Below, piece after piece: positions 1 to 64,000 of a stretch of 64,000 bases of DNA; positions within the stretch are counted from its first letter, which is position 1, and the number at the start of each line of letters is the position of its first letter. Both the position numbers and the translations under genes were made by a program. The notes beneath the pieces were generated by a model, which saw nothing but the letters and a program-made list of their open reading frames with translations, was not told the DNA's origin and did no database searches. This DNA is from Acidobacteriota bacterium (GTDB lineage: Bacteria > Acidobacteriota > Terriglobia > Terriglobales > Acidobacteriaceae), in NCBI GenBank assembly GCA_003225555.1, contig QIAM01000026.1, positions 62,001-126,000 on the forward strand, written 5' to 3'.

Positions 1-913
1 AAAGCGCCAGCTCCACCGCCAGATCAGCCGTCCGGTTGTGCTCGTCGATCACCGGATTCACTTCCACGATTTCAAAGCTCAGCATGCGCCCGTGATCGGC
101 AATGATCTCCATGGCGAGGTGAGCCTCGCGATAGGTTGCGCCTCCGCGCACCGGAGTACCGACCCCCGGCGCGTCCTCGGGATCAATCCAATCCATGTCC
201 AATGAAATGTGATAGCCCGCAGTACCGCGGCCAGCCATGCCTAGGGCCTCCTCCATTACAGTGCGCATGCCACGCTCGTCGATATCGCGCATGGTGAAGA
301 CGCCAATGCCCGCTTTCCGTACGTTTTCTTTCTCAATCGCATCGATGTCGCGCACTCCGACCAGCACACAATTCTCCGGCTTCACCTTGGGAGAGAAATC
401 AAAAATATTCGAGAGCTCCGCGGGACCCAGCCCCATCAGCGCCGCCAATGGCATCCCGTGCACGTTGCCGCTGGGCGAAGTCTCCGGCGTGTTGATGTCG
501 GTATGCGCGTCGATCCAGATCAGCCCGATCCGCTGGTTCTGCCGCCGGTAATACTCGGCAACACCAGCCACAGTTCCCGCCGCGACCGAGTGGTCACCCC
601 CCAGGGTCAAAGGAATCTTTTCCGCCTCGAGCGTCTTGATGACCAGCTCCGCATGCTTAGTACAGGTGGCAGTAATCTCCTTCAAATACTTCGCGTGAGT
701 GTCGCCTTCCTTTTTCTGCTCGGGGATCGCAACCGCCACATTGCCCCCGTCCTCGACCTCGTGCCCGAGCTCTTCGAGGCGCGCTTCAAGTCCAGCCACC
801 CGCACGGCCGACGGGCCCATGTCAACGCCGCGACGCGACTGGCCAAGGTCCAGGGGAACGCCAATCACACGGATCTTCTTCGGAATAATGTTGGTGGAAG
901 TTGTGATCGTCAT
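1..913 (-). CDS. rocF: Arginase family protein, C-terminus cut by window edge
   Basis: Manganese ureohydrolase converting arginine to ornithine and urea. The reading frame was translated by hand because the track omits it: it opens at ATG 913 (MTITTSTNIIPKKIRVIGVP) and stays open to base 1, giving about 304 residues. The metal-site motifs appear in family order: GGDHS near residue 106, DAHTD near 140, SLDMDWIDP near 240 and EVNP near 285. Known arginases are about 300 residues, so only a few C-terminal residues should be missing. Agmatinase or formiminoglutamase are alternatives, but the N-terminal GVPLDLGQSRRGVDMGPSA stretch is typical of arginase. It lies downstream of asnS on the same strand, separated by an AATTGG-rich repeat. 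Confidence 0.9.
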   Translation of the reverse strand, partial: MTITTSTNIIPKKIRVIGVPLDLGQSRRGVDMGPSAVRVAGLEARLEELGHEVEDGGNVAVAIPEQKKEGDTHAKYLKEITATCTKHAELVIKTLEAEKIPLTLGGDHSVAAGTVAGVAEYYRRQNQRIGLIWIDAHTDINTPETSPSGNVHGMPLAALMGLGPAELSNIFDFSPKVKPENCVLVGVRDIDAIEKENVRKAGIGVFTMRDIDERGMRTVMEEALGMAGRGTAGYHISLDMDWIDPEDAPGVGTPVRGGATYREAHLAMEIIADHGRMLSFEIVEVNPVIDEHNRTADLAVELAL

Positions 914-924
914 AGAGATTTGCC

Positions 925-1003
925 ATTGTGTAATTGGCCAATTGGAAAGGCGCATCGCCAGATTTCAATTGCGCAGTTACCCGATATCCCAATTACCTAA
1001 TTC
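925..1003. repeat. Boundary repeat, AATTGG/GGTAAT words
   Basis: Spacer between asnS and the arginase gene. It is made of related short words (AATTGGCCAATTGG, CAATTGCGCAGTTACC, CCAATTACC) in both orientations, so the transcript can fold back imperfectly. It is one of about a dozen such word-based palindromic spacers in this window. Confidence 0.6.
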
Positions 1004-2329
1004 CTACGGATACAGCCGGTACAACATCCTAGGAAACGGGATCGTCTCCCGCACATGCTCCAGCCCGCAGATCCAGGCCACGGCCCGCTCAATCCCCATC
1101 CCAAATCCGCCATGCGGCACGCTGCCATACTTCCGCAGGTCGAGATACCACTTGAAGGCCTCTTCCGGCAGCCCATGCTCGCGAATCCGCTGCACCAGCA
1201 GTTCGTGTGAAGCCATACGCTGCGAGCCGCCGATGATCTCACCGTAACCCTCAGGCGCAAGCACGTCGACGCACAACGCCAGTTCCGGGCGCTCCGGATC
1301 AGGCTCCATATAAAACGCCTTCACCTTGGCCGGATAACGATGCACCATCACCGGCTTGTCGAACTGCACCGACAGGTAAGTCTCATCCGGCGAGCCGAGA
1401 TCCCCGCCCCACTCGAATTTCGATTCCAGCGCGCCCTTCGCATGCCCTTCCTGCAGATTCTTAACAGCCTCGTCATAGCTGATCCGAGGGAACGGAGGAG
1501 TAATTTTCTCGAGCTTAGAAATGTCGCGTCCAATCGTTTGTAGATCAACCCGCCGCCGCTGCAGACAGCGCTTCACGATGAAGCTGATCAATCCCTCCGC
1601 CAGTTCCATGAGATCGTCAAGCTGTCCGTAAGCAACCTCGGGTTCGACCATCCAGAACTCGGTCAGATGCCGTCGCGTCTTCGACTTTTCCGCGCGAAAC
1701 GTCGGACCGAACGAGTACACCTTGCCCAACGCCATCGCCGTGGCCTCGATGTAGAGCTGGCCCGACTGTGTCAGATAGGCCTGGTCATCAAAATAGTCGA
1801 CTGGAAAAAGTGTAGTGGTGCCCTCACAAGCCGCCGGAGTAATAATCGGGGGATCGGTCAGGGTGAATCCGCGGTCGTCGAAGAAATCGCGCGCCGCCTT
1901 GATGATCTCCGCCCGCACCCGCAAAATCGCCGCCTGCCGCTGCGACCGCACCCACAGATGCCGGTGCTCCATCAGAAAGTCGGTGCCATGCTCTTTGGGC
2001 GTGATCGGATAAGGATCGGATTCAGCCACACGCTGGACGACCTCGACGTTCGCCACATCCAGCTCATAGCCGCCGGGAGCGCGCTTGTCGGCACGGACCT
2101 TGCCTTCGACGATCACGCTCGACTCCTGCGTCAATGTCTTAATTGCGTCGAATACTTCGGGGGGGACCACGTTCTTAGGCACGACTCCCTGGATCACGCC
2201 CGACCCGTCGCGAAACTGCGGAAACAGCAGCTTCCCGCTTTCGCGCAGGTTATAGAGCCAGCCGCGAATGGTAACGCTCTGGCCTTCATGTTTGCCGACT
2301 TCTGCAATGGTAGTTACAGGTGAGGACAT
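1004..2329 (-). CDS. asnS: Asparagine--tRNA ligase
   Basis: Class II aminoacyl-tRNA synthetase charging tRNA-Asn in the cytoplasm. An N-terminal OB-fold anticodon-binding domain ([17 protein letters not shown]) is followed by the class II catalytic core, with motif 2 ([21 protein letters not shown] region) and C-terminal motif 3 ([16 protein letters not shown]). The protein ends in the usual FPR..YRLYP. The track start is a GTG at 2377. The internal ATG at 2329 ([12 protein letters not shown]) gives 441 residues, fits the family N-terminus better and has AGAG just upstream, so it is preferred. AspRS is unlikely because the catalytic domain lacks the bacterial AspRS insertion. Confidence 0.96.
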
Positions 2330-2396
2330 AATCTCTTTAGCGGAGGCGACGTCAATGTAAGCCCGCAGGACAGCCACCGAGGCGGCGGCGCTACGG

Positions 2397-3218
2397 TTAC
2401 GCTGATTCCAACTTATCGAACGTTGTTCCCAGCTTTTCCAGCGTAGTTACCTTTTCGTCGTCTTCGAGTTCCAGGAGCAACGCCGGAGTGTGCGGGGCGG
2501 AACGCAGCAATTCCATCGCTTCTTTCCAGTCGATGGTTCCCGCTCCCGGCCACAGGTGTGAGTCTTTGTCCCGCTTGTTGTCGTGCACATGCGTCGACCG
2601 GATGTAATTTCGCAGGATCTCGAAAGCATCGCGTACCGAGCTCATGATGTGCGCGTGCCCAAAATCGAAGCACACCCCCACGTCGTCGAAATGCGCGCCT
2701 CGAATCATTTCGACCAGACGATCGGGCGTCGAAAGCTCGTTGGGGATGTTCTCGAGCAGAATGCGCACCCCTAGCGGCTTAGCGAAGGCCCGCAAGTGCT
2801 CGACTGAGGTCATCGCCGCCTCGAACTTCTTCTCATCGAAACTTTCGTTGGGAGTGCCCAGATGCTGTACCAGAAAACGAAACGGAATCTGCTCCGCGAT
2901 CTCCAGGGCACGCTTGATCTCATCCATCGCCTCAATGCGACCCGCACGGTCAGTCGAGGCAACGTTCACCGGAGGCGATCCCGCGCGTCCCCACTCATAG
3001 TCGGCATACAGAGGCGCGTGCACCGAGTTCAGCGGCACCCCACTCCCCCGGAACCACTCGGCAATTTCTTTAACGTGAGCCTTGCGGTTGGCATAGTCCA
3101 GATGCTGCCGCGCCGCGAAAATCTCGATCGCCTGCACACCACTGCGGACCAGTCCATCCAGGATCCCTGGGTGCAGCCGCTCCTTCACGTAGACATAGGT
3201 TGAAACCGCTCTCAGCAT
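2397..3218 (-). CDS. Sugar phosphate isomerase/epimerase (xylose isomerase-like TIM barrel)
   Basis: TIM-barrel protein of the AP endonuclease 2/xylose isomerase-like superfamily. Family features include barrel strands with metal-ligand positions: LLENIP near residue 150, VCFDFGHAH near 180, STHVHDN near 208 and LLLELED near the C-terminus. The substrate cannot be read from sequence; sugar or inositol epimerases and isomerases are usual. The ATG at 3218 ([18 protein letters not shown]) is chosen because AAGGA sits five bases upstream; the track start at 3269 would translate part of a boundary repeat. The protein is 273 residues. Its stop is about 70 bases upstream of the asnS start, so co-transcription is plausible. 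Confidence 0.82.
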
Positions 3219-3228
3219 GCATGTCCTT

Positions 3229-3318
3229 AAGAATTGTTGATTGATGATTGTTGATTCTTGATCAAACATTCAAGCCACACGCATTTGACCTTCAATCAAC
3301 AAGCAAAACCAACAATCA
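3229..3318. repeat. Boundary repeat, TTGATTGTTGATT words
   Basis: Spacer between ggt and the isomerase gene. The left half carries TTGTTGATTGATGATTG-type words and the right half their reverse complements (TCAATCAAC, CAACAATCAAG), with a short central spacer. The same word recurs at 39.9 kb on the other side of the tRNA gene. Confidence 0.65.
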
Positions 3319-3328
3319 AGAATGCTTT

Positions 3329-5089
3329 TCAGTATCCAACTGCTTTCCCACTGTTCCGGCCATCGCTCCCGCCCAGCCGCTCCCCGGTTTTCTCATCGAT
3401 CGCAACGCACTCCGCATCACTCCAGTAGGTCGCGACCTTCGCGCCATCATGCAACCCGATCTGCACGTTGTATCCCATCTGCTTCAACAAATTCACCGTA
3501 TCGGGAGAGAACGAGCGCTCGACGCTCACCACGTCCGGCAACCACTGGTTATGAAAACGAGGCGCATTGACCGCCTCCTGGATATTCATCCCGTAGTCCA
3601 CGACTCCCATCAACACGTTCGCCACGGTCGTAATGATCTTCGAGCTTCCCGGCGAGCCCAGCACGAGCACGGCTTTGCCGTTGTGAACGACAATAGTCGG
3701 CGTCATCGATGATAGCGGACGCTTCTCCCGCCCAATCGCGTTGGCCGCACCTTGAATCAGGCCATCGGCATTCGGTACGCCGGGCTTTGCCGAGAAGTCA
3801 TCCATTTCATCGTTCAGCAGGAATCCTAAGCCCTCGGCTGTGACCCGCGATCCAAACCAGTCGTTGATCGTGGTAGTCACTGCCACCGCGTTGCCCTCCG
3901 CGTCCACCACAGAGTAATGCGTCGTGTGCGGTGACTCGTGCCACTGGGGTTTCGGATGCGTCGCCGCATACTGTTCCAGTTGGCTGAAGATCGCCGGCCG
4001 CTTCAATTCCTTGCTCGGGCTCGCACGCGTCGGCTGAATCGACTCACGCCACGCCGTCGCGTATTTCTTGTCGATCAGTTGCGCCACCGGAATCTTCGAG
4101 AAATCCGGATCGCCCAGAAACTCCGCCCGATCGAAAAATGCCCGCCGGAAGGCCTCAACCGTGAAGTGAATGGACTGCGCCGACCGGTTCCCCAGTTTAC
4201 CCAGATCGTACCCTTCCAGAATATTCAGCGACTCAAGCAGCACCGTTCCCCCCGACGACGGCGGCGGCGCGCTGATGACTTCATACCCGCGATAGGTTCC
4301 TCGAACCGGCTCGCGTTCCTTCACCTCGTAATGCGCCAGATCGTCCGCGGTGATCAGCCCTCCGCCTTTTTGTAAGGCTGCGGCCACTTCCTTTGCCAAC
4401 GCACCATGATAGAAATCGTCTGGATTGTCCGCGATCCGCTCCAGCGTGCGCGCCAGGTCCGGCTGCCGGAAAACTTCTCCGGGCTTGTAGTAGTCACCAT
4501 TACGCTGAAACACCCGCCGCGACTCCGGAAACTTCGCCAGATACTCGTCGTCCTGCATGTCCCGGGCTTCTTCCCAAGTCAGCGCGTACCCTTCTCGCGC
4601 CAGCTTGATGGCCGGGGCCATCACCTGCTTAAGAGTCAACTTCCCGTGCTTCTGCTCGGCATACACCATGCCCGCAACCGATCCAGGCACGGCAATCGCT
4701 TTGTAGCCGTACTCGCTAGCCCCCGCGACCACATTGCCCTGCGGGTCCAGATACATATCGCGGGTTGCGGCCGCGGGAGCCTTTTCCCGGTAGTCGAGAA
4801 AATGTGTCTTGCCATCGGCCATCCGGATCAGCATGAATCCGCCGCCACCCAAATTTCCCGCGGGCGGATGCACCACCGCCAGCGCAAACCCGGTGGCCAC
4901 GGCCGCGTCAACCGCATTGCCCCCAGCCTGCATTGCCTCGACCCCGGCTCGTGAGGCCAGTTCATGAACGCTCACAACAATGGCATGCTGGGCGTGTAGG
5001 GGACTGATTGAGCCCCTGGCGGGACCCGCCGTACACAGCCCCAGAGCCGCCATCAGCAGCAAAATCAATAATTTATGCCGGGATCGCAT
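3329..5089 (-). CDS. ggt: Gamma-glutamyltransferase precursor
   Basis: Periplasmic or secreted N-terminal nucleophile hydrolase that cleaves and transfers gamma-glutamyl groups from glutathione and related peptides. Residues 1-26 form a signal peptide (basic MRSRHK, hydrophobic LLILLLMAALGL). The large subunit includes GGNAVDAAVA and GNLGGGGFML. Autocleavage should occur before T389 in the motif TTHYSVVDAEGNAVAVT, which starts the small subunit. The oxyanion-side PLSSMTPTIV and the GSPGSSKIITTV motif are also present. At 586 residues it has the usual family length, and all key residues seen are intact. It is the first gene of a minus-strand series, with no gene closely upstream. Confidence 0.95.
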   Translation of the reverse strand: MRSRHKLLILLLMAALGLCTAGPARGSISPLHAQHAIVVSVHELASRAGVEAMQAGGNAVDAAVATGFALAVVHPPAGNLGGGGFMLIRMADGKTHFLDYREKAPAAATRDMYLDPQGNVVAGASEYGYKAIAVPGSVAGMVYAEQKHGKLTLKQVMAPAIKLAREGYALTWEEARDMQDDEYLAKFPESRRVFQRNGDYYKPGEVFRQPDLARTLERIADNPDDFYHGALAKEVAAALQKGGGLITADDLAHYEVKEREPVRGTYRGYEVISAPPPSSGGTVLLESLNILEGYDLGKLGNRSAQSIHFTVEAFRRAFFDRAEFLGDPDFSKIPVAQLIDKKYATAWRESIQPTRASPSKELKRPAIFSQLEQYAATHPKPQWHESPHTTHYSVVDAEGNAVAVTTTINDWFGSRVTAEGLGFLLNDEMDDFSAKPGVPNADGLIQGAANAIGREKRPLSSMTPTIVVHNGKAVLVLGSPGSSKIITTVANVLMGVVDYGMNIQEAVNAPRFHNQWLPDVVSVERSFSPDTVNLLKQMGYNVQIGLHDGAKVATYWSDAECVAIDEKTGERLGGSDGRNSGKAVGY

Positions 5090-5189
5090 TTAGAGTAGAA
5101 GACGGTCCGGAATTGGGGGCGACTCTTGAGGCTAGCCGACCGCCACGAAGAGAGTCAAATCCAGCGGATGGCTCGACATGAACTTTCTA

Positions 5190-5585
5190 TTACTTCAGTT
5201 CACTAGCTCCTTGCTCCGAAGCCAGCCACGCTTCTGCCGCTTCGAAGTCTCTGAAAACCCGAGTCTCCCGAAAATACTGACCGGTAGCGACCTCGAACAC
5301 TCGCATCATGCCGAACATGGCATCGCGGGTGGCCACGATGGCGCAAACCCCGAATTGAACCTTTTTTCGGATGCCGTCGAGCTCTGCGCTGACGGCTCGC
5401 AACTGGCGGCTTTCCGGCAGAGCGTCTGCTTCACTGACGTCTAAGAGGACGTTAAGGTGCCCGGTGCAGGCCGGATCATCCTTCAGCGTTCGAAAGTGGC
5501 CAATCACGTCCGCGAAGGTCAGCGGAGTGGTGCACGTGGTGCGAATTACTCTTCTGCTGGCGTCGATGACGTAGGTTACTGGCAT
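5190..5585 (-). CDS. Conserved hypothetical protein, SpoIIAA/STAS-like
   Basis: A 131-residue protein starting MPVTYVIDASRRVIRTTCTT. The alternating hydrophobic strands and amphipathic helices (LNVLLDVSEADALPES, then MMRVFEVATG, then FRDFEAAEAWL) resemble the SpoIIAA-like/STAS-like fold found in small bacterial proteins of unknown role. No enzymatic motif, signal peptide or membrane segment is seen. It stands alone between ggt and the YjbR-like gene. The fold assignment is inference; the function is not recognised. Confidence 0.6.
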   Translation of the reverse strand: MPVTYVIDASRRVIRTTCTTPLTFADVIGHFRTLKDDPACTGHLNVLLDVSEADALPESRQLRAVSAELDGIRKKVQFGVCAIVATRDAMFGMMRVFEVATGQYFRETRVFRDFEAAEAWLASEQGASELK

Positions 5586-5626
5586 GGTCCGACTCCATCG
5601 AGAAGGCTAACATGCAGACGAAGGAG

Positions 5627-6025
5627 TTATCGTTTTCTCGCACGAGTCTTGCGCCGGATTGCTCCTTTTCTACTAATCTTTTTCCTGGAATTCGACTTCT
5701 GAGCCTTCTTCTTCGGGACCTTAGCAGCCACCATGTTGTACGACTGCCGGATCAAATCCTCCAACTCGTCGTTGGGTAACGCGTGGAGCCGATCAAGCAT
5801 CACCCACTTGTACCGTCCAACGTACGGCGCGGGACGAATGTCCTCACGCTCGATCAATTCGGCAAAGGTTTCCGGCGTGCACTTGAAGCACAGCCGTAGT
5901 CTGTCCAGGCTGACGATCACAAAGATTTTCCCTCTCACCTTGAAGCAGAGGTCTTCCTCCCACTGCAAGTTCTCCGTCGCCCGCGGGAACGACATGCAGT
6001 AAGCGCGAATGGAATCCACATCCAT
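5627..6025 (-). CDS. MmcQ/YjbR family protein with basic tail
   Basis: The first ~100 residues match the MmcQ/YjbR pattern: IRAYCMSFPRATENLQW, FKVRGKIFVIVS, LCFKCTPETFAEL, YVGRYKWVML, LIRQSYNMVAAKV. This family has a CyaY-like/double-wing DNA-binding fold with no firmly established biochemical role. The last ~30 residues are almost entirely Lys, Arg and Ser (KKKAQKSNSRKK then RRKTRARKR), an addition not part of the core domain and suggestive of nucleic-acid binding. ATG 6025 (MDVDSIRAY) is preferred over the GTG at 6049, which lies in the adjacent repeat. Confidence 0.78.
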   Translation of the reverse strand: MDVDSIRAYCMSFPRATENLQWEEDLCFKVRGKIFVIVSLDRLRLCFKCTPETFAELIEREDIRPAPYVGRYKWVMLDRLHALPNDELEDLIRQSYNMVAAKVPKKKAQKSNSRKKISRKGAIRRKTRARKR

Positions 6026-6033
6026 GGTGACCA

Positions 6034-6130
6034 ATTTAGCGCCGAGCACGCCGGGAACGCAGAGAAAACGACCGCCTGGCCTTGGACCCTCGAGCTGGCT
6101 GTCCCTCGGCGTGCTCGGCGCTCTCGGCGG
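6034..6130. repeat. Boundary repeat with perfect 15-bp inverted arms (GCCGAG words)
   Basis: Between the GNAT and YjbR-like genes. GCGCCGAGCACGCCG at 6039-6053 is perfectly complementary to 6107-6121, and GCCGAG/CTCGGC words continue outward (CTCGGCGCTCTCGGCGG). The GNAT stop codon immediately abuts the repeat. Folding would give a long hairpin in the transcript. There is no T-run, so simple Rho-independent termination is not indicated. Confidence 0.7.
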
Positions 6131-6952
6131 TTAATTGCCTTCCAGCTTCTTGAGCACCGTGACTTTGCTGTACGCCACCCGAAAGCCCAGCCGCTCACAA
6201 TTCCGCTGCGAGGTAGTGCCGCCTTGGGTCACGATCACTGCGTATTCGCATCCGGCCGCCGCGGCAGACGCTAGACGCGCTCGCAGCAGCGCCGTCTGCA
6301 GGCCGCGCCCACGAAACTCGGACAGCGTTCCAGCTCCGCACACTGCGAAGATCCGGTGCTCCGGAATGACAAGACCCGCGCCGCAAGCCACTATTTTGCC
6401 TTCGATGCTGGCAGTGAAAGTCACAGCCCCATCCATCTGGTACAGAGGCGTAAGCAATCCAGCAAAGGCTTCGGGAGCGCCGTCGGGAAAGAACGCCCGC
6501 TCCACGATGGCGGACGTCGCCTCGGCCTGCTCGCGAAGACCACGCCGAATCTCGCATCCGTCCGGAGCAGGAGAAAACTCCTCCGTGGGATCCAGTTTCC
6601 GGTAGAGCACATTGTTCAGCTCGGCGATGCCGTAACCGCGCTCCTTGAACATCTCGAACACGGCAGCATCATGCAGCGGACATAAATCGACTTGAGACGG
6701 AGCCCGGTGCGAGCGGTAGAACTGCTCGACCCGGTCCAGATCCTGCGCGGTGAATGGCCGGTCCAGCCCCATGCCAGTTGCTCTTCCGATCGGCGACTCC
6801 AGCCCCGCGAAGATCATGTGCCCGCCACAGAACTCTTCCTCGGCGGCACCGATTCCCGGCCGCGTCTTCTGGAACACCCGCGCGTAGAACACCTGCGGCA
6901 TCTCTTCCCCCGACTCAAATCGGCGAGCCAATGCCTTATCGACAAATTGCAT
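6131..6952 (-). CDS. GNAT family N-acetyltransferase
   Basis: Acyl-CoA-dependent N-acetyltransferase of 273 residues. The C-terminal half carries the GNAT core: a beta-strand pair with VACGAGLVIPEHRIFAVCGAG, then motif [24 protein letters not shown] for CoA pyrophosphate binding, then SQRNCERLGFRVAYSK. The N-terminal half may be a degenerate second GNAT domain. ATG 6952 (MQFVDKALARRFESG) has AAAGGA nine bases upstream and replaces the track start at 7003. The substrate cannot be predicted. It is the first gene of its strand here, facing away from selD. Confidence 0.82.
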   Translation of the reverse strand: MQFVDKALARRFESGEEMPQVFYARVFQKTRPGIGAAEEEFCGGHMIFAGLESPIGRATGMGLDRPFTAQDLDRVEQFYRSHRAPSQVDLCPLHDAAVFEMFKERGYGIAELNNVLYRKLDPTEEFSPAPDGCEIRRGLREQAEATSAIVERAFFPDGAPEAFAGLLTPLYQMDGAVTFTASIEGKIVACGAGLVIPEHRIFAVCGAGTLSEFRGRGLQTALLRARLASAAAAGCEYAVIVTQGGTTSQRNCERLGFRVAYSKVTVLKKLEGN

Positions 6953-7232
6953 GTGAGAAGTCCTTTCTGTTTGAAGACTGCAATAAGGCGGGATGAGAGA
7001 CACACCTCATTATGCACGTCGTTAGGGCTGCAATGACTGCGCACGAAATATGCATTACCGTCGTCTCATACCGAGGGGCGTTCATGTGCACCTTGAGGTG
7101 CTTCTGTACGAAAGCGAACAAACTAATGGGCTAAGCGAGTGCATCGCATCCGCAAGCGAATACGGCGTGGTAAACGACAAACGCCGCACAGCGAGACTTG
7201 CATCAAAATAATCGGCTAACCTTCCCCTCCGC

Positions 7233-7238
7233 TACAAT
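7233..7238 (+). promoter_or_regulatory. Possible -10 box TACAAT upstream of selD
   Basis: GCTACAAT lies 6-12 bases before the two candidate GTG starts of selD. No convincing -35 element is 16-18 bases upstream. Similar GATACAAT boxes precede the GGDEF gene (29496) and the amidohydrolase gene (55826). If functional here, the selD leader would be extremely short. Confidence 0.3.
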
Positions 7239-7244
7239 GTCTCC

Positions 7245-8342
7245 GTGACAGTGACGAAACCATTCCGCCTGACGGAGTCGGTAAAAGCTGCGGGTTGAGC
7301 GTCCAAGCTGAGTCCAGCGGCGCTGGACACGGTGCTTGGGAAATTAGCCCGGCAGCATGACCCCAACGTTCTGGTCGGCTTCGACTACGCCGACGACGCC
7401 GGCGTGTATCAAATCGCGCCCGACCAGGCGCTGGTTCAGACCGTGGATTTCTTCACGCCGATCGTGGACGATCCCTACACCTTCGGGCAGATTGCGGCCA
7501 CGAATTCGCTCAGCGACGTCTATGCCATGGGCGGCAAGCCGCTCACCGCGCTGGCTCTGGTCTGCTTCCCGGAGAAAGCGGATCTCGAAATTCTCCAGCA
7601 GATCCTTGCGGGCGGGCTCTCAAAAATGGTCGAAGCCGGATGCACCGTGATCGGCGGGCATAGCATCCGCGATGAAGAGACGAAGTTCGGATACTCGGTA
7701 ACCGGCCTCATTCATCCCAGAAGGATCCTCGCCAACCGGGGCGCCAAGCCGGGAGATTCGCTTGTTCTCACCAAGGCTCTTGGTACTGGAGTGATTTCCA
7801 CGGCGATCAAGAAAGGCAAAGCTGAGCCGGCGTGGATTGACTCCGCCGTGCGCTCGATGACAACGCTGAACAAAACGGCTGCCGAAGTCATTACCAAGGA
7901 ACAGGTGGGGACAGCCGTCCCCGGCCGTCCCGCCGAGCACAGCTCGGCTTTCACCGTTCACGCCATGACCGATGTAACCGGTTTCGGCTTGATCGGCCAT
8001 ACACGAGAGATGGCGATAGCGTCCGACGTGTCCGTCGAACTCCATGCCACTCGAATTCCGCTTCTCGACGGGGCGCTCGAGTGCGTCCGTGCCGGATACA
8101 TTCCTGGAGGGCTCAACAATAACCGCGACTTTGCGGACTGCGCCGTCGACTACGAAGCCGGAATCCCGGAGGACGTCCGGGCTCTGCTGTTTGATTCTCA
8201 GACCGCAGGCGGGCTGCTGATGGCGGTCGCATCCAACGACGCTGCTGAGCTCATGCGATCTCTAGCTGCCGCTGACGTGCCTGCGGTCGAGGTCGGCAGG
8301 GTCGTGCCCCGGACCAAGCCCTTGATCAGAGTCACGCGCTAA
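7245..8342 (+). CDS. selD: Selenide, water dikinase (selenophosphate synthetase), Sec-containing
   Basis: Makes selenophosphate from selenide and ATP, the selenium donor for selenocysteine and selenouridine. The track begins at 7332, but the frame extends 5' through one TGA (7296-7298) to GTG 7245 or GTG 7251: VTKPFRLTESVKAAG-U-ASKLSPAALDTVL. The TGA falls where many SelD proteins have the catalytic Cys or Sec, and the essential Lys follows three residues later (U-A-S-K, compare C-G-C-K). A stem-loop follows the TGA. Downstream SelD signatures are intact: VGFDYADDAGVY, DNA-like AATNSLSDVYAMGG, GGHSIRDEE, MTDVTGFGLIGH, FDSQTAGGLLMAV. A ~16-residue extra segment (near VGTAVPGRPAEH) comes from a palindromic repeat. 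The organism must carry selA, selB and selC elsewhere. Confidence 0.93.
7299..7340 (+). promoter_or_regulatory. Bacterial SECIS-like hairpin directly after the selD UGA
   Basis: Starting five bases after the TGA, CCAAGC (7303-7308) pairs with GCTTGG (7334-7339). Inside it TCCAGC (7313-7318) pairs perfectly with GCTGGA (7322-7327), leaving apical loop GGC. Bacterial SECIS elements that recruit SelB sit immediately 3' of the UGA, inside the coding region, with a G-containing apical loop. Position and geometry fit; SelB recognition is inference. Confidence 0.75.
7905..7950. repeat. Double-hairpin repeat (family A) inside selD
   Basis: GTGGGGACAGCCG, then CGGC.GTCC, then CCGAGCACAGCTCGG: two adjacent palindromes matching the copies at 34585 and 49490. 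It is read in frame as VGTAVPGRPAEHSSAF, just before the conserved MTDVTGFG motif. Compared with typical SelD this segment looks like an insertion in a loop. Confidence 0.7.
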
Positions 8343-8851
8343 TCTTCGCGAATCAGTTCCCAGATTCGCGCCAGATGATGATCGTCGTGCTCGGCCACAA
8401 AGTACAAATGATCTACGAGCCTCATCGGCTGCTTCAATCGAGGATGCAGCCTGGTGCTGCCAAACGGCGCGGAATCGAGTTGCTCCACTCGACTCACCAG
8501 CTGCAATCTCGCCTTCCGGAATTCGGCTAGAATCTCCGCGACGGGGCGGTCATTATGACGAGCCTCGTGCGTCTTGCGGTTGCTCAGATCCGCAACCGTG
8601 AGTTCGGTCTTGTTCGACGCGTAATCGTCAACGCGTGCCGTCCAGAGGAACTCGAGATCCAGTAAATGCCCGGCATGTTCCTGAATCGACCACTTGTCTC
8701 CCCGTTTTCTAACCAGCACTTGGCCGGGAATCTGCAGGAGTTCTTCCAGGCGAGCAGGAGTCCCCCGCAAACGCGCGCACAGATTCGGATGCAGTTCTAT
8801 GGGGAAGGAGAAGTCAAACTTTCGTTCAAACCAGCGTGGGACTCGATCCAT
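8339..8851 (-). CDS. DinB family protein
   Basis: A 170-residue four-helix-bundle protein of the DinB/YfiT-like putative metal-dependent hydrolase superfamily. Family features are KWSIQEHAGHLLDLEFLW, with a likely metal His, and the C-terminal HLYFVAEHDDHHLARIWEL with two more candidate His ligands. The role is not known; relatives include thiol-dependent S-transferases and damage-inducible proteins. Its stop overlaps the selD stop by four bases in convergent orientation. Confidence 0.82.
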   Translation of the reverse strand: MDRVPRWFERKFDFSFPIELHPNLCARLRGTPARLEELLQIPGQVLVRKRGDKWSIQEHAGHLLDLEFLWTARVDDYASNKTELTVADLSNRKTHEARHNDRPVAEILAEFRKARLQLVSRVEQLDSAPFGSTRLHPRLKQPMRLVDHLYFVAEHDDHHLARIWELIRED

Positions 8852-8912
8852 TCCGCATTACCCAGAAAACAAGATGTCGAGTCTACGCAGGATGATTCAC
8901 GAATTCGGCAGC

Positions 8913-8941
8913 TTGGACGACACCTCGCGCATCTCTATACC
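8913..8941 (+). promoter_or_regulatory. Weak sigma-70-like promoter for aldo/keto reductase gene
   Basis: TTGGAC, 17-base spacer, TATACC, ending 64 bases before the ATG at 9006. The spacing is ideal but both hexamers deviate from consensus. Confidence 0.35.
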
Positions 8942-9005
8942 ATGTGCGCCGGGTGCTGCTCGTGGCCGTCACGGCGCAAACTTCATCCGAGTCTAAGGAG
9001 CAATC

Positions 9006-9995
9006 ATGCAATTTCGCCAACTAGGACGTACCGGCCCCAAAGTCTCAGCCCTCGGATTAGGCTGCATGGGAATGTCAGAGTTTTATGGTGGACGCGACGA
9101 CAACGAGTCCGTCGCCACCATCCACCACGCTCTGGAGCTGGGCGTCACCTTTCTCGATACCGCCGACATCTACGGACCCTACACGAACGAAGAACTCGTG
9201 GGCCGCGCCATTAAGGGCAAGCGGGACAAAGTTGTTCTGGCCACGAAATTCGGCATCGTGCGCGACCCTAACAATCCGATGGTTCGCGCCGTGAACGGCA
9301 AGCCCGACTATGTGCGCAACTCCTGTGAGGGTAGCCTTCGTCGCCTCGGCGTTGAGCCCATCGACCTCTACTACCAGCACCGCGTCGATCCCAACACACC
9401 AATTGAAGAAACCGTTGGGGCGATGGCGCAGCTCGTGAAAGAAGGCAAGGTGCGCTATCTGGGCCTGTCCGAGGCCTCGCCGCAAACTCTGCGGCGAGCG
9501 GTGAAAATTCATCCCATCACCGCACTACAGACTGAGTATTCGCTTTGGAGCCGCGATCCTGAAGATGAAATCCTGCCGACATGCCGGGAACTTGGCGTCG
9601 CCTTTGTCGCCTACAGCCCGCTCGGACGCGGCTTTCTCACCGGCCAGTTTCAGCGCTTCGAAGATCTTCCGGCAGACGACTACCGCCGCAACACCCCGCG
9701 CTTTCAGGGAGAGAACTTCCAGAAAAATCTTGACCTCGTCCATCGCGTGGAAGCGATCGCCGAAGAAAAACGCTGCAAGCCGTCACAACTCTCGCTCGCC
9801 TGGGTGCTGGCGCAAGGCGACGACATCGTCCCCATTCCAGGCACCAAGCGCCGCAAATATCTAGAGGAGAACCTGGGCGCGTTGGACGTCAAGCTCAGTC
9901 CTGAAGAGCTGCAACGGATCGAGGAAGTCTTCCCCACAGGCGCTGCCGCGGGAACCCGTTATCCCGAGCATATGATGAAAGTGGTGAACGGCTAG
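9006..9995 (+). CDS. Aldo/keto reductase
   Basis: NADPH-dependent (beta/alpha)8 oxidoreductase of 329 residues. The catalytic tetrad is visible: Asp and Tyr in [10 protein letters not shown], Lys in VLATKFG and His in [10 protein letters not shown]. The C-terminal cofactor site [19 protein letters not shown] is typical of the YajO/YakC-like AKR13 group, which reduces assorted aldehydes and ketones. The start is supported by AAGGAG seven bases upstream. It is a monocistronic unit preceded by a possible promoter. Substrate unknown. Confidence 0.92.
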
Positions 9996-10161
9996 AGACA
10001 CCCACGCAACGTTCATCCCTGGAATCAATAGTTTGCGAGCCTGTTGTCCGAAGGACACTGGCCCGAAGGTATCTGTCCGCATCACCTACCCGAAGCTACC
10101 CTCTCTGGAGTCCACGAAGCGCCAGCTTCCCCCGCGGACGAACCCATATCCAGGAGTTCCT

Positions 10162-10617
10162 ATGGCAAGCGCAGGCTCGGCTCCGGCAACACTCGACAAT
10201 CGGGAGGCGGTGGTGCAGGCAGCCACCCTCGCACGCGTGCACGTTAGCGCGCGCTGGTTTTATTGGATCGCAGCTCTTTCACTGGTCAACTCAGCCGTGG
10301 TGATCTTCGGCGGACAATTTCACTTTGTGGTCGGACTCGGCGTCACCAGCGTGGTCGACGCGGTGGCCAAGCAATTGGGAAGCGCGGGGATCGTGCTCGA
10401 CTTGATCATCAACAGCGTCGTGGCCGGCGTGTTCTGCTTGTTCGGCTACTGTGCCAGTAAGTCCCAGAAGTGGGCGTTCCTTGTCGGGATGGCGTTGTAC
10501 GCGCTCGATGGCCTGCTTCTGCTGATGGCACAGGACTATCTGAGCGTTGCGTTTCACGCCTATGCGCTCTACTGTATCTATCGCGGGCTCGCCGCTCAAG
10601 CTGCTGCACAAGCGTAA
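10162..10617 (+). CDS. Small multi-pass membrane protein, hypothetical
   Basis: The track ORF starts at 10033, but ATG 10162 (MASAGSAPATLDN) has AGGAG five bases upstream and gives 151 residues. After a soluble ~35-residue N-terminus there are three to four hydrophobic helices: WFYWIAALSLVNSAVVIFG, a GSAGIVLDLIINSVVAGVFCLFGYCA segment and FLVGMALYALDGLLLLMAQ. No enzymatic motif is seen and the family is not recognised. It is followed by a strong hairpin shared with ftsH. Confidence 0.65.
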   Translation: MASAGSAPATLDNREAVVQAATLARVHVSARWFYWIAALSLVNSAVVIFGGQFHFVVGLGVTSVVDAVAKQLGSAGIVLDLIINSVVAGVFCLFGYCASKSQKWAFLVGMALYALDGLLLLMAQDYLSVAFHAYALYCIYRGLAAQAAAQA

Positions 10618-10640
10618 GCCAGATAACCACTGCGAAACAC

Positions 10641-10671
10641 AAAAATCAAGGGCGGCCTTAAAAGCCGCCCT
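10641..10671 (-). terminator. Rho-independent terminator after ftsH
   Basis: Perfect 8-bp stem AGGGCGGC / GCCGCCCT with loop CTTAAAA (10649-10671). Read on the minus strand it is followed by TTGATTTTTG, a good U-tract. It lies 30 bases past the ftsH stop and may also stop the convergent small membrane-protein transcript. Confidence 0.8.
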
Positions 10672-10701
10672 AACTGAGAAATGCCTACCGAGAACTGGCT
10701 C

Positions 10702-12612
10702 TTACGCCCGAGCCGGACTCTCTCCGCCCTTGACGATTCCCGGACGTCCCGGCTCCGGCTTCAGCACTTGCTGAACGCCATCATCGGATTTCCCCGGTGA
10801 AGGCGGCTTGGCCGGCAGTTCTCTTCCTTCCACCAGCAGGCGGATCTCGGAAGCATCCAGCACTTCGCGCTCGAGCAGGGCAACGGCAATTCTCTGCAGC
10901 GCGTCGCGATTCACTTCCAGTATCTTCTTGGCCGTTTCGTAGCCCTGGCTGACCAGCTTGCGGACTTCCCCGTCGATCTTGATAGCGGTGTCCTCGCTGT
11001 AGTCGCGGTGCTGAGCGATTTCACGGCCCAGGAATATTTGCTCTTCCTTCTTGCCGAAGGTCAGCGGACCCAGATCGCTCATACCCCACTCGCAAACCAT
11101 CTTGCGAGCCAGCTCCGTCGCTCTCTCAATGTCGTTGCCGGCCCCGGTGCTCATCTGCGTCAGGAAAATTTCTTCCGCCAACCGTCCGCCCATGAGAATG
11201 GAGATATCGGTCTGCAGATATTCTTTGGTGTAGTTGTGGCGATCATCGATGGGCAACTGCTGAGTGACACCCAGCGCCATGCCGCGCGGAATGATAGTGA
11301 CCTTATGCACAGGGTCGGAATTCGGCAACTTCGCCGCGACCAGCGCATGACCGGCCTCGTGGTATGCAGTGACTTTCTTTTCCTCGTCGGAAAGGATCAT
11401 CGACTTGCGTTCCACGCCCATCAGGACTTTGTCTTTGGCGACTTCGAAGTCATACATCAGCACGGCCTTGCGATTCTGCCGCGCTGCTGCCAGTGCCGCC
11501 TCGTTGACCATGTTAGCGAGGTCAGCGCCGGAGAATCCCGGAGTGCCGCGGGCTAGTACGGAAAGATCGACATCCTCGGCAAGAGGAATCTTGCGGGTAT
11601 GAACGCGCAGAATCTCTTCGCGCCCGCGAACATCAGGACGGCTCACGACCACGCGCCGGTCAAAGCGTCCCGGCCGGAGTAATGCGGGATCGAGCACGTC
11701 CGGGCGATTAGTCGCCGCCATGAGGATCACGCCTTCGTTGGATTCGAAGCCGTCCATCTCAACCAGCAACTGGTTCAAAGTCTGCTCGCGCTCATCGTGT
11801 CCGCCGCCCAGACCCGCGCCGCGGTGACGCCCGACGGCGTCGATTTCGTCGATGAAGATAATGCAGGGTGCATTCTTTTTGCCCTGCTCAAACAGGTCAC
11901 GGACGCGGCTGGCGCCGACGCCCACAAACATCTCCACAAAGTCCGAACCTGAGATCGAAAAGAATGGCACATTCGCCTCGCCGGCAACCGCTCGAGCCAG
12001 CAAAGTCTTGCCGGTGCCCGGAGGTCCGACCAGCAACACGCCTTTCGGAATCCGCCCACCCAGCTTCTGGAATTTCTGCGCCTCGCGCAGGAATTCGATA
12101 ATCTCGCGCAGCTCTTCCTTGGCCTCATCCACGCCCGCCACGTCCTTGAACGTGACCTTCTTCTGCTGCATGGAGAGCAGCCGCGCCCGGCTCTTGCCGA
12201 ACGACAGCGCCTTGTTCCCGCCCGTCTGCATCTGGCGGATCATGAAGAACCACAACGCACCCAGCAGGATCAGCGGCGCCCACGTCCCCAGAAGCTGCAG
12301 CGGCCAGCTGCCATTGCTGGCGTCTTTGAACGTGATGTTCACACCCTTGTCCCGCAGGACCTTGATCATGTCGGGATAGTTAGAGGGGGCCGTGGTGTGG
12401 AAGGCGGAATTATCCACATGCTTGCCTGAGACCTGCATCCCATCCACGGTGACTTCCCGCACTTTGCCCTGGTCCACGTCACTCATGAACTGGGTGAAAT
12501 TGATATCTTGAACTTTCTGGCCGCTGCGGCCCGCCTGAATCACCTGCCACAACAGCAGGGCGGAAAGGCCGATTACCAACCAGAAAACGACGGTCTTAAC
12601 AGTTGAATTCAC
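10702..12612 (-). CDS. ftsH: ATP-dependent zinc metalloprotease FtsH
   Basis: Membrane-anchored AAA+ protease that degrades misfolded membrane proteins and regulatory substrates. TM1 is at about residues 8-26, followed by a periplasmic FtsH-ext domain, TM2 at about 105-126, then the AAA domain with Walker A GPPGTGKT near 197, Walker [12 protein letters not shown] and second region of homology [20 protein letters not shown]. The M41 protease domain carries HEAGH near 418 and the third zinc ligand region STGAGNDIE. It has 636 residues, the usual length. The start is GTG 12612 with AGGAG eight bases upstream. It is the last gene of a tilS-hpt-ftsH run and is followed by a terminator. Confidence 0.97.
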
Positions 12613-12779
12613 CTAAAAGGCTCCTACGCAAAAAACGGGACAATCACTTACACGTAGCCCCGAGGTCTTCGCCGTTAATTGGATGACCAATCTGGGCTTT
12701 TGGATAGGCGAAATTCCCTAAGACTCTTATTCTACCTTTTCTCCGAGAAAAAGGTGCGTTTACGATTGGGTGACCCAGG

Positions 12780-13325
12780 TCACGGGAGTACCAAGCCCGC
12801 TCCCAGATACGGCAGGTTCCTGTTGGTCTGCTCGACCGCGCCCAACCCATATCCCACGAGAAAGGTTTCATCGACCAAAAAACCGAAATAATCCGGCTGC
12901 AAGGCCACACGGCGGGCAGACTGGCGGTCCAGCAGGGTGACCAGCTTCACCGACGCCGCACCCCGGGCACGCAGGTCGTTCATCAGGAACTCGCTGGTTA
13001 TGCCGGAGTGCACCAGCCCTTCCACCAGAAGGACGTGGTTTCCGCGAATCTCCGGCTCATGACTGAAGAAGATTTCCATGATGTCGCTCGAGCTGTCCTT
13101 CCGTGGCCGGGTATATTTCGGCTTTACGAACTGGCAAACCACCGGCACGTCCAAGGCCCTCACTAGGTCAGCCAGAAACATAAACGAGTTCTCGAGCACC
13201 GCGAGGGCCTGGACGGTCTCTCCCTGGTAGTCGTCGGAAATCTGCCGCCCCAACTCTTTCACGCGCTTCTGAATCTGGTCAGCGGAGATGACTTGCCGCA
13301 GTGGCTCGGCTTTCGAACCAGTCAT
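12780..13325 (-). CDS. hpt: Hypoxanthine phosphoribosyltransferase
   Basis: Purine salvage enzyme converting hypoxanthine or guanine plus PRPP to IMP or GMP. ATG 13325 (MTGSKAEPLRQVISADQIQ) has GGAG upstream and gives 181 residues, as expected; the track start at 13505 adds 60 residues of non-family sequence overlapping tilS. The PRPP-binding loop reads HVLLVEGLVHSGITSEFL, where the usual VEDIIDTG or VEDIVDTG has become VEGLVHSG. The acidic pair that contacts ribose is therefore altered (E-G instead of E-D). Other family motifs (VLENSFMFLADLVR, YFGFLVDETFLVGYGL) are intact. The gene lies between tilS and ftsH, a widely conserved order. Confidence 0.9.
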   Translation of the reverse strand: MTGSKAEPLRQVISADQIQKRVKELGRQISDDYQGETVQALAVLENSFMFLADLVRALDVPVVCQFVKPKYTRPRKDSSSDIMEIFFSHEPEIRGNHVLLVEGLVHSGITSEFLMNDLRARGAASVKLVTLLDRQSARRVALQPDYFGFLVDETFLVGYGLGAVEQTNRNLPYLGAGLVLP

Positions 13326-13369
13326 GAAGTGGCGCTCCTCGTTGCCTGAAATGCCTGATCGGCTCGATA

Positions 13370-14932
13370 CTAAAAGGTGGAATCCGCCTCCAGAGGCATC
13401 TCCCGGATCAATACCCCCTCCCGGCCCGGTTTTGCCTGTAGGCCAGCAGGAGCTGGAAATCCCCGTACCCACACGATCTCGTCCCCGCTTGCGACTACCG
13501 GCCAAAGCCTCCGAGGCTGGCCCGTAATGTGGTGCTCTTGCAGCAATTCCTTAATCTTCTTGGGGGACTTAGTATGGGCCGGCCAGAACCGCTCTCCGGG
13601 ACGCCAGTTTCGCACCCTTAACGGCCCGGGAAGCGACTCTGCGTCGAGGAGGTGCTCGCGATTATACCCCGGCAACTCCGATTCAGCCCGTACGCGTACC
13701 GCTTCAATCACGGTGCCCGTTTCAGGGATGGTGACGCGTCCCGGCAGGGGCAATTCATAGGCGTAATCATGCGGGACTCGCTCTTGCCGTCGGAGGTCGG
13801 GGGTCACGAAAACCAGTGAATCAGTCTCGCGAACCAGCTTCCATCCCAAAGGCAACGAAAGCTCCTTGCCCGAGGCGCCGTCTTCCGCCGCAAATCGCAA
13901 GATTTGCTGCACATGTTTAAACTCGAGCGGAATCCCCGCATGGTCACCCACGGCCTTTACGAGCCGGCGCTGGACCGCTAGAGGTTCGGTGAGAAGCCAG
14001 GCCCGGCTTACCGAAGCATTCATGACCAGAGGCCCCGGTTCCTCCAGGCGACGTTCCAGGTCAGATTTCACCGGCGCGATCTGCACCAATGACGACTCCG
14101 GACTGCCCGAAGTATGAGCTTTCGCCCACTCCGGTTCGGACCACTGCACTGTAGTCCCCAACCATCCTGCGATCTCGTTCTCCCAGTAGTCTTGTTCTCC
14201 GCGCGCGATCTCCGCCAATTCCGCTAGGTTCTCCGCCGTTGAGGGATTGAAGTCGCTCTCAAGTAAGGGCAGGACTCGCTGCCGCATGCGATTGCGCGTG
14301 AATCTTACATCGAGATTGGTCGGATCCTCATGCCAAGGCTGCTTGAGGTCCCTGAGGTATTGCTCCAGCCGAGGCCTACGAATTTCAAGCAAGGGCCGAA
14401 CGATCTCTCCGGAAGTTTCCTCTTCGACATCATCCACCAAGAGTCGGGGATAAATTCCACCGAGGCCTCGTAGCCCGGTGCCACGAATCAGCCTCATCAG
14501 AACCGTCTCGGCCTGATCGTCTAGTGTATGGCCAGTCGCCACCTTGTCGAGACTGACACTAATCTCTGGACCTTCACCCATGAGCCGGCGAAAGAATCCA
14601 TAGCGCAGCTCCCGGGCGGCGGATTCCACGCCAACCTGCCCCCCTGCCGCATGCTGCGCCACATCGCCGCTCTCGGTATGGAATTCCAAGTCGTGTTCAC
14701 GCGCCAGGTTTACAACGAACTCCTGATCTTCGTCTGACTCAGCCCCGCGCAGCTTGTGGTTGAAGTGCACAACGAAGAGGACAATCCCAAGTTCGCTCCT
14801 CACCTCGAGCAGAAGGCGCAGCAGGGCAACGGAATCAATTCCGCCGGAGACCGCCACGCCCACACGGTCTCCCGCCTTCAGCAACTCCTGATGCCGGATG
14901 TATGCGATGAGCCGCTCTGCCAGTGAATGCAC
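13370..14932 (-). CDS. tilS: tRNA(Ile)-lysidine synthetase
   Basis: Modifies C34 of the CAU anticodon of tRNA-Ile to lysidine, switching codon reading from AUG to AUA. The N-type ATP-pyrophosphatase motif SGGIDS follows VGVAVSGG, then FVVHFNHKLRGAESDEDQ and GHTLDDQAETVLMRLIRGTG. C-terminal substrate-binding domains include LRVRNWRPGERFWP and KKIKELLQEHHI. The ORF track opens at 15061, inside the divergent inhibitor gene. GTG 14932 (VHSLAERLIAYIRHQ) gives 520 residues and matches the usual N-terminus, though no clear ribosome-binding site is seen. It heads the tilS-hpt-ftsH run. Confidence 0.93.
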   Translation of the reverse strand: MHSLAERLIAYIRHQELLKAGDRVGVAVSGGIDSVALLRLLLEVRSELGIVLFVVHFNHKLRGAESDEDQEFVVNLAREHDLEFHTESGDVAQHAAGGQVGVESAARELRYGFFRRLMGEGPEISVSLDKVATGHTLDDQAETVLMRLIRGTGLRGLGGIYPRLLVDDVEEETSGEIVRPLLEIRRPRLEQYLRDLKQPWHEDPTNLDVRFTRNRMRQRVLPLLESDFNPSTAENLAELAEIARGEQDYWENEIAGWLGTTVQWSEPEWAKAHTSGSPESSLVQIAPVKSDLERRLEEPGPLVMNASVSRAWLLTEPLAVQRRLVKAVGDHAGIPLEFKHVQQILRFAAEDGASGKELSLPLGWKLVRETDSLVFVTPDLRRQERVPHDYAYELPLPGRVTIPETGTVIEAVRVRAESELPGYNREHLLDAESLPGPLRVRNWRPGERFWPAHTKSPKKIKELLQEHHITGQPRRLWPVVASGDEIVWVRGFPAPAGLQAKPGREGVLIREMPLEADSTF

Positions 14933-14985
14933 GGAAACATGGTACAACCAGTACGGGAAGAGGAGCGCCCAGCTGAAGGTCGCAC

Positions 14986-15306
14986 TTGAAGATGCGATAC
15001 GACGAGAGCGCCAACGGAACCGAGGTTGAAGTCGCCGCCGGGGAAGAGTTCGAGCTTTCACTGCCCGAGACCCGGACCGCTGGCTATCGCTGGACGCTCA
15101 AGAGCGGCGGCGATCCCGCCTGCGCCCTGTTGAACGAGTCCTCTCAATCCCCCCCTGGACAGGTCGGAGGCAGCGGCACGCACTCCTGGCGCTTTCGTGC
15201 CTCCACCCCTGGAGTCTGCTCCATTGCGTTGGAGTACAAACGTTCTTGGGAGGACAGCTCGCAACCGGCGCGGACCTATACTTTAAAGCTCCGCGTCCGG
15301 TCTTGA
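14986..15306 (+). CDS. Chagasin-like cysteine protease inhibitor (I42 family)
   Basis: A 106-residue all-beta protein with the three loop motifs of chagasin-type inhibitors of papain-like proteases: RTAGYRW (residues 30-36, equivalent of NPTTGYxW), GGSGTHSWRFRA (61-72, equivalent of the GxxGxxxWxF loop) and YKRSWE (84-89, equivalent of the RPW loop). It has no signal peptide, so it is probably cytoplasmic unless the start is wrong. The TTG start at 14986 has GAAGG six bases upstream; ATG 14992 is the alternative. It is convergent with a C1 papain-like protease 32 bases away, which makes a cognate pair likely. Confidence 0.85.
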   Translation: MKMRYDESANGTEVEVAAGEEFELSLPETRTAGYRWTLKSGGDPACALLNESSQSPPGQVGGSGTHSWRFRASTPGVCSIALEYKRSWEDSSQPARTYTLKLRVRS

Positions 15307-15337
15307 GCAACGGACCGCACTCGTCGGCGTCTCGTGG

Positions 15338-16147
15338 TTAGTGTTTTTTCTTCTTGGCTGCTGCCTTCTTCGGAGGCTTGCCCCCACCTCCAGCGTCGAC
15401 CAGCCGGATCGTCCAGAGATCATCCGAGAGATTCGGCTCCATGAGGTACTGGTACGGCATGGTGAAGTAGCCCTTCAAACCCCAATGCGGCCCCCAGGAG
15501 TTACGGATAATGAACCATTGATTCTTGTCGTCGTAGCCGACGGCGGTGACCGCGTGTCCTCCAACCACCTTTTCGCCCGGTTGCGGCATCGAGAGGTGTC
15601 CGGAATTTGCTACCTGCGTGCTTTCAAAGCCGTCATACACGGTAAAGCCAAGCACAAACGGATAGCCCGAAGCCAGACATCCCTTGAACTGATTGAGCAC
15701 ACGGCTAACCCGGTGATACGAGGTCACTCTGTTCTTCGAGGCGTCGGTGAAAGCAGCTGTGGGTGGCTTCTCCGTAAATTTGTTGATGTCGTAAGGCCAG
15801 TCAGCCTCCGGCGGAGCCCCCAGCTTGGCCACAACTTTGATCCCGTCACGAATCTGGGCCCCGGCATCGGAGTTGACGGAATGCTCGATGACGCGTTCGT
15901 TGTAGTAAATGAACAACCGCGACGGAACAAAGTCAGTGAGCTTTTGCTTGAGCCGCTCAAACTCGATGGCCCCGGCGATCGCATTGCCAGCGCAGCTTCC
16001 CAGCTGTCCTTGATCGTAAACGGGTGGACACTGCGGACGAAGATCCACCGCCGTTGGAAGCGCCATGATAAACGGCGCAGGAGCCGAATAAACGAGGTCG
16101 CGCTGGTCCGGTAAATCCGGAACCCACCCATAATGTCCAATGCTCAT
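15338..16147 (-). CDS. Papain-like C1 family cysteine peptidase
   Basis: A 269-residue C1A-fold peptidase. The catalytic elements are in order: oxyanion Gln46 and nucleophile Cys52 in YDQGQLGSCAGNA, His198 in VGGHAVTAVGY, Asn216 in IIRNSWG followed by GLKGYFTMPYQYL. The start MSIGHYGWVPDLPDQRDLVY has no signal peptide. There is only a ~40-residue stretch before the active-site loop, so a separate inhibitory prodomain is absent. The C-terminus is an unusual Lys-rich tail (GGGGKPPKKAAAKKKKH). The neighbouring convergent gene encodes a chagasin-like inhibitor, which could control this enzyme in place of a prodomain. All active-site residues are intact. Confidence 0.92.
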   Translation of the reverse strand: MSIGHYGWVPDLPDQRDLVYSAPAPFIMALPTAVDLRPQCPPVYDQGQLGSCAGNAIAGAIEFERLKQKLTDFVPSRLFIYYNERVIEHSVNSDAGAQIRDGIKVVAKLGAPPEADWPYDINKFTEKPPTAAFTDASKNRVTSYHRVSRVLNQFKGCLASGYPFVLGFTVYDGFESTQVANSGHLSMPQPGEKVVGGHAVTAVGYDDKNQWFIIRNSWGPHWGLKGYFTMPYQYLMEPNLSDDLWTIRLVDAGGGGKPPKKAAAKKKKH

Positions 16148-16446
16148 GCTTCTACTCCTTGTGCGCCGGTCAAAACCGGCGAGGTGTTGTGAATGAAAGT
16201 TTCATACGTTGAAGGACTAGCGAACCACAACGGCCCCGAGTCATGCGGAGCCGCCCGCGAGGGCGGCGACGAAGCATTGACAGGGGAGAGTACGGGCCGG
16301 GTATTCAGCCGCGTAAGGAACTCACTCCGGTGAAACGACCTCGCGATTCAAATCTGCCCGCGGGAAAATATTGGAGGTTCCGGGTATGGGCAGCCAGTGG
16401 GACTCACGGCTCGGAACAGCTGAGGCGGCTGTCTCTACGTGACTTG
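16148..16446. other. Intergenic region between thrS and C1 peptidase gene
   Basis: No convincing gene. It holds two small hairpins: GCCGGT-CAAA-ACCGGC just upstream of the peptidase start, and GCCGCCCGCGAGGGCGGC further out. Either could lie in the 5' leader of the peptidase transcript. Confidence 0.5.
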
Positions 16447-18393
16447 TTACAACCCCGGGCTCTTCTCCGAAATTAGCTTCTTGATCTTCTCTACGAATTC
16501 CACTGCCGCCATGTCTTCCGTCTTCTCTTTTCCCCGGCTGCGGACATTCACCTTCCCCGCCTCCGCCTCTTTGTCCCCGACCACCAGCAGGAAGGGCACT
16601 TTCTGCATCGCATGCTCGCGGATCTTCGCATTCATCTTCTCGTTGCGCGCATCCACTTCCACACGTACTCCTACTGACTTCAGTTGCGCAGCTACCTTAT
16701 TCGCGTACTCCGCATGCCGTTCGCTAATCGGAATCATGACCGCCTGCACCGGCGACAGCCACACCGGGAACGCGCCCGCATAGTGCTCGATCAGCACGCC
16801 GAAGAAGCGCTCCACCGAACCGTAGAGGGCGCGATGCACCATCACCGGCTGCTTGCGTGAGCCATCTTCCGCCACGTATTCCAGGCCGAATCGCTGCGGC
16901 AGATTGAAGTCGAACTGCACTGTCGAGAGTTGCCATAGCCGCCCGATCGCATCCACCAGCTTGATGTCGATTTTCGGCCCGTAGAACGCCGCTTCGCCAG
17001 GCATGGTCTTGTATTCGATCCCTTGCTGTTTCAGCACCTTCTCCAGAGACTGGGTCGCGTGGTTCCACTGATCTTCGCTGCCCACGAAATTCTTGCGGTC
17101 GTCCGGATTCCACGTCGATAGCTCGGTCTGAAACTTGTCGAAACCAAAATCTTTCAGCACGTCCAGAGCAAACTCCAGGCAGGCCGCAATCTCGCCCTCG
17201 ATCTGCTCCGGAGTACAGAAGATGTGGGCGTCGTCTTGGGTGAAGCCACGCACGCGCAGCAGGCCGTGCATCACGCCGGAGCGCTCGTAGCGATAAACCG
17301 TTCCCAGTTCGCCCAAACGCACCGGCAGATCGCGATATGACTTCAGCGAATCCCGGTAGATCAGTATGTGGCCGGGACAATTCATGGGCTTCAGGCGATA
17401 TTCCGCGTCATCGAGCTCCATGGCGTCGAACATATTCTGCGAGTAGTAGCCTTCGTGTCCCGACGTGAAGAACAACTGCCGCCTAGCCACATGTGGAGTA
17501 GAGACCAGAGCGTAGCCGCGCTTCAGATACTCGGCACGCATCCAGTCTTCCATCTCTTTGCGGATGATCCCGCCCTTGGGATGCCAAAAAATCAGTCCCG
17601 GCCCCGCTAGCTCCTGAATCGAAAACAGATCCAGCTGCTTGCCCAACACACGATGGTCGCGCTTCTTCGCTTCGTCGACCTGCTTCAGATAATCGTCGAG
17701 ATCTTTCTTCGAGAAGAACGACGTCCCGTAAATGCGCTGCAGCTGCGGATTCTTCTCATCCCCCAGCCAATAGGCTCCGGCAATGTTGAGCAGCTTGAAC
17801 GCCTTGATCTTGCCGGTCGACGGGATGTGCGGACCGCGGCAGAAGTCCGTGAATTTCCCGGTGCGGTAGATCGAAATCTTTTCATCGGACTTGGTGAACT
17901 GCTCGATGAAATGGCACTTCATGAAGTCGCCTTCTTTTTTAAACTCCGCCAGCCCCTGCTCGCGTGGCAGAAACTCCCGCGCATAGGGGATGTTCTGCTG
18001 CACCAGTTCCTGCATCTTCTTCTCGATTTTCTCGAGATCCTCCGGGGTGAATGGAGTCGGCCGGTAGAAGTCGTAGAAGAATCCGTTTTCGGTAGACGGT
18101 CCATGGCCGAGCTTGGTCTCAGGGAAGAGTTCCAGAACAGCTGCTGCCAGCAGGTGAGCCGAGGAGTGCCGGTAAACTTCCAGCGCCTCCGGATCCTTGT
18201 CAGTCAGAATGCGGAGTTCGGCGTCCCTCTCCAAGGGGCGGGTCAGATCAATAAGATTCCCATTGTCCTTGGCGGCGAGCGCCGCATCCGCCAGCCGCGG
18301 ACTAATAGACTTTGCAATATCGAGCGCGGTCGTGCCCTTGGGAACTTCCTTCACGCTCCCATCGGGGAGCTTCACATGAATGCTGTCTGCCAT
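16447..18393 (-). CDS. thrS: Threonine--tRNA ligase
   Basis: Class II synthetase charging tRNA-Thr. Domains in order: N-terminal TGS domain (HVKLPDGSVKEVPKGTTALDIA, residues 5-65), the second additional/editing domain with the zinc-like HxxxH motif YRHSSAHLLAAAV and FCRGPHIPSTGKI, the catalytic core (MNCPGHILIY, RYERSGVMHGLLRVRGFTQDDAH, motif 3 region MVHRALYGSVERFFGVLIEHYAG) and a C-terminal anticodon-binding domain. At 648 residues it is full length. A conserved Cys, His pair for catalytic zinc is present (MNCPGH and later HRALYG). It appears monocistronic. Confidence 0.97.
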   Translation of the reverse strand: MADSIHVKLPDGSVKEVPKGTTALDIAKSISPRLADAALAAKDNGNLIDLTRPLERDAELRILTDKDPEALEVYRHSSAHLLAAAVLELFPETKLGHGPSTENGFFYDFYRPTPFTPEDLEKIEKKMQELVQQNIPYAREFLPREQGLAEFKKEGDFMKCHFIEQFTKSDEKISIYRTGKFTDFCRGPHIPSTGKIKAFKLLNIAGAYWLGDEKNPQLQRIYGTSFFSKKDLDDYLKQVDEAKKRDHRVLGKQLDLFSIQELAGPGLIFWHPKGGIIRKEMEDWMRAEYLKRGYALVSTPHVARRQLFFTSGHEGYYSQNMFDAMELDDAEYRLKPMNCPGHILIYRDSLKSYRDLPVRLGELGTVYRYERSGVMHGLLRVRGFTQDDAHIFCTPEQIEGEIAACLEFALDVLKDFGFDKFQTELSTWNPDDRKNFVGSEDQWNHATQSLEKVLKQQGIEYKTMPGEAAFYGPKIDIKLVDAIGRLWQLSTVQFDFNLPQRFGLEYVAEDGSRKQPVMVHRALYGSVERFFGVLIEHYAGAFPVWLSPVQAVMIPISERHAEYANKVAAQLKSVGVRVEVDARNEKMNAKIREHAMQKVPFLLVVGDKEAEAGKVNVRSRGKEKTEDMAAVEFVEKIKKLISEKSPGL

Positions 18394-18764
18394 AAGCCGA
18401 AAACCCGCAGGTGGATTGAATCTTTCAGTTTATTGAAGGGATACGGGAGGGTCAAACAGAAGAGGTCGCAGAGTTTCAACCTTGCACCCCAAGTGACAAA
18501 TGATCAAACAGCGGGGCACGGAAAGCTGGCGAGCGAGCGTGAGCTCGCAGCGGAGAGGCTCTCTTGCAGCAACTGCGTTGTGCGTCCTCACCGCGGCAGT
18601 CGTGTCGCATAGGGGCTGTTGATTTCCGCGATTAAGCGAGGCTTAGCTGGTCGTCTTGGGCGTATGAAGGAAACCGCTGCCTAGAGCGAGGGGGGTGTAG
18701 TGCGGTGCGGGCCACCACCGCCACTACGGGTAACTAGCCCGGACCCGCCTCTTAGTCCCCTCTT
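18394..18764. other. Intergenic region with strong hairpin 3' of VOC gene
   Basis: No gene seen in these 371 bases. GTAGTGCGGTG (18697-18707) pairs with CACCGCCACTAC (18716-18727) around an 8-base loop, close behind the VOC gene stop on the minus strand. There is no T-run. It could be a 3' stabilising hairpin or part of a long thrS leader. Confidence 0.5.
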
Positions 18765-20261
18765 TTACTTTTGGTGCGCTACGTCCTTGATATGGGTCGC
18801 GATGTACCACGTATTCCCGAACGAATCGGTAACCCCCGCGCTGCGGTCTCCATAAGTCTGCTCTGCCGGCTCCTGGATCGACTTCGCTCCCGCCGCCAGA
18901 GCCCGCTTATAAACCGCGTCGCACTCGGGCACGTACACATAGAACATCGATTGCATGGGTTGGTAAATCCCGTGCGCCTCGCCCATTTCGACCACCGAAT
19001 CGCCGACGCGAATCTCGGCGTGATGAACCACTCCATCGGGCGAAGCGTACTTCGCAAGTTCCTGCGCGCCGAAGGCACGCTTCAGGAAGCCGATTACCGG
19101 CTCCGCCCGCAGCGGATGCATGTACACATTCACGTTGTGCAACCCCTTCGGGATATACCGTTCGCCCGTGTGCGTAGCGATGTACCAGTAGTTGCCGAAG
19201 GGATCCTTGACCCCCGCGCCCCGCTCGCCGTATTCGTGATCCTGGGGCTCGCCGATCGAAGTTGCTCCGGCTTGCAGAGCCTTCTGATAGGCCGCATCCG
19301 TGTCCTCCACATAAATGTGCAATGCCGTCGTGTTCGGCTTGCCGTGGAACGGCTTGCCCGGAATTCCTCCGCCCATCATTAGCATGGCGTCGCCGATGCG
19401 AGTCTCGGCGTGGATTCCTCCCGCTCCACCAGCGATCCGGAAAGTCTCTTCCGCGCCAAACGCATTTTTCGCGAACGCCAGTATCGCATCCGCGTCGGGC
19501 GCAATCATGTAAGGCGTCACAGTATGGAAGCCGCGCGGAACCGGGTTCACCGCAGGTTTCTTCGCCGCTGCATCGCCCCCCGTCATCGCATCCATGCGCC
19601 GGTGCATCTCCTCGACCGACATCTCTTCCTGGATCGTGGACACAGACCACGAGTACCCGAACGGATCCTGAATCGTTCCTTCGCGGCGTCCGTAAAACTG
19701 ATCCGCAATCGGAATCACGATCTTGGCGCCGGCACCAATGGCACGGGAGACAAAACCGTCCACGTCAGGTACATTCAGCGCCATCATGACGGGTGAATTT
19801 CCCAGCGTCTCCGGACTGAACCGGCCGCCTTCCGGCCACTCTTCGGTCAGCATGACGGGGGAGTCTCCAATCTTGATTTGGGCGTGCGGAATTTTCCCGC
19901 CAACTTCGAAGCGCATAACTTCTTGCGCGCCGAAAGCATTCTTATAGAACTCAATGGCCTTGGCCGCATCTTTGAAGGTCAATCTCGGGCTTGCGACGGT
20001 ACGAACGGCTGCAATCGGTTCAGCAACGGTGCTCATAGTCTTTCTCCCTTCCAGTAATCTGGCTTTCAGTCTGGTCTTGAAATCTTCACGCGGCAGATCG
20101 CGCAAGTTCGCCGCCACACGCACCAGCGGCTCGACGGTGGCATCCACTTTGGGAAGCCTGCCGTCGACCCGGGCCAGCATCGCGTCGACAGCCCGGTTTA
20201 GTTGCTCCATCCTGCGTGCGTTGTTCCTTCCCGGATTCAGAGAGTGCTTAGGCATCGGCAC
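18765..20261 (-). CDS. Triple VOC/glyoxalase-like domain protein with helical N-terminal leader
   Basis: A 498-residue protein with three PhnB-like VOC units: about 90-215 (IEFYKNAFGAQEVMRFEVGG to GTIQDPFGYSWSVST), 248-368 (ILAFAKNAFGAEETFRI to GVKDPFGNYWYIATH) and 375-492 (IGFLKRAFGAQELAKYA to GVTDSFGNTWYIATH). The N-terminal ~75 residues are different: helical and charged (MEQLNRAVDAMLARVDGR, VRVAANLRDLPREDFKTRLKARLLE). They resemble short leader regions in proteins encoded beside ECF sigma factors. The gene start overlaps the upstream ECF sigma gene by 14 bases, implying translational coupling. Metal ligands and substrate are not identifiable. An anti-sigma-like role of the leader is inference. 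Confidence 0.85.
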   Translation of the reverse strand: MPMPKHSLNPGRNNARRMEQLNRAVDAMLARVDGRLPKVDATVEPLVRVAANLRDLPREDFKTRLKARLLEGRKTMSTVAEPIAAVRTVASPRLTFKDAAKAIEFYKNAFGAQEVMRFEVGGKIPHAQIKIGDSPVMLTEEWPEGGRFSPETLGNSPVMMALNVPDVDGFVSRAIGAGAKIVIPIADQFYGRREGTIQDPFGYSWSVSTIQEEMSVEEMHRRMDAMTGGDAAAKKPAVNPVPRGFHTVTPYMIAPDADAILAFAKNAFGAEETFRIAGGAGGIHAETRIGDAMLMMGGGIPGKPFHGKPNTTALHIYVEDTDAAYQKALQAGATSIGEPQDHEYGERGAGVKDPFGNYWYIATHTGERYIPKGLHNVNVYMHPLRAEPVIGFLKRAFGAQELAKYASPDGVVHHAEIRVGDSVVEMGEAHGIYQPMQSMFYVYVPECDAVYKRALAAGAKSIQEPAEQTYGDRSAGVTDSFGNTWYIATHIKDVAHQK

Positions 20262-20799
20262 CCTCCATGCGCTCCCGCAGGCTGCTGAGCGCGCGGAACT
20301 GTAACTGTTTCACCGCGCCCTCACTCTTGCGGGTTTCCCGCGCCACTTCCTTGATACTTTTCTGCTCCACAAACCTCAGAACCACTACCCGACGCTGCTC
20401 GGCGGGCAGGCTCTCCACCAGGCGGAACAATGTAGCTTTCCGCTCGACCTCTTCGATTTCCGCAGGACTGGCTTGCGCCGACTCGATCTGCTGCGGATCG
20501 TCGGCCATCTGCTCGCGCCCCGACCGCTGCCAGCGATCGGAGATCAAATTTGCCGCAATCCGAAACAGCCACGCCGAGAACGGAATCCCCCGCCACTCGA
20601 ATCGCTTCAAATTCGCCAACGCCTGATGAAAGACCTCCGAAGTCAGATCTTCCGTTTCCGTCCGGTTTCCCACGCGCCGCACCACGTAGGCGTAAACACG
20701 CGCGAAGTTATTCTCATAGAGTTCGGCAAAGCGGGACGGATCCTTTTGCGCAGCCTCAATCAGAAGCCGCTCGTCCGCCTCTTTCTTCAGAACCTTCAA
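20248..20799 (-). CDS. ECF-type RNA polymerase sigma factor
   Basis: A 183-residue sigma-70 family factor with region 2 (FAELYENNFARVYAYVVRRVGNRTETEDLTSEVFHQAL, FSAWLFRIAANLISDRW) and region 4 (VESLPAEQRRVVVLRFVEQKSIKEVARETRKSEGAVKQLQFRALSSLRERM). Region 3 is absent, as in ECF factors. Its 3' end overlaps the triple-VOC gene by 14 bases, and no classical anti-sigma gene is adjacent, so the VOC protein is the obvious candidate partner. Confidence 0.93.
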   Translation of the reverse strand: MKVLKKEADERLLIEAAQKDPSRFAELYENNFARVYAYVVRRVGNRTETEDLTSEVFHQALANLKRFEWRGIPFSAWLFRIAANLISDRWQRSGREQMADDPQQIESAQASPAEIEEVERKATLFRLVESLPAEQRRVVVLRFVEQKSIKEVARETRKSEGAVKQLQFRALSSLRERMEGADA

Positions 20800-20933
20800 C
20801 GAGATCTCCGCGGGTTGGAGTACATAAGGGTAACGGACATGCTCATGAAAAGGTTACGGCACAATCTGGGCTTACTACCTTTTTTCAAATCGAGCGGCAA
20901 AGCTGGAATTCTGAGGTAGAATTCCGGGCTGCT

Positions 20934-21823
20934 ATGCCGGCTCCACGAAAGCTGGTTTTCTTTCTTGTTCTCGTCAGCGCCCCGGCTTGGACGCAAAAGG
21001 GTTCTACTCCGGCTCAAGGAGAGGATCCTGGCAAATCGGCAACCCAGACTCCGCAAACTGCGCCCGATTGCGCCAAGAACTTGTCAACTGACCAAGCTCC
21101 TCCTGCATCAAGCCAGCCAGACTCGACGACGTTGGTAGCGATCAAGACTGAAAAGGCGTTCTATCCGTATGAGGCGCGGGACAAGAAGATTCAGGGAGAG
21201 GTCGTGCTAAAGATTCTTGTTTCCGAGACGGAGATGTAGAAAGCGCCGAGGTAGTCAGTGGCGATCCGATTCTAGGCAAGTCTGCGATGGAGGCGGTAAA
21301 AAAATGGAAGTTCAAGCCCTTCATCAAGAATGGAAAAGCAGTCAAGGTTTCAACGACGCTGCCGATCGATTTCGCCTTCCGTGACAAAATCATGGAAAAG
21401 GGGGTTTCGGCTGATGGCAGTGCGACATCGGACTCGAAAACACCGCAAACGTCCGCGGCCTCCCCCGCCCTACCCGACGGAGCGGCTGTTCCTGAAGGGG
21501 TCGCAAAAAGAGTCCGCGTAGCCAGCAACGTTTCTCGAGGGATGTTGACTCGCCAAGTTGCTCCCGTGTACCCGGACGCCGCCAGGCATGCCCGCATTGA
21601 AGGTACCGTCGTGTTGCAGGCCACAATCAGCAAGGACGGCCGGATTTCCGATCTAAAGGTCATCTCAGGTCCTAAAGAATTGGCCCCGGCGGCCGTCGGC
21701 GCGGTACAGCAGTGGCGCTACCGGCCTTACTTCCTCATGGGGGAACCTGTGGAAGTTCTGACTACGGTCCAAGTGAACTTCCGGCTCCGATCAGTGAGAC
21801 TCGCGCGGCGTCACACCGGGTAG
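20934..21823 (+). pseudogene. TonB C-terminal-domain protein, frameshifted
   Basis: Two reading frames together encode one secreted protein: ATG 20934 (MPAPRKLVFFLVLVSAPAWTQ signal peptide) to a TAG at 21237, and the second frame from about 21230 to 21823. The first TonB_C-like unit is split: GEVVLKILVSET in frame one continues as GDVESAEVVSGDPILGKSAM in frame two, a clean one-base backward shift at ACGG (about 21228-21231). A second unit (YPDAARHARIEGTVVLQATI, VGAVQQWRYRPYFLMGEPVEV) follows intact. Tandem TonB_C domains occur in energy transducer-like proteins. A real deletion, sequencing error or recoding are possible; no slippery heptamer is obvious. The end overlaps the convergent acyltransferase gene. 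Confidence 0.75.
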
Positions 21824-22638
21824 TATAAGTCTTCAACTGCCTTCTGAACCTTGTCCGACAAGGCTTCCAGATCACGCAGCGTCAGTCCAGCGGTCGAAAT
21901 CGGCTCGCCCACCCGCATTTCCAGCGGCCGGCACTTGATGTGGTAGGTATCCATCGGCAGCAATTCATAGGTCCCCACCAGTGCCACGGGAACGATATCC
22001 ACCTGTGCCTTGATGGCCAGAAAGAATGCCCCGGACAGGAACGGCTTGATCTCCCCGTCGGACGTTCGTCCACCCTCCGGGAAAATCACCAGGGGCAGCC
22101 CAGCCTTTAGTCCCTTCCATGCCGCGCGGATGCTGCTGATCGAATGCGACGGATTCTGCTGATCGATACACACCTGCCCCGAGCGCTTCAGTTGCCAGCC
22201 CACCACGGGGTACGACAACAACTCCTTCTTAAATGCGATGCGAAACTGAAATGGCAGGTAGACGTAGAGAACGGGGATGTCGAGCGCGGACGCGTGATTG
22301 ACCGCATAGACGTGCGCTTTCGAAGTGTCAATCTTCTCCAAGCCAGTTATCTTCACCGGCGCAAAGATCGTCCTCATAATCAGCCACGACCACGCTCGTG
22401 AAAACCAGTGCAACCGGCGTCCGCTGCGGTCGAGAAATCCACCAGGTAGAGCCAACAACCCCATGACCAGCGTGTACAGCCAGATCAACGGATCGAAGAT
22501 AAAGTAGGACCGCAGACGACTCGGCCAGCCGTACTTGGCTCCGGAAATCGCATGCGGGCTCGGGCGAGAGGTAGAAACCGCGGTCGCGCCAGTGGCGCCC
22601 TCTTCCACCTGATCCACCGATGAGTTCACTTCCGTCAC
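21811..22638 (-). CDS. plsC: 1-acyl-sn-glycerol-3-phosphate acyltransferase
   Basis: Membrane-associated acyltransferase for phosphatidic acid synthesis. Motif I is VNHASALDIPVLY (H and D catalytic, spacing NHx4D), motif II FKKELLSYPVVGW, motif III VIFPEGGRTSDG and motif IV DIVPVALVGTYELLP. A hydrophobic segment at about residues 48-70 (PLIWLYTLVMGLLALPGGF) anchors it. It has 275 residues. It may be the first of a run with folC and accD, all on the minus strand. Chain preference is not readable. Confidence 0.92.
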   Translation of the reverse strand: MTEVNSSVDQVEEGATGATAVSTSRPSPHAISGAKYGWPSRLRSYFIFDPLIWLYTLVMGLLALPGGFLDRSGRRLHWFSRAWSWLIMRTIFAPVKITGLEKIDTSKAHVYAVNHASALDIPVLYVYLPFQFRIAFKKELLSYPVVGWQLKRSGQVCIDQQNPSHSISSIRAAWKGLKAGLPLVIFPEGGRTSDGEIKPFLSGAFFLAIKAQVDIVPVALVGTYELLPMDTYHIKCRPLEMRVGEPISTAGLTLRDLEALSDKVQKAVEDLYYPV

Positions 22639-22672
22639 ACTTCCATTCTAGGGGAAATCCGGTCAGGAATGC

Positions 22673-24073
22673 TTAGACTCTCGTCCCGAGGAGACGCATT
22701 GCTTCGCCCACCACGTAGATGGACCCGGTAATTACAATCACGGCATCTTGTTTCGACAGAGACTTAGCCCGCTGTAGAGCGTCAGGTACATCTGCCGCCG
22801 TCTCAATCTCTGCCCCGGTTCGCCCTGCCGCCTGCTCAATTTCCTGGGGCGAGGCTGATCGCGGATTTTCTGCTCGGGTGGCAATTACCCGGTCCGCCAG
22901 CGGAAACAGAATCTCAGTTATCTCCGAGATGGCCTTGTCCCGCATGGCGCCGAAAACGAAAACCAGCCGACGGTCTTCGTACCCCTCCGAGAGGGCGGAA
23001 CGCAGCCCCCATGCGCCGGCGGGATTGTGCGCTACATCCAGCACGATCTCGGGCCAACCTTGGTGAGCAGGGATAATTTGGAACCGCCCGGGCCAGCGCG
23101 TTTCGCGGATGCCCTGCTCGATCGATGAAGCTGTGATGTCGGCATAGCCTAGCTTGCTCAACTCGTCAGCCGTTGCGATGGCAAGCGCCACGTTGCGCAA
23201 CTGGTGGCGCCCAACAAGCGGAGTCTCCACCAGAATCTCGCGTCCCATCACCAACAGCGGGTAGCGATAGAACGAACAGCTTCTGTTCTCCTCGACGTTC
23301 TCTGCGTTCTCGACGGTGAAATGCTTTTTCTCGGAACTCGGTACCAGGTACTGGGTACTGCCCGGCGAAACTGGCGGCACATAAGGAACGGCGCTTACAC
23401 CCCGAGCCCCTAAGTCAAGAATCGTGTTTCCGATGACATCATTCGCCTCGGGCTGCTGCGGCAGCGTGACGACGACACCTCCGGGACGAATAATTCCAAC
23501 CTTCTCTCGCGCGATCTCGCCCACGGAATTACCAAGAAACTTCTGGTGATCGAGAGCGATGTCGGTGATGACACTGACTAGCGGTTGGACGACATTCGTG
23601 GCGTCCAGACGCCCGCCCATCCCCACTTCGAGGACAGCAATATCCACCTTCTCACGAGCGAAGCGCTCAAAGGCTATGGCAGTCATCATCTCGAAAAAGC
23701 TGGGATGCCAAGGCAACTCCCCCCGCTCAACAAGGCGGTCGGCCACGCGATCCACTTCGCCATGTATCGCTGCGAAATCGTCGTCGCCGATTTCTTGTCC
23801 GTTTACCCGAATGCGCTCGTTGATGCGCATCAAGTGTGGTGACGTATAAAGACCCGTCTTCAAGCCGGACGCACGAAAGATCGAAGCCAGCGTCGCCGCA
23901 GTCGACCCTTTGCCGTTTGTGCCCGCAATGAGCACGCTCGGAAACCGCGCTTCAGGGTGCGAGATCGCCGCAAGCAGCACCTTCATGTGCGCCAGGTCGA
24001 ACTTGTGCGAAGGCGTCTGCGCCAGTTCATGACCAAGCGCAAACATGCTCGCAACTGCGGTTTCGTAGGACAT
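22673..24073 (-). CDS. folC: Bifunctional folylpolyglutamate/dihydrofolate synthase
   Basis: Mur-ligase family enzyme adding glutamate to dihydropteroate and folates. The P-loop IAGTNGKGSTAAT is near residue 50, followed by SPHLMRINERIRVNG, AVLEVGMGGRLDATNVV and ITDIALDHQKFLGNSV. The C-terminal domain has LVGRHQLRNVALAIA and VLDVAHNPAGAW. ATG 24073 (MSYETAVASMFALGHEL) is preferred over 24085, which borders a repeat. At 466 residues it is longer than typical (about 420-440). The surplus lies in one segment (about residues 235-270, PSSEKKHFTVENAENVEEN region) whose DNA consists of repeated GTTCTC and GGTAC words, i.e. an in-frame repeat-derived insertion. Confidence 0.93.
   Translation of the reverse strand: MSYETAVASMFALGHELAQTPSHKFDLAHMKVLLAAISHPEARFPSVLIAGTNGKGSTAATLASIFRASGLKTGLYTSPHLMRINERIRVNGQEIGDDDFAAIHGEVDRVADRLVERGELPWHPSFFEMMTAIAFERFAREKVDIAVLEVGMGGRLDATNVVQPLVSVITDIALDHQKFLGNSVGEIAREKVGIIRPGGVVVTLPQQPEANDVIGNTILDLGARGVSAVPYVPPVSPGSTQYLVPSSEKKHFTVENAENVEENRSCSFYRYPLLVMGREILVETPLVGRHQLRNVALAIATADELSKLGYADITASSIEQGIRETRWPGRFQIIPAHQGWPEIVLDVAHNPAGAWGLRSALSEGYEDRRLVFVFGAMRDKAISEITEILFPLADRVIATRAENPRSASPQEIEQAAGRTGAEIETAADVPDALQRAKSLSKQDAVIVITGSIYVVGEAMRLLGTRV
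23270..23375. repeat. Word-repeat insert inside folC
   Basis: GTTCTC occurs three times at 11-12-base spacing, followed by GGTACCAGGTACTGGGTACT. These words resemble the boundary repeats elsewhere in the window. The stretch is open in the folC frame and encodes the non-conserved segment of the protein. Confidence 0.6.
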
Positions 24074-24083
24074 AAAAACAGCC

Positions 24084-24204
24084 ATCAGCCGTCAGCTATC
24101 AGCTATCAGCTTGAACCTCAGATTACCAGCCGCTGAGGCTGCTGAAAAAGTTCGCTAGGGTTTGGCTGAGAGCTGATAGCTGACGGCTGAGAGCTGAGAG
24201 CTTG
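24084..24204. repeat. Boundary repeat, AGCTGATAGCTGACGGCTG words
   Basis: Between accD and folC. CAGCCGTCAGCTATCAGCTATCAGC on the left is mirrored on the right by AGAGCTGATAGCTGACGGCTG and further AGCTGAGAGC words. Related words recur at 36.1 kb and 39.7 kb. Confidence 0.75.
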
Positions 24205-24205
24205 C

Positions 24206-25048
24206 TTACGCCGCCATAAAGTCCAGCGCCCTCGCGATGTAGGGTCTCAGCTGCTTGCGATGGACGACGGCATCGAGCATCCCATGTTCGAGCAGGAATT
24301 CGCTTCTCTGGAAGCCTGCCGGTAGCTTTTGGCGGATAGTCTGTTCGATCACGCGCGGGCCCGCGAATCCGATCAGCGCCCCAGGCTCGGCAATGTTCAA
24401 GTCGCCCAGCATGGCAAACGACGCGGTTACTCCCCCGGTCGTCGGATCGGTCATCAGCGAGATATAAGGGATCCTCGACTCATCAAGGCGGGCCAGTGCC
24501 GCTGAAATTTTTGCCAGCTGCATGAGGCTGACGACGCCCTCCATCATGCGCGCGCCGCCTGACGCGGAGACAATAATCAAGGGATTTTTCGACTCAACCG
24601 CGCGTTCCACCGCGCGCGTGATGGCCTCGCCAACCACCGCGCCCATGCTGCCGCCGATGAATGCATACTCCATGACGCTGGCGACCACCGGCCGCCCCAT
24701 CAGCTTGCCGTGCGCGTTGATTACCGCATCGTTAAGCCCCGTCTCCTCTTGTGCCTGCCGCAGGCGCCTCGAATAGGGCTTCAGGTCCACGAATTTCAGT
24801 GGATCGGTCGAGACAAGGTTGTCATCCAAGGTTTCGTATTTGCCGTCGTCGAGGAGTTGCGCCAACCGGGTGCGGGCGTCAATCCGAAAGTGCTTTTCGC
24901 ACTTCGGACAGACATTCATGTTCTCCTCCAGATCTTTCTTCCAGATGATCTGGCGGCAACCTTCACACTTCACCCACAACCCTTCGGTGCGGACTTTTTT
25001 CTCGCCCGAGGTATCCAGCTCGCCGGATTCGCGTTTGAACCAAGCCAT
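24206..25048 (-). CDS. accD: Acetyl-CoA carboxylase carboxyltransferase subunit beta
   Basis: Beta subunit of the carboxyltransferase that forms malonyl-CoA. The N-terminal zinc ribbon has CEGC and CPKC (residues ~29-51). The crotonase-fold carboxyltransferase domain includes FIGGSMGAVVGEAITRA, IIVSASGGARMMEGVVSLMQLAK and DPTTGGVTASFAMLGD. It has 280 residues, typical length. accD followed by folC is a frequent bacterial arrangement. accA is not in the window. Confidence 0.97.
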   Translation of the reverse strand: MAWFKRESGELDTSGEKKVRTEGLWVKCEGCRQIIWKKDLEENMNVCPKCEKHFRIDARTRLAQLLDDGKYETLDDNLVSTDPLKFVDLKPYSRRLRQAQEETGLNDAVINAHGKLMGRPVVASVMEYAFIGGSMGAVVGEAITRAVERAVESKNPLIIVSASGGARMMEGVVSLMQLAKISAALARLDESRIPYISLMTDPTTGGVTASFAMLGDLNIAEPGALIGFAGPRVIEQTIRQKLPAGFQRSEFLLEHGMLDAVVHRKQLRPYIARALDFMAA

Positions 25049-25049
25049 A

Positions 25050-25113
25050 GGGGCAGTTCTCAGTTTTCAGCAAAACCGGGTCGACGCTCTTACTAAGAGC
25101 TGCGAACTGAGAA
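25050..25113. repeat. Boundary repeat, AGTTCTCAGTT words
   Basis: Between cobO and accD: CAGTTCTCAGTTTTCAG on one side and CTGCGAACTGAGAACTAG on the other. The TAG stop of cobO directly abuts these words. The same ACTGAGAAC word family occurs inside maf (57740). Confidence 0.6.
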
Positions 25114-25650
25114 CTAGTACTCGATTCCTCTCTGCGCCATCACGCCCTTTTCGTAGGCATGCTTGACCTGGCGCATCTCGGTCACGGTGTCGGCGACCTC
25201 GACAATTGTGGGGTGCGCGTTTCGGCCCGTCAAGATGATGTGCACCATTTCCGGCTTCTGCCTCAGGCTCCCGACCACCTTGGCCGGGTCCAGCATCCCG
25301 TAGCTGATGGCGTAGTTGATCTCATCGAGAACGACGAGGTCCCATTCACCCGACTGGATCGCCTTCTCGGCTTCTGCCCAGGCTTCCTCGACCATCCGCA
25401 CATCTTCCAGATCGGGCTTTTCTGTCCCCACTTTCACAAAGCCGCGGCCCATCTGTTTCATGACGAACTTGTCGCCGAATGCCTTCACTGCATCCAGTTC
25501 GCCATAGTGCCACGAGCCCTTCAGGAACTGCAGCATCAGTACGCGCATCCCCTGACCCACCGCCCGCAAGGCCGTGCCCATGGCCGCAGTTGTCTTGCCC
25601 TTGCCGGGCCCGGTGTTGACGATGATGAGACCGCGACGGACGTCAGCCAT
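25114..25650 (-). CDS. cobO: Cob(I)yrinic acid a,c-diamide adenosyltransferase
   Basis: CobA/CobO/BtuR-type ATP:corrinoid adenosyltransferase making adenosylcobalamin precursors. P-loop NTGPGKGKTTAAMGTALRA is at residues 12-30, followed by VLMLQFLKGSWHYGE, WDLVVLDEINYAISYGML and VHIILTGRNAHPTIVEVADTVTEM. It has 178 residues. No other cobalamin gene or recognisable cobalamin riboswitch is near, so the window does not tell whether synthesis or only salvage occurs. Confidence 0.95.
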   Translation of the reverse strand: MADVRRGLIIVNTGPGKGKTTAAMGTALRAVGQGMRVLMLQFLKGSWHYGELDAVKAFGDKFVMKQMGRGFVKVGTEKPDLEDVRMVEEAWAEAEKAIQSGEWDLVVLDEINYAISYGMLDPAKVVGSLRQKPEMVHIILTGRNAHPTIVEVADTVTEMRQVKHAYEKGVMAQRGIEY

Positions 25651-25944
25651 GTCTGAATGGGACGGTTGATTCTACTAGAAGCGGTCGATTAAGTCTCTCA
25701 GCGAGCCTCCATGAATCATTATGAGACCGAAACCCAGGAACTCTGAATGGAGAAAACTTGAAACAAAGGAGACAGGGCTTCCGTCTTTACAGCAAGGATC
25801 GCTTTCTCGTAACTTGTGGCAGGGCTGTTTAGCGCTTTTCTTCAATCTTGTAAGTACTGAACTTTTCCACGGAACGGTTGCATCGAAGATTGCGTAACTC
25901 GGGCCAGGCAGATCTCTGTCTCCTCGCAAACCGCGGGAGGTCTC

Positions 25945-26424
25945 ATGGTGACGAACAAGTGTTTAGTGTTGTTGTGGTCAGCCCTCACGGCCCTGCCCGC
26001 CTTCGCTGCCCAACATGTGGCCGTTCACCCCCGGCCCAACTTCCAGTCGGCCGACCAGGACACGATTCGCGAGATTGTCGATATGGAGCGCCAGTCCAAG
26101 GAGGCGACGCTTCACCGCGATGCCGAGTTTACCAGGCGCATCCTCGCCGAAGACTATGTCGCCATCACTCCGCTGGGTCAGGTCACAACCAAAGAAGACG
26201 CCGTCTCCGCGCGCAGGAGTAGCCAGCTTCGCTATGAAGCCATGAACGTGACCGACATGGTCGTTCGTATCTATGGCGATACCGCGGTCGTCACCGCCCG
26301 TGCCGACGTCAAGGGCCACCAGCTCGGTGAAGATTTCAGCGGGCCCTATCGCTATACCCGAATCTGGGTCCGCCGGAATGGGCATTGGCAAACGGTGAGC
26401 TATCAGGCTACGGTTACCCAATAA
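25945..26424 (+). CDS. Secreted NTF2-like/DUF4440 protein
   Basis: 159 residues beginning with a signal peptide (VTNKCLVLLWSALTALPAFA). The mature part fits the SnoaL-like/DUF4440 cone fold: IREIVDMERQSKEATLHRDAEFTRRILAEDYVAITPLG, then VTDMVVRIYGDTAVVTARADVKG and YRYTRIWVRRNGHWQTVSYQAT. Such proteins are common in Acidobacteria; no substrate is known. GGGAGG lies six bases before the ATG. The next gene follows 14 bases later, suggesting co-transcription. Confidence 0.82.
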   Translation: MVTNKCLVLLWSALTALPAFAAQHVAVHPRPNFQSADQDTIREIVDMERQSKEATLHRDAEFTRRILAEDYVAITPLGQVTTKEDAVSARRSSQLRYEAMNVTDMVVRIYGDTAVVTARADVKGHQLGEDFSGPYRYTRIWVRRNGHWQTVSYQATVTQ

Positions 26425-26438
26425 GATCCACGTACGAC

Positions 26439-26911
26439 ATGGCGCTCGACGGACATGTTCGCTGTAAATGCATACGAGAGGGCCGCGCCAAGCCGCACCC
26501 CTTTCCAGACAGCCTGATCTTCGACGAGACCGGGGAACCCGTGCTCGCCGACGACTCTGCGGACGAAGACTGGGAAGCGCACGACCTGTGGGTGAATCGT
26601 GCGAGCATGGCGGATTTCTTCTCTCGCTACCTTTGGGGAACATCACGCGGATCGGACACCTGCGTACATTCCTGCGGAGCCTGGAAGGGAATCCTGGACC
26701 GCGATTCCCGCTTCTTCTGAAAAAGGTCATTTACGACGGCACTCACAGCGGCGACTCGATCGCCACCGGACTTGTGCCGAAACTGATGAAGGAGGTCGAC
26801 ATCGTGCTCCACTCCAGCGACATTCTGGCCGAGTCGGAGAAGGAATTCTTTGGCAACATGAAGCTCCTGTGCCAGGCCAGCATTGAAACAGGGAATCCAA
26901 TTTTGTTCTAA
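26439..26911 (+). pseudogene. Conserved-looking hypothetical gene with frameshift in a G-run
   Basis: Two adjacent frames encode one plausible ~157-residue protein: MALDGHVRCKCIREGRAKPH through FSRYLWG, continuing in the -1 frame as NITRIGHLRTFLRSLEG to IETGNPILF. The join is at TTTGGGGAAC (about 26632-26641), where one G appears to be missing from a homopolymer. An error or polymorphism in the G-run is the simplest explanation. The N-terminal half is acidic with CKC and a DDSADEDWEAHDLW stretch. The C-terminal half resembles a globular domain with VIYDGTHSGDSI. No function is recognised. Confidence 0.6.
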
Positions 26912-26934
26912 AAATCCTTACCTGCGCTGTAGGC

Positions 26935-29157
26935 CTATCCCACTTCCACCAGGCCGTAGGTCCGCTGCCAGCGCCCGCGCATGTGGACGAGGGCGCGACG
27001 GAGTTCCTCGGGTGAGACTTCGGCGTTGGGTCCCGCAACCACGGCAGCGGCCTCGCGTCTTGCAGGCTCCAGCAGTGGGCGATCGCGGATAAGGTTTGCA
27101 ACCCGGAAGCTGGGCATTCCCGCCTGGCGCGTACCGAAGAATTCTCCCGGCCCGCGCAGTTCGAGATCGAGTTCGGCAATCTGGAAGCCGTCGTTGGTGC
27201 GCACCATGGCATCGAGGCGGCGCTCGCCTTCCTCGCTCACCTTCCCGCCAGTCATGAGCACACAATACGACTTGGCGGCCCCACGTCCGATGCGGCCGCG
27301 CAGCTGGTGCAGTTGGGCAAGACCGAATCGCTCAGCGTGCTCAATCACCATCACCGTCGCATTGGGCACGTCGACCCCGACCTCAATGACGGTCGTGGCC
27401 ACCAGGATGTGCAATTCGCCTTTCTGAAACATACGCATGACTTGCTCTTTAAGGTCGGGGTCGAGCCGCCCATGCAGCAGCCCGACCTTAAAGTCCGCGA
27501 AGATGTGGCCGCTCAGCTCACGGTACATCTTGATGGCGGCCTTGAGTTCGCGCTCTTCGTTCTCCTCGATGACGGGGTAGACCACATACACCTGATGCCC
27601 TGCCGCCACTTGCTTACGAACAAATTCCCATACTTCAGGCGAGCGGTCATCAGCCACACGCCGCGTGACGATCGGCGTCCGCCCCGGAGGCAACTCGTCA
27701 AGTACGCTCAGGTCAAGGTCACCATACAAAGTGAGGGCAAGCGTGCGGGGAATAGGCGTCGCAGTCATAACCAGTACATCAGGCTCAGCAACAGCTGTGT
27801 GGACACGAGTGCCTTTTTGGGACGGGGTGTGTGACCCGGTCGTGCCGAGCAAAGCTCGGCTGCCTTCTTGTCCATCACCAGATTTCTTCATCAGCCTCAA
27901 CCGCTGCATCACCCCGAATCGATGTTGCTCATCCACGATCACCAACCCCGGCTTTGAGAATTCGACCTTCTCTTCCAACAAAGCATGGGTGCCAATCACC
28001 AGCTGAGCATTCCCCTGCGCAATGTGGCGGTGAATTTCACGCTTGCGATCGGACTCCAGTGAGCCGGTCAGCAGCACGATCTTGTATCCGGCATTCTCCA
28101 GAATCCTCCGCGCCGAAAAGTAATGCTGCTGAGCCAGAATCTCAGTCGGAGCCATCAGCGCGACCTGGTACCCGTTCTCGATCGCGATAATCGCCGCTTC
28201 GAAACTTACAATCGTCTTGCCCGATCCCACATCGCCCTGCAGCAAACGCCGCATGGGATAAGGCTTCTCCATATCCGCGGCAATCTCCTGAAGCACACGC
28301 TTCTGGGCAGCCGTAGGATGAAACGGCAGGATTTTCTTGATCGCAGCACGAACGCCACCATCCAGGCGGAACGCGATTCCAGTCTGCGCCTTCTGCTGCC
28401 GGCGTTTAAGCTCCAGTCCCAGCTCAACAAAGAAAAGCTCGTCAAAAATCAACCGGATGTGAGCTGGAGTGCGCGAAGACTGCAAGTCCTCAAAGCTCTC
28501 GCCGGCTTCCGGCCAATGTACTCTCCACAGAGCCTCCCGCGGCGAGACCAGCCTCAGGCGAGAGCGCACAATAGCGGGGATCGGCTCCGGCAAATCGGGA
28601 TTCAGATTCTCAAGGGCAGTCCGAATGATGCGGCGAAACCAGCGGGAGGTAAGATGTCCCTGTCCAGCCGATTCGTAAATCGGCACGATGCGGCCAATTT
28701 CCAGTGATTCAGATGCCTTCTTTTCGGCGCCATTCGCTCCGTCGTTGGCATGGCCCAGAATTTCAAACTGCGGCTGCACAATCTGCAACTCTCCGTCACG
28801 GTCCTGTTCCACCTTGCCATACAGCGCGATCATCTGGCCGGGTGTGAACTTACCCTGCAGGTAGGCGCCGTGAAACCAAAGGCAGCGCAGCCGCGCGCGT
28901 CCTTGCCCAACCGTGAGCTGGAAAATCGGCATGCGACGGGTGCGGAACAGGCCTGAGTTACGCACTTCGCCGATCACTGTTGCCATCTCCCCGGCACGCA
29001 ACTCAGCAATCCCGCGCGGGTTCAGGCGGTCTTCGTACCGAAAGGGCAGATAATGAAGAAGTTCGTCGACGGTCGAGATGCCCTTGGTGGCCAGAATCTC
29101 GGCGATGCGCGGACCCACCCCCTTGATGTACTGCACCGGCGTGGAGAGCTCAAGCAT
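26935..29157 (-). CDS. recG: ATP-dependent DNA helicase RecG
   Basis: Branch-migration helicase acting on stalled forks and Holliday junctions. The N-terminal wedge/OB domain has ATVIGEVRNSGLFRTRRMP. SF2 motifs are GDVGSGKTIV (I), ALMAPTEILAQQHY (Ia), IVDEQHRFGVMQR (II), VMTATPIPRTLALTLYGDLD (III), VATTVIEVGVDVPNATVMVI (V) and QLHQLRGRIGRG (VI). ATG 29157 (MLELSTPVQYIKGVG) is the family-like start, giving 740 residues. About 35 extra residues (SGDGQEGSRALLGTTGSH region) separate motif II from motif III, where RecG proteins normally have a short linker; their DNA contains a palindromic repeat core. Confidence 0.96.
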   Translation of the reverse strand: MLELSTPVQYIKGVGPRIAEILATKGISTVDELLHYLPFRYEDRLNPRGIAELRAGEMATVIGEVRNSGLFRTRRMPIFQLTVGQGRARLRCLWFHGAYLQGKFTPGQMIALYGKVEQDRDGELQIVQPQFEILGHANDGANGAEKKASESLEIGRIVPIYESAGQGHLTSRWFRRIIRTALENLNPDLPEPIPAIVRSRLRLVSPREALWRVHWPEAGESFEDLQSSRTPAHIRLIFDELFFVELGLELKRRQQKAQTGIAFRLDGGVRAAIKKILPFHPTAAQKRVLQEIAADMEKPYPMRRLLQGDVGSGKTIVSFEAAIIAIENGYQVALMAPTEILAQQHYFSARRILENAGYKIVLLTGSLESDRKREIHRHIAQGNAQLVIGTHALLEEKVEFSKPGLVIVDEQHRFGVMQRLRLMKKSGDGQEGSRALLGTTGSHTPSQKGTRVHTAVAEPDVLVMTATPIPRTLALTLYGDLDLSVLDELPPGRTPIVTRRVADDRSPEVWEFVRKQVAAGHQVYVVYPVIEENEERELKAAIKMYRELSGHIFADFKVGLLHGRLDPDLKEQVMRMFQKGELHILVATTVIEVGVDVPNATVMVIEHAERFGLAQLHQLRGRIGRGAAKSYCVLMTGGKVSEEGERRLDAMVRTNDGFQIAELDLELRGPGEFFGTRQAGMPSFRVANLIRDRPLLEPARREAAAVVAGPNAEVSPEELRRALVHMRGRWQRTYGLVEVG
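27829..27863. repeat. Partial family-A repeat inside recG
   Basis: CCGAGCAAAGCTCGG (27845-27859) is the second hairpin of the family-A repeat also seen at 34585 and 49490. The first hairpin is missing or diverged. It is part of an in-frame stretch of about 100 bases encoding the extra linker in RecG. Confidence 0.55.
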
Positions 29158-29229
29158 GCGGCAAGGGTTCCGCACAAATGTTAGCAGGATTAGGGGCCAG
29201 TCGCCCGGCAACGGGGGAGAGGTGCGACG

Positions 29230-29433
29230 GTGTCTAAATCATCGATGATGGTCAATTTGCTCCAGGCCTTCGTCGCCGTCGTGCTGGGGAATCTGGTCTA
29301 TTTCGTTTTGGCGCCGTCTCTGCCACCCATGGCTCGGCACCGACCGCTCCACCTGGATCTGGGAATCATCGTGGATTTCTGGTTCTGCCTGGTGGCATAT
29401 GGGCTGATCCGTACCGCCAGAAGGTGGCGTTAA
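29230..29433 (+). CDS. Small two-helix membrane protein, hypothetical
   Basis: A 67-residue ORF with two hydrophobic stretches (LLQAFVAVVLGNLVYFVLA and LGIIVDFWFCLVAYGLI) and a basic end (RTARRWR). The start is GTG 29230, or ATG 29245/29248, with GGAGAGGTG nearby. It lies between divergent recG and the GGDEF gene. The family is not recognised; size and hydrophobicity make it plausible but unproven. Confidence 0.5.
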   Translation: MSKSSMMVNLLQAFVAVVLGNLVYFVLAPSLPPMARHRPLHLDLGIIVDFWFCLVAYGLIRTARRWR

Positions 29434-29495
29434 CCCGGGCACACTTCGAGGCGATGAAGTTACTTTCGGAACCTCCCAACTCTTACTTCCGACGA

Positions 29496-29501
29496 TACAA
29501 T
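29496..29501 (+). promoter_or_regulatory. Possible -10 box TACAAT for the GGDEF gene
   Basis: GATACAAT ends eight bases before ATG 29510, and no Shine-Dalgarno sequence is visible. If this is the -10 element, the transcript would be nearly leaderless. No good -35 hexamer is seen. Confidence 0.3.
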
Positions 29502-29509
29502 CCGTTTGA

Positions 29510-31003
29510 ATGGCCAAGATCGCGGTCCTTTACGACGCTGGCCAGGCTGTGCTTTCCACTTTTGATCCGGATGAAGTGCTGCAGCGCATTCTGGGCATCG
29601 CCCGTGATTATTTCCATCTGCAGAACGTAGCCATCTTGTTGCTCGACAAGGAGGCTCAGCAGCTGTGCGTCCGTTCGCAGATTGGCTGGGATCAGGGACA
29701 GGATCAGATTCGTCTGGGGCTAGGCCAGGGGCTTACGGGAGCCGCCGCGGTGAAGAAGCAGCCAGTCTACGCTCCCGACGTCACTAAGGACTCACGTTAT
29801 ATATGCACCGCCCAGTCCACATGCTCGGAGCTGGCGATTCCCCTGATGGTGCGGGACGAAGTGGTAGGCGTACTGGACTGTCAAAGTGACCAGCTCGACC
29901 CTTTCGATAAGGACACGATCGAGCTCCTCACCTTGTTTTCGACGCAGGCCTCGATGGCACTGCAGAACGCGCGCCTGTACACGCTGGAACGGCAGCGTGC
30001 CCGGCAGTTGGAAGCGATCAATGCCATTGCGCAGCAGAGTACGGCCGTTCTCGATCTTGAGGAACTGCTTTCACGGGTGTGTTGCCTGATCCAGCAGGCA
30101 TTTCAGGTCTCGCACGTCTCGTTGTTCTTGCGCGACGAAGGGGAACTAGTGCTGCGTGCGCACCACGGAACTCTGACGCCGCGTGCGGCGCCCGAGAACA
30201 TGCGCTTCCCTGCCGGTCAGGAGCCCTGGTCAAGCATTCTCGCGACCAGCGGCACATTCATCGAGAAAGATCTGGGAGGTACCCCGGAGCATCTCAAGTT
30301 CTTCGTAGAATCAGCATCGCGGTTGAGCATCCCGCTGGTTTCGTTCGGGCAGACGCTGGGCGTACTCACTCTCGACAGTTCTACGCCGAATGCGTTCCGG
30401 GAGAGTGAGCTGAGTTCTCTGGAATCCGTAGCCGACATTTGCGCGACTTCCATCCAGAACGCGAACTACGTCGAGCGGATGAAGCAACTCGCCTATCTCG
30501 ATGGCCTGACCGGCATCTTTAACCGGCGGTTCTTCGAGCTGCGGATCATGGAAGAAATCGAACGCGCCCGCCGCTATGGAATGGGCATGGCCGTCATCAT
30601 GGCTGACATTGACACGTTCAAGCCGCTGAACGATGAGTTCGGGCACCTGCTGGGAGACGAAGTACTGCGACAGGTTTCGTCGTTGTTCCACCAACAGCTG
30701 CGAAAGATTGATGTGGTATGTCGCTATGGGGGAGAGGAATTCGCGATCCTGCTCAGCCAAACCAGCGCACAACACGCGGTGGCTGTGGCCGAGAAGCTGC
30801 GGAAGATAGTGGAAACCTGGCAATTTCCCGGCGTGCCGCGAAGAGTGACGATCAGCGCAGGAATCGCAGCTTTCCCTGATCATGGCACCACGCGAGATGA
30901 ACTGGTGCGCGCCGCCGACACCGGCCTGTACGCCGCGAAGCAATCCGGCCGGAATCGCGTGTGCTCGTCCCATTTGGCACGCGCTGCTTCAGCGGGGAAC
31001 TAG
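29510..31003 (+). CDS. GAF-GAF-GGDEF diguanylate cyclase
   Basis: Predicted c-di-GMP synthase of 497 residues, soluble. Two GAF sensor domains (about 15-160, LGLGQGLTGAAAVKKQPVYAPDV; about 180-325) precede a GGDEF domain (about 330-485): LDGLTGIFNRRFFE, MADIDTFKPLNDEFGHLLGDEVL, active site YGGEEFAILL and the closing AADTGLYAAKQSGRNRV. An inhibitory I-site RKID (RxxD) sits five residues before GGEEF, so product feedback is likely. A TGA precedes the ATG in frame, fixing the start region. Cys residues in GAF1 (YICTAQSTCSEL) could be redox or ligand related. There is no downstream partner. Confidence 0.94.
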   Translation: MAKIAVLYDAGQAVLSTFDPDEVLQRILGIARDYFHLQNVAILLLDKEAQQLCVRSQIGWDQGQDQIRLGLGQGLTGAAAVKKQPVYAPDVTKDSRYICTAQSTCSELAIPLMVRDEVVGVLDCQSDQLDPFDKDTIELLTLFSTQASMALQNARLYTLERQRARQLEAINAIAQQSTAVLDLEELLSRVCCLIQQAFQVSHVSLFLRDEGELVLRAHHGTLTPRAAPENMRFPAGQEPWSSILATSGTFIEKDLGGTPEHLKFFVESASRLSIPLVSFGQTLGVLTLDSSTPNAFRESELSSLESVADICATSIQNANYVERMKQLAYLDGLTGIFNRRFFELRIMEEIERARRYGMGMAVIMADIDTFKPLNDEFGHLLGDEVLRQVSSLFHQQLRKIDVVCRYGGEEFAILLSQTSAQHAVAVAEKLRKIVETWQFPGVPRRVTISAGIAAFPDHGTTRDELVRAADTGLYAAKQSGRNRVCSSHLARAASAGN

Positions 31004-31082
31004 CCTCGTGCTGATCTGTGTTGGGCGGCGTCCTTTTGGCAGCGGCGCGCGCCCTTTCCGAACGCTTCGAAGAGGCTGACGC

Positions 31083-31155
31083 TTTGAAAGGGCGGGGCTT
31101 CAAGCCGCGCCGTCAAGCTGCACAATCAGCCCGGCTTTAGCCGCTGAGGGGACGC
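31083..31155. repeat. Family-B repeat (TTTGAAAGGGC...GGCTTTAGCCGC) at convergent junction
   Basis: About 75 bases between the convergent GGDEF and PDZ genes: TTTGAAAGGGCGGGGCTTCAAGCCGCGCC, a spacer, then GGCTTTAGCCGCTGAGGG. It aligns with the copies at 62052 and 63144 over its whole length. Each copy has two small palindromes (GGCTTCA.GCC, CGGCTTTAGCCG) and could act as a bidirectional 3' end. Confidence 0.75.
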
Positions 31156-31163
31156 CCGACTCG

Positions 31164-32297
31164 TCAGATATTCAGCCAGTAGCGCTGCATTTCCATCTGT
31201 AACCTGAGCATCTCGTTGCGCAGCTTTTCCTGCTCCTTCTTCATCTTTTCCTGCTGCGGCTGCAACTCTCGTTTCAGTTTCTCCGCCTGCTCTCGCATCA
31301 GTCTCTTTTGCGAGCACGTGGACTTTTGCAGCTGCGAAGCCTTCCCTGCCTCTTCAGACGCCATTTCAATCGCCGGCCGGAGCCGCGCAATTTCGTCCTG
31401 CACTTCGCTTAACCGGACATAGGAATCCGCGTCAAGCAGCGGTCCTTCAAAGCTTTCTTCTTCGAAAAGTTCGCCGGAATCCTTGCGCTCGGGCAGAGTC
31501 AGGTTCAGGTTCTGTTCTTTCTTGTCGCGAACCACCCCGACGCTGATCGATCCGCTGTGTGGACGCAAAGCATGCGTGAAGTCGCTGGTATCCTGGACAA
31601 CCTGATTGTTGACCTTCACAATCACGTCGCCCGCATGGAATCCCGCTTTCTCCGCGCGGCTGCCCTTCTCGACCGACCGGATCAGCACACCCTTGCCCCC
31701 CTTCACGCCAAAGAACTCGCCAAGCTGCGGGGTAAGATTTTCTACCATCAATCCACTCCGGGCCGAGGACCGAACCACCACGACATTAATCTCTGGGATC
31801 TCCATGTCAGGCATGTTCGGCATCGCCGGCATTTCGAAGTGGAAATCCTTGGCCTTGGGCGAATACGCGAATTCCTTGCGGCGATCCCCTAGCTGTACTT
31901 TCACGGTGACCGGCTGACCATCACGGCTCAGGCCCAGGGTCACCACCCGCCCCGGAGGGGTTTCGCGAATCATGCGGCGCAATTGCGCTCCACTCTCGAG
32001 TGCCGCGCCGTTCAATGTCAAGATAACGTCGTGCTCCTTGATGCCCGCCTTGCCTGCCGGTGCATCCTGGTCGACCATGGTCACCTCGACACCCTTCTCA
32101 TCCTTCAACTTCAAGGCGCTCAGGCGTTCGGTGGTTACGTCGCTGACATCCACCCCAAGGTAGGCGCCGGTGCCAGATTCCTCGCTGGGAATTCCGAGCA
32201 GAGGCGAGGGCGGATCGACGGACCAGTTTTGTGCGGCCTGGGAGAAACTGAACAGCAAAGGCAATAGAGCAAGGCTCGTGAGAACGTATCTACGCAT
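31164..32297 (-). CDS. Secreted double-PDZ protein with coiled-coil tail
   Basis: 377 residues: signal peptide (RRYVLTSLALLPLLFSFSQA), PDZ1 at about 45-135 (GAYLGVDVSDVTTERL, DAPAGKAGIKEHDVILTLNG), PDZ2 at about 185-270 (VLIRSVEKGSRAEKAGFHAGDVIVKVN), then a charged coiled coil from about 300 to the end (LMREQAEKLKRELQPQQEKM). No serine protease domain is present, so this is a periplasmic scaffold or sensor rather than a DegP-type protease. It is the last gene of the sigma/anti-sigma/DUF4097 operon, which suggests a role in envelope stress sensing or response. Confidence 0.85.
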   Translation of the reverse strand: MRRYVLTSLALLPLLFSFSQAAQNWSVDPPSPLLGIPSEESGTGAYLGVDVSDVTTERLSALKLKDEKGVEVTMVDQDAPAGKAGIKEHDVILTLNGAALESGAQLRRMIRETPPGRVVTLGLSRDGQPVTVKVQLGDRRKEFAYSPKAKDFHFEMPAMPNMPDMEIPEINVVVVRSSARSGLMVENLTPQLGEFFGVKGGKGVLIRSVEKGSRAEKAGFHAGDVIVKVNNQVVQDTSDFTHALRPHSGSISVGVVRDKKEQNLNLTLPERKDSGELFEEESFEGPLLDADSYVRLSEVQDEIARLRPAIEMASEEAGKASQLQKSTCSQKRLMREQAEKLKRELQPQQEKMKKEQEKLRNEMLRLQMEMQRYWLNI

Positions 32298-32385
32298 GGG
32301 TCATTCCCTCGACACTGTGGTCTTGATGTTTGCTACGACCTGTCAAAGCAGCGACCCAGTCAACCGCTGCCTTCGAACGAAGTCG

Positions 32386-33591
32386 TCAGCGCCCGGCGCG
32401 CTTCAGGCAGATATCGCCCGTCGCCGTATGTATCTTCACCACTGGACCGCCACCGTTCAGTTTGCCATCCGCGGTAAGCGTCTTCGGACCATAAGGCCCA
32501 CCTTCGCTACTGATGTGAATATCAGGGAAATCTGAAGTGATGCGGTGCCCATTGCCCAGTTCGACGCTAGCGCGCACGGTCACTGCAACGTCAGGCGCAA
32601 TGTAAACGGTGATATCCCCCGCCCCAGTCTCGATCATCGAATCGCTGCGCTCGCCCCCAGTGTTGACCAGCTTCACGACAATTCCGCCAGCTCCAGTCTC
32701 CACGTGAGCGGACGGCACGCCGTAAAGTTCAATGCCTCCACCGCCGGTCTGGGCGCGAACGTGGCCCTTGGCAGAGGCAAGATGGATGCTGCCGCCGCCA
32801 GTGTCGACATCGACTGGCCCGTTAATGTCGCCCAGATCAATACTGCCGCCACCGGTCGAAACCTTCGCTTTGCCGTTGCACTGCCTGAGCTCGATGCTGC
32901 CGCCGCCAGTCTCGATCGTGGCATCTTGCCCCGCAGACTGAATCTCCACGCCGCCGCCGCCAGTTTCTGCGACTATCTTGCCGTTGGCGTGATGAACCTC
33001 AATCGGCCCACCGCCAGTGCGCAGCCCGATATCTCCGGTGATAGTCCCTACCTCGATCGATCCGCCGCCGGTCTCGGCACTTACGCCTCCGCCTATGTCG
33101 TCCAGACGCATAGCGCCGCCGCCGCTCGCCGCGTCGACTTTCCCAGTTACGCCCATGGCGTCGATGCCACCGCCGTCGGTCTCAAGTTTCACCCAGGCCA
33201 TTTCGCGCGGAACGTTGATCGTAAACTCGCCGGAAAAATGACGTGGTGGCTTGCCCTGCCAGTCCCCCGTGATCCAGGCGGTATCTCCTTTGACCCAGGC
33301 ACTGACTTTGAAGTTTTCGAACTGCCGGCGGGCATCCTGCTCGGAGGAGGTCTTGGCACGTGTATGAACCATGTAATTAATGGCTTGCTGCTGCCCGCCT
33401 CGCAGAATGACCGATCCCGCATCGACTTTGACCCGCAAGTTCTTCACCGCGGCCAGCGTGCCTGTGATTTCCTGGCTCCAGGCGCCGCCATCGCGGGATA
33501 TGTGTGACTCTTGTGCCAGGGCCAGCGGCACAAGCAGGGCCACCGCGAAGGTGAGCCCGACGAATTGTGGCGAACGTTTCAAAGTAAACAC
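32386..33591 (-). CDS. Secreted DUF4097-like beta-repeat protein
   Basis: 401 residues with a signal peptide (SPQFVGLTFAVALLVPLALA). Residues ~135-330 contain about eleven tandem copies of an 18-residue unit with consensus xETGGGSIELxxxxGxVx, predicting a parallel beta-solenoid like the DUF4097 putative adhesin fold. The regularity is exceptional and is also visible in DNA as repeated GCCGCCGCCAGT-like words. Members of this family are often encoded beside ECF sigma/anti-sigma genes. Its neighbours here are an anti-sigma factor upstream and a PDZ protein downstream. The ligand or role is unknown. Confidence 0.85.
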   Translation of the reverse strand: MFTLKRSPQFVGLTFAVALLVPLALAQESHISRDGGAWSQEITGTLAAVKNLRVKVDAGSVILRGGQQQAINYMVHTRAKTSSEQDARRQFENFKVSAWVKGDTAWITGDWQGKPPRHFSGEFTINVPREMAWVKLETDGGGIDAMGVTGKVDAASGGGAMRLDDIGGGVSAETGGGSIEVGTITGDIGLRTGGGPIEVHHANGKIVAETGGGGVEIQSAGQDATIETGGGSIELRQCNGKAKVSTGGGSIDLGDINGPVDVDTGGGSIHLASAKGHVRAQTGGGGIELYGVPSAHVETGAGGIVVKLVNTGGERSDSMIETGAGDITVYIAPDVAVTVRASVELGNGHRITSDFPDIHISSEGGPYGPKTLTADGKLNGGGPVVKIHTATGDICLKRAGR

Positions 33592-33625
33592 CTCGCTTCA
33601 ATCTGTCAGATCTACAGAAACTTCA

Positions 33626-34558
33626 TCAGTCAATTTCCGGCAACTGGGCGAGCATCGTACGGGCCTGTGAGCGGATGTACTGGCTCGAGTCTTTGGCGGC
33701 CAGCGTCATCAGCACGCCGCGTACGCTGCCGTCCGCTTTTACAGGTTCAATCAGCCGCATCGCCTCGGTGCGCACACCCGCATTGGTGTCATTTACCAGC
33801 GCGGAGAGAACTGCGTCACGGACGCGAGTGTCATCCTTGACGAATCCACCCAGCGCATCCATCACCTTCAGACGCACGCCCGGGTTCGAGTCGTTCTGCA
33901 GCCGGTCAATCAGAAGTTCGCGAATCTGGATATCGTTCGGCTTGCGCGTCAGCACATCCACCGAATCCATGCGCACGCCGGAGTTGTAGTTATTCCGCGC
34001 CGCATATAGCAGCAGTTGCTGGATGCGCTGATCATTCAGCGAGCCCTGTGCTTCCTGCGTGGAGACTGTGTTGTACTTGATGTTGATCTGGTTCGTGGAA
34101 GGGTCTTGAGTAACAGATTGAATACCGGTGATCGCGGCTTCGGAAGCAGGGGGACCTACGATCCGGCCGCCGTCCGTTGTTGGACGCTGTATTACTCTGT
34201 AAGCTGCTCCAATTCCGCCAGCAAAGCCCAGGATGAGAATCGCCGAAGCCAGCGCCGGCGAGAATCGCACCTGCCGCAGCCAGTTGGCCGGATCGAAAGC
34301 CAGCTTGTGCCAGAAGTGGCCCTGCTCAACGGTTTCGAGCCCTTCCTGCAAACCCATCCGCGAGGCTGCCAGCAAATTGGGTGTCGGCTCCAGCGCCGGA
34401 GTCTGTGAGAGTAGGGCGTGAAACTCCTGCTCCGCCTTCAGTTCCGCTGCGCAATCCGCACAGCGAACCACGTGCTGTTCCAGTTCGTGACGAGCATCAT
34501 CGGCAAGCTCGCCATAAACCTGCAGCACGATATTTTCTCGTACCCATTCACATTTCAT
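33626..34558 (-). CDS. Anti-sigma factor with zinc finger and HEAT repeats
   Basis: 310 residues. The N-terminal ~45 residues form a zf-HC2 anti-sigma domain (CEWVRENIVLQVYGELADD with HELEQHVVRCADC, the HxxxCxxC zinc motif). A transmembrane helix follows at about 100-122 (PALASAILILGFAGGIGAAY). The extracytoplasmic part has about four HEAT-like repeats (IRELLIDRLQNDSNPGVRLKVMDALGGFV, VRDAVLSALVNDTNAGVRTEAMRLI, VLMTLAAKDSSQYIRSQARTML). It should bind the sigma factor encoded just upstream and sense an envelope signal through the HEAT array. HEAT repeats on an anti-sigma factor are unusual. Confidence 0.88.
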   Translation of the reverse strand: MKCEWVRENIVLQVYGELADDARHELEQHVVRCADCAAELKAEQEFHALLSQTPALEPTPNLLAASRMGLQEGLETVEQGHFWHKLAFDPANWLRQVRFSPALASAILILGFAGGIGAAYRVIQRPTTDGGRIVGPPASEAAITGIQSVTQDPSTNQINIKYNTVSTQEAQGSLNDQRIQQLLLYAARNNYNSGVRMDSVDVLTRKPNDIQIRELLIDRLQNDSNPGVRLKVMDALGGFVKDDTRVRDAVLSALVNDTNAGVRTEAMRLIEPVKADGSVRGVLMTLAAKDSSQYIRSQARTMLAQLPEID

Positions 34559-34584
34559 CGTCGCACCTTCATCATACGAACCAT

Positions 34585-34632
34585 GTGGGGACAGCCGCCC
34601 TCGGCTGTCCGGTCGAGCAAAGCTCGGCTTGC
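34585..34632. repeat. Double-hairpin repeat (family A), intergenic copy
   Basis: Between sigma factor and anti-sigma genes: GTGGGGACAGCCG-CCCT-CGGCTGTCC followed by CGAGC-AAA-GCTCG. This is the cleanest copy and serves as reference for the coding-region copies at 7905, 40419 and 49490. In the operon transcript it gives two consecutive hairpins between the two cistrons and could adjust their expression ratio. Confidence 0.8.
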
Positions 34633-34634
34633 CG

Positions 34635-35228
34635 TCATCTCATGTCCGCCAGCGCCCCGCGCAACTTCTGCGTGGCGCGGAAGAGGGTATTCTTGGCGGT
34701 CTCTTCCGTCGTATGCAAAATCTCACCCACAGTCCGCAACTTCAACCCGTGATAATGCTTCAGCTCGAAAACCATGCGCTCGCGCGGCGTTAACTTTTCC
34801 AGGGCCCCGGAGATCCGCGCCCCCAGCTGACGCCGCATCAAATCGCGCTCCGGATTCGCTCCCGCCCGCCCGTCCGGCACCTGGTCGAGCAGGTCGTACT
34901 CCCCACCCGACGCGTCTTTCACCACCGGCGCATCTTCCTTGCGCACCTGCTTCTTGCGCAGATGATCCAGACACAGGTTGGTCACGATCCGGTAGATCCA
35001 GGTGTAGAAGGAACACTCGAAGCGGAAGCTGCCGATGCTCTTGTAGGCCTTGAGAAAGGCGTCCTGGTAGACGTCCTGGGCCTCGGGCTCATTGCCGGTG
35101 AGATGAAGAGCCAGTCGCAAAACCGCCTGGTCATAGTGACGCACGAGCTCCTCGAAGGCAGCGCGGTTACCGCGCTGCGCCTCGCGGATCAGCATCGTGT
35201 CGTCTATGCGGCGTTCTTGCCCAGCCAT
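34635..35228 (-). CDS. ECF-type RNA polymerase sigma factor (RpoE/SigW-like)
   Basis: ATG 35228 (MAGQERRIDDTMLIREAQ) gives 197 residues; the track start at 35342 adds a non-family N-terminus. Region 2 reads FEELVRHYDQAVLRLALHLTGNEPEAQDVYQDAFLKAYKSIGSF with YTWIYRIVTNLCLDHLR. Region 4 reads LEKLTPRERMVFELKHYHGLKLRTVGEILHTTEETAKNTLFRATQKLR. It leads the operon sigma, HEAT anti-sigma, DUF4097, PDZ. Autoregulation is likely by analogy but no promoter motif is identified. Confidence 0.93.
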   Translation of the reverse strand: MAGQERRIDDTMLIREAQRGNRAAFEELVRHYDQAVLRLALHLTGNEPEAQDVYQDAFLKAYKSIGSFRFECSFYTWIYRIVTNLCLDHLRKKQVRKEDAPVVKDASGGEYDLLDQVPDGRAGANPERDLMRRQLGARISGALEKLTPRERMVFELKHYHGLKLRTVGEILHTTEETAKNTLFRATQKLRGALADMR

Positions 35229-35636
35229 GCGGTCCCGTATACCAGTACTCTGGTTACCGCTGACTCTATCTCTCTCGCTCTTCGTTCCCGAGTGGGCCCG
35301 TTGGCCAACCGCAAATGGCACTACCCATGCATCGGCCGGCATTTATTGTGTCCTCTACCTGCCCGGTATTTATGCCGTATCCGGGCTTGCACAGGAATAG
35401 ACGGGTTGTCAGCAGAACCGTGAGCAGAAATTATAGAGGGTGAGAGGGATTTTCGGGGAGCCTAGGTGCTTCTTGTGCAAGGATTTAGGGTGAAACAGAA
35501 CAATTGAGGACAGGGCAACTCAAGGGTTTGGCATAGGAAATGCCCTGTTTAAGATGCAACCCCGCTTTCCGCATGCTGCCGCGACTCGCGGGCTGCGCAG
35601 CCCGAGCCTAGAACTCGGGCCCATGGATGTTGAAAG
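35229..35636. other. Intergenic region upstream of sigma operon
   Basis: About 400 bases without a convincing gene. It should hold the promoter of the sigma operon. At its left end CGGGCTGCGCAGCCCG (35589-35604) is a perfect palindrome followed by a related CGAGCC...CTCGGGC pair, just past the rplI stop codon and possibly a 3' hairpin. Confidence 0.5.
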
Positions 35637-36092
35637 CTACTCAGCTACTGCTTCTTTCTCGATCACAACCTTCAAGTGCGCGGTCACGTCCTTGTGCAAC
35701 TTCATCGGCACGGTGAATTCGCCCAGGGTCTTCAGCGGCTCATGCAGTTGGATCTTGCGGCGATCCACATTGAATCCCTTCTTGGTGAGGGCGTCGCCGA
35801 TATCGCTCGAGGTAACAGAGCCGAAAAGCTGATCGTGCTCGCCCGAATGGCGCTGGAACGTCACCGACACGCCGTCAAACTGCTTGGCGAGTTCTTCGGC
35901 CTGCGCCTTCTCCTTTGCGGAGCGACGCACAGAGGCCGCCTTCATCTGCGCGATCACGGCTTTGTTGCCCTCGCTGGCCTCAATAGCCAGCTTGCGCGGC
36001 AAAAGGAAATTCCGCCCGTAACCTTCGGCGACCTTCACCACCTCGCCCCGTGATCCCAACTTGGCTACATCTTCTTTGAGAATGACTTCCAT
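35637..36092 (-). CDS. rplI: 50S ribosomal protein L9
   Basis: Binds 23S rRNA at the L1 stalk base. The N-terminal domain MEVILKEDVAKLGSRGEVVKVAEGYGRNFLLPR is canonical; a long helix (residues 45-75) links to the C-terminal domain (FGSVTSSDIGDALTKKGFNVDRRKI). It has 151 residues, normal length. It belongs to the rpsF-rpsR-rplI run typical of bacteria, here with repeat-filled spacers of about 90-110 bases between cistrons. Confidence 0.97.
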   Translation of the reverse strand: MEVILKEDVAKLGSRGEVVKVAEGYGRNFLLPRKLAIEASEGNKAVIAQMKAASVRRSAKEKAQAEELAKQFDGVSVTFQRHSGEHDQLFGSVTSSDIGDALTKKGFNVDRRKIQLHEPLKTLGEFTVPMKLHKDVTAHLKVVIEKEAVAE

Positions 36093-36106
36093 AGTATGAC
36101 TCCGAT

Positions 36107-36203
36107 TTTGAGCTCTCAGCCGTCAGCCTTCAGCTATCAGCAAATTCCAAACCCTCAGAGAGAACAAGCTGCGAGCTGAAGGCTAATAGCTGACAGCTTG
36201 TTT
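36107..36203. repeat. Boundary repeat, AGCTATCAGC/GCTGATAGCT words
   Basis: Between rpsR and rplI. AGCTCTCAGCCGTCAGCCTTCAGCTATCAGC is mirrored by GCTGCGAGCTGAAGGCTAATAGCTGACAGCT. It uses the same word family as the accD-folC spacer at 24.1 kb. Confidence 0.75.
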
Positions 36204-36205
36204 TC

Positions 36206-36595
36206 TTACGATGCGCGTCCGGCAAACGGCAGCAGTGCGATATTGCGCGCCCGCTTGATCGCCGCTGAGAGGCGATGCTGGTGCGGCGAGCACACGCCCG
36301 TCAGCCGCCGGGGCACGATCTTGCCGCTCTCGGCAACGAACTGACCGAGCAGCCGGTAATCCTTGTAGTTGATGTTCTCGATTTTCTCGACGCAGAACTT
36401 GCAGACTTTCTTGCGCCGGAAAAACTTGCGTCCGCCTTCACGCGGAGGTCCGCCGGGGCCCGAGCGGCCTCCAGAACGCGGACGGTCTCCGCCCGGACGA
36501 TCGCCGCGTGGGCCATCCCCACCCGATCGTTGTCCCTCGCGAGGTGCGTCGCCGGCTGGCCGTTCGGCCGCTGGCGTTCTGATTTCGTCAGCCAT
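36206..36595 (-). CDS. rpsR: 30S ribosomal protein S18 with long N-terminal extension
   Basis: The start ATG 36595 is fixed by AAGGAG four bases upstream, giving 129 residues instead of the usual 75-90. The S18 core occupies the C-terminal half ([55 protein letters not shown]) and keeps a zinc-type CxxC plus C/H set. The first ~58 residues are low complexity, rich in Gly, Arg, Pro and Asp ([18 protein letters not shown]). It lies between rpsF and rplI. Confidence 0.95.
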
Positions 36596-36609
36596 AAGTC
36601 TCCTTCGTT

Positions 36610-36683
36610 CAGTGGCCAGTGACCAGTGGCCAGTTCTTGCGCACATAAATTCAATTTGACTGGCCACTGACCACTGGCCACTG
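36610..36683. repeat. Boundary repeat, near-perfect 25-bp inverted arms (CAGTGGCCAGTG words)
   Basis: Between rpsF and rpsR. The arm at 36610-36634 is built of CAGTGGC CAGTGAC CAGTGGC. The arm at 36659-36683 is its reverse complement with two mismatches. The 24-base loop is AT-rich. A smaller relative with the same word sits at 37124-37198. Confidence 0.85.
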
Positions 36684-36687
36684 CTCT

Positions 36688-37098
36688 TCACGCCGTCGCT
36701 GGAGTTTCCGCCGCCGGTGCCGCAGGAGCTTCCGCGGCAGCAGCAGGTTGCGCGCTGACCTTCTTGCGTGCATCGCGCAAAGCCTTGATCTTGTCGAGCC
36801 GCTTCTGCTCCTCGTCGATGCGGACGGTGAGGAACTTGATCACCGGCTCAGTTACGCGCAAACGGCGCTCCAGTTCGTGAATCACCGCCCCCCCACCCTC
36901 GACCGTCATCAAGATGTACACACCATCGTGAAACTTGCGGACCGTGTAGGCGAGACGGCGCTTGCCCATCTTCTCCACGCTCTTCACCGAGCCACCGGCA
37001 GGCGTCACCGTCGACCCCAGGGTGGCAATCAGTTTGTCCAAATCCTCGTCCGTCATATCGGGACGAACGATAAACATCAGCTCATAAGTACGATTCAT
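36688..37098 (-). CDS. rpsF: 30S ribosomal protein S6
   Basis: Partner of S18 on the 30S platform. The ferredoxin-like fold [50 protein letters not shown] and [17 protein letters not shown] is clear. The last ~25 residues are an Ala/Pro/Glu tail ([20 protein letters not shown]). It has 136 residues. It heads the rpsF-rpsR-rplI run, and its partner S18 is also extended. Confidence 0.97.
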
Positions 37099-37123
37099 TC
37101 GCTATCTCCAAATCTTTAGCAGT

Positions 37124-37198
37124 GGCCAGTCATCGGTGGTCAGTGACCACAAAATCGCGCGTGTTTACTGGCCACTGGCCACTGATCACTGACCACTT
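37124..37198. repeat. Boundary repeat, CAGTGGCCAGT words, enters pth 3' end
   Basis: Between pth and rpsF, with arms CAGTGGCCAGTC...GGTGGTCAGTGACC and ACTGGCCACTGGCCACTGATCACTGACC. The right arm runs into pth: its last codons and the TGA stop (AGTGGTCAGTGA) are repeat words. Confidence 0.75.
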
Positions 37199-37767
37199 TC
37201 TTCTTTCCGGTTGAAGCGGTTCATCGCCGCCGCCGGACCTTCTTTCAAAATCACTTTCACTGCTTCTTCCACCGCGTCGAGCATCCCATCGACAACCTTC
37301 AGCTGCGCCTTACGCAGCGGCGCCAGCAAGTAGCGCTGGCCGTCTTCCACCTTGCGCTCCGGCGCTACGCCGATCCGGATGCGCAGGAAGTCTTTCGTTC
37401 CCAGCGCCCCGATAATCGACTCGATGCCGTTATGCCCCGCCGAACTGCGCCGCGTGTGAATCCGCAGCATGCCCAGCGGGAAATCCAGCTCGTCCTGAAT
37501 CACGATCAGGCCCGACTCTGGTTTCACTTCGTGCTTCCTGACCAATTCGCCGACCGACAGACCACTCAGGTTCATGTAGGTCTCAGGCTTGGCCAGCAGC
37601 ACCGGCACACTTTCAACTTCCGCGCGGGCCGTCAGCGCCCGGCATTGCCGGTTTCGTACTTCAATCCCCAGGTCGCCGGCGATGCGATCAATCGCCAGGA
37701 AGCCCAGGTTATGCGGCGTAAATTGATACTCGATACCCGGGTTACCGAGACCGACGATCAGTTTCAA
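37186..37767 (-). CDS. pth: Peptidyl-tRNA hydrolase
   Basis: Recycles peptidyl-tRNA released during translation. It starts MKLIVGLGNPGIEYQFTPHNLGF, with catalytic His near residue 19, then LLAKPETYMNLSGLSVGEL (substrate Asn), VIQDELDFPLG (Asp) and SSAGHNGIESII. It has 193 residues. The C-terminal residues SGQ and the stop codon are encoded by the adjoining repeat, so the natural end may have been replaced. It lies between rplY and rpsF on the same strand, a common grouping with prs. Confidence 0.97.
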   Translation of the reverse strand: MKLIVGLGNPGIEYQFTPHNLGFLAIDRIAGDLGIEVRNRQCRALTARAEVESVPVLLAKPETYMNLSGLSVGELVRKHEVKPESGLIVIQDELDFPLGMLRIHTRRSSAGHNGIESIIGALGTKDFLRIRIGVAPERKVEDGQRYLLAPLRKAQLKVVDGMLDAVEEAVKVILKEGPAAAMNRFNRKEESGQ

Positions 37768-37785
37768 GCCACCATCCCGAACCGC

Positions 37786-37888
37786 GTGGCGGCGGACGCA
37801 TTCGTCCGCCCTGTTTCGTAGTGCGACGCCCTCGGGCCGGCGGCCGCGCTTCGCGCCCGGCCGGACGGGCGAATGCGCCCGTCCCTAC
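37786..37888. repeat. GC-rich multi-hairpin repeat between rplY and pth
   Basis: Contains GGCGGACGCATTCGTCCGCC, a GC-rich middle (GGCCGGCGGCCGCGCTTCGC) and GGACGGGCGAATGCGCCCGTCC, giving two strong hairpins plus a central one. It is unlike the word-type boundary repeats and resembles mobile REP-type elements. Confidence 0.7.
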
Positions 37889-37893
37889 GCACG

Positions 37894-38622
37894 CTATTTC
37901 TTCTCCTTCTTCTCGGCCTTCTCCGGCTTCTCCGCGGGAGCCTCGGCGCCTTCCTCATCGGTCTCCAGCTTGCCCTTCTTGATAACCTCGGGCTCCGCCG
38001 GGACCGCCGCCGCTTCCGCCGCCGCCACTTCCGGCGTGGCCACGACCTCTTCCTTCACCGACGTCACGTGCGCGACCGGCTGATTCGGGTCCGTGAGAAA
38101 TTTCAATTTCTCGCTATGCGGCAAATCCGACACGCGCAACACAGTGCCAAAAACCAGGTGGCTGATGTCCGCGTCGATGTGGCTGGGAATGGCAGCCGGC
38201 AAGCATTCAATCTCGACTTCGCGCAGAATCTGCTCGAGAATGCCACCCTGCGTCTTCACCCCTTCCGCTTCACCCTTCAGGAAGATGGGCACGGAAACTC
38301 TCAGCGCCTTGTCCATGGCGATGCGCTTCACGTCGATGTGAAGTAGCTTGCCCTTGATCGGTTCGTACTGCCAGTCCACGATCATGGCCTTGGTCCGCTC
38401 ACCGCCATTCAGCGTGAGATCGAAAATGGTGTTGTGGCCGGTCTCCGAGTGCAGAATGCGCAGCACCTGCCGCGGATCCACCGCTACGGACAGGGAGTCC
38501 TTGCCCGCCCCGTACACCACGCCGGGGACTTTGCCTTCACGGCGCACGCGCCGCGCGTCGTTCTTGGTTCCCGCCTCGCGCGGATGCGCTTCCAGAATGT
38601 TCGTTTCCAACGCAGTTGCCAT
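37894..38622 (-). CDS. rplY: 50S ribosomal protein L25/general stress protein Ctc
   Basis: 5S rRNA-binding protein of the long (CTC) type. The N-terminal L25 domain (KNDARRVRREGKVPGVVYGAGK, LLHIDVKRIAMDKALRVSVPI) is followed by the TL5 C-terminal beta domain (GILEQILREVEIECLPAAIPSHIDADIS). An acidic/Ala-rich tail ends in EAPAEKPEKAEKKEKK. It has 242 residues. It directly follows prs, whose N-terminus has a similar Lys/Glu-rich composition. Confidence 0.95.
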   Translation of the reverse strand: MATALETNILEAHPREAGTKNDARRVRREGKVPGVVYGAGKDSLSVAVDPRQVLRILHSETGHNTIFDLTLNGGERTKAMIVDWQYEPIKGKLLHIDVKRIAMDKALRVSVPIFLKGEAEGVKTQGGILEQILREVEIECLPAAIPSHIDADISHLVFGTVLRVSDLPHSEKLKFLTDPNQPVAHVTSVKEEVVATPEVAAAEAAAVPAEPEVIKKGKLETDEEGAEAPAEKPEKAEKKEKK

Positions 38623-38651
38623 AAATTCGTATCCTGTCTTCGATTCCTAAT

Positions 38652-39698
38652 CTAGGTAAATAACTTACTCACTGAAGTCTCTTCGTGATTGGCCTGAATC
38701 GCGCGGCCAATCAATCCCGCGATCGAAAGGACGGTAATCTTGCCACCCTTTTCCGTGCGCGCGGCGTCAGCCTCGGCCGTCAGAGGAATCGTGTTCGTAA
38801 CCACGACCTCTTTGATGACCGAGTTGTGAATGTTTTCCACCGCCGGACCCGACAACACCGCGTGCGACGCACAGGCATACACTTCCAATCCCCCGTTATC
38901 GAGGAGGGCCTGAGCCGTCTTCACCAGCGTGCTCGCCGTATCGATCAAGTCGTCGATGACCAAGCAAGTCCGGCCCTTGACGTCGCCGATCACGTGCATC
39001 ACTTCCGCCACATTCATTTCCACGCGGCGTTTATCCACGATAGCCAGCGCCGCGTCGACCTTCTTAGCAAAGAATCGCGCGCGCTCCACACCACCTGCGT
39101 CCGGAGAAACCACCGTCAGGTTCGGAAGGTTCAGCTTCCGGAAGTGATCCACCAGCACCGGCGAAGCAAACAGATGGTCCACCGGAATATTGAAAAATCC
39201 CTGCAACTGCGGCGTGTGCAAGTCAACGATCAAGGCCCGGTTAGCCCCCGCCGTCGTCAGCAGGTCCGCCACTAGCTTCGAGGAAATCGGGCTGCGGGGC
39301 TTGTCCTTGCGGTCCTGCCGGGCATATCCGAAGTAGGGAATTACCGCCGTGATGCGCCGCGCCGAAGCACGCTTGAGCGCGTCGATCATCAACAGCAACT
39401 CCATCAGATGCTCGTCCACCGGACGGCAGGTCGGCTGAACCACGAACACATCGCAGCCCCGCACATTTTCCTGGATCTGGACGTAGCACTCGCCGTCCCT
39501 GAACCGGATCACTTGCGCCTGCCCGCGACTCATTCCCAGAAAGTGGCAGACCTCGTCGGCCAGGGCCTCATTTGCCGTGCCGCTGAAGATCTTGAACTTC
39601 TCGTCCACGCGGCCGCGTGCCTTCCGCTCGGGCTTCTCTTCGGGCACGAGCGAGGCCTTCTTCTCGGCTTTCTCCGTCGGTGTCACCAAAGTGGCCAT
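38652..39698 (-). CDS. prs: Ribose-phosphate pyrophosphokinase (PRPP synthetase)
   Basis: Makes PRPP for nucleotide, His and Trp synthesis. Core motifs: FSGTANEALADEVCHFLG, RFRDGECYVQIQENVRGCDVFVVQ, YFGYARQDRKDKPRSPISSKLVADLL, DLHTPQLQGFFNIPVDHL and the PRPP loop CLVIDDLIDTASTLV. At 348 residues it is ~30 longer than usual because of a charged N-terminal extension (EKAEKKASLVPEEKPERKARGR). It lies downstream of tRNA-Gln and upstream of rplY and pth on the same strand. Confidence 0.96.
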   Translation of the reverse strand: MATLVTPTEKAEKKASLVPEEKPERKARGRVDEKFKIFSGTANEALADEVCHFLGMSRGQAQVIRFRDGECYVQIQENVRGCDVFVVQPTCRPVDEHLMELLLMIDALKRASARRITAVIPYFGYARQDRKDKPRSPISSKLVADLLTTAGANRALIVDLHTPQLQGFFNIPVDHLFASPVLVDHFRKLNLPNLTVVSPDAGGVERARFFAKKVDAALAIVDKRRVEMNVAEVMHVIGDVKGRTCLVIDDLIDTASTLVKTAQALLDNGGLEVYACASHAVLSGPAVENIHNSVIKEVVVTNTIPLTAEADAARTEKGGKITVLSIAGLIGRAIQANHEETSVSKLFT

Positions 39699-39702
39699 AG
39701 GT

Positions 39703-39800
39703 TTCAGGTGTTGGCTCTTAGCCGTTAGCTCTTAGCGTGAAGCCCTTGTCCCGAGCACTCATCGTAATGAGTCAAGGGCTAAAAGCTAACAGCCAGAGGC
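39703..39800. repeat. Boundary repeat, TAGCTCTTAGC words
   Basis: Between tRNA-Gln and prs. TTGGCTCTTAGCCGTTAGCTCTTAGCG and GGGCTAAAAGCTAACAGCC are imperfect mirror images around a short spacer that contains CCCTTG...CAAGGG. Confidence 0.7.
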
Positions 39801-39808
39801 GTGTTTTT

Positions 39809-39882
39809 CTGGCTGGGCCGCTAGGATTCGAACCTAGACAAAGTGCTCCAAAGGCACTTGACCTACCATTAGTCGACGGCCC
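39809..39882 (-). tRNA. tRNA-Gln (anticodon UUG)
   Basis: On the minus strand a cloverleaf folds cleanly: acceptor stem TGGGCCG/CGGCCCA, D-arm with TAATGGTAGG, anticodon stem AGTGC/GCACT around loop CTTTGGA (anticodon TTG), T-arm CTAGGTTCGAATCCTAG, discriminator G and encoded CCA. It has 74 bases including CCA. It is flanked on both sides by word-type repeats and sits between ispE and prs. Confidence 0.96.
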
Positions 39883-39892
39883 AGTACGAACA

Positions 39893-39990
39893 ATTGTTGA
39901 TTGCCCGATGGTCGAGTGTTGATTGAACCCCTAACGGCGGGGCACACTTAGATTTTCAATCAACAATCAGAAATCAACAATCAAAAATTT
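39893..39990. repeat. Boundary repeat, TTGTTGATTG words
   Basis: Between ispE and tRNA-Gln. GAACAATTGTTGATTGCCC and GTGTTGATTGAACC are answered by TCAATCAACAATCAG and ATCAACAATCAAAAATT. It uses the same word family as the spacer at 3.2 kb. Confidence 0.7.
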
Positions 39991-40008
39991 GCCGAGGCCG
40001 GGACGCCA

Positions 40009-41094
40009 CTATCCGATGACCTGCTTCCAGTACTGGCGTCGCGTGAGCGTAACCGTCACCTGCGCCGTCCACCCCTGCTTACGAAGCCCACCTGCAGCCT
40101 TCACTGCCGCCTGCCGCGACGCAAACAGCCCGTACAGCGTCGAGCCGGAACCTGACAGAGACGCATATTTCGCGCCCGCGCGCTCCAGCGCACGTTTTGC
40201 TTCACCTAGTTCGGGATACTCAGGAAAGACGACCTCTTCGAAGTCGTTCTTGATCCCGGCCCGGACAAGCGCGAGAAGCGGATTCTCGGCCCGGCCCCTT
40301 CCAAAAGGAGCACCGGAGTAAGGCTCACTCAGCCACGCCGACAGCGTACGACTAAGCCCATTCATTCTATCGGATGGGAGAGAGAGCGTCAATTTTGCGA
40401 GGCTCGTGTTCGGTGACTGTGTGGCGACAGCCGCCCTCGGCTGTCCGGCCGGGCGAAGCCCGGATGGCTCTTGCGGTCGCCCGGCAGTACTTAGCTGAGA
40501 CGCCGTCTCCCGGGCGAAGCCGCCCGCCCCAGATAACTGATCCCACGCGGCAAATGCCTGCGGGGTTGAAACCCCAACTCCGGGCGTGACCAGGACACAT
40601 GCCGTAGCAGGAAGATCCCGCAGCGGATACACCTGCTCCCCTCGACCAATTCCCAGCACGGTGCCGCCAACAAGAAACAGAGGCAAGTCCGACCCCACCT
40701 CTGCCGCAATCCGCAGCTTCTCAGCGACAGGCAAACTCTTCTTCAGCGCCCGCTCCAGCCCCAGCAGCACAGCCACAGCATTCGACGAAGCGCCTGCCAT
40801 GCCACCTTGTACCGGCAACCGCTTATCGAGCTCGATCACGATGCGGCCCTTTGTCCCGAGGGCCTGCATGGCTTTCTCGACGATGCGAAAGCACGTATTT
40901 GATTCATCCCGAGGCACACGCGGGTCGGCGCAGCGAATTTCGATCCCGGAGCCACGCGCAACCGTTACTTGAGTGACATCATGCAATCCGATGGTCTGGT
41001 AGACCGTCAGCAGTTCATGAAATCCGTCCGCCCGAGGCGCGCCGATACGCAACCCCAGATTGACTTTGGCGAAGGATCGGACGGTGACAGGCAT
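40009..41094 (-). CDS. ispE: 4-diphosphocytidyl-2-C-methyl-D-erythritol kinase
   Basis: GHMP kinase of the MEP isoprenoid pathway. MPVTVRSFAKVNLGLRIG, the ATP loop LPVQGGMAGASSNAVAVLLGL, GSDLPLFLVGGTVLGIGRGE and the C-terminal ASLSGSGSTLYGLF are all present. ATG 41094 gives 361 residues against about 280-300 normally. The excess is in one central block (AGGFARETASQLSTAGRPQE to AVATQSPNTSLAKL) whose DNA holds two palindromic repeats. The other MEP genes ispD and ispF lie 4-5 kb away on the same strand. Confidence 0.94.
   Translation of the reverse strand: MPVTVRSFAKVNLGLRIGAPRADGFHELLTVYQTIGLHDVTQVTVARGSGIEIRCADPRVPRDESNTCFRIVEKAMQALGTKGRIVIELDKRLPVQGGMAGASSNAVAVLLGLERALKKSLPVAEKLRIAAEVGSDLPLFLVGGTVLGIGRGEQVYPLRDLPATACVLVTPGVGVSTPQAFAAWDQLSGAGGFARETASQLSTAGRPQEPSGLRPAGQPRAAVATQSPNTSLAKLTLSLPSDRMNGLSRTLSAWLSEPYSGAPFGRGRAENPLLALVRAGIKNDFEEVVFPEYPELGEAKRALERAGAKYASLSGSGSTLYGLFASRQAAVKAAGGLRKQGWTAQVTVTLTRRQYWKQVIG
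40419..40530. repeat. Two palindromic repeats inside ispE
   Basis: 40419-40465 is a family-A copy (GTGGCGACAGCCGCCCTCGG, then CCGGGCGAAGCCCGG). 40502-40530 is a separate hairpin (CGGGCGAAGCCGCCCG type). Both are open in the ispE frame and account for most of the extra length of the protein. Confidence 0.65.
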
Positions 41095-41123
41095 GGATCG
41101 ATGATTGTAGAGTTTCAATAGCC

Positions 41124-41159
41124 GATTTTCGATGATTGATTTCTCATACATCGAAAATC
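41124..41159. repeat. Inverted repeat upstream of ispE (GATTTTCGATG)
   Basis: GATTTTCGATG (41124-41134) and CATCGAAAATC (41149-41159) form a perfect 11-bp hairpin with a 14-base loop. Further CGATGATTG words continue toward the ispE start. It is a small example of the word-type boundary repeats and could lie in the ispE leader. Confidence 0.7.
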
Positions 41160-41388
41160 ACGCATCTGGACCGTGGCGACCAACTAAGCACGGAGCTTGT
41201 AAACCCCACGCGTCGTGGCACGATGGTTATCTCGACTGCCCGACCTCCAAGGCGCACCCTAGATGTGACTCCATTAGGAATCGCAGCACCTGCGCCCCTC
41301 CCTGCTGGAATCGCAAGAAGCAAGGCAAAGTTTAGTGTTGTTGGCAGCTTCCCCCGACCTAATGGTCGCTTGCCAGCCAGGAGTGAGT

Positions 41389-42201
41389 ATGCGCCCGACC
41401 GTCATGTCTATTTTCTCGTTGACGTGCGTCCTAGCCATGGCTGCTGGGGCTTTCGGCCAGGGAGACTACCGCGTGGTCGCCGTCACCGACGGCGGCACAG
41501 TTTCAGGTACCGTCAAGTGGTCAGGTCCCGTCCCCCGCGGGCTCGATTCCCCCGTCACCAAAGATCCCCAAATCTGCGACCCGGACTCCAAGAAAACCGC
41601 GGACTTAGACCGCCTGATCGTCGGACCGGAGGGCGGTGTAGCCAACACCGTGGTCTACCTCAAGAACATTTCCAGCGGCAAGGCGATTGACCTGCCGGAA
41701 CAGCGGCGCCATCTCGACCAGAGGCGTTGCCACTATATCCCCCACATTCTGCTCGTTCCGAAGAATACCGCCCTGAGCATGCAAAGTTCAGACGCTACGT
41801 TGCACATCATCCACATGGAGGGCGCGGCCAGCTTCAACCTGCCATTCCCGTTCCAGAATCAGGTGAGTTCGCGAATCATGGGCAACCCCGGCTTGGTTCA
41901 TCTTCGTTGCAATGGCGGCCATGTATGGATGAGCGCCGAGATGATGGTGGTCTCGCATCCCTACTATGCCGTGACCGACGAAAGCGGACACTTCGAATTT
42001 ACCGATGTGCCCCCGGGCAGCTACCAGATTGTGGCCTGGCACGAAGGCTGGGGCGTCGCCGGAAAAGAGCACGCCCATGACGTCCTTACCGAACACAGAG
42101 TCGAGAGGCCGCTTTTCACCGAACCCCGGACCTGGGAGAAGGCGGTCACAGTCGGCGCGAACCAGGCGAGCACCGTTAACTTCTTGATTGCAGCAAAGTA
42201 G
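41389..42201 (+). CDS. Secreted cupredoxin-like/carboxypeptidase-regulatory-like protein
   Basis: ATG 41389 with AGGAG seven bases upstream encodes 270 residues; the signal peptide is MRPTVMSIFSLTCVLAMAAGAFG. An N-terminal beta domain (GGTVSGTVKWSGPVPRG) is followed by a central cupredoxin-like part (NTVVYLKNIS, RRCHYIPHILLVPKNTALSMQSSDATLHIIHM, potential Cys/His/Met metal ligands) and a C-terminal carboxypeptidase-regulatory-like module (GHFEFTDVPPGSYQIVAWHEGWG). Similar proteins are annotated as plastocyanin- or methylamine-utilisation-like. Metal binding is inference. Confidence 0.78.
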   Translation: MRPTVMSIFSLTCVLAMAAGAFGQGDYRVVAVTDGGTVSGTVKWSGPVPRGLDSPVTKDPQICDPDSKKTADLDRLIVGPEGGVANTVVYLKNISSGKAIDLPEQRRHLDQRRCHYIPHILLVPKNTALSMQSSDATLHIIHMEGAASFNLPFPFQNQVSSRIMGNPGLVHLRCNGGHVWMSAEMMVVSHPYYAVTDESGHFEFTDVPPGSYQIVAWHEGWGVAGKEHAHDVLTEHRVERPLFTEPRTWEKAVTVGANQASTVNFLIAAK

Positions 42202-42241
42202 AAGATTGCTCTGCGTCGATCGGCGGAATCTGGGGCAGATT

Positions 42242-42976
42242 CTATCGCCGCTTGTAGAGAACGGAGAACTCGAACCCTGAGTTCGGAGGAAACAACTCGG
42301 CCACCTTGCGCAGCCTCTCAGCCAGTGCCGAAGGAGCCAGCAGCGGATAGTCCCGCTCGCGCAGATCGTAGTAGTCCACGTCGAGATACATCGAAAGCAG
42401 ATAAATCGAGATCGTGTCGGAGAACGTGGCCTCGAAATACTCGGTCTTGTAGCGCTCAGCGTCAGGCCCACCGGCAGTGGCCAGTTTGCGCGCCTCCCAG
42501 GCATCGAGCGAAGTTTCTCCGCGAGTCCCAGCCTGTACCTGATTCCAAGCCAACTCGCTGAACTCTCCGGATACTCCCCCACGTTCTACTAGCGCATGCC
42601 CCACATTGATGTAGAACTCAAAGGCGACCGAAAACTTGTCGTCCATCAACCGCGTCGAAATGAAAACGCACTGCGAATCGCCCAGATTCAGATTGCGATG
42701 GCAAACCGCATTGTCGCTGAGGGCCACGTCGTAGCGGTCAGCAATCACCGTCTCTTCGCCCTGGTTTACTGTCAGCGGCACAAAATAGTACGCATTGCGC
42801 TCCAGAGCGCCAGCTACCTTGGCTGGAACGGCAGCGACCATACGCTCCAGGTCGAATGAGTTTACGGCCGTTTCCCCTGCCACGGCGTAGCAGATCCCGT
42901 TTGCCGCCTGGGAGACGGGCGTCTGCCGCACCACTTCTGCGGGGCTCCGCGTAATCGCTGGTGCCGCCTGCGACAT
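42242..42976 (-). CDS. Hypothetical protein
   Basis: From ATG 42976 (MSQAAPAITRSPAEVVRQ) 244 residues, soluble, no signal peptide. The composition is ordinary and codon use resembles the neighbours, supporting a real gene. It contains CYAVAGETAVNSFDLERMV, a central ISTRLMDDKFSVAFEFYINVGHALVERGG and an acidic/aromatic segment (ISIYLLSMYLDVDYYDLRERDYPLL). The family is not recognised. It is convergent with the cupredoxin-like gene. Confidence 0.6.
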   Translation of the reverse strand: MSQAAPAITRSPAEVVRQTPVSQAANGICYAVAGETAVNSFDLERMVAAVPAKVAGALERNAYYFVPLTVNQGEETVIADRYDVALSDNAVCHRNLNLGDSQCVFISTRLMDDKFSVAFEFYINVGHALVERGGVSGEFSELAWNQVQAGTRGETSLDAWEARKLATAGGPDAERYKTEYFEATFSDTISIYLLSMYLDVDYYDLRERDYPLLAPSALAERLRKVAELFPPNSGFEFSVLYKRR

Positions 42977-43059
42977 TCTTACTATCTTATACACTAGGCA
43001 AGATCAGGTTTCGCGAAGGTGCGTAGACGCGAGAGACCTTCAGAAGGAGTCGGTCTTCC

Positions 43060-43416
43060 GTGGCCATGAATGAATTTCCGGAGTTCATGAAGCATCCTGC
43101 AAACAGAATTGCTAACACCTGCCAAGCGACCCGGGGAGTAGAAGGCTACATCTTCGACGGTGCAGATGAGAGCCAGATGGCCTTCTGGACCTGCCGCGAG
43201 ACGGCCTCGTCCGCCGCCCAGGTTCACGATTACGACGAATACATGCTTGTGGTGCAAGGCTGTTAGGCCTTGATCATTGATACCAAGAGGGTTCCGGTTA
43301 GAGCGGGAGAGGAGTACTTCATGCCTCGAGGCGTACTGCATGGCGGTGAAGTCGTTGCTGGAACCAGAACAATCCACGCGTTCGGCGGACACCGAGCGAA
43401 CCGCGTCGAGAGATAA
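43060..43416 (+). pseudogene. Cupin-domain gene interrupted by an in-frame TAG
   Basis: GTG 43060 (AGAAGGAGT ten bases upstream) encodes MAMNEFPEFMKHPANRI to EYMLVVQGC, then TAG at 43264-43266. The same frame continues ALIIDTKRVPVRAGEEYFMPRGVLHGGEVVAGTRTIHAFGGHR and stops at TAA 43414. Together they form a complete ~118-residue cupin: VHDYDEYMLVVQG is motif 1 and GEEYFMPRGVLHGG motif 2. A single TAC/TAT to TAG change (a Tyr is expected at that position) explains the break. The downstream half has no good restart signal. Confidence 0.75.
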
Positions 43417-43451
43417 ATGGTGCAGTCCGCAGGTTAAGGCCAACCGGGAGA

Positions 43452-43763
43452 ATGTCAGAACTCATGGCACCCAACCCAACATCCCGCCAACCTCGCTGGT
43501 ACAGCATTCCCGTCCGCGTCTTGCTGGTGACCTTTATCGGAACGCTGATTAGTTTCGCGGTCAGTCTGCTACTCGCAATCGTCGGGACAGTCATTGTGGC
43601 CCGCGTGCGAGGCGTTCATCCGGATATGACCGTCGCCTACCGTCAGTTTGCAATGCCTGCCGCCGTAGGCGCAGGAAGTATCATCTTTGTGGTGATTCTC
43701 GTTGCCGAGATTCGCCACGACCGGCAGGTGAAGACGCTCGCCCGCATCGAAAGGATGGGCTAA
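43452..43763 (+). CDS. Small membrane protein, hypothetical
   Basis: 103 residues with two transmembrane helices (VRVLLVTFIGTLISFAVSLLLAIVGTVIVA and AMPAAVGAGSIIFVVILVAEI) and a charged C-terminus (RHDRQVKTLARIERMG). It ends five bases before the C26-type hydrolase gene and shares its orientation, suggesting co-transcription. The family is not recognised. Confidence 0.65.
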   Translation: MSELMAPNPTSRQPRWYSIPVRVLLVTFIGTLISFAVSLLLAIVGTVIVARVRGVHPDMTVAYRQFAMPAAVGAGSIIFVVILVAEIRHDRQVKTLARIERMG

Positions 43764-43767
43764 CACC

Positions 43768-44538
43768 ATGACGCCACGCATTGCCATTCCCATACTGCAC
43801 TCTACCGATCCGGAATTTGCGGACCGCGCCATGCCACAGTATGAACGTGCGGTCGAGCTTGCGGGCGGAGAGCCGGTACGAGTGGCCCTTGACCAGACGG
43901 CCGCACAGGTCATGAAAATCATCGAACATTGCGACGGCGTGCTTCTGCCCGGCAGTAAAGCTGACGTCGATCCCGCCAGATTTGGCGCCGCAGAGCGCTC
44001 TCCTCACACCAAGGCCGCCGATCCGCGTCGCGACATTGTCGACGAACTCCTGCTGCAAGACGCCTATAACATGAGGAAGCCCGTCCTCGGCATTTGCTAT
44101 GGTTTGCAGAGCTTGAACGTCTACCACACCGGCTCGCTGGTCCAGCACATCCCAGATTTCCTGCCGGAGGCATTGCGAACCAAGGTGGACCACGCAGTCG
44201 GAGGAAAAGTTGCGATCGCTCACGAGGTTGAAGTTTCGCCGGATTCCAGGCTGGCAGAAATTCTAGACAGGAAACTCGTGCTGCCCGTCAATTCCTCCCA
44301 CCACCAATCCGCGGATGTCGTCGGCGATGGCCTGCGCATCGGCGCCCGCTGCCGCGAAGACGGCGTCATCGAAGCCCTGGAAGGAACTTCTCCCGATCAC
44401 TTTGTGCTGGCCGTGCAGTGGCACCCGGAGCGCTCTGTGGATAACGACGAGGCGTCCCGGGCGATCTTCCGCGCGCTGGTCGAAGCAGCGGCAGAACGAC
44501 ACCGGCAACTGACCGGGGAACTCGAAGGCAGACGGTGA
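43768..44538 (+). CDS. Gamma-glutamyl-gamma-aminobutyrate hydrolase-like (peptidase C26)
   Basis: Class-I glutamine-amidotransferase-fold hydrolase, 256 residues. Nucleophile Cys in VLGICYGLQSLNVYHTGSL, catalytic His in VQWHPERS and a following acidic residue; the SSHHQSADVV segment is also typical of the PuuD group. Family members hydrolyse gamma-glutamyl amides such as gamma-Glu-GABA. No putrescine-degradation genes are adjacent, so the substrate is uncertain. Confidence 0.88.
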   Translation: MTPRIAIPILHSTDPEFADRAMPQYERAVELAGGEPVRVALDQTAAQVMKIIEHCDGVLLPGSKADVDPARFGAAERSPHTKAADPRRDIVDELLLQDAYNMRKPVLGICYGLQSLNVYHTGSLVQHIPDFLPEALRTKVDHAVGGKVAIAHEVEVSPDSRLAEILDRKLVLPVNSSHHQSADVVGDGLRIGARCREDGVIEALEGTSPDHFVLAVQWHPERSVDNDEASRAIFRALVEAAAERHRQLTGELEGRR

Positions 44539-44544
44539 GAACGG

Positions 44545-44682
44545 GAGACCTCAGACTTCGGACTTCAGACCTTAGCGAGCCCGTTCTCGAGCTGTGCGCT
44601 GATTCAATCTCTTCGCGCTCCGACTCCTGAGGTCCGAGGTCCGATGCCTGAGGTCTGACGCCCGAGGTTCGAGGTCCGACGC
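44545..44682. repeat. Boundary repeat, GACTTCGGACTTCAGACCT words
   Basis: Between the convergent C26 hydrolase and ispF genes. CCTCAGACTTCGGACTTCAGACC on the left, and on the right TCCTGAGGTCCGAGGTCCGATGCC with further GAGGTCTGACGCCCGAGG units. It is the longest word-type spacer in the window, and arms of opposite orientation give a long imperfect hairpin. Confidence 0.75.
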
Positions 44683-45204
44683 CTATTTCTTTCTCCCACG
44701 CACTCGCTCCAGCAGGACCGCGACGTGCGCCACGGCGGCATGGTCGAGATTGAGTCCCTCCGGCGTCTTGGCCTTCAACCCCACGCAATCGCGGTGCACA
44801 CCCAGCAACTCCGCCACTCGCACGCGAATTGCAGCCGCATGAGGTCCGATTTTTGGCGCAGTCAGAATCAGGCTGGCGTCGATATTCGCCACCTTATAGC
44901 CGGCGACCCGCACCCGCTTCAGCGCTTCACGTAGAAAGATTACCGAGTCTGCACCCTTCCACCTCGGATCAGACGGCGGAAACAAAGCCCCGATGTCCGG
45001 TGCGGCAACAGCCCCTAGCAGAGCGTCCGTGATGCCGTGTAACAGCACATCGCCGTCCGAGTGCCCCCCCAGCCCCTTGTCGTGGGCGAGCGCGACTCCT
45101 CCGATCCTCAAGGGAATGCCCGGACGAAATTCGTGCGAGTCAAAGCCGTATCCGATGCGAACCGCCGGTTTCGAACTTCCAGGTTTCGGCTTCAAGTTTT
45201 TCAA
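44683..45204 (-). CDS. ispF: 2-C-methyl-D-erythritol 2,4-cyclodiphosphate synthase
   Basis: MEP-pathway cyclase. VRIGYGFDSHEFRPGIPLRIGG has the metal-binding DxH, HSDGDVLLHGITDALLGAVAAPDIGALFPPSD follows, and KAKTPEGLNLDHAAVAHVAVLL ends the fold. 173 residues, typical apart from a short Lys/Pro-rich start. It follows ispD by 40 bases on the same strand, so the pair is probably co-transcribed. Confidence 0.97.
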   Translation of the reverse strand: MKNLKPKPGSSKPAVRIGYGFDSHEFRPGIPLRIGGVALAHDKGLGGHSDGDVLLHGITDALLGAVAAPDIGALFPPSDPRWKGADSVIFLREALKRVRVAGYKVANIDASLILTAPKIGPHAAAIRVRVAELLGVHRDCVGLKAKTPEGLNLDHAAVAHVAVLLERVRGRKK

Positions 45205-45244
45205 GAAATTGATGGACCTGCGTTCATCGAATTAGTCAGCCGGC

Positions 45245-45979
45245 CTATTTCTTCAAATAGAACTCCGCCAGCTCCATGTCCGCAGGCGTGGTGATCTTGA
45301 TGTTCCGCGGCGAGCCCATCACCACCGCAACTTCATGCCCAGCGCGTTCCGCCAGCGAAGCCTCGTCCGTGCCCAGAAAGCCATCTGCCGCAGCTTCGTC
45401 GAATACTTTCTTGATCACGCTATAGCGGAATCCCTGCGGCGTTTGCGCCATCACGACGCCCGCGCGAGGAATCGTGCTCTTGATCACCGCGCCCTCGGAA
45501 GTCCGTTCCACCTGCTTCACCGTGTCGACCGCCGGCAATCCGGCAATCGCCGCGCCATACTTCTTTGCCGCCTCGATCACTTGCTGAATAATCTCGGAAG
45601 TCACAAGCGGCCGCACCGCATCATGCACCAGAACAATATCATCGGGCGAAGCTGTGATCGCTTTCAGCGCGTTCTCCACCGACTGCTGGCGATGCTCGCC
45701 CCCAACGACCAGTTCGACTTTCTTCCTCCCAACATCCCTGCCATCGCTCCGCAGCCGCTCGCGAAGTCCCTCGATTTCATTCTCCCGCAGCACAATCCAA
45801 ATTTCGCTGACGGCATGCACGGCCGCGAACTTCCGCAGGGTGTGGATGAGAATCGGCGTCCCAGCCAGCTCGGTGAATTGCTTCGAAGGCGGCGGTTTCT
45901 TACCTTTTGCGGTCTTGCCGGGCACCGGCGCCATGCGCGTCCCAAGCCCCGCTGCCGGAATGATCACGATGACCTTCAT
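45245..45979 (-). CDS. ispD: 2-C-methyl-D-erythritol 4-phosphate cytidylyltransferase
   Basis: MEP-pathway CTP transferase. The CTP loop IIPAAGLGTRM is near residue 5, KQFTELAGTPILIHTL next, then VVGGEHRQQSVENALKA, VLVHDAVRPLV and AQTPQGFRYSVIKKVF. ATG 45979 (MKVIVIIPAAGLG) is preferred to 45991, giving 244 residues. A short insertion after the loop (PGKTAKGKKPPPSKQF) is Lys/Pro rich. It lies upstream of ispF and near the yacL-like gene, an arrangement also known in Bacillus. Confidence 0.97.
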   Translation of the reverse strand: MKVIVIIPAAGLGTRMAPVPGKTAKGKKPPPSKQFTELAGTPILIHTLRKFAAVHAVSEIWIVLRENEIEGLRERLRSDGRDVGRKKVELVVGGEHRQQSVENALKAITASPDDIVLVHDAVRPLVTSEIIQQVIEAAKKYGAAIAGLPAVDTVKQVERTSEGAVIKSTIPRAGVVMAQTPQGFRYSVIKKVFDEAAADGFLGTDEASLAERAGHEVAVVMGSPRNIKITTPADMELAEFYLKK

Positions 45980-46330
45980 GGCGGGCTGCAAGTATACGAG
46001 CCTGCCGGATACAGTTCAAATCCGTGCGTCGTCGATCAATCGTGGTGAAAAGGTCACCCGCAACGTGACACCGCTGCTTCTCTCCGGTAAGTACAGCAAA
46101 CGCTGTAGCCAAGGGCGCCAACTTCGGAGGCGGCACTTTTTTCACGGCACGACGGGTCGAAGCGGATAGAAACAACAAACTGACCTAGCCTCGCTTCTTC
46201 GCAAGCTGTTTCCTACGAGCAACTTGAGCGACGGGTGATGCACCTCATCCCCGTGGCAGCCGGCTTGCTCCTACCAATGTCTGGGCCGCAGCAACAGCAA
46301 TGCTTCCCCTGAAAGCGGGTATCCATCGCC
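45980..46330. other. Intergenic region between ispD and a divergent secreted-protein gene
   Basis: About 350 bases with no convincing coding sequence. It must hold the promoters for ispD (leftward) and the 46331 gene (rightward); no clear hexamer pair was found. Confidence 0.4.
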
Positions 46331-46735
46331 ATGAAAACGAAAGCGAACCGCTTCTGGATTCAGATTGTTGCGCTCGGTACCGCCAGCGCCTGCGGGCTCG
46401 CCCTGCTCATCGCCACGCTGGGTGCCGCCGCGAGTGTCGCCACGGGCGGTGGCCAGGCTCCGGACGCTTCCTCTGCCGGGCAGACTTACGAAGGATTGAT
46501 CACCGACACGCGCTGCGGGGCTAAACACAAGGCTTCGATCGCCAAGAGCGCAGCCGACTGTGCACGGGTATGCGTTCATGGGGGCGCCCAGTTCGCCCTG
46601 ATCGACGGCGAAAAGGCGTATGTCCTCGATGGAGACCTGGCGGTTCTGAAAAGGATCGCTGGACGGCGTGCCCGGATAGTCGGCTCACTCAACGGAAATA
46701 CAATCACCGTGTCATCGATTGCTCCAGACGAATAG
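46331..46735 (+). CDS. Secreted small protein, hypothetical
   Basis: 134 residues: basic start MKTKANRFW, a hydrophobic segment IVALGTASACGLALLIATLGAAASVA (signal or anchor) and a compact C-terminal domain with TYEGLITDTRCGAKHKASIAK, CARVCVHGGAQFALIDGEKAYVLDG and RIVGSLNGNTITVSSI. Three Cys and two His in the mature part may form a disulfide or metal site. Proteins of this pattern recur in Acidobacteria; no function is known. It is inserted between ispD and the yacL-like gene in opposite orientation. Confidence 0.7.
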   Translation: MKTKANRFWIQIVALGTASACGLALLIATLGAAASVATGGGQAPDASSAGQTYEGLITDTRCGAKHKASIAKSAADCARVCVHGGAQFALIDGEKAYVLDGDLAVLKRIAGRRARIVGSLNGNTITVSSIAPDE

Positions 46736-46779
46736 CAACGGCACGCTTCCTGTTCTTCCCGAATGGCCCAAGCTTCGTC

Positions 46780-47892
46780 CTAGGAAGGGCTTGTCTTCGT
46801 CTCCACCACAGTGCTCGGAACTACAGCCGGCGCCGCCGACGTTACCACCGGCACAGCCACGGGCGCTGTCGTCGATGACACTTGTCCACCCGGCCGCGCG
46901 TAAGCCGCACGCTCGTCCCATTTGCCAAAGATCATCTTGCCCGCGGTCGTCTGCAACACAGAGGTGACCGACACATCAATCGTCTTGCCAATCATCTTGC
47001 GTGCGTTGTCGACCACGACCATGGTGCCATCGTCCAGATAGGCAACGCCCTGGTTATATTCTTTTCCTTCCTTCAGGATGAATACCCGCATGGTCTCGCC
47101 CGGCAGCACGATCGGCTTCAGTGAATTCGCCAGCTCGTTGATGTTCAGCACTTCAACTCCCTGCAGCTGCGCGACCTTGTTCAGGTTGAAGTCGTTGGTA
47201 ATGATCTTTCCTTCGTAAAGCTTCGCCAACTCAATTAGTTTCAAATCGACTTCCCGAACCGCCGGAAAGTCATCCTCGACGATTTGGATCGTCAGGTTTG
47301 CCGTTTTCTGCAGGCGCTGCAGAATGTCGAGCCCACGCCGCCCGCGGTTACGCTTGAGCGAATCCGCGGAGTCGGCAACCAGTTGCAGCTCGCGCAACAC
47401 AAACTGCGGAGTGACGATGACGCCGTCCAGGAACCCGGTCTCGGCAATATCGGCGATGCGTCCGTCAATGATGACGCTGGTGTCGAGGATCTTGTAGCTC
47501 CTCTTCGATTGCTTCTCGCCGCCAAAAATCCCGCCCAGCGCCGCCAGGTTCAGCAGATCGCCCTTGTTCGCGCCCACGATCAGGCCCACATAGGCCATCA
47601 GCAGCATGACCAGAATTTGCAGGAAGCTCTGCATGCGCCCGGCGGGCACAGCGCTGCGAATAACGAGGGAAAAGAGGTAGGCCCCGCAGATCCCGAGGAT
47701 GCTCCCGGTGGCGGCCCCGATCAGCCGCTTCAGACTCACTCCTCTCAACTTCCATTCGAAGAAAACGATCGCCAGTCCAACCAGCGAACCCGCAGCAGCA
47801 TTCAGACTGGGACGCAGTCCGAAAGGCTCAAGAAAGAAGCAGGTAACGGCAACCACTACCACAAAAAGAAGACGTACAAAAATAATGTCCAC
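46780..47892 (-). CDS. yacL: PIN and TRAM domain membrane protein (YacL-like)
   Basis: The start GTG 47892 ([21 protein letters not shown]) has GGGAGG seven bases upstream; the track start at 48003 is an artefact. Four transmembrane helices in the first ~115 residues are followed by a PIN ribonuclease-like domain ([54 protein letters not shown], with the acidic residues) and a TRAM domain ([36 protein letters not shown]). A Ser/Thr/Val-rich tail follows. In Bacillus yacL lies beside ispD-ispF, as here. Likely an RNA-binding or RNA-cleaving membrane protein. Confidence 0.92.
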
Positions 47893-48326
47893 CGAAGGAC
47901 CTCCCCGGGCGCACTGCCGCCGGAGACCCGGCACACTTGACGCCCGTGCCCTCTCCGCGCCGCCCCGGGCGGGAATCGGCATTACGGTATGCGGGGCGCG
48001 CAAGAATCAGGGGAATGAAAGGTGCGCCCCGTCCCGGCCCAACGGGGGCTCAGCCGGGAGATCAGTAAAGCTACGGCAAAAGTATATACCCGCCGGTCTA
48101 GATCAACCCAGGAACCTGAACTGACGCGGGATGCCCGGCTGAGGCATCAGCCCGAGCCGCTAGAATACAGCCCACAACCCGGTGCCTTCAGGGTTTTCTC
48201 CGATATCAACCAAACCGAGGCCTGGCATCAGAAATAAGTTGCGATTCGTACTACCCCGTTTTAAGTATGCAGAAAGCTCCACTACCGAGCCCAACAGAAG
48301 AACGAAAACCAATTTCGGAGGACGAT
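47893..48326. other. Intergenic region between divergent yacL-like gene and repeat-rich secreted gene
   Basis: 434 bases without a supported gene. TTGCGA, 17-base spacer, TAAGTA at 48239-48267 is a weak candidate promoter for the 48327 gene. A GC-rich stretch (GCGCCGCCCCGGGCGGG) lies near the yacL start. Confidence 0.4.
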
Positions 48327-48917
48327 ATGCACCCTACCCGATTTCTTAGCACTGCTGTTTTGTCCTTCCTGCTTGGAAGTTCAATAGCTGTTTTCGCACA
48401 GCAGCAAGAAGAGCGTCGTGACGAGGTCAAACCGCCGCGCCAACAAGAGGCAAGGCCGCCAAGACAGGACGAGGCCAAGCCGCCCCGGCAAGAGGAAGCG
48501 AAACCGCCAAGACAGGACGAGGTCAAGCCTCCCAAACACGAGCAACAACGGGAAGAGCAGGCGAAACCATCCCACGAACAGCGGCCGGAAGAGCAAGCAA
48601 GGCCGTCGCGTGAACAACCTGAGCGTTCCGGCCCGCGGGCCCAACACGCACGCCCCGCCGGAAAGAGCGCCCACATTCCCAACGAGAAGTTCCGTGCGAA
48701 TTTCGGCCGGCAGCACACGTTTGTCGTCAACCGCCCAGTCGTCGTCCAGGGACAGCCGCAGTTCGTCTACGGAGGCTACACGTTCGTGTTCGTGGATCCG
48801 TGGCCAGTCGAGTGGGTATATACCGATGACTGCTACATCGAGTACATCGACGGAGACTATTTCCTTTTCGATGTTCTGCACCCTGGCGTTCGCGTGGCCC
48901 TCTTCGTCGTGATGTAG
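48327..48917 (+). CDS. Secreted protein with Pro/Arg/Gln octapeptide repeats
   Basis: ATG 48327 with GGAGG six bases upstream encodes 196 residues. The signal peptide (RFLSTAVLSFLLGSSIAVFA) is followed by about five copies of an eight-residue unit PPRQDEAK (residues ~30-70), then a QREEQAKPSHEQRPEEQARP stretch. A folded aromatic/acidic C-terminal domain follows (FVVNRPVVVQGQPQF, YTFVFVDPWPVEWVYTDDCYIEYIDGDYFLFD). The linker probably spans cell-wall or periplasmic space. The family is not recognised beyond similarity to other short secreted aromatic-rich domains. Confidence 0.8.
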   Translation: MHPTRFLSTAVLSFLLGSSIAVFAQQQEERRDEVKPPRQQEARPPRQDEAKPPRQEEAKPPRQDEVKPPKHEQQREEQAKPSHEQRPEEQARPSREQPERSGPRAQHARPAGKSAHIPNEKFRANFGRQHTFVVNRPVVVQGQPQFVYGGYTFVFVDPWPVEWVYTDDCYIEYIDGDYFLFDVLHPGVRVALFVVM

Positions 48918-49097
48918 TTGGTGCGCTGATGTAGCCCTGGCCGCGGAAGAGTTTGTCCGGGCACGTGGTCCCCGCGGAGAGAATTGGCCGATCCCAATTC
49001 CGCTGCGGGGACCTTCGCTTTTCAGTCCGGTCTGTCTGACATCACGAGCCACCGGAGATCATGCCGTGTCGGTACTGGAACAGCTACACTTCCCTGC

Positions 49098-50105
49098 ATG
49101 AAAGCCCTTGTCATTACCCGCCTGAACGGTCCCGATGTACTCGCCGTTCAAGACGTCCCTGAGCCGCAACCGAAATCTGAGCAAACCCTGGTCCGCGTCA
49201 CTGCCGGGGGCCTGAACTTCGCTGATGTCCTCACTGCCCGTGGAGGCTATCCTGGAACTCCTGCGCCGCCGCTTGTAGCCGGTCGTGAGTTCGCCGGAGT
49301 CGAAGAGGGCAGTGGACGGCGAGTCATGGGCTACATCCAGTGGGGAGCCTTCGCCGAAAAGGTCGCTGGTTACTCCAACCTGTTGTGGCCCGTCCCCGAT
49401 CACTGGAACGACGAACAAGCCGCTGCCTTCCCGGTAAACTTCTTCACCGCGTATCTGCTCTATTGGCAAGCGGGCATGACCGACAACATGTGGGGAGAGC
49501 CGCCCTCGGCTGTCCGGCGGAGCAAAGCTCCGCCTTCCGGCCGCAAACCTCGTGTCCTGATTCACGCCGTCGCTGGCGGGGTCGGAACCGCCGCTGTCCA
49601 GATCGGAGGGCTCCTCGGCGTCGAGATGTACGGAACCTCGTCCTCCGACGAGAAACTCGCACGTGTGATAGAACTCGGCCTGCAACGTGGCATCAACTAC
49701 AAGCAACGCGACTATGAAGAAGTCGTGAAGGAATCCACTCACGGCGAAGGCGTCGACGCCGTCTTCGAAATGCTCGGCGGAGAGCACACGGCGAAAAGTC
49801 TGCGCTGCCTGTGTGACTTCGGGCGCGTCATTCAATACGGCACCGCGACCGGTAAGCCGCCTCAGTTGGATGTCCGCGCGCTTCATGCCAAATCCGCCAG
49901 CCTCCAGGGTCTCTGGCTGACTTATCTTTCGCAAAAACCCGAACTCATGGAACCAGCTTGGCGACAGCTATCCGCCTGGCTCGAGCAGCGGAAGCTCGAT
50001 CCGGTAATCGGGCAGGAGTTCCCGCTTCATCGTGCTGTCGAAGCCTACAAGCTGTTGGACGACGGTAAAAACTACGGAAAGCTAGTGCTGAAAATCGCGG
50101 TCTGA
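49098..50105 (+). CDS. Zinc-type alcohol dehydrogenase-like quinone oxidoreductase
   Basis: MDR-superfamily NADPH-dependent oxidoreductase, 335 residues from ATG 49098 (MKALVITRLNGPDVLAVQDVPEP). Catalytic-domain motifs GLNFADVLTARGGYP and VAGREFAGVEEG; Rossmann-fold glycine motif AVAGGVGTAAVQIGGLLG; YGTATGKPP and HRAVEAYKLLDDGKNYGKLVLKI. No structural-zinc cysteines, as in quinone reductases. Between the two domains ~20 residues (NMWGEPPSAVRRSKAPPSG) are encoded by a family-A palindromic repeat, so the linker has been extended in frame. Confidence 0.92.
   Translation: MKALVITRLNGPDVLAVQDVPEPQPKSEQTLVRVTAGGLNFADVLTARGGYPGTPAPPLVAGREFAGVEEGSGRRVMGYIQWGAFAEKVAGYSNLLWPVPDHWNDEQAAAFPVNFFTAYLLYWQAGMTDNMWGEPPSAVRRSKAPPSGRKPRVLIHAVAGGVGTAAVQIGGLLGVEMYGTSSSDEKLARVIELGLQRGINYKQRDYEEVVKESTHGEGVDAVFEMLGGEHTAKSLRCLCDFGRVIQYGTATGKPPQLDVRALHAKSASLQGLWLTYLSQKPELMEPAWRQLSAWLEQRKLDPVIGQEFPLHRAVEAYKLLDDGKNYGKLVLKIAV
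49490..49534. repeat. Double-hairpin repeat (family A) inside quinone oxidoreductase gene
   Basis: GTGGGGAGAGCCGCCCTCGG, CTGTCCGG, then CGGAGC-AAA-GCTCCG: nearly identical to the intergenic copy at 34585. It is read in a different frame from the selD copy, which shows that DNA, not protein sequence, is what is repeated. Confidence 0.8.
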
Positions 50106-50764
50106 CCCTCGTCATCTCGAGTGAAGGACTCGATGGCTTTAATACCGCAAGCCGAACCCGCGAAAACCGCCCGAAATTTTCACGGCGTCTAAGATATTGA
50201 ATTTGCAACTGGTCATCAAGATCGCCACCTTGACATTCTAAGTTTTCCAATGCCTTCCACAGGGAAGTGGATTCGTCCACAGGTTCTGCACAAGCTGGTG
50301 GATTTTTCTTGTTGCGAGACGCAGCAATCCGTCACAGAGTGTGTGCAGCAAACGTGAGATTTTCCTGAGCTTGCCTGATGATTGCGGCAGAGCCAGCGGC
50401 AGACCGGCGATTCTCGAGGGTGAATTGCCGGGGGACACTCCGGAAGCGCGCGAAAGCGCGCGCTGGTTGCCCGGGCGTTGCGGCCTCCTCCCCCATCCCG
50501 CTCACGGAGCAGGATTGGGCCGCTGGCCACCGCGGTGACCGCAGATTCGTGATCTCCGGATCATGACCTGTGGGCTAGCTTTGGCAAATGCGGCACTCCT
50601 TGAGCGCTGTCGGGCCACAAGCATCATCCCGCCGCCATGCGGCGGAAGTGCAAGACAGGAAATCCACGAAACGATGCGGCTTGGGTGGCTGGCCCAAGCC
50701 GCATTTGTTTTGCCCGCCGAAACCACTCAATCCAGATTTTTCCCTCGCGAAGACCGCATCCCTC
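50106..50764. other. Long intergenic region, possible non-coding RNA
   Basis: 660 bases with no convincing protein gene on either strand. The right part holds a clear hairpin CCGCCGCCATGCGGCGG and ends in a strong plus-strand terminator 570 bases past the oxidoreductase stop, so a separate rightward transcript ending there (for example from about 50450) is possible. It does not match tmRNA, RNase P RNA or SRP RNA signatures that I can recognise. Confidence 0.35.
50675..50711 (+). terminator. Rho-independent terminator
   Basis: Perfect 11-bp stem TGCGGCTTGGG / CCCAAGCCGCA, short loop, followed by TTTGTTTTG on the plus strand. The minus-strand reading lacks a T-run. It lies just before the 3' end of the leftward acyltransferase gene. 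Confidence 0.75.
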
Positions 50765-51984
50765 TTAGGCCGCCTGCGTATCGCCAACGGGAATTGAGGT
50801 CTCATTCCCGCGGGATGAATCAGGCACAAGGGAATCCTTCAGGCGCAGGAACCGTTCCTCATAGAATCTCCGCGAGAGGTAGGCAACTCCAATTGCAGCG
50901 CCACCTCCAACTGCGAATCTCAGCAGCGCCAGCTCGAAATGACCGTTTGAAGGCATGAGCCCCGGCCCGTAGTGCCGGAAGATTCTGTCGTACAGGCGAA
51001 AGGCGAGCAGGTGGTCAAGATAAAGACCGTAACTGATGTACCCGAGAAACCGAAGCGCGGGGATGTCTACGAAACGCTTGGCCGCACCGCTTCCGGCAAC
51101 CAGAAAGAGCAACAAAACCCCTGAGAAAAAAACATTGATAGTCGTCCATTGCAGACTCGCGCCCAACAGCCGATTTCGCGTAAGCATGCCGAACGGCTGC
51201 CCCGCCCCTGCCAGCAGAACCGACGAAGCCAGCAGCAGCCAACACATTTGCTTCATCTGCTTTCTGCTGACGTTGGTCCGTAAGAGGATCGCGAGCAGGC
51301 TTCCAGCCGCCAAACCGTCGGCGACAAACCAGGTATACCAGTCCAATCCTCCCCAACCCACAGAGAACGCGACGGCTCGAAGGACGGGAACCAACACTAC
51401 GATCGATGCCGAAACCCCAAGTCGTTGCATTGTCACCTTACGCACCACCGTCGGCCACAGATGTAGAAGTGCTCCTCCACAGCCAGCGACCATAACGGAC
51501 CATAGTCGCAGGCAACACCGAAAAAACCGGTCATGTTCGCCAAATAAACAAAACTCAGTCCTACAAACGCTGGAGAGGAACTGCGAAGAACAAGAAGGAG
51601 AACGAGCAGCCCGTAGTAGGCAGGCAGGATGCGCAGTGCCCGGCGTGTATAGAAGCGCCGGTAAAAGTTGGGCCTGTTTTTCGAGTCCAGGAGGATGCCC
51701 GTGATCAGGAAACCAGAAAGAACAAAGAACAGGTTGACGCCGAGCCAGCCCGGTCCTGTGAGCACCACAAAGATTCGTCCCAATCGCCCGAACGAGAAGC
51801 CCGCGTATTGCCAATAGAAACCGTGCAGAAGCAACACTCCGAGGACAGCGATGCCGCGCAGAGTATCCAGTTCCGGCATAAAAGGCCGGATCAATCCCGC
51901 GGGTTCGGAATTTTGTGTGCGCCCGGAATGCAAAGGCATGGGGTGCTCATCATTGAAAATCAAGGGAGTACGGGCGTCAAACAT
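50765..51984 (-). pseudogene. Acyltransferase 3 family (OafA/YrhL-like) gene, frameshifted
   Basis: Two overlapping minus-strand frames make one protein. ATG 51984 (MFDARTPLIFNDEHPMPL) runs through ELDTLRGIAVLGVLLLHGFYW, LGVNLFFVLSGFLITGILLDS and YGPLWSLAVEEHFYI. The frame then shifts at about 51460 and continues LWPTVVRKVTMQRLG to the end at 50765 with six or more membrane helices. One C missing from ATCCTG would produce the break. The conserved H in LLLHGF and RRALRILPAYY are typical of acyltransferase 3 proteins that O-acylate cell-surface glycans. It is divergent from dnaB. True loss versus assembly error cannot be told from sequence alone. Confidence 0.8.
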
Positions 51985-52090
51985 TGTTTCGATCCTTGAG
52001 GATCTAGTCGCGGCGCCCGAGTATAGGACCCTTTTTGGAAGGGTTTCCACAATAACTTGCTCGACCTGCACAGCTTGTGCACAGCTCATT

Positions 52091-52119
52091 TTGATTTTCG
52101 CTTTACATTCGCTTATGCT
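52091..52119 (+). promoter_or_regulatory. Sigma-70-type promoter of dnaB
   Basis: TTGATT (52091-52096), 17-base spacer, TATGCT (52114-52119). Initiation would be near 52126, about 30 bases before ATG 52157, and excludes the far-upstream start used in the ORF track. Confidence 0.55.
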
Positions 52120-52156
52120 GGACGGGCAAATGCGACAAAGTGCCGTTACAGAATCC

Positions 52157-53521
52157 ATGGCAACCTCCGATTACACAATCAGCAGTCTTCCCGCAAACGT
52201 AGAAGCCGAACGCTCCATCTTGGGCGCGATCCTCCTCGACAACTTCGCCTACAACCAGGCGGCCGAACATCTCCGGACCGAAGACTTCTCGCTCGACTCC
52301 CACCGCCGCATCTATTCGCGCATGGTCGATCTGGCCGAGTCTTCGCGCCCGATCGACATGATCACGCTGATCGAGGAGCTTGATCGCCATAAGGATCTGC
52401 AGGCCATCGGAGACGTTGCCTACGTGTCGAGCCTGGTCGACGGCGTTCCCGACCGCCCCAGCATCGAGCATTACGTCAAGATTGTCCGCGACAAGGCTCT
52501 GCTGCGCGGCCTGATTCACGCCGCCAATTCCGCCATTGCGCGCGCCTCCGACCAGTCTGACGCCGCCGAAGATGTTCTCAGCGATGCCGAAGCTGCTATC
52601 TTCCAGCTTTCGGAAAAGCGGATTGGCCGCGGCTTTATGGGAGTGCAGGAGATTGTCCGCGAATCCTTTGGCTCAGTCGATGCCCTGCTGCAACGTGGCC
52701 AGCGCATCACCGGCCTGGCCACGCACTATACGGATCTCGACGAAATGACGAGCGGCCTGCAGCGTTCCGATCTCGTGATCATTGCGGCGCGTCCTTCCAT
52801 GGGCAAGACGGCTTTCGCGATGAACATCGCCGAGAACGCCGCCATCGAAGATCAGCAAGTGGTCGGTGTGTTCTCCCTCGAAATGTCGCGCGAGGCCTTG
52901 CTCTTGCGTCTGCTTTGCTCGCAAGCTCGAGTCGACGCCCACAAGATGCGCACCGGCTCCCTGTGGCAGGACGACACCAGAAAAGTCGTCCGCGCCATGG
53001 AACAACTCGCGCACGCTCCCATTTACATCGACGATACTCCCGGCATTTCACTCAGCGAGATGCGCGCCAAGGCCCGCCGCCTGAAGCAATCCGCGGGCAA
53101 ACTGGACCTGATCATCGTCGATTACTTGCAGTTGATGTCTGGCGGCGGCAAGCGCTACGAGAATCGCACGCAGGAAGTCTCCGCGATTTCGCGCGGCCTC
53201 AAGGCACTGGCGAAGGAACTCAGCGTCCCCGTGATTGCGCTCTCGCAGTTGAGCCGCGCGCCCGAAAGTCGCGGCGGTGATCATCGTCCTCAATTGGCCG
53301 ATTTGCGTGAGTCCGGCTCCATCGAGCAGGACGCTGACGTTGTCATGTTTATTTTTCGCGAAGAGGTTTACAAGCAGGACGACCCCGAATTGCAGGGCCG
53401 CGCTGAGATCATTATCGGGAAACAGCGCAATGGACCGACGGGCAGGCTACATCTCGCTTTTCTGAAGAGTTGCACCAGGTTTGAGTCTTTGGCCGAGGCT
53501 GGCCTGCCGCCTGAAGACTAA
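52157..53521 (+). CDS. dnaB: Replicative DNA helicase DnaB
   Basis: Hexameric 5'-3' helicase at the replication fork. The N-terminal domain begins SLPANVEAERSILGAILLDN. The RecA-like C-terminal domain has Walker A RPSMGKTAFAMNIA, H1a VGVFSLEMSREALLLRLL, Walker B LIIVDYLQLMSG, H3 VIALSQLSRAPESR and H4 DLRESGSIEQDADVVMFIFREE. ATG 52157 (MATSDYTISSLPANVEAE, 454 residues) is chosen on family length and promoter position; 52130 is possible. The track start at 51851 runs through the divergent acyltransferase start. No intein is present. Confidence 0.96.
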   Translation: MATSDYTISSLPANVEAERSILGAILLDNFAYNQAAEHLRTEDFSLDSHRRIYSRMVDLAESSRPIDMITLIEELDRHKDLQAIGDVAYVSSLVDGVPDRPSIEHYVKIVRDKALLRGLIHAANSAIARASDQSDAAEDVLSDAEAAIFQLSEKRIGRGFMGVQEIVRESFGSVDALLQRGQRITGLATHYTDLDEMTSGLQRSDLVIIAARPSMGKTAFAMNIAENAAIEDQQVVGVFSLEMSREALLLRLLCSQARVDAHKMRTGSLWQDDTRKVVRAMEQLAHAPIYIDDTPGISLSEMRAKARRLKQSAGKLDLIIVDYLQLMSGGGKRYENRTQEVSAISRGLKALAKELSVPVIALSQLSRAPESRGGDHRPQLADLRESGSIEQDADVVMFIFREEVYKQDDPELQGRAEIIIGKQRNGPTGRLHLAFLKSCTRFESLAEAGLPPED

Positions 53522-53944
53522 TGCCGAAATACTACACGAATTCCTGTACTCTCCTACGGTAAGTACCTTACAGGCCATGAGTTGCGTTGGATCACTTTCG
53601 TCACGCTCAGCCTGTGGAAAAGCTTGTGGAATTGAAAACCGCTCGCGTACTGCGGAGGAAATAAAGACCGCTTGGTCGGTTTATTGCCACTGGCTATTTG
53701 TTCTTTAAATCCCTGAATAGTAACCAGTTATGTAATTCATCGGACAGTAACACGAGACAGCACCAAGATCACCGCGAGGCAGCGGGATTTTGGAGATTTG
53801 CACATTTCCCGTTCTAGTCCTTCCCAATCCGCCCCTGCTTGGCTAAGCAAAACGATCGCGCTCTAAGCGCGATTTTGCGAGTGCTGGCTCGATCCTTCGC
53901 CGGCAGTTGGTACCGCTAATAGTTTATCAAATAGTAATTATCGG
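53522..53944. other. Intergenic region between convergent dnaB and lepA
   Basis: About 420 bases without a supported gene, ending in a shared bidirectional hairpin terminator. The remaining AT-richer sequence shows no repeat or RNA signature I recognise. Confidence 0.5.
53855..53877. terminator. Bidirectional terminator between dnaB and lepA
   Basis: Perfect 8-bp stem ATCGCGCT / AGCGCGAT with loop CTA, followed by TTTTGC on the plus strand and by CGTTTTGC on the minus strand. It serves the ends of both convergent genes. Confidence 0.75.
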
Positions 53945-55753
53945 TTAGTCGCTGCCTTCGCCGACCTTGAGTACCGCCAGGAAGGCTTCCTGCGGAATGT
54001 CCACGCGGCCGATCCGTTTCATGCGCTTCTTGCCTTCTTTTTGCTTCTCCAGGAGTTTTCGCTTGCGGGTGATGTCCCCTCCATAGCACTTGGCCAAGAC
54101 GTTTTTACGGATGGCGGAAACGGTTTCGCGCGCAATGATTTTCGCGCCGATGGAAGCCTGGATCGGCACTTCGAACATTTGCCGGGGAATTAGTTCCCTC
54201 ATTTTGGAAACCAGCGCTTTGCCGCGTTCGTAGGCAAAGTCCCGATGCACAATGACGGAAAGTGCATCGACGGACTCTCCCGCGACCAGGATATCGAGCT
54301 TCACCATGGGAGACTCCCAATAATCCGCCAGGTGGTAGTCCAGCGAGGCGTAGCCCCGCGAAACTGACTTCAGCCGATCATAGAAATCCAGCACGATTTC
54401 ATTCAGGGGCAACTCGTAGTGCAGCATCACACGCGAAGAACTCACGTACTCGAAGGTTTTCTGCTTGCCGCGCTTGTCCTCGACCAGCTTCAGGATCCCC
54501 CCAACGTACTCTTCGTTGGTCAGAATCGTCGCCAGAATCACGGGCTCGTCCACCTTGGCAATCTCGCTAGGGTCGGGCCAGCGCGAGGGATTGTCAACCT
54601 CAATCAACTCGCCGTCAGTCTTGGTAATTTTGTAGCGGACGCCGGGCGCGGTGGTGATGAGTTCCAGCGCGAACTCGCGCTCCAGACGCTCCTGAATGAT
54701 TTCCATGTGCAGCAGCCCGAGGAAACCACAGCGGAAACCGAATCCAAGAGCGACGGAACTCTCCGGCTCGAAAAAGAACGACGAATCATTCAGCCGCAGT
54801 TTTTCCAGCGCCTCGCGCAGGCGGGTATGCTCGTGCGAGTCCACCGTGTAGAGTCCGGCGAATACCATCGGCTTGATCTCTTCAAAGCCAGGTAGCGCTT
54901 GGAAAGCCGGGTTGGCGTCATCCGTAATGGTGTCGCCAATTTTCGTGTCCGCGACGTTCTTGATGTTCGCGATGAGGAAGCCGACCTCGCCCGCTTTTAG
55001 TTCGTCAACTTCCACCGGCTTGGGCGTGAGGACCCCAAGCGTTTCCGCGTCAAAGGTAGTGCCGTTCCACCACAGGCGAATTCTCTGACCTTTGCGCAAA
55101 GTCCCCTGGAAGACACGGGTCAAAACCACCACGCCGCGATAGGGATCGAACCAGGAATCGAAAACCAAGGCCTGCAGCCGGTTGTTGGGATCGCCCTTCG
55201 GCTGCGGCACCCGCTTCACAATCGCTTCCAGAACGTCCGGTACGCCCTGCCCTGTCTTCGCGCTGATCAGGACGGCATTCGACGCATCCAGCCCAACCGC
55301 GCCCTCGATCATCTCTTTCGTGCGCGGGATGTCCGCACTTTGCAAGTCAATCTTGTTGATGACCGGGATGATCTCCAGCCCGTGATTAATCGCGAGATAC
55401 GAGTTCGCCAGCGTCTGCGCTTCGACGCCCTGCGACGCGTCGACTACCAGCAGCGCTCCTTCGCACGAAGCCAGCGAACGCGAAACTTCATAGGAAAAAT
55501 CCACGTGGCCCGGCGTGTCGATCAGATTGAGTTGGTAGGTCTGGCCATCCTGCGCGGTGTACATCATGCGCACCGCGTGCGCCTTGATCGTGATGCCGCG
55601 CTCACGCTCCAGATCCATGGAGTCGAGCACCTGCGCCTGCATTTCGCGAGCGCTAAGCGAGCCGGTGAGCTCCAGCAGCCGGTCAGCCAAGGTTGATTTC
55701 CCGTGGTCGATGTGCGCGATGATCGCAAAGTTGCGGATGGAGGCTGCGTCCAT
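53945..55753 (-). CDS. lepA: Elongation factor 4 (LepA)
   Basis: Ribosome-associated translational GTPase. The G domain carries G1 [15 protein letters not shown]3 [17 protein letters not shown]4 [10 protein letters not shown] and a G5-region ISAKTGQG. Domain II follows, then the EF-G-like domains and the LepA-specific C-terminal domain ([71 protein letters not shown]). It has 602 residues, typical. The start ATG 55753 has AAGGA about 16 bases upstream and a TAGAAT -10-like box beyond. Confidence 0.97.
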
Positions 55754-55859
55754 GAAATGTGTGCTAATCCTTGATTCTAACAGGGCTTCGGACCTAGGCC
55801 CTCAGCGGAAGTCCGCCATCTCGGATACAATCCTGCGGAAAGTTCGCGGAGGAACGTCG

Positions 55860-57308
55860 ATGCGAAAACTCCCTGTCGTCGCGCTGTTTACTGTGTGTAC
55901 CTGTTTCAACTGGGCACAGTCTGTTTCACCGCAGGTGCAGCCGTTCATCAAAGTGAACGCGCCTGTAGTCGCCCTTACCCACGTGCGCGTGATTGCGGGC
56001 ACGGGCGAGGCTGCGCTTGAAGATCAAACTATCGTTATCAGCAAGGGCAAGATCCAGCACGTCACCAATGCTTCCGCGGCGAATGTCCCCAGCGATGCCC
56101 AAGTCCTCGACCTCCACGGTTACAGCGTGATCCCAGGTCTAGTCGGCATGCACGACCACATGTTTTATCCCATGGGCAACGCTATTTTCGGAGAAATGGG
56201 CTTCAGCTTCCCGCGTCTTTATCTGGCCGGAGGTGTAACCACGATCCGCACCACGGGTTCGCTCGAGCCCTACACCGACCTCGAACTCAAGAAGGCGATT
56301 GATGCCCACAAGATTCCGGGTCCCAAGATGCATGTCACCGGGCCGTATCTCGAAGGCGCCGGCTCCTGGGCTCTCCAATTGCACCAGCTCACCGGTCCCG
56401 AGGACGCCACGAAAACCGTGGATTACTGGCTGGACGAGGGCGTCGACAATTTCAAGGCCTATATGTTCATCACGCCGGCCGAGCTTTCCGCCGCGATCGC
56501 TGCCGCGCACAAACGCGGCGCCAAGGTCACAGGCCATCTATGCTCCATCGGTTTTCGCGAGGCCGCCGAACTCGGCATCGACAACCTCGAGCATGGCCTC
56601 CTGGTAGATACAGAATTCCTCCCCGGGAAAAAACCCGGCGTATGCCCCGATGAACCCGAGAACCCAGATCTGATCTCCAAGCTGGAGGTGAACGCAGGCC
56701 CGTTACACGACATGATTCTCGACCTAGTGCACCACCACGTCGCGGTCACCTCCACTCTGCCCGTATTCGAGATGGGGAGCTTCCCCGGACGCCCAACCCT
56801 CCAGAAACGCGTCCTCGATGTGCTCTCCCCCGATGCTCGCAGCGCAGTCCTGGAAAGAAGAGTCCGAGCCAGCGACTCCGCCAGTATCCGACAGCAATAC
56901 GGGAGCGACGTTTCGCCCTGGCCGGCTGCCTTCAAGAAGGAAATGGAATTCGAGCATGCTTTCTCGCAGGCCGGCGGCTTATTGCTGGCGGGACTCGACC
57001 CCACGGGCATGGGCGCAGTGATTGCCGGTTTCGGCGACCAGCGCGAAGTCGAATTGCTGGTCGAGGCAGGCTTCACCCCCGTAGAGGCGATCCACATCGC
57101 GACCGCGAATGGCGCACAGTTTCTGGGAGAACTCGACCGCATCGGCACGATCGCACCCGGCAAACAAGCAGACTTGGTGGTGATCAAGGGCGACCCATCG
57201 ACAAAGATCGAAGACATCGAGAATGTTGAAACCGTCTTCAAAGACGGAATCGGCTACGACTCGGCGAAGCTCATCGACTCGGTACGAGGAGTTGTAGGCA
57301 GCCGTTAG
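55860..57308 (+). CDS. Secreted amidohydrolase family protein
   Basis: 482 residues from ATG 55860 with GGAGG seven bases upstream; the signal peptide is [19 protein letters not shown]. The metal-dependent amidohydrolase fold starts with a beta-sandwich strand ([26 protein letters not shown]), then HxH-type ligands in [20 protein letters not shown] with a possible carboxylated Lys, [10 protein letters not shown] (His), [11 protein letters not shown] (His) and LLAGLDPTG (Asp). The end [19 protein letters not shown] is typical. Imidazolonepropionase- and prolidase-like members exist; the substrate is uncertain. Confidence 0.9.
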
Positions 57309-57330
57309 GCCGTTCGCCAAAATCTATCCC

Positions 57331-57981
57331 ATGCTGATTCTCGCCTCCGCTTCGCCACGTCGCCAGGAGCTTCTACGCAACGCCGGAATTCCGTTCGAGG
57401 TCCAGCCCGCTGACATCGATGAAACGCCGAAAAACGGCGAAGCTCCACGCGAATATGCCGTGCGGCTGGCTCGGGAAAAAGCGTTGGCGGTCGCCCGCGC
57501 TCGGCCTCGCGAATGCGTCCTCGGTGCAGACACGATTGTTGTGATCGACGAAATTATCCTCGGCAAACCCAGCGACGCTGCCGATGCCGCCCGCATGCTA
57601 CGTCTTCTATCAGGCCGCACGCACGAGGTGATCACCGGTGTGAGCTTGGTTGGACCAGTCGCCAACAACCAGGCGCCTGTTGCCAGTCAAACCGAAGCAC
57701 ATCAGACGAGACCAGTAAACCGCTGGAACGAAAAGCTGAGAACGGAGAACCGAGAACTGAAAACTGCTTCCGAAACCACGCTGGTAACGATGGCCGAGTT
57801 GTGCGACGAGGAAATTCACGAATACGTCTCGACCGGCGAGCCCATGGACAAAGCGGGCGCCTACGCGATCCAGGGAATGGCCTCACGCTGGATTCCGCGA
57901 ATCCAAGGCGACTACAGCAATGTGGTGGGATTGCCTGTAGCTTTGGTCTACCGGATGCTGCGCAAACGGGAACAACTCTGA
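57331..57981 (+). CDS. maf: Maf-type nucleoside triphosphate pyrophosphatase
   Basis: House-cleaning NTPase acting on non-canonical or m7G/UTP-type nucleotides. It starts [22 protein letters not shown], with [52 protein letters not shown] and [27 protein letters not shown]. At 216 residues it exceeds the usual ~190-200. The surplus ~35 residues ([24 protein letters not shown]) interrupt the strand pair after TGVSLV and are encoded by GAGAAC/ACTGAAAACTG words like those in boundary repeats. It follows the amidohydrolase by 22 bases. Confidence 0.93.
57655..57770. repeat. Word-repeat insert inside maf
   Basis: GCTGAGAACGGAGAACCGAG, AACTGAAAACTGC and upstream CAACAACCAGGCGCCTGTTG words. The GAGAAC/ACTGAAAACTG vocabulary is that of the cobO-accD spacer at 25.05 kb. 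The whole stretch stays open in the maf frame. Confidence 0.6.
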
Positions 57982-57988
57982 GGTCGGA

Positions 57989-58168
57989 TTACGACTTCTT
58001 TCCTTCTTCTTCCTTCTTCTGTTCCTCGCCCTCTTTCATCGCAGACTTGAAGTTTCGCAGCCCGTCCCCAAGACTCTTTCCAAGAGTGGCGAACTTGCTA
58101 GGTCCGAACAACAGAAGAGCGATGCCAACGATGAGAAGGATTTCCGGTAATCCCAATTTAGTGCCCAT
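57989..58168 (-). CDS. tatA: Sec-independent protein translocase TatA/TatE
   Basis: Not in the ORF track because it has only 59 codons. Read from ATG 58168 with GGGAGG nine bases upstream. The protein starts MGTKLGLPEILLIVGIALLL, one transmembrane helix, followed by the hinge FGPSKFATLGKSLGDGLRNF and an amphipathic helix, then a charged tail KEGEEQKKEEEGKKS. FGPxK.P-like hinge and helix are diagnostic of TatA/E pore subunits. No tatB or tatC is adjacent. A good sigma-70 promoter lies upstream. It ends eight bases from maf, convergent. Confidence 0.95.
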   Translation of the reverse strand: MGTKLGLPEILLIVGIALLLFGPSKFATLGKSLGDGLRNFKSAMKEGEEQKKEEEGKKS

Positions 58169-58228
58169 GTTTCAAGACCTCCCCTGTCGATGCGGACTGT
58201 GTGTTCGAGTTCCAACTCAACCCATTAA

Positions 58229-58257
58229 ATTCTAGGCCGCTGCCCGGTGGGAGTCAA
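58229..58257 (-). promoter_or_regulatory. Sigma-70-type promoter of tatA
   Basis: On the minus strand TTGACT, exact 17-base spacer, TAGAAT, about 60 bases before the tatA ATG. This is the best consensus match found in the window. Confidence 0.7.
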
Positions 58258-58364
58258 AGAAACCGCGTTGCTATGGGCCAATCTCGACTTTCTGCCACTT
58301 GCTAACTCAGGCATGCCCGCGGAGTCTATCCTCAGAAGAGCCGGTTCGCGGAGGTCGGTTCATC

Positions 58365-59048
58365 ATGCTGAGGCGTTACGTTTTTGCAGTGGCACTCGTG
58401 GTCTCCCTTTGCACTCCAACGTGGGTCTATTCCCAAAGTTCTACGCAGGCCCCATCCCGGTCCACTGGCGAGCACCGCAAAACCAGCGAACCCTATACCG
58501 GAGATCTTTCAATTTTCGAATCCGAGGGGCGAGACCAGAGGCTGCAGATCAACCGAGTGATGGACATCCTAGGCATTACGCTGGGCAAGAATGTAGCCGA
58601 CATCGGAGCGGGCTCGGGCTGGTTCGCAGTGCGGGCCGCCCAAAAAACGGGAGCCACCGGAGTCGTGTATGCCGTCGACATCAATCCTGAGGCCATCCGC
58701 TACATCGCGAATCGAGCGCGGAAAGAGCATCTGAGTAACGTGAAGACGATCCTCAGCAAGGCAGACGACCCTATGCTGCTGGCCGCTTCAGTGGACTCGG
58801 TGCTCCTGCTGAAGACCTATCACGAGGTTGCGGAGCCCATCATTCTTTTGAGGAATCTGCGAGCGTCTCTTCGCCCAGGAGCGAAAGTTGGGATTATCGA
58901 TCGTAACGGAAATGGCGAGAATCACGGAGTAGGGAAGGATGTGGTCATCCGTGAAGCAAAACAGGCCGGCTACAAGTTGGCCGAACAATACGATTTCGTG
59001 AAGGGCGACAACATGGATTATTTCCTGGTCTTCATTGCAGACAAATAA
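58365..59048 (+). CDS. Exported class I SAM-dependent methyltransferase
   Basis: ATG 58365 with GGAGG eleven bases upstream gives 227 residues. The signal peptide LRRYVFAVALVVSLCTPTWVYS is unusual for a methyltransferase. The Rossmann core has motif I VADIGAGSGWFAVRAAQKTG, motif II VYAVDINPEAIRYI and motif IV-like VDSVLLLKTYHEV. Such predicted periplasmic methyltransferases are known from Acidobacteria and relatives, but how they would obtain SAM outside the cytoplasm is unclear. It overlaps the convergent EthD-like gene by 17 bases. Confidence 0.87.
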   Translation: MLRRYVFAVALVVSLCTPTWVYSQSSTQAPSRSTGEHRKTSEPYTGDLSIFESEGRDQRLQINRVMDILGITLGKNVADIGAGSGWFAVRAAQKTGATGVVYAVDINPEAIRYIANRARKEHLSNVKTILSKADDPMLLAASVDSVLLLKTYHEVAEPIILLRNLRASLRPGAKVGIIDRNGNGENHGVGKDVVIREAKQAGYKLAEQYDFVKGDNMDYFLVFIADK

Positions 59049-59355
59049 TCTCGTCGACCGCTGACCAGGTCGTACGAGTTAAGTCCGCAAACGCCGGCAG
59101 GTCAACATCGGAAGCTGCTCCCTGCGGGCTTGCCCATGCCGACTCCATGCTTGCCCAATCGTCGAAGTAAAGCTCGATCACCGCCTCCCATCCCGGTGCC
59201 TTTCGCGTGGGATCAGCACAAACATAGTTCTGGACGTATTTCCTCAGGCCCGGCAGATTCTTTGCAAGCGGTCCATGAATGTTCTGCAGATGTTGACGAA
59301 ATTGCTTTGCCGTCAGGTCTGGACGCTTGTAGATCACGACCATGAACTTGACCAT
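59032..59355 (-). CDS. EthD domain-containing protein
   Basis: ATG 59355 (MVKFMVVIYKRPDLTAKQFRQHLQ) gives a 107-residue ferredoxin-like dimeric alpha/beta-barrel protein typical of EthD: the NIHGPLAKNLPGLRKYVQNYV segment and a C-terminal WEAVIELYFDDWASMESAWAS. EthD was named from ether-degradation clusters, but most members have no known substrate. It lies 16 bases downstream of the M20 peptidase gene on the same strand. Confidence 0.87.
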   Translation of the reverse strand: MVKFMVVIYKRPDLTAKQFRQHLQNIHGPLAKNLPGLRKYVQNYVCADPTRKAPGWEAVIELYFDDWASMESAWASPQGAASDVDLPAFADLTRTTWSAVDEIICLQ

Positions 59356-59371
59356 GGGAGTCTCATCGTAT

Positions 59372-60526
59372 TCACGCGTTCTCAATCATTCCCGCCAGCA
59401 GCAAGGCGCGGCGTGGCAACTCTGAGATCAGGATGTGCTCGTGTACCGCGTGCGCTCCCTCTCCGACACCGCCCATGCCATCGAGTGTGGGAATTCCGAT
59501 GCCGGCAGTGAAGTTGCCATCCGAACCTCCGCCCACAGCGGCCTCTTCAAGCTTCCAACCAATTTCTTTTGCGATCTCCTGAGCCTTGCCGTACAGGGCC
59601 GCGACTCCGGCGGTACGCTCCATGGGCATGCGGTTGATGCCGCCGGTGATCTCAAGTTGGCAGCGCTTGTCGAAAGTCTTAAGAGATCGTATGCGCCGGT
59701 CCATGGTGGCAGCTTGCCTCGCGCTCTTGATGCGCACATCGATGCCCGCGCTAGCCTGCGCCGCAATCACATTGGTCCGCGTCCCGCCTTGGATCAAGCC
59801 TACGTTCACCGAAAGACCTTTCCGCAAATCGTTCAGCTTCGACACCGCCGCCACTTGCCGTGCCAGTTCCAGTATGGCGCTGTGCCCTTTTCCCGGATCA
59901 AGACCAGCGTGCGCCGCCACACCCCTCACCTTGAGCGAGTATTCGCCGACACCTTTGCGTGCAGTCTTCACGGCACGTCTCGCGCCCGCTTCCAGCACCA
60001 GCACGGCATCCGAATCCCGTGCCAGAGCCTCTGTGATCTTCCGCGAAGATCTGCTGCCGACCTCTTCGTCCGACACCAGAAATACTGTGACCGGTCGCGG
60101 CAACTCCTTATGCCAACTCCGCAGCCCTTCGATCGCATACAACATCAGCGCGATGCCCGACTTCATGTCGAGCACGCCCGGCCCGTGCAAGCGGTCGCCA
60201 GCCAGCCCGCACAGCATGGTCTCCAAGGTGCCCAATGGGTACACCGTATCGAAATGGCCTAGCAGCAACACAGGTTTCGCATAATTGTTCCCGGAAAAGT
60301 TAATTTGCAAATTGTCGCCGTAGCGCTCGGCATGATGAAAGCGCGCAGTTCCGCCTAACGTCCGGAATTTTTCCGCCAAAAACATCCCCATGCGGTCGGC
60401 GGCCACCTTGTGGTCGCTCGGCGATTCAATCTCGACGAACTCCCGGATGGTCTCGACCATTTGCGACTGTTTCGCTTCGAAGTAGCGCAGGCGCTCACGC
60501 CAGTCAGTTCCCGCTGCAGCTCTCAT
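59372..60526 (-). CDS. M20 family metallopeptidase (carboxypeptidase G2-like)
   Basis: Zinc exopeptidase/deacylase of about 384 residues from ATG 60526; GTG 60553 (VSAKKSKPS) is an alternative and the track start 60736 overlaps fabZ. Metal ligands in VLLLGHFDTVYP (His, catalytic Asp), GPGVLDMKSGIAL (bridging Asp), FLVSDEEVGSRSS (catalytic Glu and ligand Glu), VLEAGA and the C-terminal HAVHEHILIS (His). The dimerisation domain lies between. The best match by motif order is the carboxypeptidase G2/ArgE-like group acting on N-acyl amino acids; substrate uncertain. It is divergent from fabZ. Confidence 0.9.
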   Translation of the reverse strand: MRAAAGTDWRERLRYFEAKQSQMVETIREFVEIESPSDHKVAADRMGMFLAEKFRTLGGTARFHHAERYGDNLQINFSGNNYAKPVLLLGHFDTVYPLGTLETMLCGLAGDRLHGPGVLDMKSGIALMLYAIEGLRSWHKELPRPVTVFLVSDEEVGSRSSRKITEALARDSDAVLVLEAGARRAVKTARKGVGEYSLKVRGVAAHAGLDPGKGHSAILELARQVAAVSKLNDLRKGLSVNVGLIQGGTRTNVIAAQASAGIDVRIKSARQAATMDRRIRSLKTFDKRCQLEITGGINRMPMERTAGVAALYGKAQEIAKEIGWKLEEAAVGGGSDGNFTAGIGIPTLDGMGGVGEGAHAVHEHILISELPRRALLLAGMIENA

Positions 60527-60612
60527 GGAAGGTTTTGATTTCTTCGCAGACACTAAATCTCTTCTCTTTCTGGCAGGATTCTGCGATGCAATCTCCGCGC
60601 AGTGCCGTACAG

Positions 60613-60618
60613 TATAAT
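60613..60618 (+). promoter_or_regulatory. Consensus -10 box upstream of fabZ
   Basis: TATAAT ends 25 bases before ATG 60644. The -35 position has no good match, so a promoter is likely but not complete. Confidence 0.4.
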
Positions 60619-60643
60619 CTTCAGGCCGTTCGAGACAAATTCC

Positions 60644-61177
60644 ATGACTGAGAGCACTCATCCTGCGGCGGCCGCGCCGTCTACCCCGGCTAAGGCCGCG
60701 CTCGATATCCACGAGATTCTGAAAATTCTGCCGCATCGCTATCCGCTGCTCTTGATCGATCGAGTCCTAGAACTGAAACGCCGCGAGCGCATCGTTGCCC
60801 TCAAGAACGTAACCATCAATGAACCGTTCTTCAACGGCCACTTCCCTGGATTGCCCATCATGCCCGGCGTCCTGGTGGTCGAGGCTATTGCCCAGGCCGG
60901 CGGCGCACTATTGCTGACAGAGGTGGAAGACCGCACCGACAAAGTGATCGTCTTCACGGGGATCGAACGCGCTCGCTTCCGCCGTCCCGTAAGTCCAGGG
61001 GATCAGTTGCGGCTCGAGGTTCAAGTCACCGGATGGAGACCCTCGGCGCGCATGATCGCCGCCAAGATGTACGGCCAGGCTCTCGTGAATGGAAAGAAGG
61101 TGGCCGAAGCCACGGTATCCTGCCAACTGATCGACAGCTCGCGTGGACGCGGCGGCGAGGACCAAGCGACTGAGTGA
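60644..61177 (+). CDS. fabZ: 3-hydroxyacyl-[acyl-carrier-protein] dehydratase FabZ
   Basis: Hot-dog-fold dehydratase of fatty acid synthesis, 177 residues from ATG 60644. IHEILKILPHRYPLLLIDRVLEL, NVTINEPFFNGHFPGLPIMPGVLVVEAIAQAGG (catalytic His and Glu) and ARFRRPVSPGDQLRLEVQV are canonical. An Ala/Pro-rich N-terminal extension of ~25 residues is present. Its stop overlaps a GTG of the lpxA frame by four bases, implying coupling in a lipid A operon. Confidence 0.96.
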   Translation: MTESTHPAAAAPSTPAKAALDIHEILKILPHRYPLLLIDRVLELKRRERIVALKNVTINEPFFNGHFPGLPIMPGVLVVEAIAQAGGALLLTEVEDRTDKVIVFTGIERARFRRPVSPGDQLRLEVQVTGWRPSARMIAAKMYGQALVNGKKVAEATVSCQLIDSSRGRGGEDQATE

Positions 61178-61212
61178 CCCTTGCAGGGCCGGGCGCCACA
61201 CTCCATGACCCA

Positions 61213-61992
61213 ATGATGAATGTTCACCCCATGGCAATCGTTGATCCAGGCGCAAAAATTCCCGCATCCTGCAAGGTCGGCCCGTACTGCATAATCGGTC
61301 CAGACGTGCAAATGGGCGAAGGCTGCCACTTGGTCTCGCACGTCACAATCGAAGGTCCCACGAAAATCGGCGCGGACAACGCTTTCTTCCCATTTTGCGC
61401 AATCGGCATGGACCCGCAGGACGTGACCTACAAGGGCGAACCGACCCGCCTCGAAATCGGTGATCACAACGAAATCCGCGAGTGCGTGACCATCAATCGC
61501 GGCACCCTCAAGGGCGGTGGCCTGACGAAGGTTGGCAGCCATATCCTAATCATGGCCTACACGCACATCGGACACGATTCTGTGATTGGCGACCATGCCA
61601 TGCTCGTAAACGGCGCCACGCTTGGGGGACATGTAACGGTAGAAGAATGGGCCGTTGTCGGAGCCCTGTGTCCCGTACATCAGTTCGTGCGGATCGGCGC
61701 CCACTCCTACGTAGGCGGCGGCACCACGATCACGCAGGACGTTCTACCTTTCTCGATGACTTCCGCCGCCCGCGACACCCACGCCTACGGGATGAACAAA
61801 GTTGGACTGGAGCGCCGCGGTTTTTCCAAAGAGCGCATTCGCAAAATCCAGCACGCCTACAAGGTTCTCTTAGCCTCCAAGATGAATACCTCGCAAGCGC
61901 TGGAAAAGCTGAAGTCCGAAGCCGACCGCGGCAAAGATGTAGCGATGTTGATTCGCTTTATAGAGGCGTCGGAACGCGGAGTGATTAAGTAA
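61213..61992 (+). CDS. lpxA: Acyl-ACP--UDP-N-acetylglucosamine O-acyltransferase
   Basis: First acylation of lipid A biosynthesis. A left-handed beta-helix of hexapeptide repeats begins MNVHPMAIVDPGAKIPASCKVGPYCIIG and continues through EIGDHNEIRECVTINRGTLKGGG, the catalytic-His region MAYTHIGHDSVIGDHAML and VPVHQFVRIG-like CPVHQFVRIGAHSYVGGG; a helical C-terminal domain follows. ATG 61213 or 61216 match the family start. GTG 61174, overlapping the fabZ stop, is the track start. About 260 residues, typical. Confidence 0.96.
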   Translation: MMNVHPMAIVDPGAKIPASCKVGPYCIIGPDVQMGEGCHLVSHVTIEGPTKIGADNAFFPFCAIGMDPQDVTYKGEPTRLEIGDHNEIRECVTINRGTLKGGGLTKVGSHILIMAYTHIGHDSVIGDHAMLVNGATLGGHVTVEEWAVVGALCPVHQFVRIGAHSYVGGGTTITQDVLPFSMTSAARDTHAYGMNKVGLERRGFSKERIRKIQHAYKVLLASKMNTSQALEKLKSEADRGKDVAMLIRFIEASERGVIK

Positions 61993-62051
61993 GAGTTGGC
62001 AGTGGTCAAGGCACAAGAGCATCTTTCGTAGATAGATGAAAGCATGAATAG

Positions 62052-62124
62052 ATTTGAAAGGGCACGGCTTCCAGTCGGGCCGCAAAGAGCCAGAAGGAAT
62101 CAGGGCTTGAGCCCCTGAGGCGAG
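62052..62124. repeat. Family-B repeat between lpxA and lpxI
   Basis: TTTGAAAGGGCACGGCTTCC...GGGCCGCAAAG, spacer, CAGGGCTTGAGCCCCTGAGG. The same plan as the copies at 31083 and 63144 but the most diverged. Confidence 0.6.
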
Positions 62125-62171
62125 CGACAAACGCGGGACAAGGTATTCGTGACGCTACAGCAAACAATTTT

Positions 62172-62240
62172 TGCTGGCCCCTGGCCCCTGGCCCCTGGCC
62201 CCTGATCACTAGCCACTGACTATTGACATGTGACTATTGA
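62172..62240. repeat. Boundary repeat, CTGGCCC tandem and ACTGACTATTGAC words
   Basis: Just before lpxI: four tandem copies of a seven-base unit (CTGGCCC), then TGATCACTAGCCACTGACTATTGACATG and a second TGACTATTGACATG. The last word runs directly into the lpxI start codon. Confidence 0.7.
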
Positions 62241-62241
62241 C

Positions 62242-63090
62242 ATGCAACGCATTGGCCTCATCGCCGGCAACGGCAAATTCCCCTTCCTCGTGCTCGAGGC
62301 AGCGCGCGCACAAGGTTACGAAGTTGTCGTCGCAGCCATCAGAGAAGAAACTTCTCCCGAGATCGAATCCCACGGAGCGAGCGCGGTGCACTGGCTCTCA
62401 CTCGGGGAACTCTCCAAGCTCATCGAAACCTTCAAGCGCGAAGGCGTACACCGCGCCATCATGGCCGGGCAGGTAAAGCACAAACAGATCTTCTCTGCCA
62501 TTCAACCGGATTGGCGCCTCGCGAAACTCTTGCTATCGCTCGCTACGCGCAACACTGATTCCCTGCTGGGCGCGGTCGCCAAGGTTTTGGCGGACGAAGG
62601 CATCACGCTCGAGAACTCCACCTGGCTCCTGAACCCGCTTCTGGTCAAACCCGGCGTCCTGACCCATCGCAGCCCAACCGAACAGGAGCGCAAGAATATT
62701 GACTATGGCCGCAACGTTGGCCGCCAACTCGCGCAGCACGACATCGGACAGACCGTCGTGATCGCTGAATCGGCATGCGTGGCGGTCGAAGCGATGGAGG
62801 GTACCGACGCCACCATCGAACGAGCTGGCCAGATCATGCGCTCCCTGCATGGCGACGCTTCAACGCTCAGCCGTGCCTTAACCGTGGTTAAGATCGCCAA
62901 GCCCGCACAGGACATGCGATTTGATGTCCCAGTAGTTGGAGTGAAGACGATCGAAGTGATGCGAACCGCAGGCGCAACATGCCTGGCGCTCGATGCCGGC
63001 AAATGTTTGCTGCTCGAAGGAGAAAAAATTCCCGAAGCCGCCAACCCCGCCGGGATCGCCGTGGTCTCCGACGTTGCAGTGAATTTCTAG
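62242..63090 (+). CDS. lpxI: UDP-2,3-diacylglucosamine diphosphatase LpxI
   Basis: Removes UMP from UDP-diacylglucosamine, the lipid A step that LpxH performs in enterobacteria. The LpxI (former DUF1009) pattern is clear: RIGLIAGNGKFPFLVLEAARAQGYEVVVAA, RAIMAGQVKHKQIF, NTDSLLGAVAKVLADEGI, VVIAESACVAVEAMEGTDATIERAG and LVKIAKPAQDMRFDVPVVG-like. ATG 62242 (MQRIGLIAGNGK) gives 282 residues; GTG 62230 is the alternative. It follows lpxA after a ~250-base spacer filled with two repeats, so the lipid A operon is stretched but collinear. Confidence 0.94.
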   Translation: MQRIGLIAGNGKFPFLVLEAARAQGYEVVVAAIREETSPEIESHGASAVHWLSLGELSKLIETFKREGVHRAIMAGQVKHKQIFSAIQPDWRLAKLLLSLATRNTDSLLGAVAKVLADEGITLENSTWLLNPLLVKPGVLTHRSPTEQERKNIDYGRNVGRQLAQHDIGQTVVIAESACVAVEAMEGTDATIERAGQIMRSLHGDASTLSRALTVVKIAKPAQDMRFDVPVVGVKTIEVMRTAGATCLALDAGKCLLLEGEKIPEAANPAGIAVVSDVAVNF

Positions 63091-63143
63091 CAGGTGCTGA
63101 AAAACTAAGCCTGTGCTGATGTTTTGACCACGCATGGCTCCGG

Positions 63144-63217
63144 TTTTGAAAGGGCGCGGCTTCAGCCGCGCCGATAAGCCTTGTCAATCAGTGGCGGCTT
63201 TAGCCGCCGAGGGACGC
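63144..63217. repeat. Family-B repeat at convergent junction
   Basis: TTTTGAAAGGGCGCGGCTTC, AGCCGCGCCGATAAG, spacer, GTGGCGGCTTTAGCCGCCGAGGGACGC. It lies between convergent lpxI and the DUF1634 gene and is closest to the copy at 31083, which also sits between convergent genes. Confidence 0.8.
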
Positions 63218-63229
63218 TTCAGAAAGCCC

Positions 63230-63529
63230 CTAATGCTCGCCAATCCCAAAAACAGCCCCCAGCAGCAAAATCACCAGCACACCCAAAGAAATCCACCCAT
63301 ACCTCCCGTCCTTCTCGCGGAAAAACAGGAAGCAGGCGACCACCACACGCACCACAGGAGTGGCAAGCATCAACAGCACGCCAGCGCGTTCGATCTCCAA
63401 CGGGATGCGTCCGGGTATGAACAGGCCCCCAAGAAGCCCGGCGAGCATGATGAAGAAGCATCCGAAAGCCCCGATGCGAAGGACCAGGGCGACCGCCCGA
63501 TCGAACTCCGGCTCGCGGACTTGACTCAC
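63230..63529 (-). CDS. DUF1634 membrane protein
   Basis: 99 residues with three transmembrane helices (VALVLRIGAFGCFFIMLAGLLGGLF, GVLLMLATPVVRVVVACFLFF, GWISLGVLVILLLGAVFGI) and the family-like PLEIERAGVLLMLATPVVRV. DUF1634 proteins are usually encoded next to TauE/SafE-type transporters, as here, with a four-base ATGA overlap; they probably form one transport system. Function unknown. Confidence 0.88.
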   Translation of the reverse strand: MSQVREPEFDRAVALVLRIGAFGCFFIMLAGLLGGLFIPGRIPLEIERAGVLLMLATPVVRVVVACFLFFREKDGRYGWISLGVLVILLLGAVFGIGEH

Positions 63530-64000
63530 GCGGTGCCCCCAGTCGCCAGATGCACCAGCAAATGTCCCGCCAGATAGAGCATGATTGCGACCAGCAGGAA
63601 GACGACGTGGCGTGCGTGAATGCGCGGCGCCAGGCGTGCACCGAGCAGCGAGCCGAGAAAGACTCCGACAGCGAGTGGGGCGGCATACTGCACCAGGATG
63701 TCTCCGCGGCGGTAGTAAACAATTGCACTGGCCGCTGCAGTTACGCCAATCATGAAGTTCGACGTGGCCGTGGCAACCATCAGCGGGACACCCATAAAGA
63801 GATACATCACCGGGACTTTAATGGGACCGCCGCCGATTCCCAGCAAGCCGGAGAGCCCGCCTGCCACCAGAGAAGCGCCCAGTCCAAGCGGGTAACGCTT
63901 CGGCTCGTAGGGAGGAATCACGAACTCGCCGTTGACGGTGTTAGGAGACGATTCGTCCTCCGGCTTCACCTTGCCGCCACGCCACAGGATCGTAATCGCG
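63526..64000 (-). CDS. TauE/SafE family transporter, N-terminus cut by window edge
   Basis: The frame is open to the right edge (translation before the track start reads ILWRGGKVKPED), so the N-terminal half is missing. The visible C-terminal half has LGASLVAGGLSGLLGIGGGPIKVPVMYLFMGVPLMVATATSNFMIGVTAAAS, the second glycine-rich repeat of TauE/SafE sulfite or sulfonate exporters, and four membrane helices. It overlaps the DUF1634 gene and is probably co-transcribed with it. The transported anion is unknown. Confidence 0.9.
   Translation of the reverse strand, partial: AITILWRGGKVKPEDESSPNTVNGEFVIPPYEPKRYPLGLGASLVAGGLSGLLGIGGGPIKVPVMYLFMGVPLMVATATSNFMIGVTAAASAIVYYRRGDILVQYAAPLAVGVFLGSLLGARLAPRIHARHVVFLLVAIMLYLAGHLLVHLATGGTA

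What the first reader, a model, noticed from the sequence alone, without database searches (positions are those of the whole stretch)
14986..16147. Papain-like C1 protease convergent with a chagasin-type inhibitor
Seen: intact Gln46/Cys52/His198/Asn216 papain active site, and 32 bases away a 106-residue protein with all three chagasin loops. The protease lacks a long prodomain and a signal peptide and ends in a poly-Lys tail. Known: I42 inhibitors block C1 proteases. Inference: the pair is a self-contained intracellular protease and antidote, or a regulated proteolysis module; the convergent layout would also allow antisense control. I am not aware of such a pair being described in Acidobacteria.
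Basis: partly seen in the sequence, partly recalled or inferred. Interest (0 to 1): 0.75.

Follow-up and report, generated by a model that had tools for sequence, protein, structure and literature searches.

The report
Papain-like protease with paired chagasin-like inhibitor
A soil bacterium carries, end to end, a gene for a papain-like protein-cutting enzyme and a gene for a small protein of a family that blocks such enzymes; the same pair, in the same end-to-end layout, recurs in at least four bacterial phyla, so it is probably a real enzyme-and-brake module and gives bacterial chagasins a concrete target to test.

Summary
Window 14992-15306 (+) encodes a leaderless 104-aa I42 (chagasin-family) protein. 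15338-16147 (-) encodes a leaderless 269-aa C1 protease, closest solved relative xylellain, with an intact Gln/Cys/His/Asn active site. The genome has one C1 and one I42, and they lie tail to tail 31 bp apart.

The proposed refuter fails: adjacency is conserved. In Acidobacteriota 13 of 30 I42-bearing genomes have C1 within about 2 kb (0.05 expected). Of the 80 best xylellain-type C1 loci found in public genomes, 14 have I42 beside them, 12 of these tail to tail. Intact leaderless I42s sit beside a C1 almost without exception (14 of 15); exported ones rarely do (about 8 of 108). Two I42s of this type without a C1 (G037, G155) are broken relics.

The dependence is one-way: 66 of the 80 proteases have no I42 beside them, and 38 of 50 such genomes have none at all. 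I therefore reject an obligate toxin-antidote and prefer a dedicated cytosolic brake, working like staphostatin on staphopain. Inhibition itself is inferred. No description of a C1/I42 gene pair was found in the open-access library. New variant of a known kind.

The parts
14992..15306 (+). I42 (chagasin-family) inhibitor gene, 104 aa, leaderless; alternative start TTG 14986
   Evidence: Pfam PF09394 76.6 bits; model pLDDT 91.9, Foldseek top hits EhICP2 and chagasin, TM 0.84-0.87
15067..15087 (+). inhibitor loop L2 (ETRTAGY; NPTTGF in chagasin)
   Evidence: alignment to chagasin and P. aeruginosa ICP; G31 invariant
15163..15180 (+). inhibitor loop L4 (VGGSGT)
   Evidence: G59, G62 invariant
15235..15252 (+). 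inhibitor loop L6 (YKRSWE; RPW in chagasin)
   Evidence: R84, W86 invariant
15307..15337 (.). 31-bp intergenic spacer between the two stop codons; no terminator-like hairpin found
15338..16147 (-). xylellain-type C1 cysteine protease gene, 269 aa, leaderless
   Evidence: Pfam PF00112 56.7 bits; PDB 3ois E 3.5e-69
16061..16147 (-). N-terminal segment (residues 1-29) of the protease, homologous to the N-terminal segment of xylellain; presumed built-in gate
   Evidence: alignment to 3ois from residue 5; motif in 17/17 complete I42-paired and 70/76 unpaired homologues
15992..15994 (-). catalytic Cys52 codon (oxyanion Gln46 codon at 16010-16012)
   Evidence: invariant
15554..15556 (-). catalytic His198 codon
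   Evidence: invariant
15500..15502 (-). catalytic Asn216 codon
   Evidence: invariant
15341..15397 (-). Lys-rich C-terminal tail of the protease (residues 251-269)
   Evidence: shared with G011, G035 and L155 only among I42-paired homologues
13370..14937 (-). tilS (context; start approximate), divergent from the I42 gene
   Evidence: PF01171, PF11734; thrS-tilS is conserved synteny in the genus
16447..18393 (-). thrS (context), upstream of and co-directional with the protease gene

Best explanation
A two-gene cytosolic module. The C1 gene makes a xylellain-type papain protease without a signal peptide whose short N-terminal segment probably partly covers its own active site. The I42 protein, also made in the cytosol, binds the active-site cleft of its neighbour with its three loops as a tight, reversible, non-substrate inhibitor and keeps any prematurely active protease silent until it is released (lysis or leaderless export) or the inhibitor is removed. 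The inhibitor is an optional second lock that depends on the protease; the protease does not depend on the inhibitor. Shown: both families, catalytic residues and loops, lack of leaders, conserved adjacency and layout across phyla, one-way dependence. Inferred: direct binding and inhibition, cytosolic location, the trigger and the substrates.
For: One C1 and one I42 in the genome, side by side. Acidobacteriota: 13 of 30 I42 genomes have C1 within about 2 kb; expected 0.05, Poisson p 3e-27. The best 80 xylellain-type loci in public genomes: I42 is the most recurrent neighbour family (14 loci), 12 tail to tail (two of these with the I42 reading frame split), in Acidobacteriota, Pseudomonadota, Verrucomicrobiota and Chloroflexota plus an archaeal-labelled MAG. 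Independent I42-first surveys of Acetobacterales, Verrucomicrobiota and Chloroflexota found five such tail-to-tail pairs, three of them new: L292, L303, L366. Leaderless I42: automated count 14/21 beside C1 against 8/104 exported, p 1.8e-8; by eye, of the 7 unpaired, 4 carry lipoprotein leaders, 2 are broken fragments and 1 is ambiguous. Compartments mostly match within pairs: exported C1 with exported I42, leaderless with leaderless. Relics: G037 keeps a damaged I42 between thrS and tilS and no C1; G155 has a truncated I42 and no C1. C1 and I42 distances correlate in the 14 tail-to-tail pairs (r 0.48, p 2e-4; thinned to 11, r 0.39, p 0.016). I42 inhibits C1 proteases in every solved complex listed in PMC7863939.
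Against: No inhibition or complex was measured or modelled. The mirror-tree signal weakens on further thinning (9 pairs, p 0.065) and is absent when the two tandem pairs are included (r 0.11, p 0.18). Most homologous proteases lack the inhibitor. An intact leaderless I42 (L324) lies away from C1, though its genome does hold a xylellain-type C1. L2 is TRTAG rather than NPTTG. Many loci are MAG contigs, so lineage labels can be wrong.
Confidence: 0.72

Rival explanations
1. Obligate toxin-antidote: the protease kills its own cell unless I42 is present, so the pair behaves as a toxin-antitoxin system or addiction module.
For: Adjacent, leaderless, sporadic in the genus (3 intact of 45 genomes), horizontally spread; I42 decays when C1 is gone, as an antitoxin would.
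Against: 66 of 80 close homologues of the protease have no I42 neighbour and 38 of 50 such genomes have no I42 at all. Genes are convergent, not an operon with the antidote first.
Confidence: 0.1
2. The I42 protein is aimed at foreign C1 proteases (phage-borne, or of predators or hosts) and sits beside a C1 gene because both belong to a conflict locus.
For: Xylellain-like proteases occur in phages such as Burkholderia phage FLC9; a P. syringae I42 inhibits plant proteases (PMC5014320).
Against: The tail-to-tail I42s lack export signals, are a distinct subfamily tied to one protease type, and those found without a C1 (G037, G155) are broken.
Confidence: 0.08
3. The I42 protein is a folding helper, stabiliser or localiser of the protease rather than an inhibitor.
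For: Adjacency and co-inheritance are equally expected.
Against: The three inhibitory loops are kept, and most homologous proteases manage without it.
Confidence: 0.06
4. The convergent layout itself is the regulator: overlapping 3' transcripts or colliding polymerases make expression of one gene damp the other, in addition to or instead of protein-level inhibition.
For: Layout is strongly biased: about 18 convergent to 2 tandem with xylellain-type C1 against 1 to 18 with other C1 types (Fisher p 6e-8; pair counts taken by hand); stop codons 31 bp apart here and overlapping in L230 and L232; no terminator found.
Against: The layout bias is also explained by descent of one cassette; no transcript data.
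Confidence: 0.12
5. Chance neighbours.
For: None beyond the sporadic distribution in the genus.
Against: Recurrence far above expectation.
Confidence: 0.01

Closest known systems
Staphopain-staphostatin (C47/I57) of Staphylococcus aureus
   Same: papain-fold protease with a linked gene for a small cytoplasmic inhibitor thought to guard the cell against premature activity (PMC3462683 and references in it)
   Different: different protease and inhibitor families, co-directional operon, protease exported with a leader and propeptide; here both leaderless and convergent
SpeB-Spi (C10) and Bacteroides Bfp/Bfi, Btp/Bti pairs
   Same: linked gene for a small inhibitor of a papain-fold protease; [quoted passage not shown]
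   Different: C10 proteases; staphostatin-like or propeptide-like inhibitors, mostly co-transcribed; not I42
Xylellain (3ois) and xylellain-like peptidases
   Same: closest protease family over the full length, including the N-terminal segment; no signal peptide
   Different: no inhibitor partner is mentioned in the open-access papers found (PMC12090721, PMC10380794)
Chagasin / P. aeruginosa ICP / P. syringae Cip1 (I42)
   Same: same inhibitor family and loops
   Different: those bacterial members were tested only on eukaryotic proteases in the papers read (PMC2784779, PMC5014320); here a linked bacterial target is proposed

Membership tests
Peptidase family C1 (xylellain-type) | C1 profile above curated cut-off | tested here: met
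   56.7 bits against 20.7
Peptidase family C1 (xylellain-type) | Gln, Cys, His, Asn catalytic residues | tested here: met
   Q46, C52, H198, N216 invariant
Peptidase family C1 (xylellain-type) | short N-terminal segment instead of a long propeptide | tested here: met
   aligned to xylellain from residue 5; motif conserved
Peptidase family C1 (xylellain-type) | proteolytic activity | not testable with these tools
   no assay
Inhibitor family I42 | I42 profile above curated cut-off | tested here: met
   76.6 bits against 27.2; NCBIfam gives no name
Inhibitor family I42 | three inhibitory loops | tested here: met
   L2, L4, L6 aligned with chagasin; key G31, G59, G62, R84, W86 kept
Inhibitor family I42 | Ig-like fold | tested here: met
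   model pLDDT 91.9; TM 0.84 to chagasin
Inhibitor family I42 | inhibits C1 proteases | not testable with these tools
   no assay
Staphopain-staphostatin type pair | linked small inhibitor gene | tested here: met
Staphopain-staphostatin type pair | co-directional, co-transcribed genes | tested here: not met
   convergent genes
Staphopain-staphostatin type pair | C47 protease and I57 inhibitor | tested here: not met
   C1 and I42
Toxin-antitoxin system | toxin not found without its antidote | tested here: not met
   66/80 proteases without adjacent I42; 38/50 of those genomes without any I42
Toxin-antitoxin system | toxic when expressed alone | not testable with these tools
   no assay

The most novel reading that the evidence does not exclude
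A horizontally mobile, tail-to-tail C1/I42 cassette of at least four phyla in which inhibitor and protease are coupled at two levels, by protein inhibition and by overlapping convergent transcripts, and which together with the related HTH / M78-I42 fusion / C1 operons represents a wider class of intracellular protease-brake systems, possibly used in phage defence or programmed proteolysis.
Probability: 0.15. Interest if true: 0.8.

Novelty: new variant of a known kind. Interest (0 to 1): 0.58.

Why it matters
What bacterial chagasins inhibit has been open: the papers read report inhibition of eukaryotic proteases only, with their own proteases as one proposal (PMC2784779). A conserved linked pair names a cognate target for a whole leaderless I42 subfamily and makes the question testable with one enzyme assay. 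It also extends the theme of linked inhibitors of bacterial papain-fold proteases from C10/C47 to C1 with an I42 partner, and gives xylellain-type proteases, whose substrate was still called unknown in PMC12090721, a possible control mechanism.

Tried and rejected
Chance adjacency: rejected. Obligate antidote: rejected on the proteases without I42. Search for another small neighbour replacing I42 in the unpaired loci: only lineage-specific neighbours found. Plasmid search for the I42: no match; plasmid and phage homologues of the protease that I opened show no annotated I42 neighbour. PADLOC: no hit for either protein of the pair. My first automatic leader calls miscounted several I42s; redone with an anchor on the GY/F-x-W motif and inspected by eye. 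AlphaFold model of the protease from 20 sequences is poor (pLDDT 61.7), so the position of its N-terminal segment was not read from it. Promoter and terminator scan gave nothing. A complex could not be modelled: the structure tool folds one protein at a time and takes only unchanged sequences.

Full report
OBSERVATION. The window carries a 104-residue I42 protein on the + strand (14992-15306) and a 269-residue C1 protease on the - strand (15338-16147), stop codon to stop codon across 31 bp. Both families are far above Pfam's curated cut-offs. The protease's best solved relative is xylellain of Xylella fastidiosa (3ois, E 3.5e-69), aligned from residue 5 to 250, N-terminal segment included. Gln46, Cys52, His198 and Asn216 are invariant. 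The inhibitor aligns with P. aeruginosa ICP, amoebiasin and chagasin through all three loops, and its model is confident and chagasin-like (pLDDT 91.9; TM 0.84). Neither protein has a signal peptide. Relatives start at the ATG at 14992.

CONTEXT. The pair lies between tilS and thrS. This synteny is common in the genus; G000 and G035 hold the pair between the two genes, G011 beside tilS, and most other genomes hold thrS-tilS without it. G037 keeps only a damaged I42 there, with the middle missing, and has no C1 in its genome. The pair was therefore gained or lost as a unit within the genus.

IS ADJACENCY CONSERVED? In 81 near relatives, 6 of the 7 genomes with an I42 have a C1 close by on the same contig: three tail to tail (G000, G011, G035) and three tandem. 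In 396 Acidobacteriota genomes, 13 of 30 with an I42 over the cut-off have C1 within about 2 kb, where 0.05 are expected. A scan of public genomes with the protease alignment gave 80 best loci in many phyla. I42 is the most recurrent neighbour family: 14 loci, 12 tail to tail and 2 tandem, with the stop codons overlapping or only tens of bases apart in most. In two of the 12 (L183, L212) the I42 frame is split, by mutation or sequencing error. Surveys started from I42 in Acetobacterales, Verrucomicrobiota and Chloroflexota, blind to C1, found further tail-to-tail pairs (L292, L303, L366). About 19 such pairs are now seen, 17 of them with an intact I42.

A DISTINCT SUBFAMILY TIED TO ONE PROTEASE TYPE. 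The tail-to-tail I42s share features beyond the family (GEPxC, GxHxW), lack leaders in most cases (L183 and L206 have possible ones), and in the surveys every intact single-domain member that scores highly with their profile lies tail to tail with a xylellain-type C1. Other C1 types have mostly tandem I42s (layout 18:2 against 1:18, p 6e-8; these counts were taken by hand). Compartments mostly match in both classes. Automated leader calls give 14 of 21 leaderless I42s beside C1 against 8 of 104 exported, p 1.8e-8. Inspected by eye, four of the seven unpaired have lipoprotein leaders further upstream, two are broken (L052 in G155, L378) and one (L054) is unclear. L324 is an intact leaderless I42 away from C1, in a genome that has a xylellain-type C1 elsewhere.

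EVOLUTION. On the protease tree the I42 label needs about 11 changes, at least 4 forced by strong branches, and is more clustered than in any of 500 shuffles. Pair distances correlate in the 14 tail-to-tail pairs (r 0.48, p 2e-4), less after thinning. The two tandem xylellain-type pairs (L180, L211) carry very different I42s and look like separate acquisitions. This fits a cassette that moves and loses its inhibitor often.

ONE-WAY DEPENDENCE. 66 of 80 proteases have no I42 beside them, and of 50 such genomes 38 have no I42 over the cut-off. The protease is thus tolerated alone, possibly because its N-terminal segment gates the active site; this is known for xylellain (Leite et al. 2013, from memory; the paper itself was not read here), and the segment is kept in paired and unpaired proteases alike. 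Conversely the tail-to-tail-type I42s without C1 are relics. So the inhibitor serves the protease and not the reverse.

MECHANISM. Most likely a cytosolic brake: the three loops fill the cleft of the adjacent protease, reversibly, as in the solved chagasin complexes listed in PMC7863939. Release could be by lysis or leaderless export (a non-classical route was predicted for xylellain-like peptidases in PMC12090721), or by removal of I42. Direct inhibition, location and trigger are inferred. The layout leaves transcriptional coupling open; no terminator was found between the genes.

KNOWN. Linked inhibitors of bacterial papain-fold proteases are an established theme (staphostatins, Spi, Bfi/Bti; PMC3462683). 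They are co-directional and use other families. Searches of the open-access library found no C1/I42 gene pair in bacteria; subscription papers are not covered, notably Rigden et al. 2002, which could not be opened. Hence a new variant of a known kind.

Noticed in passing
L089:10575-12588 (G004), L101:7301-9287 (G359), L250 (G473), L249 (G722): Compact operons (4-bp gene overlap between the last two): HTH protein (CapH/RmrA-like), a fusion of an ImmA/IrrE-type M78 protease (CapP-like) with a C-terminal I42 domain, then a ~212-aa leaderless C1 protease (HTH and M78 domains tested in G004 and G359 only). In G004 MazG-type and HerA-like genes follow, as in a defence island. I found no description of it.
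   Followed up: partly
G101:C180:8247-9221; L325:1-1914: I42 and C1 domains in one open reading frame (fusion proteins).
   Followed up: no
L103:2117-2383 (G037); L052:1384-1704 (G155): Decayed I42 genes in genomes without a C1 protease.
   Followed up: yes
L091 (G340), L238-L310 survey: Exported C1 with exported I42 in tandem, divergent and (G340) convergent layouts: a parallel secreted version of the pair.
   Followed up: partly
LC667451.1:151538-152320 (Burkholderia phage FLC9); LR756511.1:449283-450017: Close xylellain-type proteases (44-53% identity) in very large phages, the FLC9 one annotated as hypothetical.
   Followed up: no
window 15341-15397: Lys-rich C-terminal tail of the protease; similar tails appear in several Bacteroidota homologues but not in most others.
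   Followed up: no
window 18765-20799: A 498-aa protein that looks like three repeated VOC/glyoxalase-type domains follows an apparent sigma-70-type factor gene; judged from the translation only.
   Followed up: no

Follow-up and report, generated by a model that had tools for sequence, protein, structure and literature searches.

The window, a stretch of 64,000 nucleotides from the draft genome of a soil acidobacterium (4.42 Mb in 114 contigs, 86% complete), contains at 49098-50105 on the + strand an open reading frame (ORF) for a quinone oxidoreductase/zinc-binding dehydrogenase. Inside this ORF, at 49490-49535 (+), lies a palindromic REP element made of a GTGG head and two hairpins, termed family A, which is in frame with the gene and would be read as MWGEPPSAVRRSKAP. 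A double hairpin of ~46 bp had been predicted at this site, inside selD and ispE, and between genes at 34585. A repeat finder run without prompting recovered all four copies as 53-nt units from 7902, 34582, 40418, and 49487, all on the + strand and with 79-89% identity to the reference copy; their GTGG heads start at 7905, 34585, 40421, and 49490. The copy at 7905-7950 (+) is in frame in the selD ORF (7332-8342, +) and would encode VGTAVPGRPAEHSSA, the copy at 40421-40466 (+) is antisense to ispE and in frame in its - strand ORF (40009-41151), where it would encode GLRPAGQPRAAVAT, and the copy at 34585-34630 (+) is intergenic, between two - strand ORFs (33626-34558 and 34635-35342), and has a two-hairpin fold with z -4.9. 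The second hairpin was also said to occur in recG. A perfect motif of this type, GCCGAGC-AAA-GCTCGGC, is present at 27843-27859 (+) in the recG ORF (26935-29211, -), but no first hairpin is recognisable at that site; the solitary hairpin is likely, if not proven, to be related to family A.

Within the window alone, the bare 18-nt pattern (up to 3 mismatches) gave 8 matches against 4.0 expected, which is not clearly significant, so the significance of family A is drawn from the genome-wide count and its control. A search of the complete genome had been proposed at the outset, and the 20-nt core (up to 2 mismatches) matched it 79 times, 43 forward and 36 reverse, with no match for the reversed control. 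The repeat thus extends well beyond the window, and the genome holds about 80-90 scattered copies, chiefly in intergenic positions.

Three other dispersed repeats were noted in the window: TTTTGAAAGGGCGCGGCTTCA (31082 and 63144), ACTGGCCACTGACCACTGGCC (36611, 36660, 37168, and 62195), and AGCCRTCAGCYRTCAGCTATCAGC (24080, 24172, and 36118) gave 19, 14, and 12 matches, respectively, in 608 kb of the genome and none in the reversed controls. The window further contains an Rfam match to Group II intron D1-D4-6 at 16196-16340 (98 bits) and a short tandem repeat with a 24-nt period at 48420-48539.

Structure and distribution of family A

The family-A consensus is (A/G)TGTGG-GGACAGCCG-CCCT-CGGCTGTCC, followed by hairpin 2. 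Hairpin 1 is a GC-rich, near-invariant 9-bp stem (GGACAGCCG/CGGCTGTCC) with the loop CCCT. Folded as single-stranded DNA (z = -5.5), the consensus leaves GTGG unpaired at the foot of this 9-bp stem with its 4-nt loop, and downstream of it a triloop closes a second stem of 7 bp. As in other REPs of this type, the GT(A/G)G head lies 0-2 nt 5' of the hairpin, being GTAG in the copies of relative G001, and the GC-rich palindrome falls within a stem length of about 7-20 bp and a loop length of 2-5 nt. At the (C)ATGTGG start, a CA or CC dinucleotide, as expected for cleavage with GTGG guides (PMC8266576), would be a candidate cleavage site.

The versions of hairpin 2 found in the window (CGAGC-ACA-GCTCG, CGAGC-AAA-GCTCG, CGGGC-GAA-GCCCG, and GGAGC-AAA-GCTCC) all pair. 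Genome-wide, a hairpin-2 stem of at least 6 bp is present in 72% of the copies, compared with 4% of shuffled tails. Among distinct copies, 71 have a hairpin-2 stem of 7 bp without mismatch; they use 17 different arms, and their loops are mostly GAA, AAA, or GCA. This co-variation could come from structural selection or from correction of one arm by the other at the time of replication.

No stop codon is found in any of the six frames of the GTGG-headed consensus, so that translation would usually survive insertion in any frame or orientation. However, when the consensus was shuffled by dinucleotides, 46% of the resulting sequences were likewise open in all six frames; the openness is therefore largely an effect of composition, and we rejected its interpretation as an adaptation. 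The change of head from GTAG to GTGG removes one TAG, in one frame.

Family A was found in all 36 same-genus relatives searched, with 1-163 copies each, and in none of the 24 genomes searched outside the genus. In a draw of 297 Acidobacteriota genomes, it was confined to this genus, apart from one single match with 2 mismatches in the same family. Database records with the repeat are mostly labelled Candidatus Sulfotelmatobacter and uncultured Acidobacteriaceae/Terriglobia. One contig labelled Candidatus Methylacidiphilales (L154) has an exact copy and may be a misbinned acidobacterial contig. An earlier description of family A in Acidobacteria was not found in the open-access literature.

An artefact of assembly or binning, or chance GC-rich linkers of low complexity, could be invoked because the assembly is a draft and because GC-rich sequence has few stops, as the shuffles illustrate. 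This explanation is already refuted, and its probability practically nil, since the element recurs in both orientations in tens of same-genus genomes that come from different projects, the reversed controls gave no match, and the hairpin-2 arms co-vary.

Copies inside genes and their orthologous sites

A coding-potential (dicodon) classifier found 13 of 91 copies to be in frame within genes and no copy that disrupts a frame, whereas 686 of 1500 random positions fell in frame within genes. Genes are thus avoided about threefold, and the frame is intact around the surviving copies. The classifier errs on the cautious side and misses the true intragenic copies of selD and ispE, so these fractions are lower bounds. 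By analysis of spanning ORFs with Pfam and NCBIfam, requiring a family match on both sides of the insert or across it, we identified about 20 in-frame copies in at least 16 host genes, with all six frames in use. The hosts include the DNA-repair genes mutS, uvrC (inverted pair), and pcrA/uvrD (two copies, with other palindromes also present in pcrA), as well as alaS, tgt (inverted pair), selD, ispE, lpxB, anmK, rsmG, and genes for the quinone oxidoreductase, a molybdopterin oxidoreductase (two copies), a YndJ protein, a DsbH-type thioredoxin protein, a xanthine-dehydrogenase-type subunit, and an ABC exporter. We did not count ParB (L077) as a firm host because its insert lies in an N-terminal extension with an uncertain start. 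The predicted insert-encoded stretches include MWGEPPSAVR and VGTAVPGRPAEH. The original prediction that the repeat enters conserved enzymes in frame is borne out by these hosts, as is its view that the repeat spread as nucleic acid: in the window, the quinone oxidoreductase copy is read in a sense frame, the SelD copy in another sense frame, and the IspE copy in antisense, and genome-wide the six frames are all represented.

For each of these three genes, we aligned the insert sites of 30 orthologues, including the window's own copy. The predicted excess length of the host proteins at the insert point was found in each case: the site spans 28 residues against a baseline of 14 in the quinone oxidoreductase, 29 against 14 in SelD, and 55 against 8-10 in IspE. 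Orthologues from within the genus that are free of the insert lack the inserted residues, which answers the comparison proposed beforehand. Across about 30 species, a site may be empty or may hold the REP in the same orientation, the REP in the opposite orientation, or other palindromes. For example, the quinone oxidoreductase of the sister species (G011) has no insert, that of G013 has the insert in the opposite orientation, a further repeat is nested within the REP hairpin in G015 and G026, and a different palindrome fills the same loop in G067 and G007. No exact base-level empty site and no target rule emerged. The repeat CCTGAGCGAAGTCGAAGGG (20 matches) was also seen nested, in either orientation, within the hairpin-1 loop of family A (L063 at 9672, L077 at 2357, and the orthologues L280 and L286).

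One reading of these sites is that each gene received a single ancestral insertion, which was then inherited and eroded after mobility had ended. It is suggested by the constancy of site, orientation, and frame in many species (SelD mostly with VGTAA, IspE mostly in the antisense frame) and by the SelD insert common to the window's genome and G011. On a quick tree built without the insert columns, in which several forks are weak, parsimony nevertheless requires a minimum of 8, 5, and 6 changes in REP presence for the three window sites. The insert DNA is mostly 0.6-0.9 identical, compared with mostly 0.5-0.6 for the third codon positions in these genes, and is thus closer to the consensus than these nearly saturated positions predict. 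The reversed insert of G013, the hairpin-2 stems that vary between species with compensation, and the other palindrome families in the same loop also speak against a single old event, which we consider rather unlikely, although old insertions may be present alongside recent ones.

In 10 of 29 species, the UvrC linker holds REP-type inserts, and many of the remaining species have other repeats there. In many relatives (L367-L396), a different repeat peptide, CHPERSEGP...PSARKERGPQDD, was noted in this linker, which marks it as a hot spot for several repeats.

Such repeated use of the same loops could also mean that the inserts are kept because they are useful, either as loop extensions of repair and metabolic enzymes or as DNA- or RNA-binding sites at the locus. 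The four DNA-repair hosts, counting recG, give an apparent bias, and a similar bias to repair genes was reported for other REPs (PMC3733652). Structure prediction points elsewhere. In the AlphaFold2 model of the quinone oxidoreductase (mean pLDDT 81), only two regions fall below 50; residues 133-143, the core of the REP-encoded segment, have a pLDDT under 50 and lie between a helix (112-124) and a strand (152-156), so that the model places the insert in a predicted disordered loop. The IspE model has a mean pLDDT of 68, with residues 176-267 predicted to be disordered. Moreover, frame, orientation, and family of the inserts all vary, orthologues often do without them, and genes as a whole are depleted in copies. 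We therefore give a useful role little credence; the inserts are probably neutral and presumably translated.

Transposases associated with the repeat

The original prediction had also suggested looking for an associated transposase such as a RAYT, and one was found in relatives, as an intact 161-aa Y1 transposase ORF with inverted family-A copies on both sides. The protein passes the NCBIfam model REP_Tyr_transpos (NF047646) with 81.4 bits for a cut-off of 80, and its sole PDB sequence match is 4er8, E. coli TnpA_REP. In this alignment, the HxH (HUH) motif, the Tyr that precedes NP, and the head-contact residues WQ...H..R are all matched, the roles of these residues being taken from TnpA_REP (PMC6006769). 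Judged by HUH motif, catalytic Tyr, REP-head contacts, and family model, the ORF is thus a putative RAYT.

A genus-wide search revealed RAYT homologues in 39 of 45 genomes. All seven homologues with at least 72% identity to this RAYT are flanked by family-A copies, so that a cognate gene lies between two inverted REPs in 7 relatives, whereas none of the 23 less similar homologues among the matches listed has a family-A copy near the gene. The head type is mostly uniform at each locus: the four flanking copies of G001 are all GTAG, those of G026, G020, and G004 are GTGG, and G064 has one of each. REP copy number is higher in genomes with a cognate RAYT (6 vs 31 genomes, one-sided p = 0.014).

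The search yielded no cognate RAYT for the genome that contains the window. This absence is not decisive because the genome is 86% complete and because tyrS, the RAYT neighbour in G026, was likewise not found; the gene may be in the portion that the assembly does not cover. The four Y1 transposase genes of this genome were rejected as the source, as all appear degenerate and go with other repeats; a different palindrome, TTAGCCCAG..CTGGG, lies close to those at C61 and C73, and the one REP-A copy located 246 bp from the C73 gene is unpaired. A Y1 fragment near the L185 REP was also rejected, being truncated and from another branch. Separately, degenerate IS200-like ORFs at L061 (8270-8587) and L064 (6308-6682) have the palindrome TTAGCCCAG..GTAAG..CTGGG nearby, which recurs in pcrA (L072, about 7070); these Y1 genes and their palindrome are possibly a TIRYT-type system.

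The absence of a cognate RAYT from the window's genome, together with copy-rich genomes in which no close one was found (G002, G017, G023, and G034), leaves some room for a selfish palindrome without a dedicated transposase that spreads by another route, as the Rickettsia RPEs, which act alike in proteins (PMC2229807), with the RAYT neighbours being chance landings. This is improbable given that all seven close homologues are flanked and none of the 23 distant ones listed is, that heads are mostly uniform per locus, and that a GT(A/G)G head goes together with a match to the REP-associated transposase family.

We consider it very probable that family A is a REP element with a cognate RAYT in relatives, copied by RAYT and persisting in tolerant loops. 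Hairpin 1 and the unpaired 5' GTGG head would form the single-stranded recognition unit of the cognate RAYT (TnpA_REP, HUH/Y1 family), and hairpin 2 would be a tail under structural constraint. Acting on exposed single-stranded DNA, which it would cleave and transfer, the RAYT would copy single REPs or head-outward inverted pairs of the REPIN type to other places. Copies landing in genes would persist only if the frame is kept and the loop tolerates 15-40 extra residues, and over time REPs and other palindromes would enter, leave, and re-enter the same tolerant loops. The predominance of single copies in the window's genome counts against copying by RAYT, as REPINs are usually paired.

Relation to known palindromic elements

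In the definition of Nunvar et al., REPs combine GT(A/G)G as the head with a GC-rich palindrome, and RAYT genes lie between inverted REPs. Catalysis aside, family A agrees with this definition. Like the REPs of the GTAG superfamily and the REPtrons formed with RAYT/TnpA_REP (PMC2817692; PMC3733652; PMC6006769; PMC8266576), it has GT(A/G)G as a head immediately 5' of a GC-rich palindrome whose loop is 2-4 nt long, many dispersed copies, a RAYT between inverted copies, and a mostly intergenic position with some genic copies, often in repair genes. Intragenic REPs biased to repair genes were already reported for this superfamily by Di Nocera et al., including the mainly GTGG-headed GTAG-20 family of O. 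terrae (PMC3733652), with which family A shares GTGG as the common head. Family A differs from these REPs by a second hairpin in most copies, whose arms vary freely but compensate, by its near restriction to one acidobacterial genus, and by an intragenic load that is traced orthologue by orthologue through gain and loss in the same loop. It adds a new member, one with two hairpins, to the GTAG/GTGG REP superfamily, which is known to enter genes. The co-varying hairpin 2 is absent from the published REP definitions that we compared and, together with the multi-species record of refilled loops, appears to be new in the literature searched.

REPINs (PMC3116915) are inverted REP pairs with heads outward and fairly regular spacing. 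Among about 90 family-A copies, we found 8 such pairs (spacing 60-177 bp), and two, in uvrC and tgt, are intragenic; however, most copies in the window's genome are single, so that family A does not consist mainly of inverted doublets. In the same phylum, the acidobacterial TIRYTs (PMC3733652) and the class 3 TnpA of Solibacter (PMC6006769) also combine Y1-type transposases with dispersed palindromes, but in place of GT(A/G)G REPs, class 3 is marked by repeats with a CnGA foot and the TIRYTs by long terminal inverted repeats. The degenerate Y1 genes of L061 and L064 with their other repeat look nearer to the TIRYT/class 3 type.

The likeness to the protein-invading palindromes of Rickettsia that had been proposed holds for behaviour and not for identity. 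RPEs were reported in 19 protein genes, with one enzyme tested (PMC2229807), and, like family A, they are in-frame palindromes in many unrelated conserved proteins whose other orthologues lack them (PMC2229807, PMC3733652). In contrast, RPE-4/6 are CGTC repeats with no associated transposase, whereas family A has a GTGG head, RAYT in relatives, and copies mostly outside genes. Family A thus works like the Rickettsia RPEs but is not one of them, a distinction made by the head.

As a more speculative and rather doubtful extension, the 17 different, perfectly matched arms would suggest a REP in two parts, in which fold-back copying regenerates hairpin 2. Together with other palindromes, such a REP would keep supplying conserved enzymes, and DNA-repair proteins most of all, with new loops throughout the genus.

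In summary, protein-invading palindromes, known mainly from Rickettsia, are now tied to a REP/RAYT system whose transposase can be identified, in about 45 related genomes where insertion, decay, and replacement can be traced in the same protein loops. This makes two questions testable: whether RAYTs move REPs, and how short mobile DNA can add peptides to essential proteins without breaking them.
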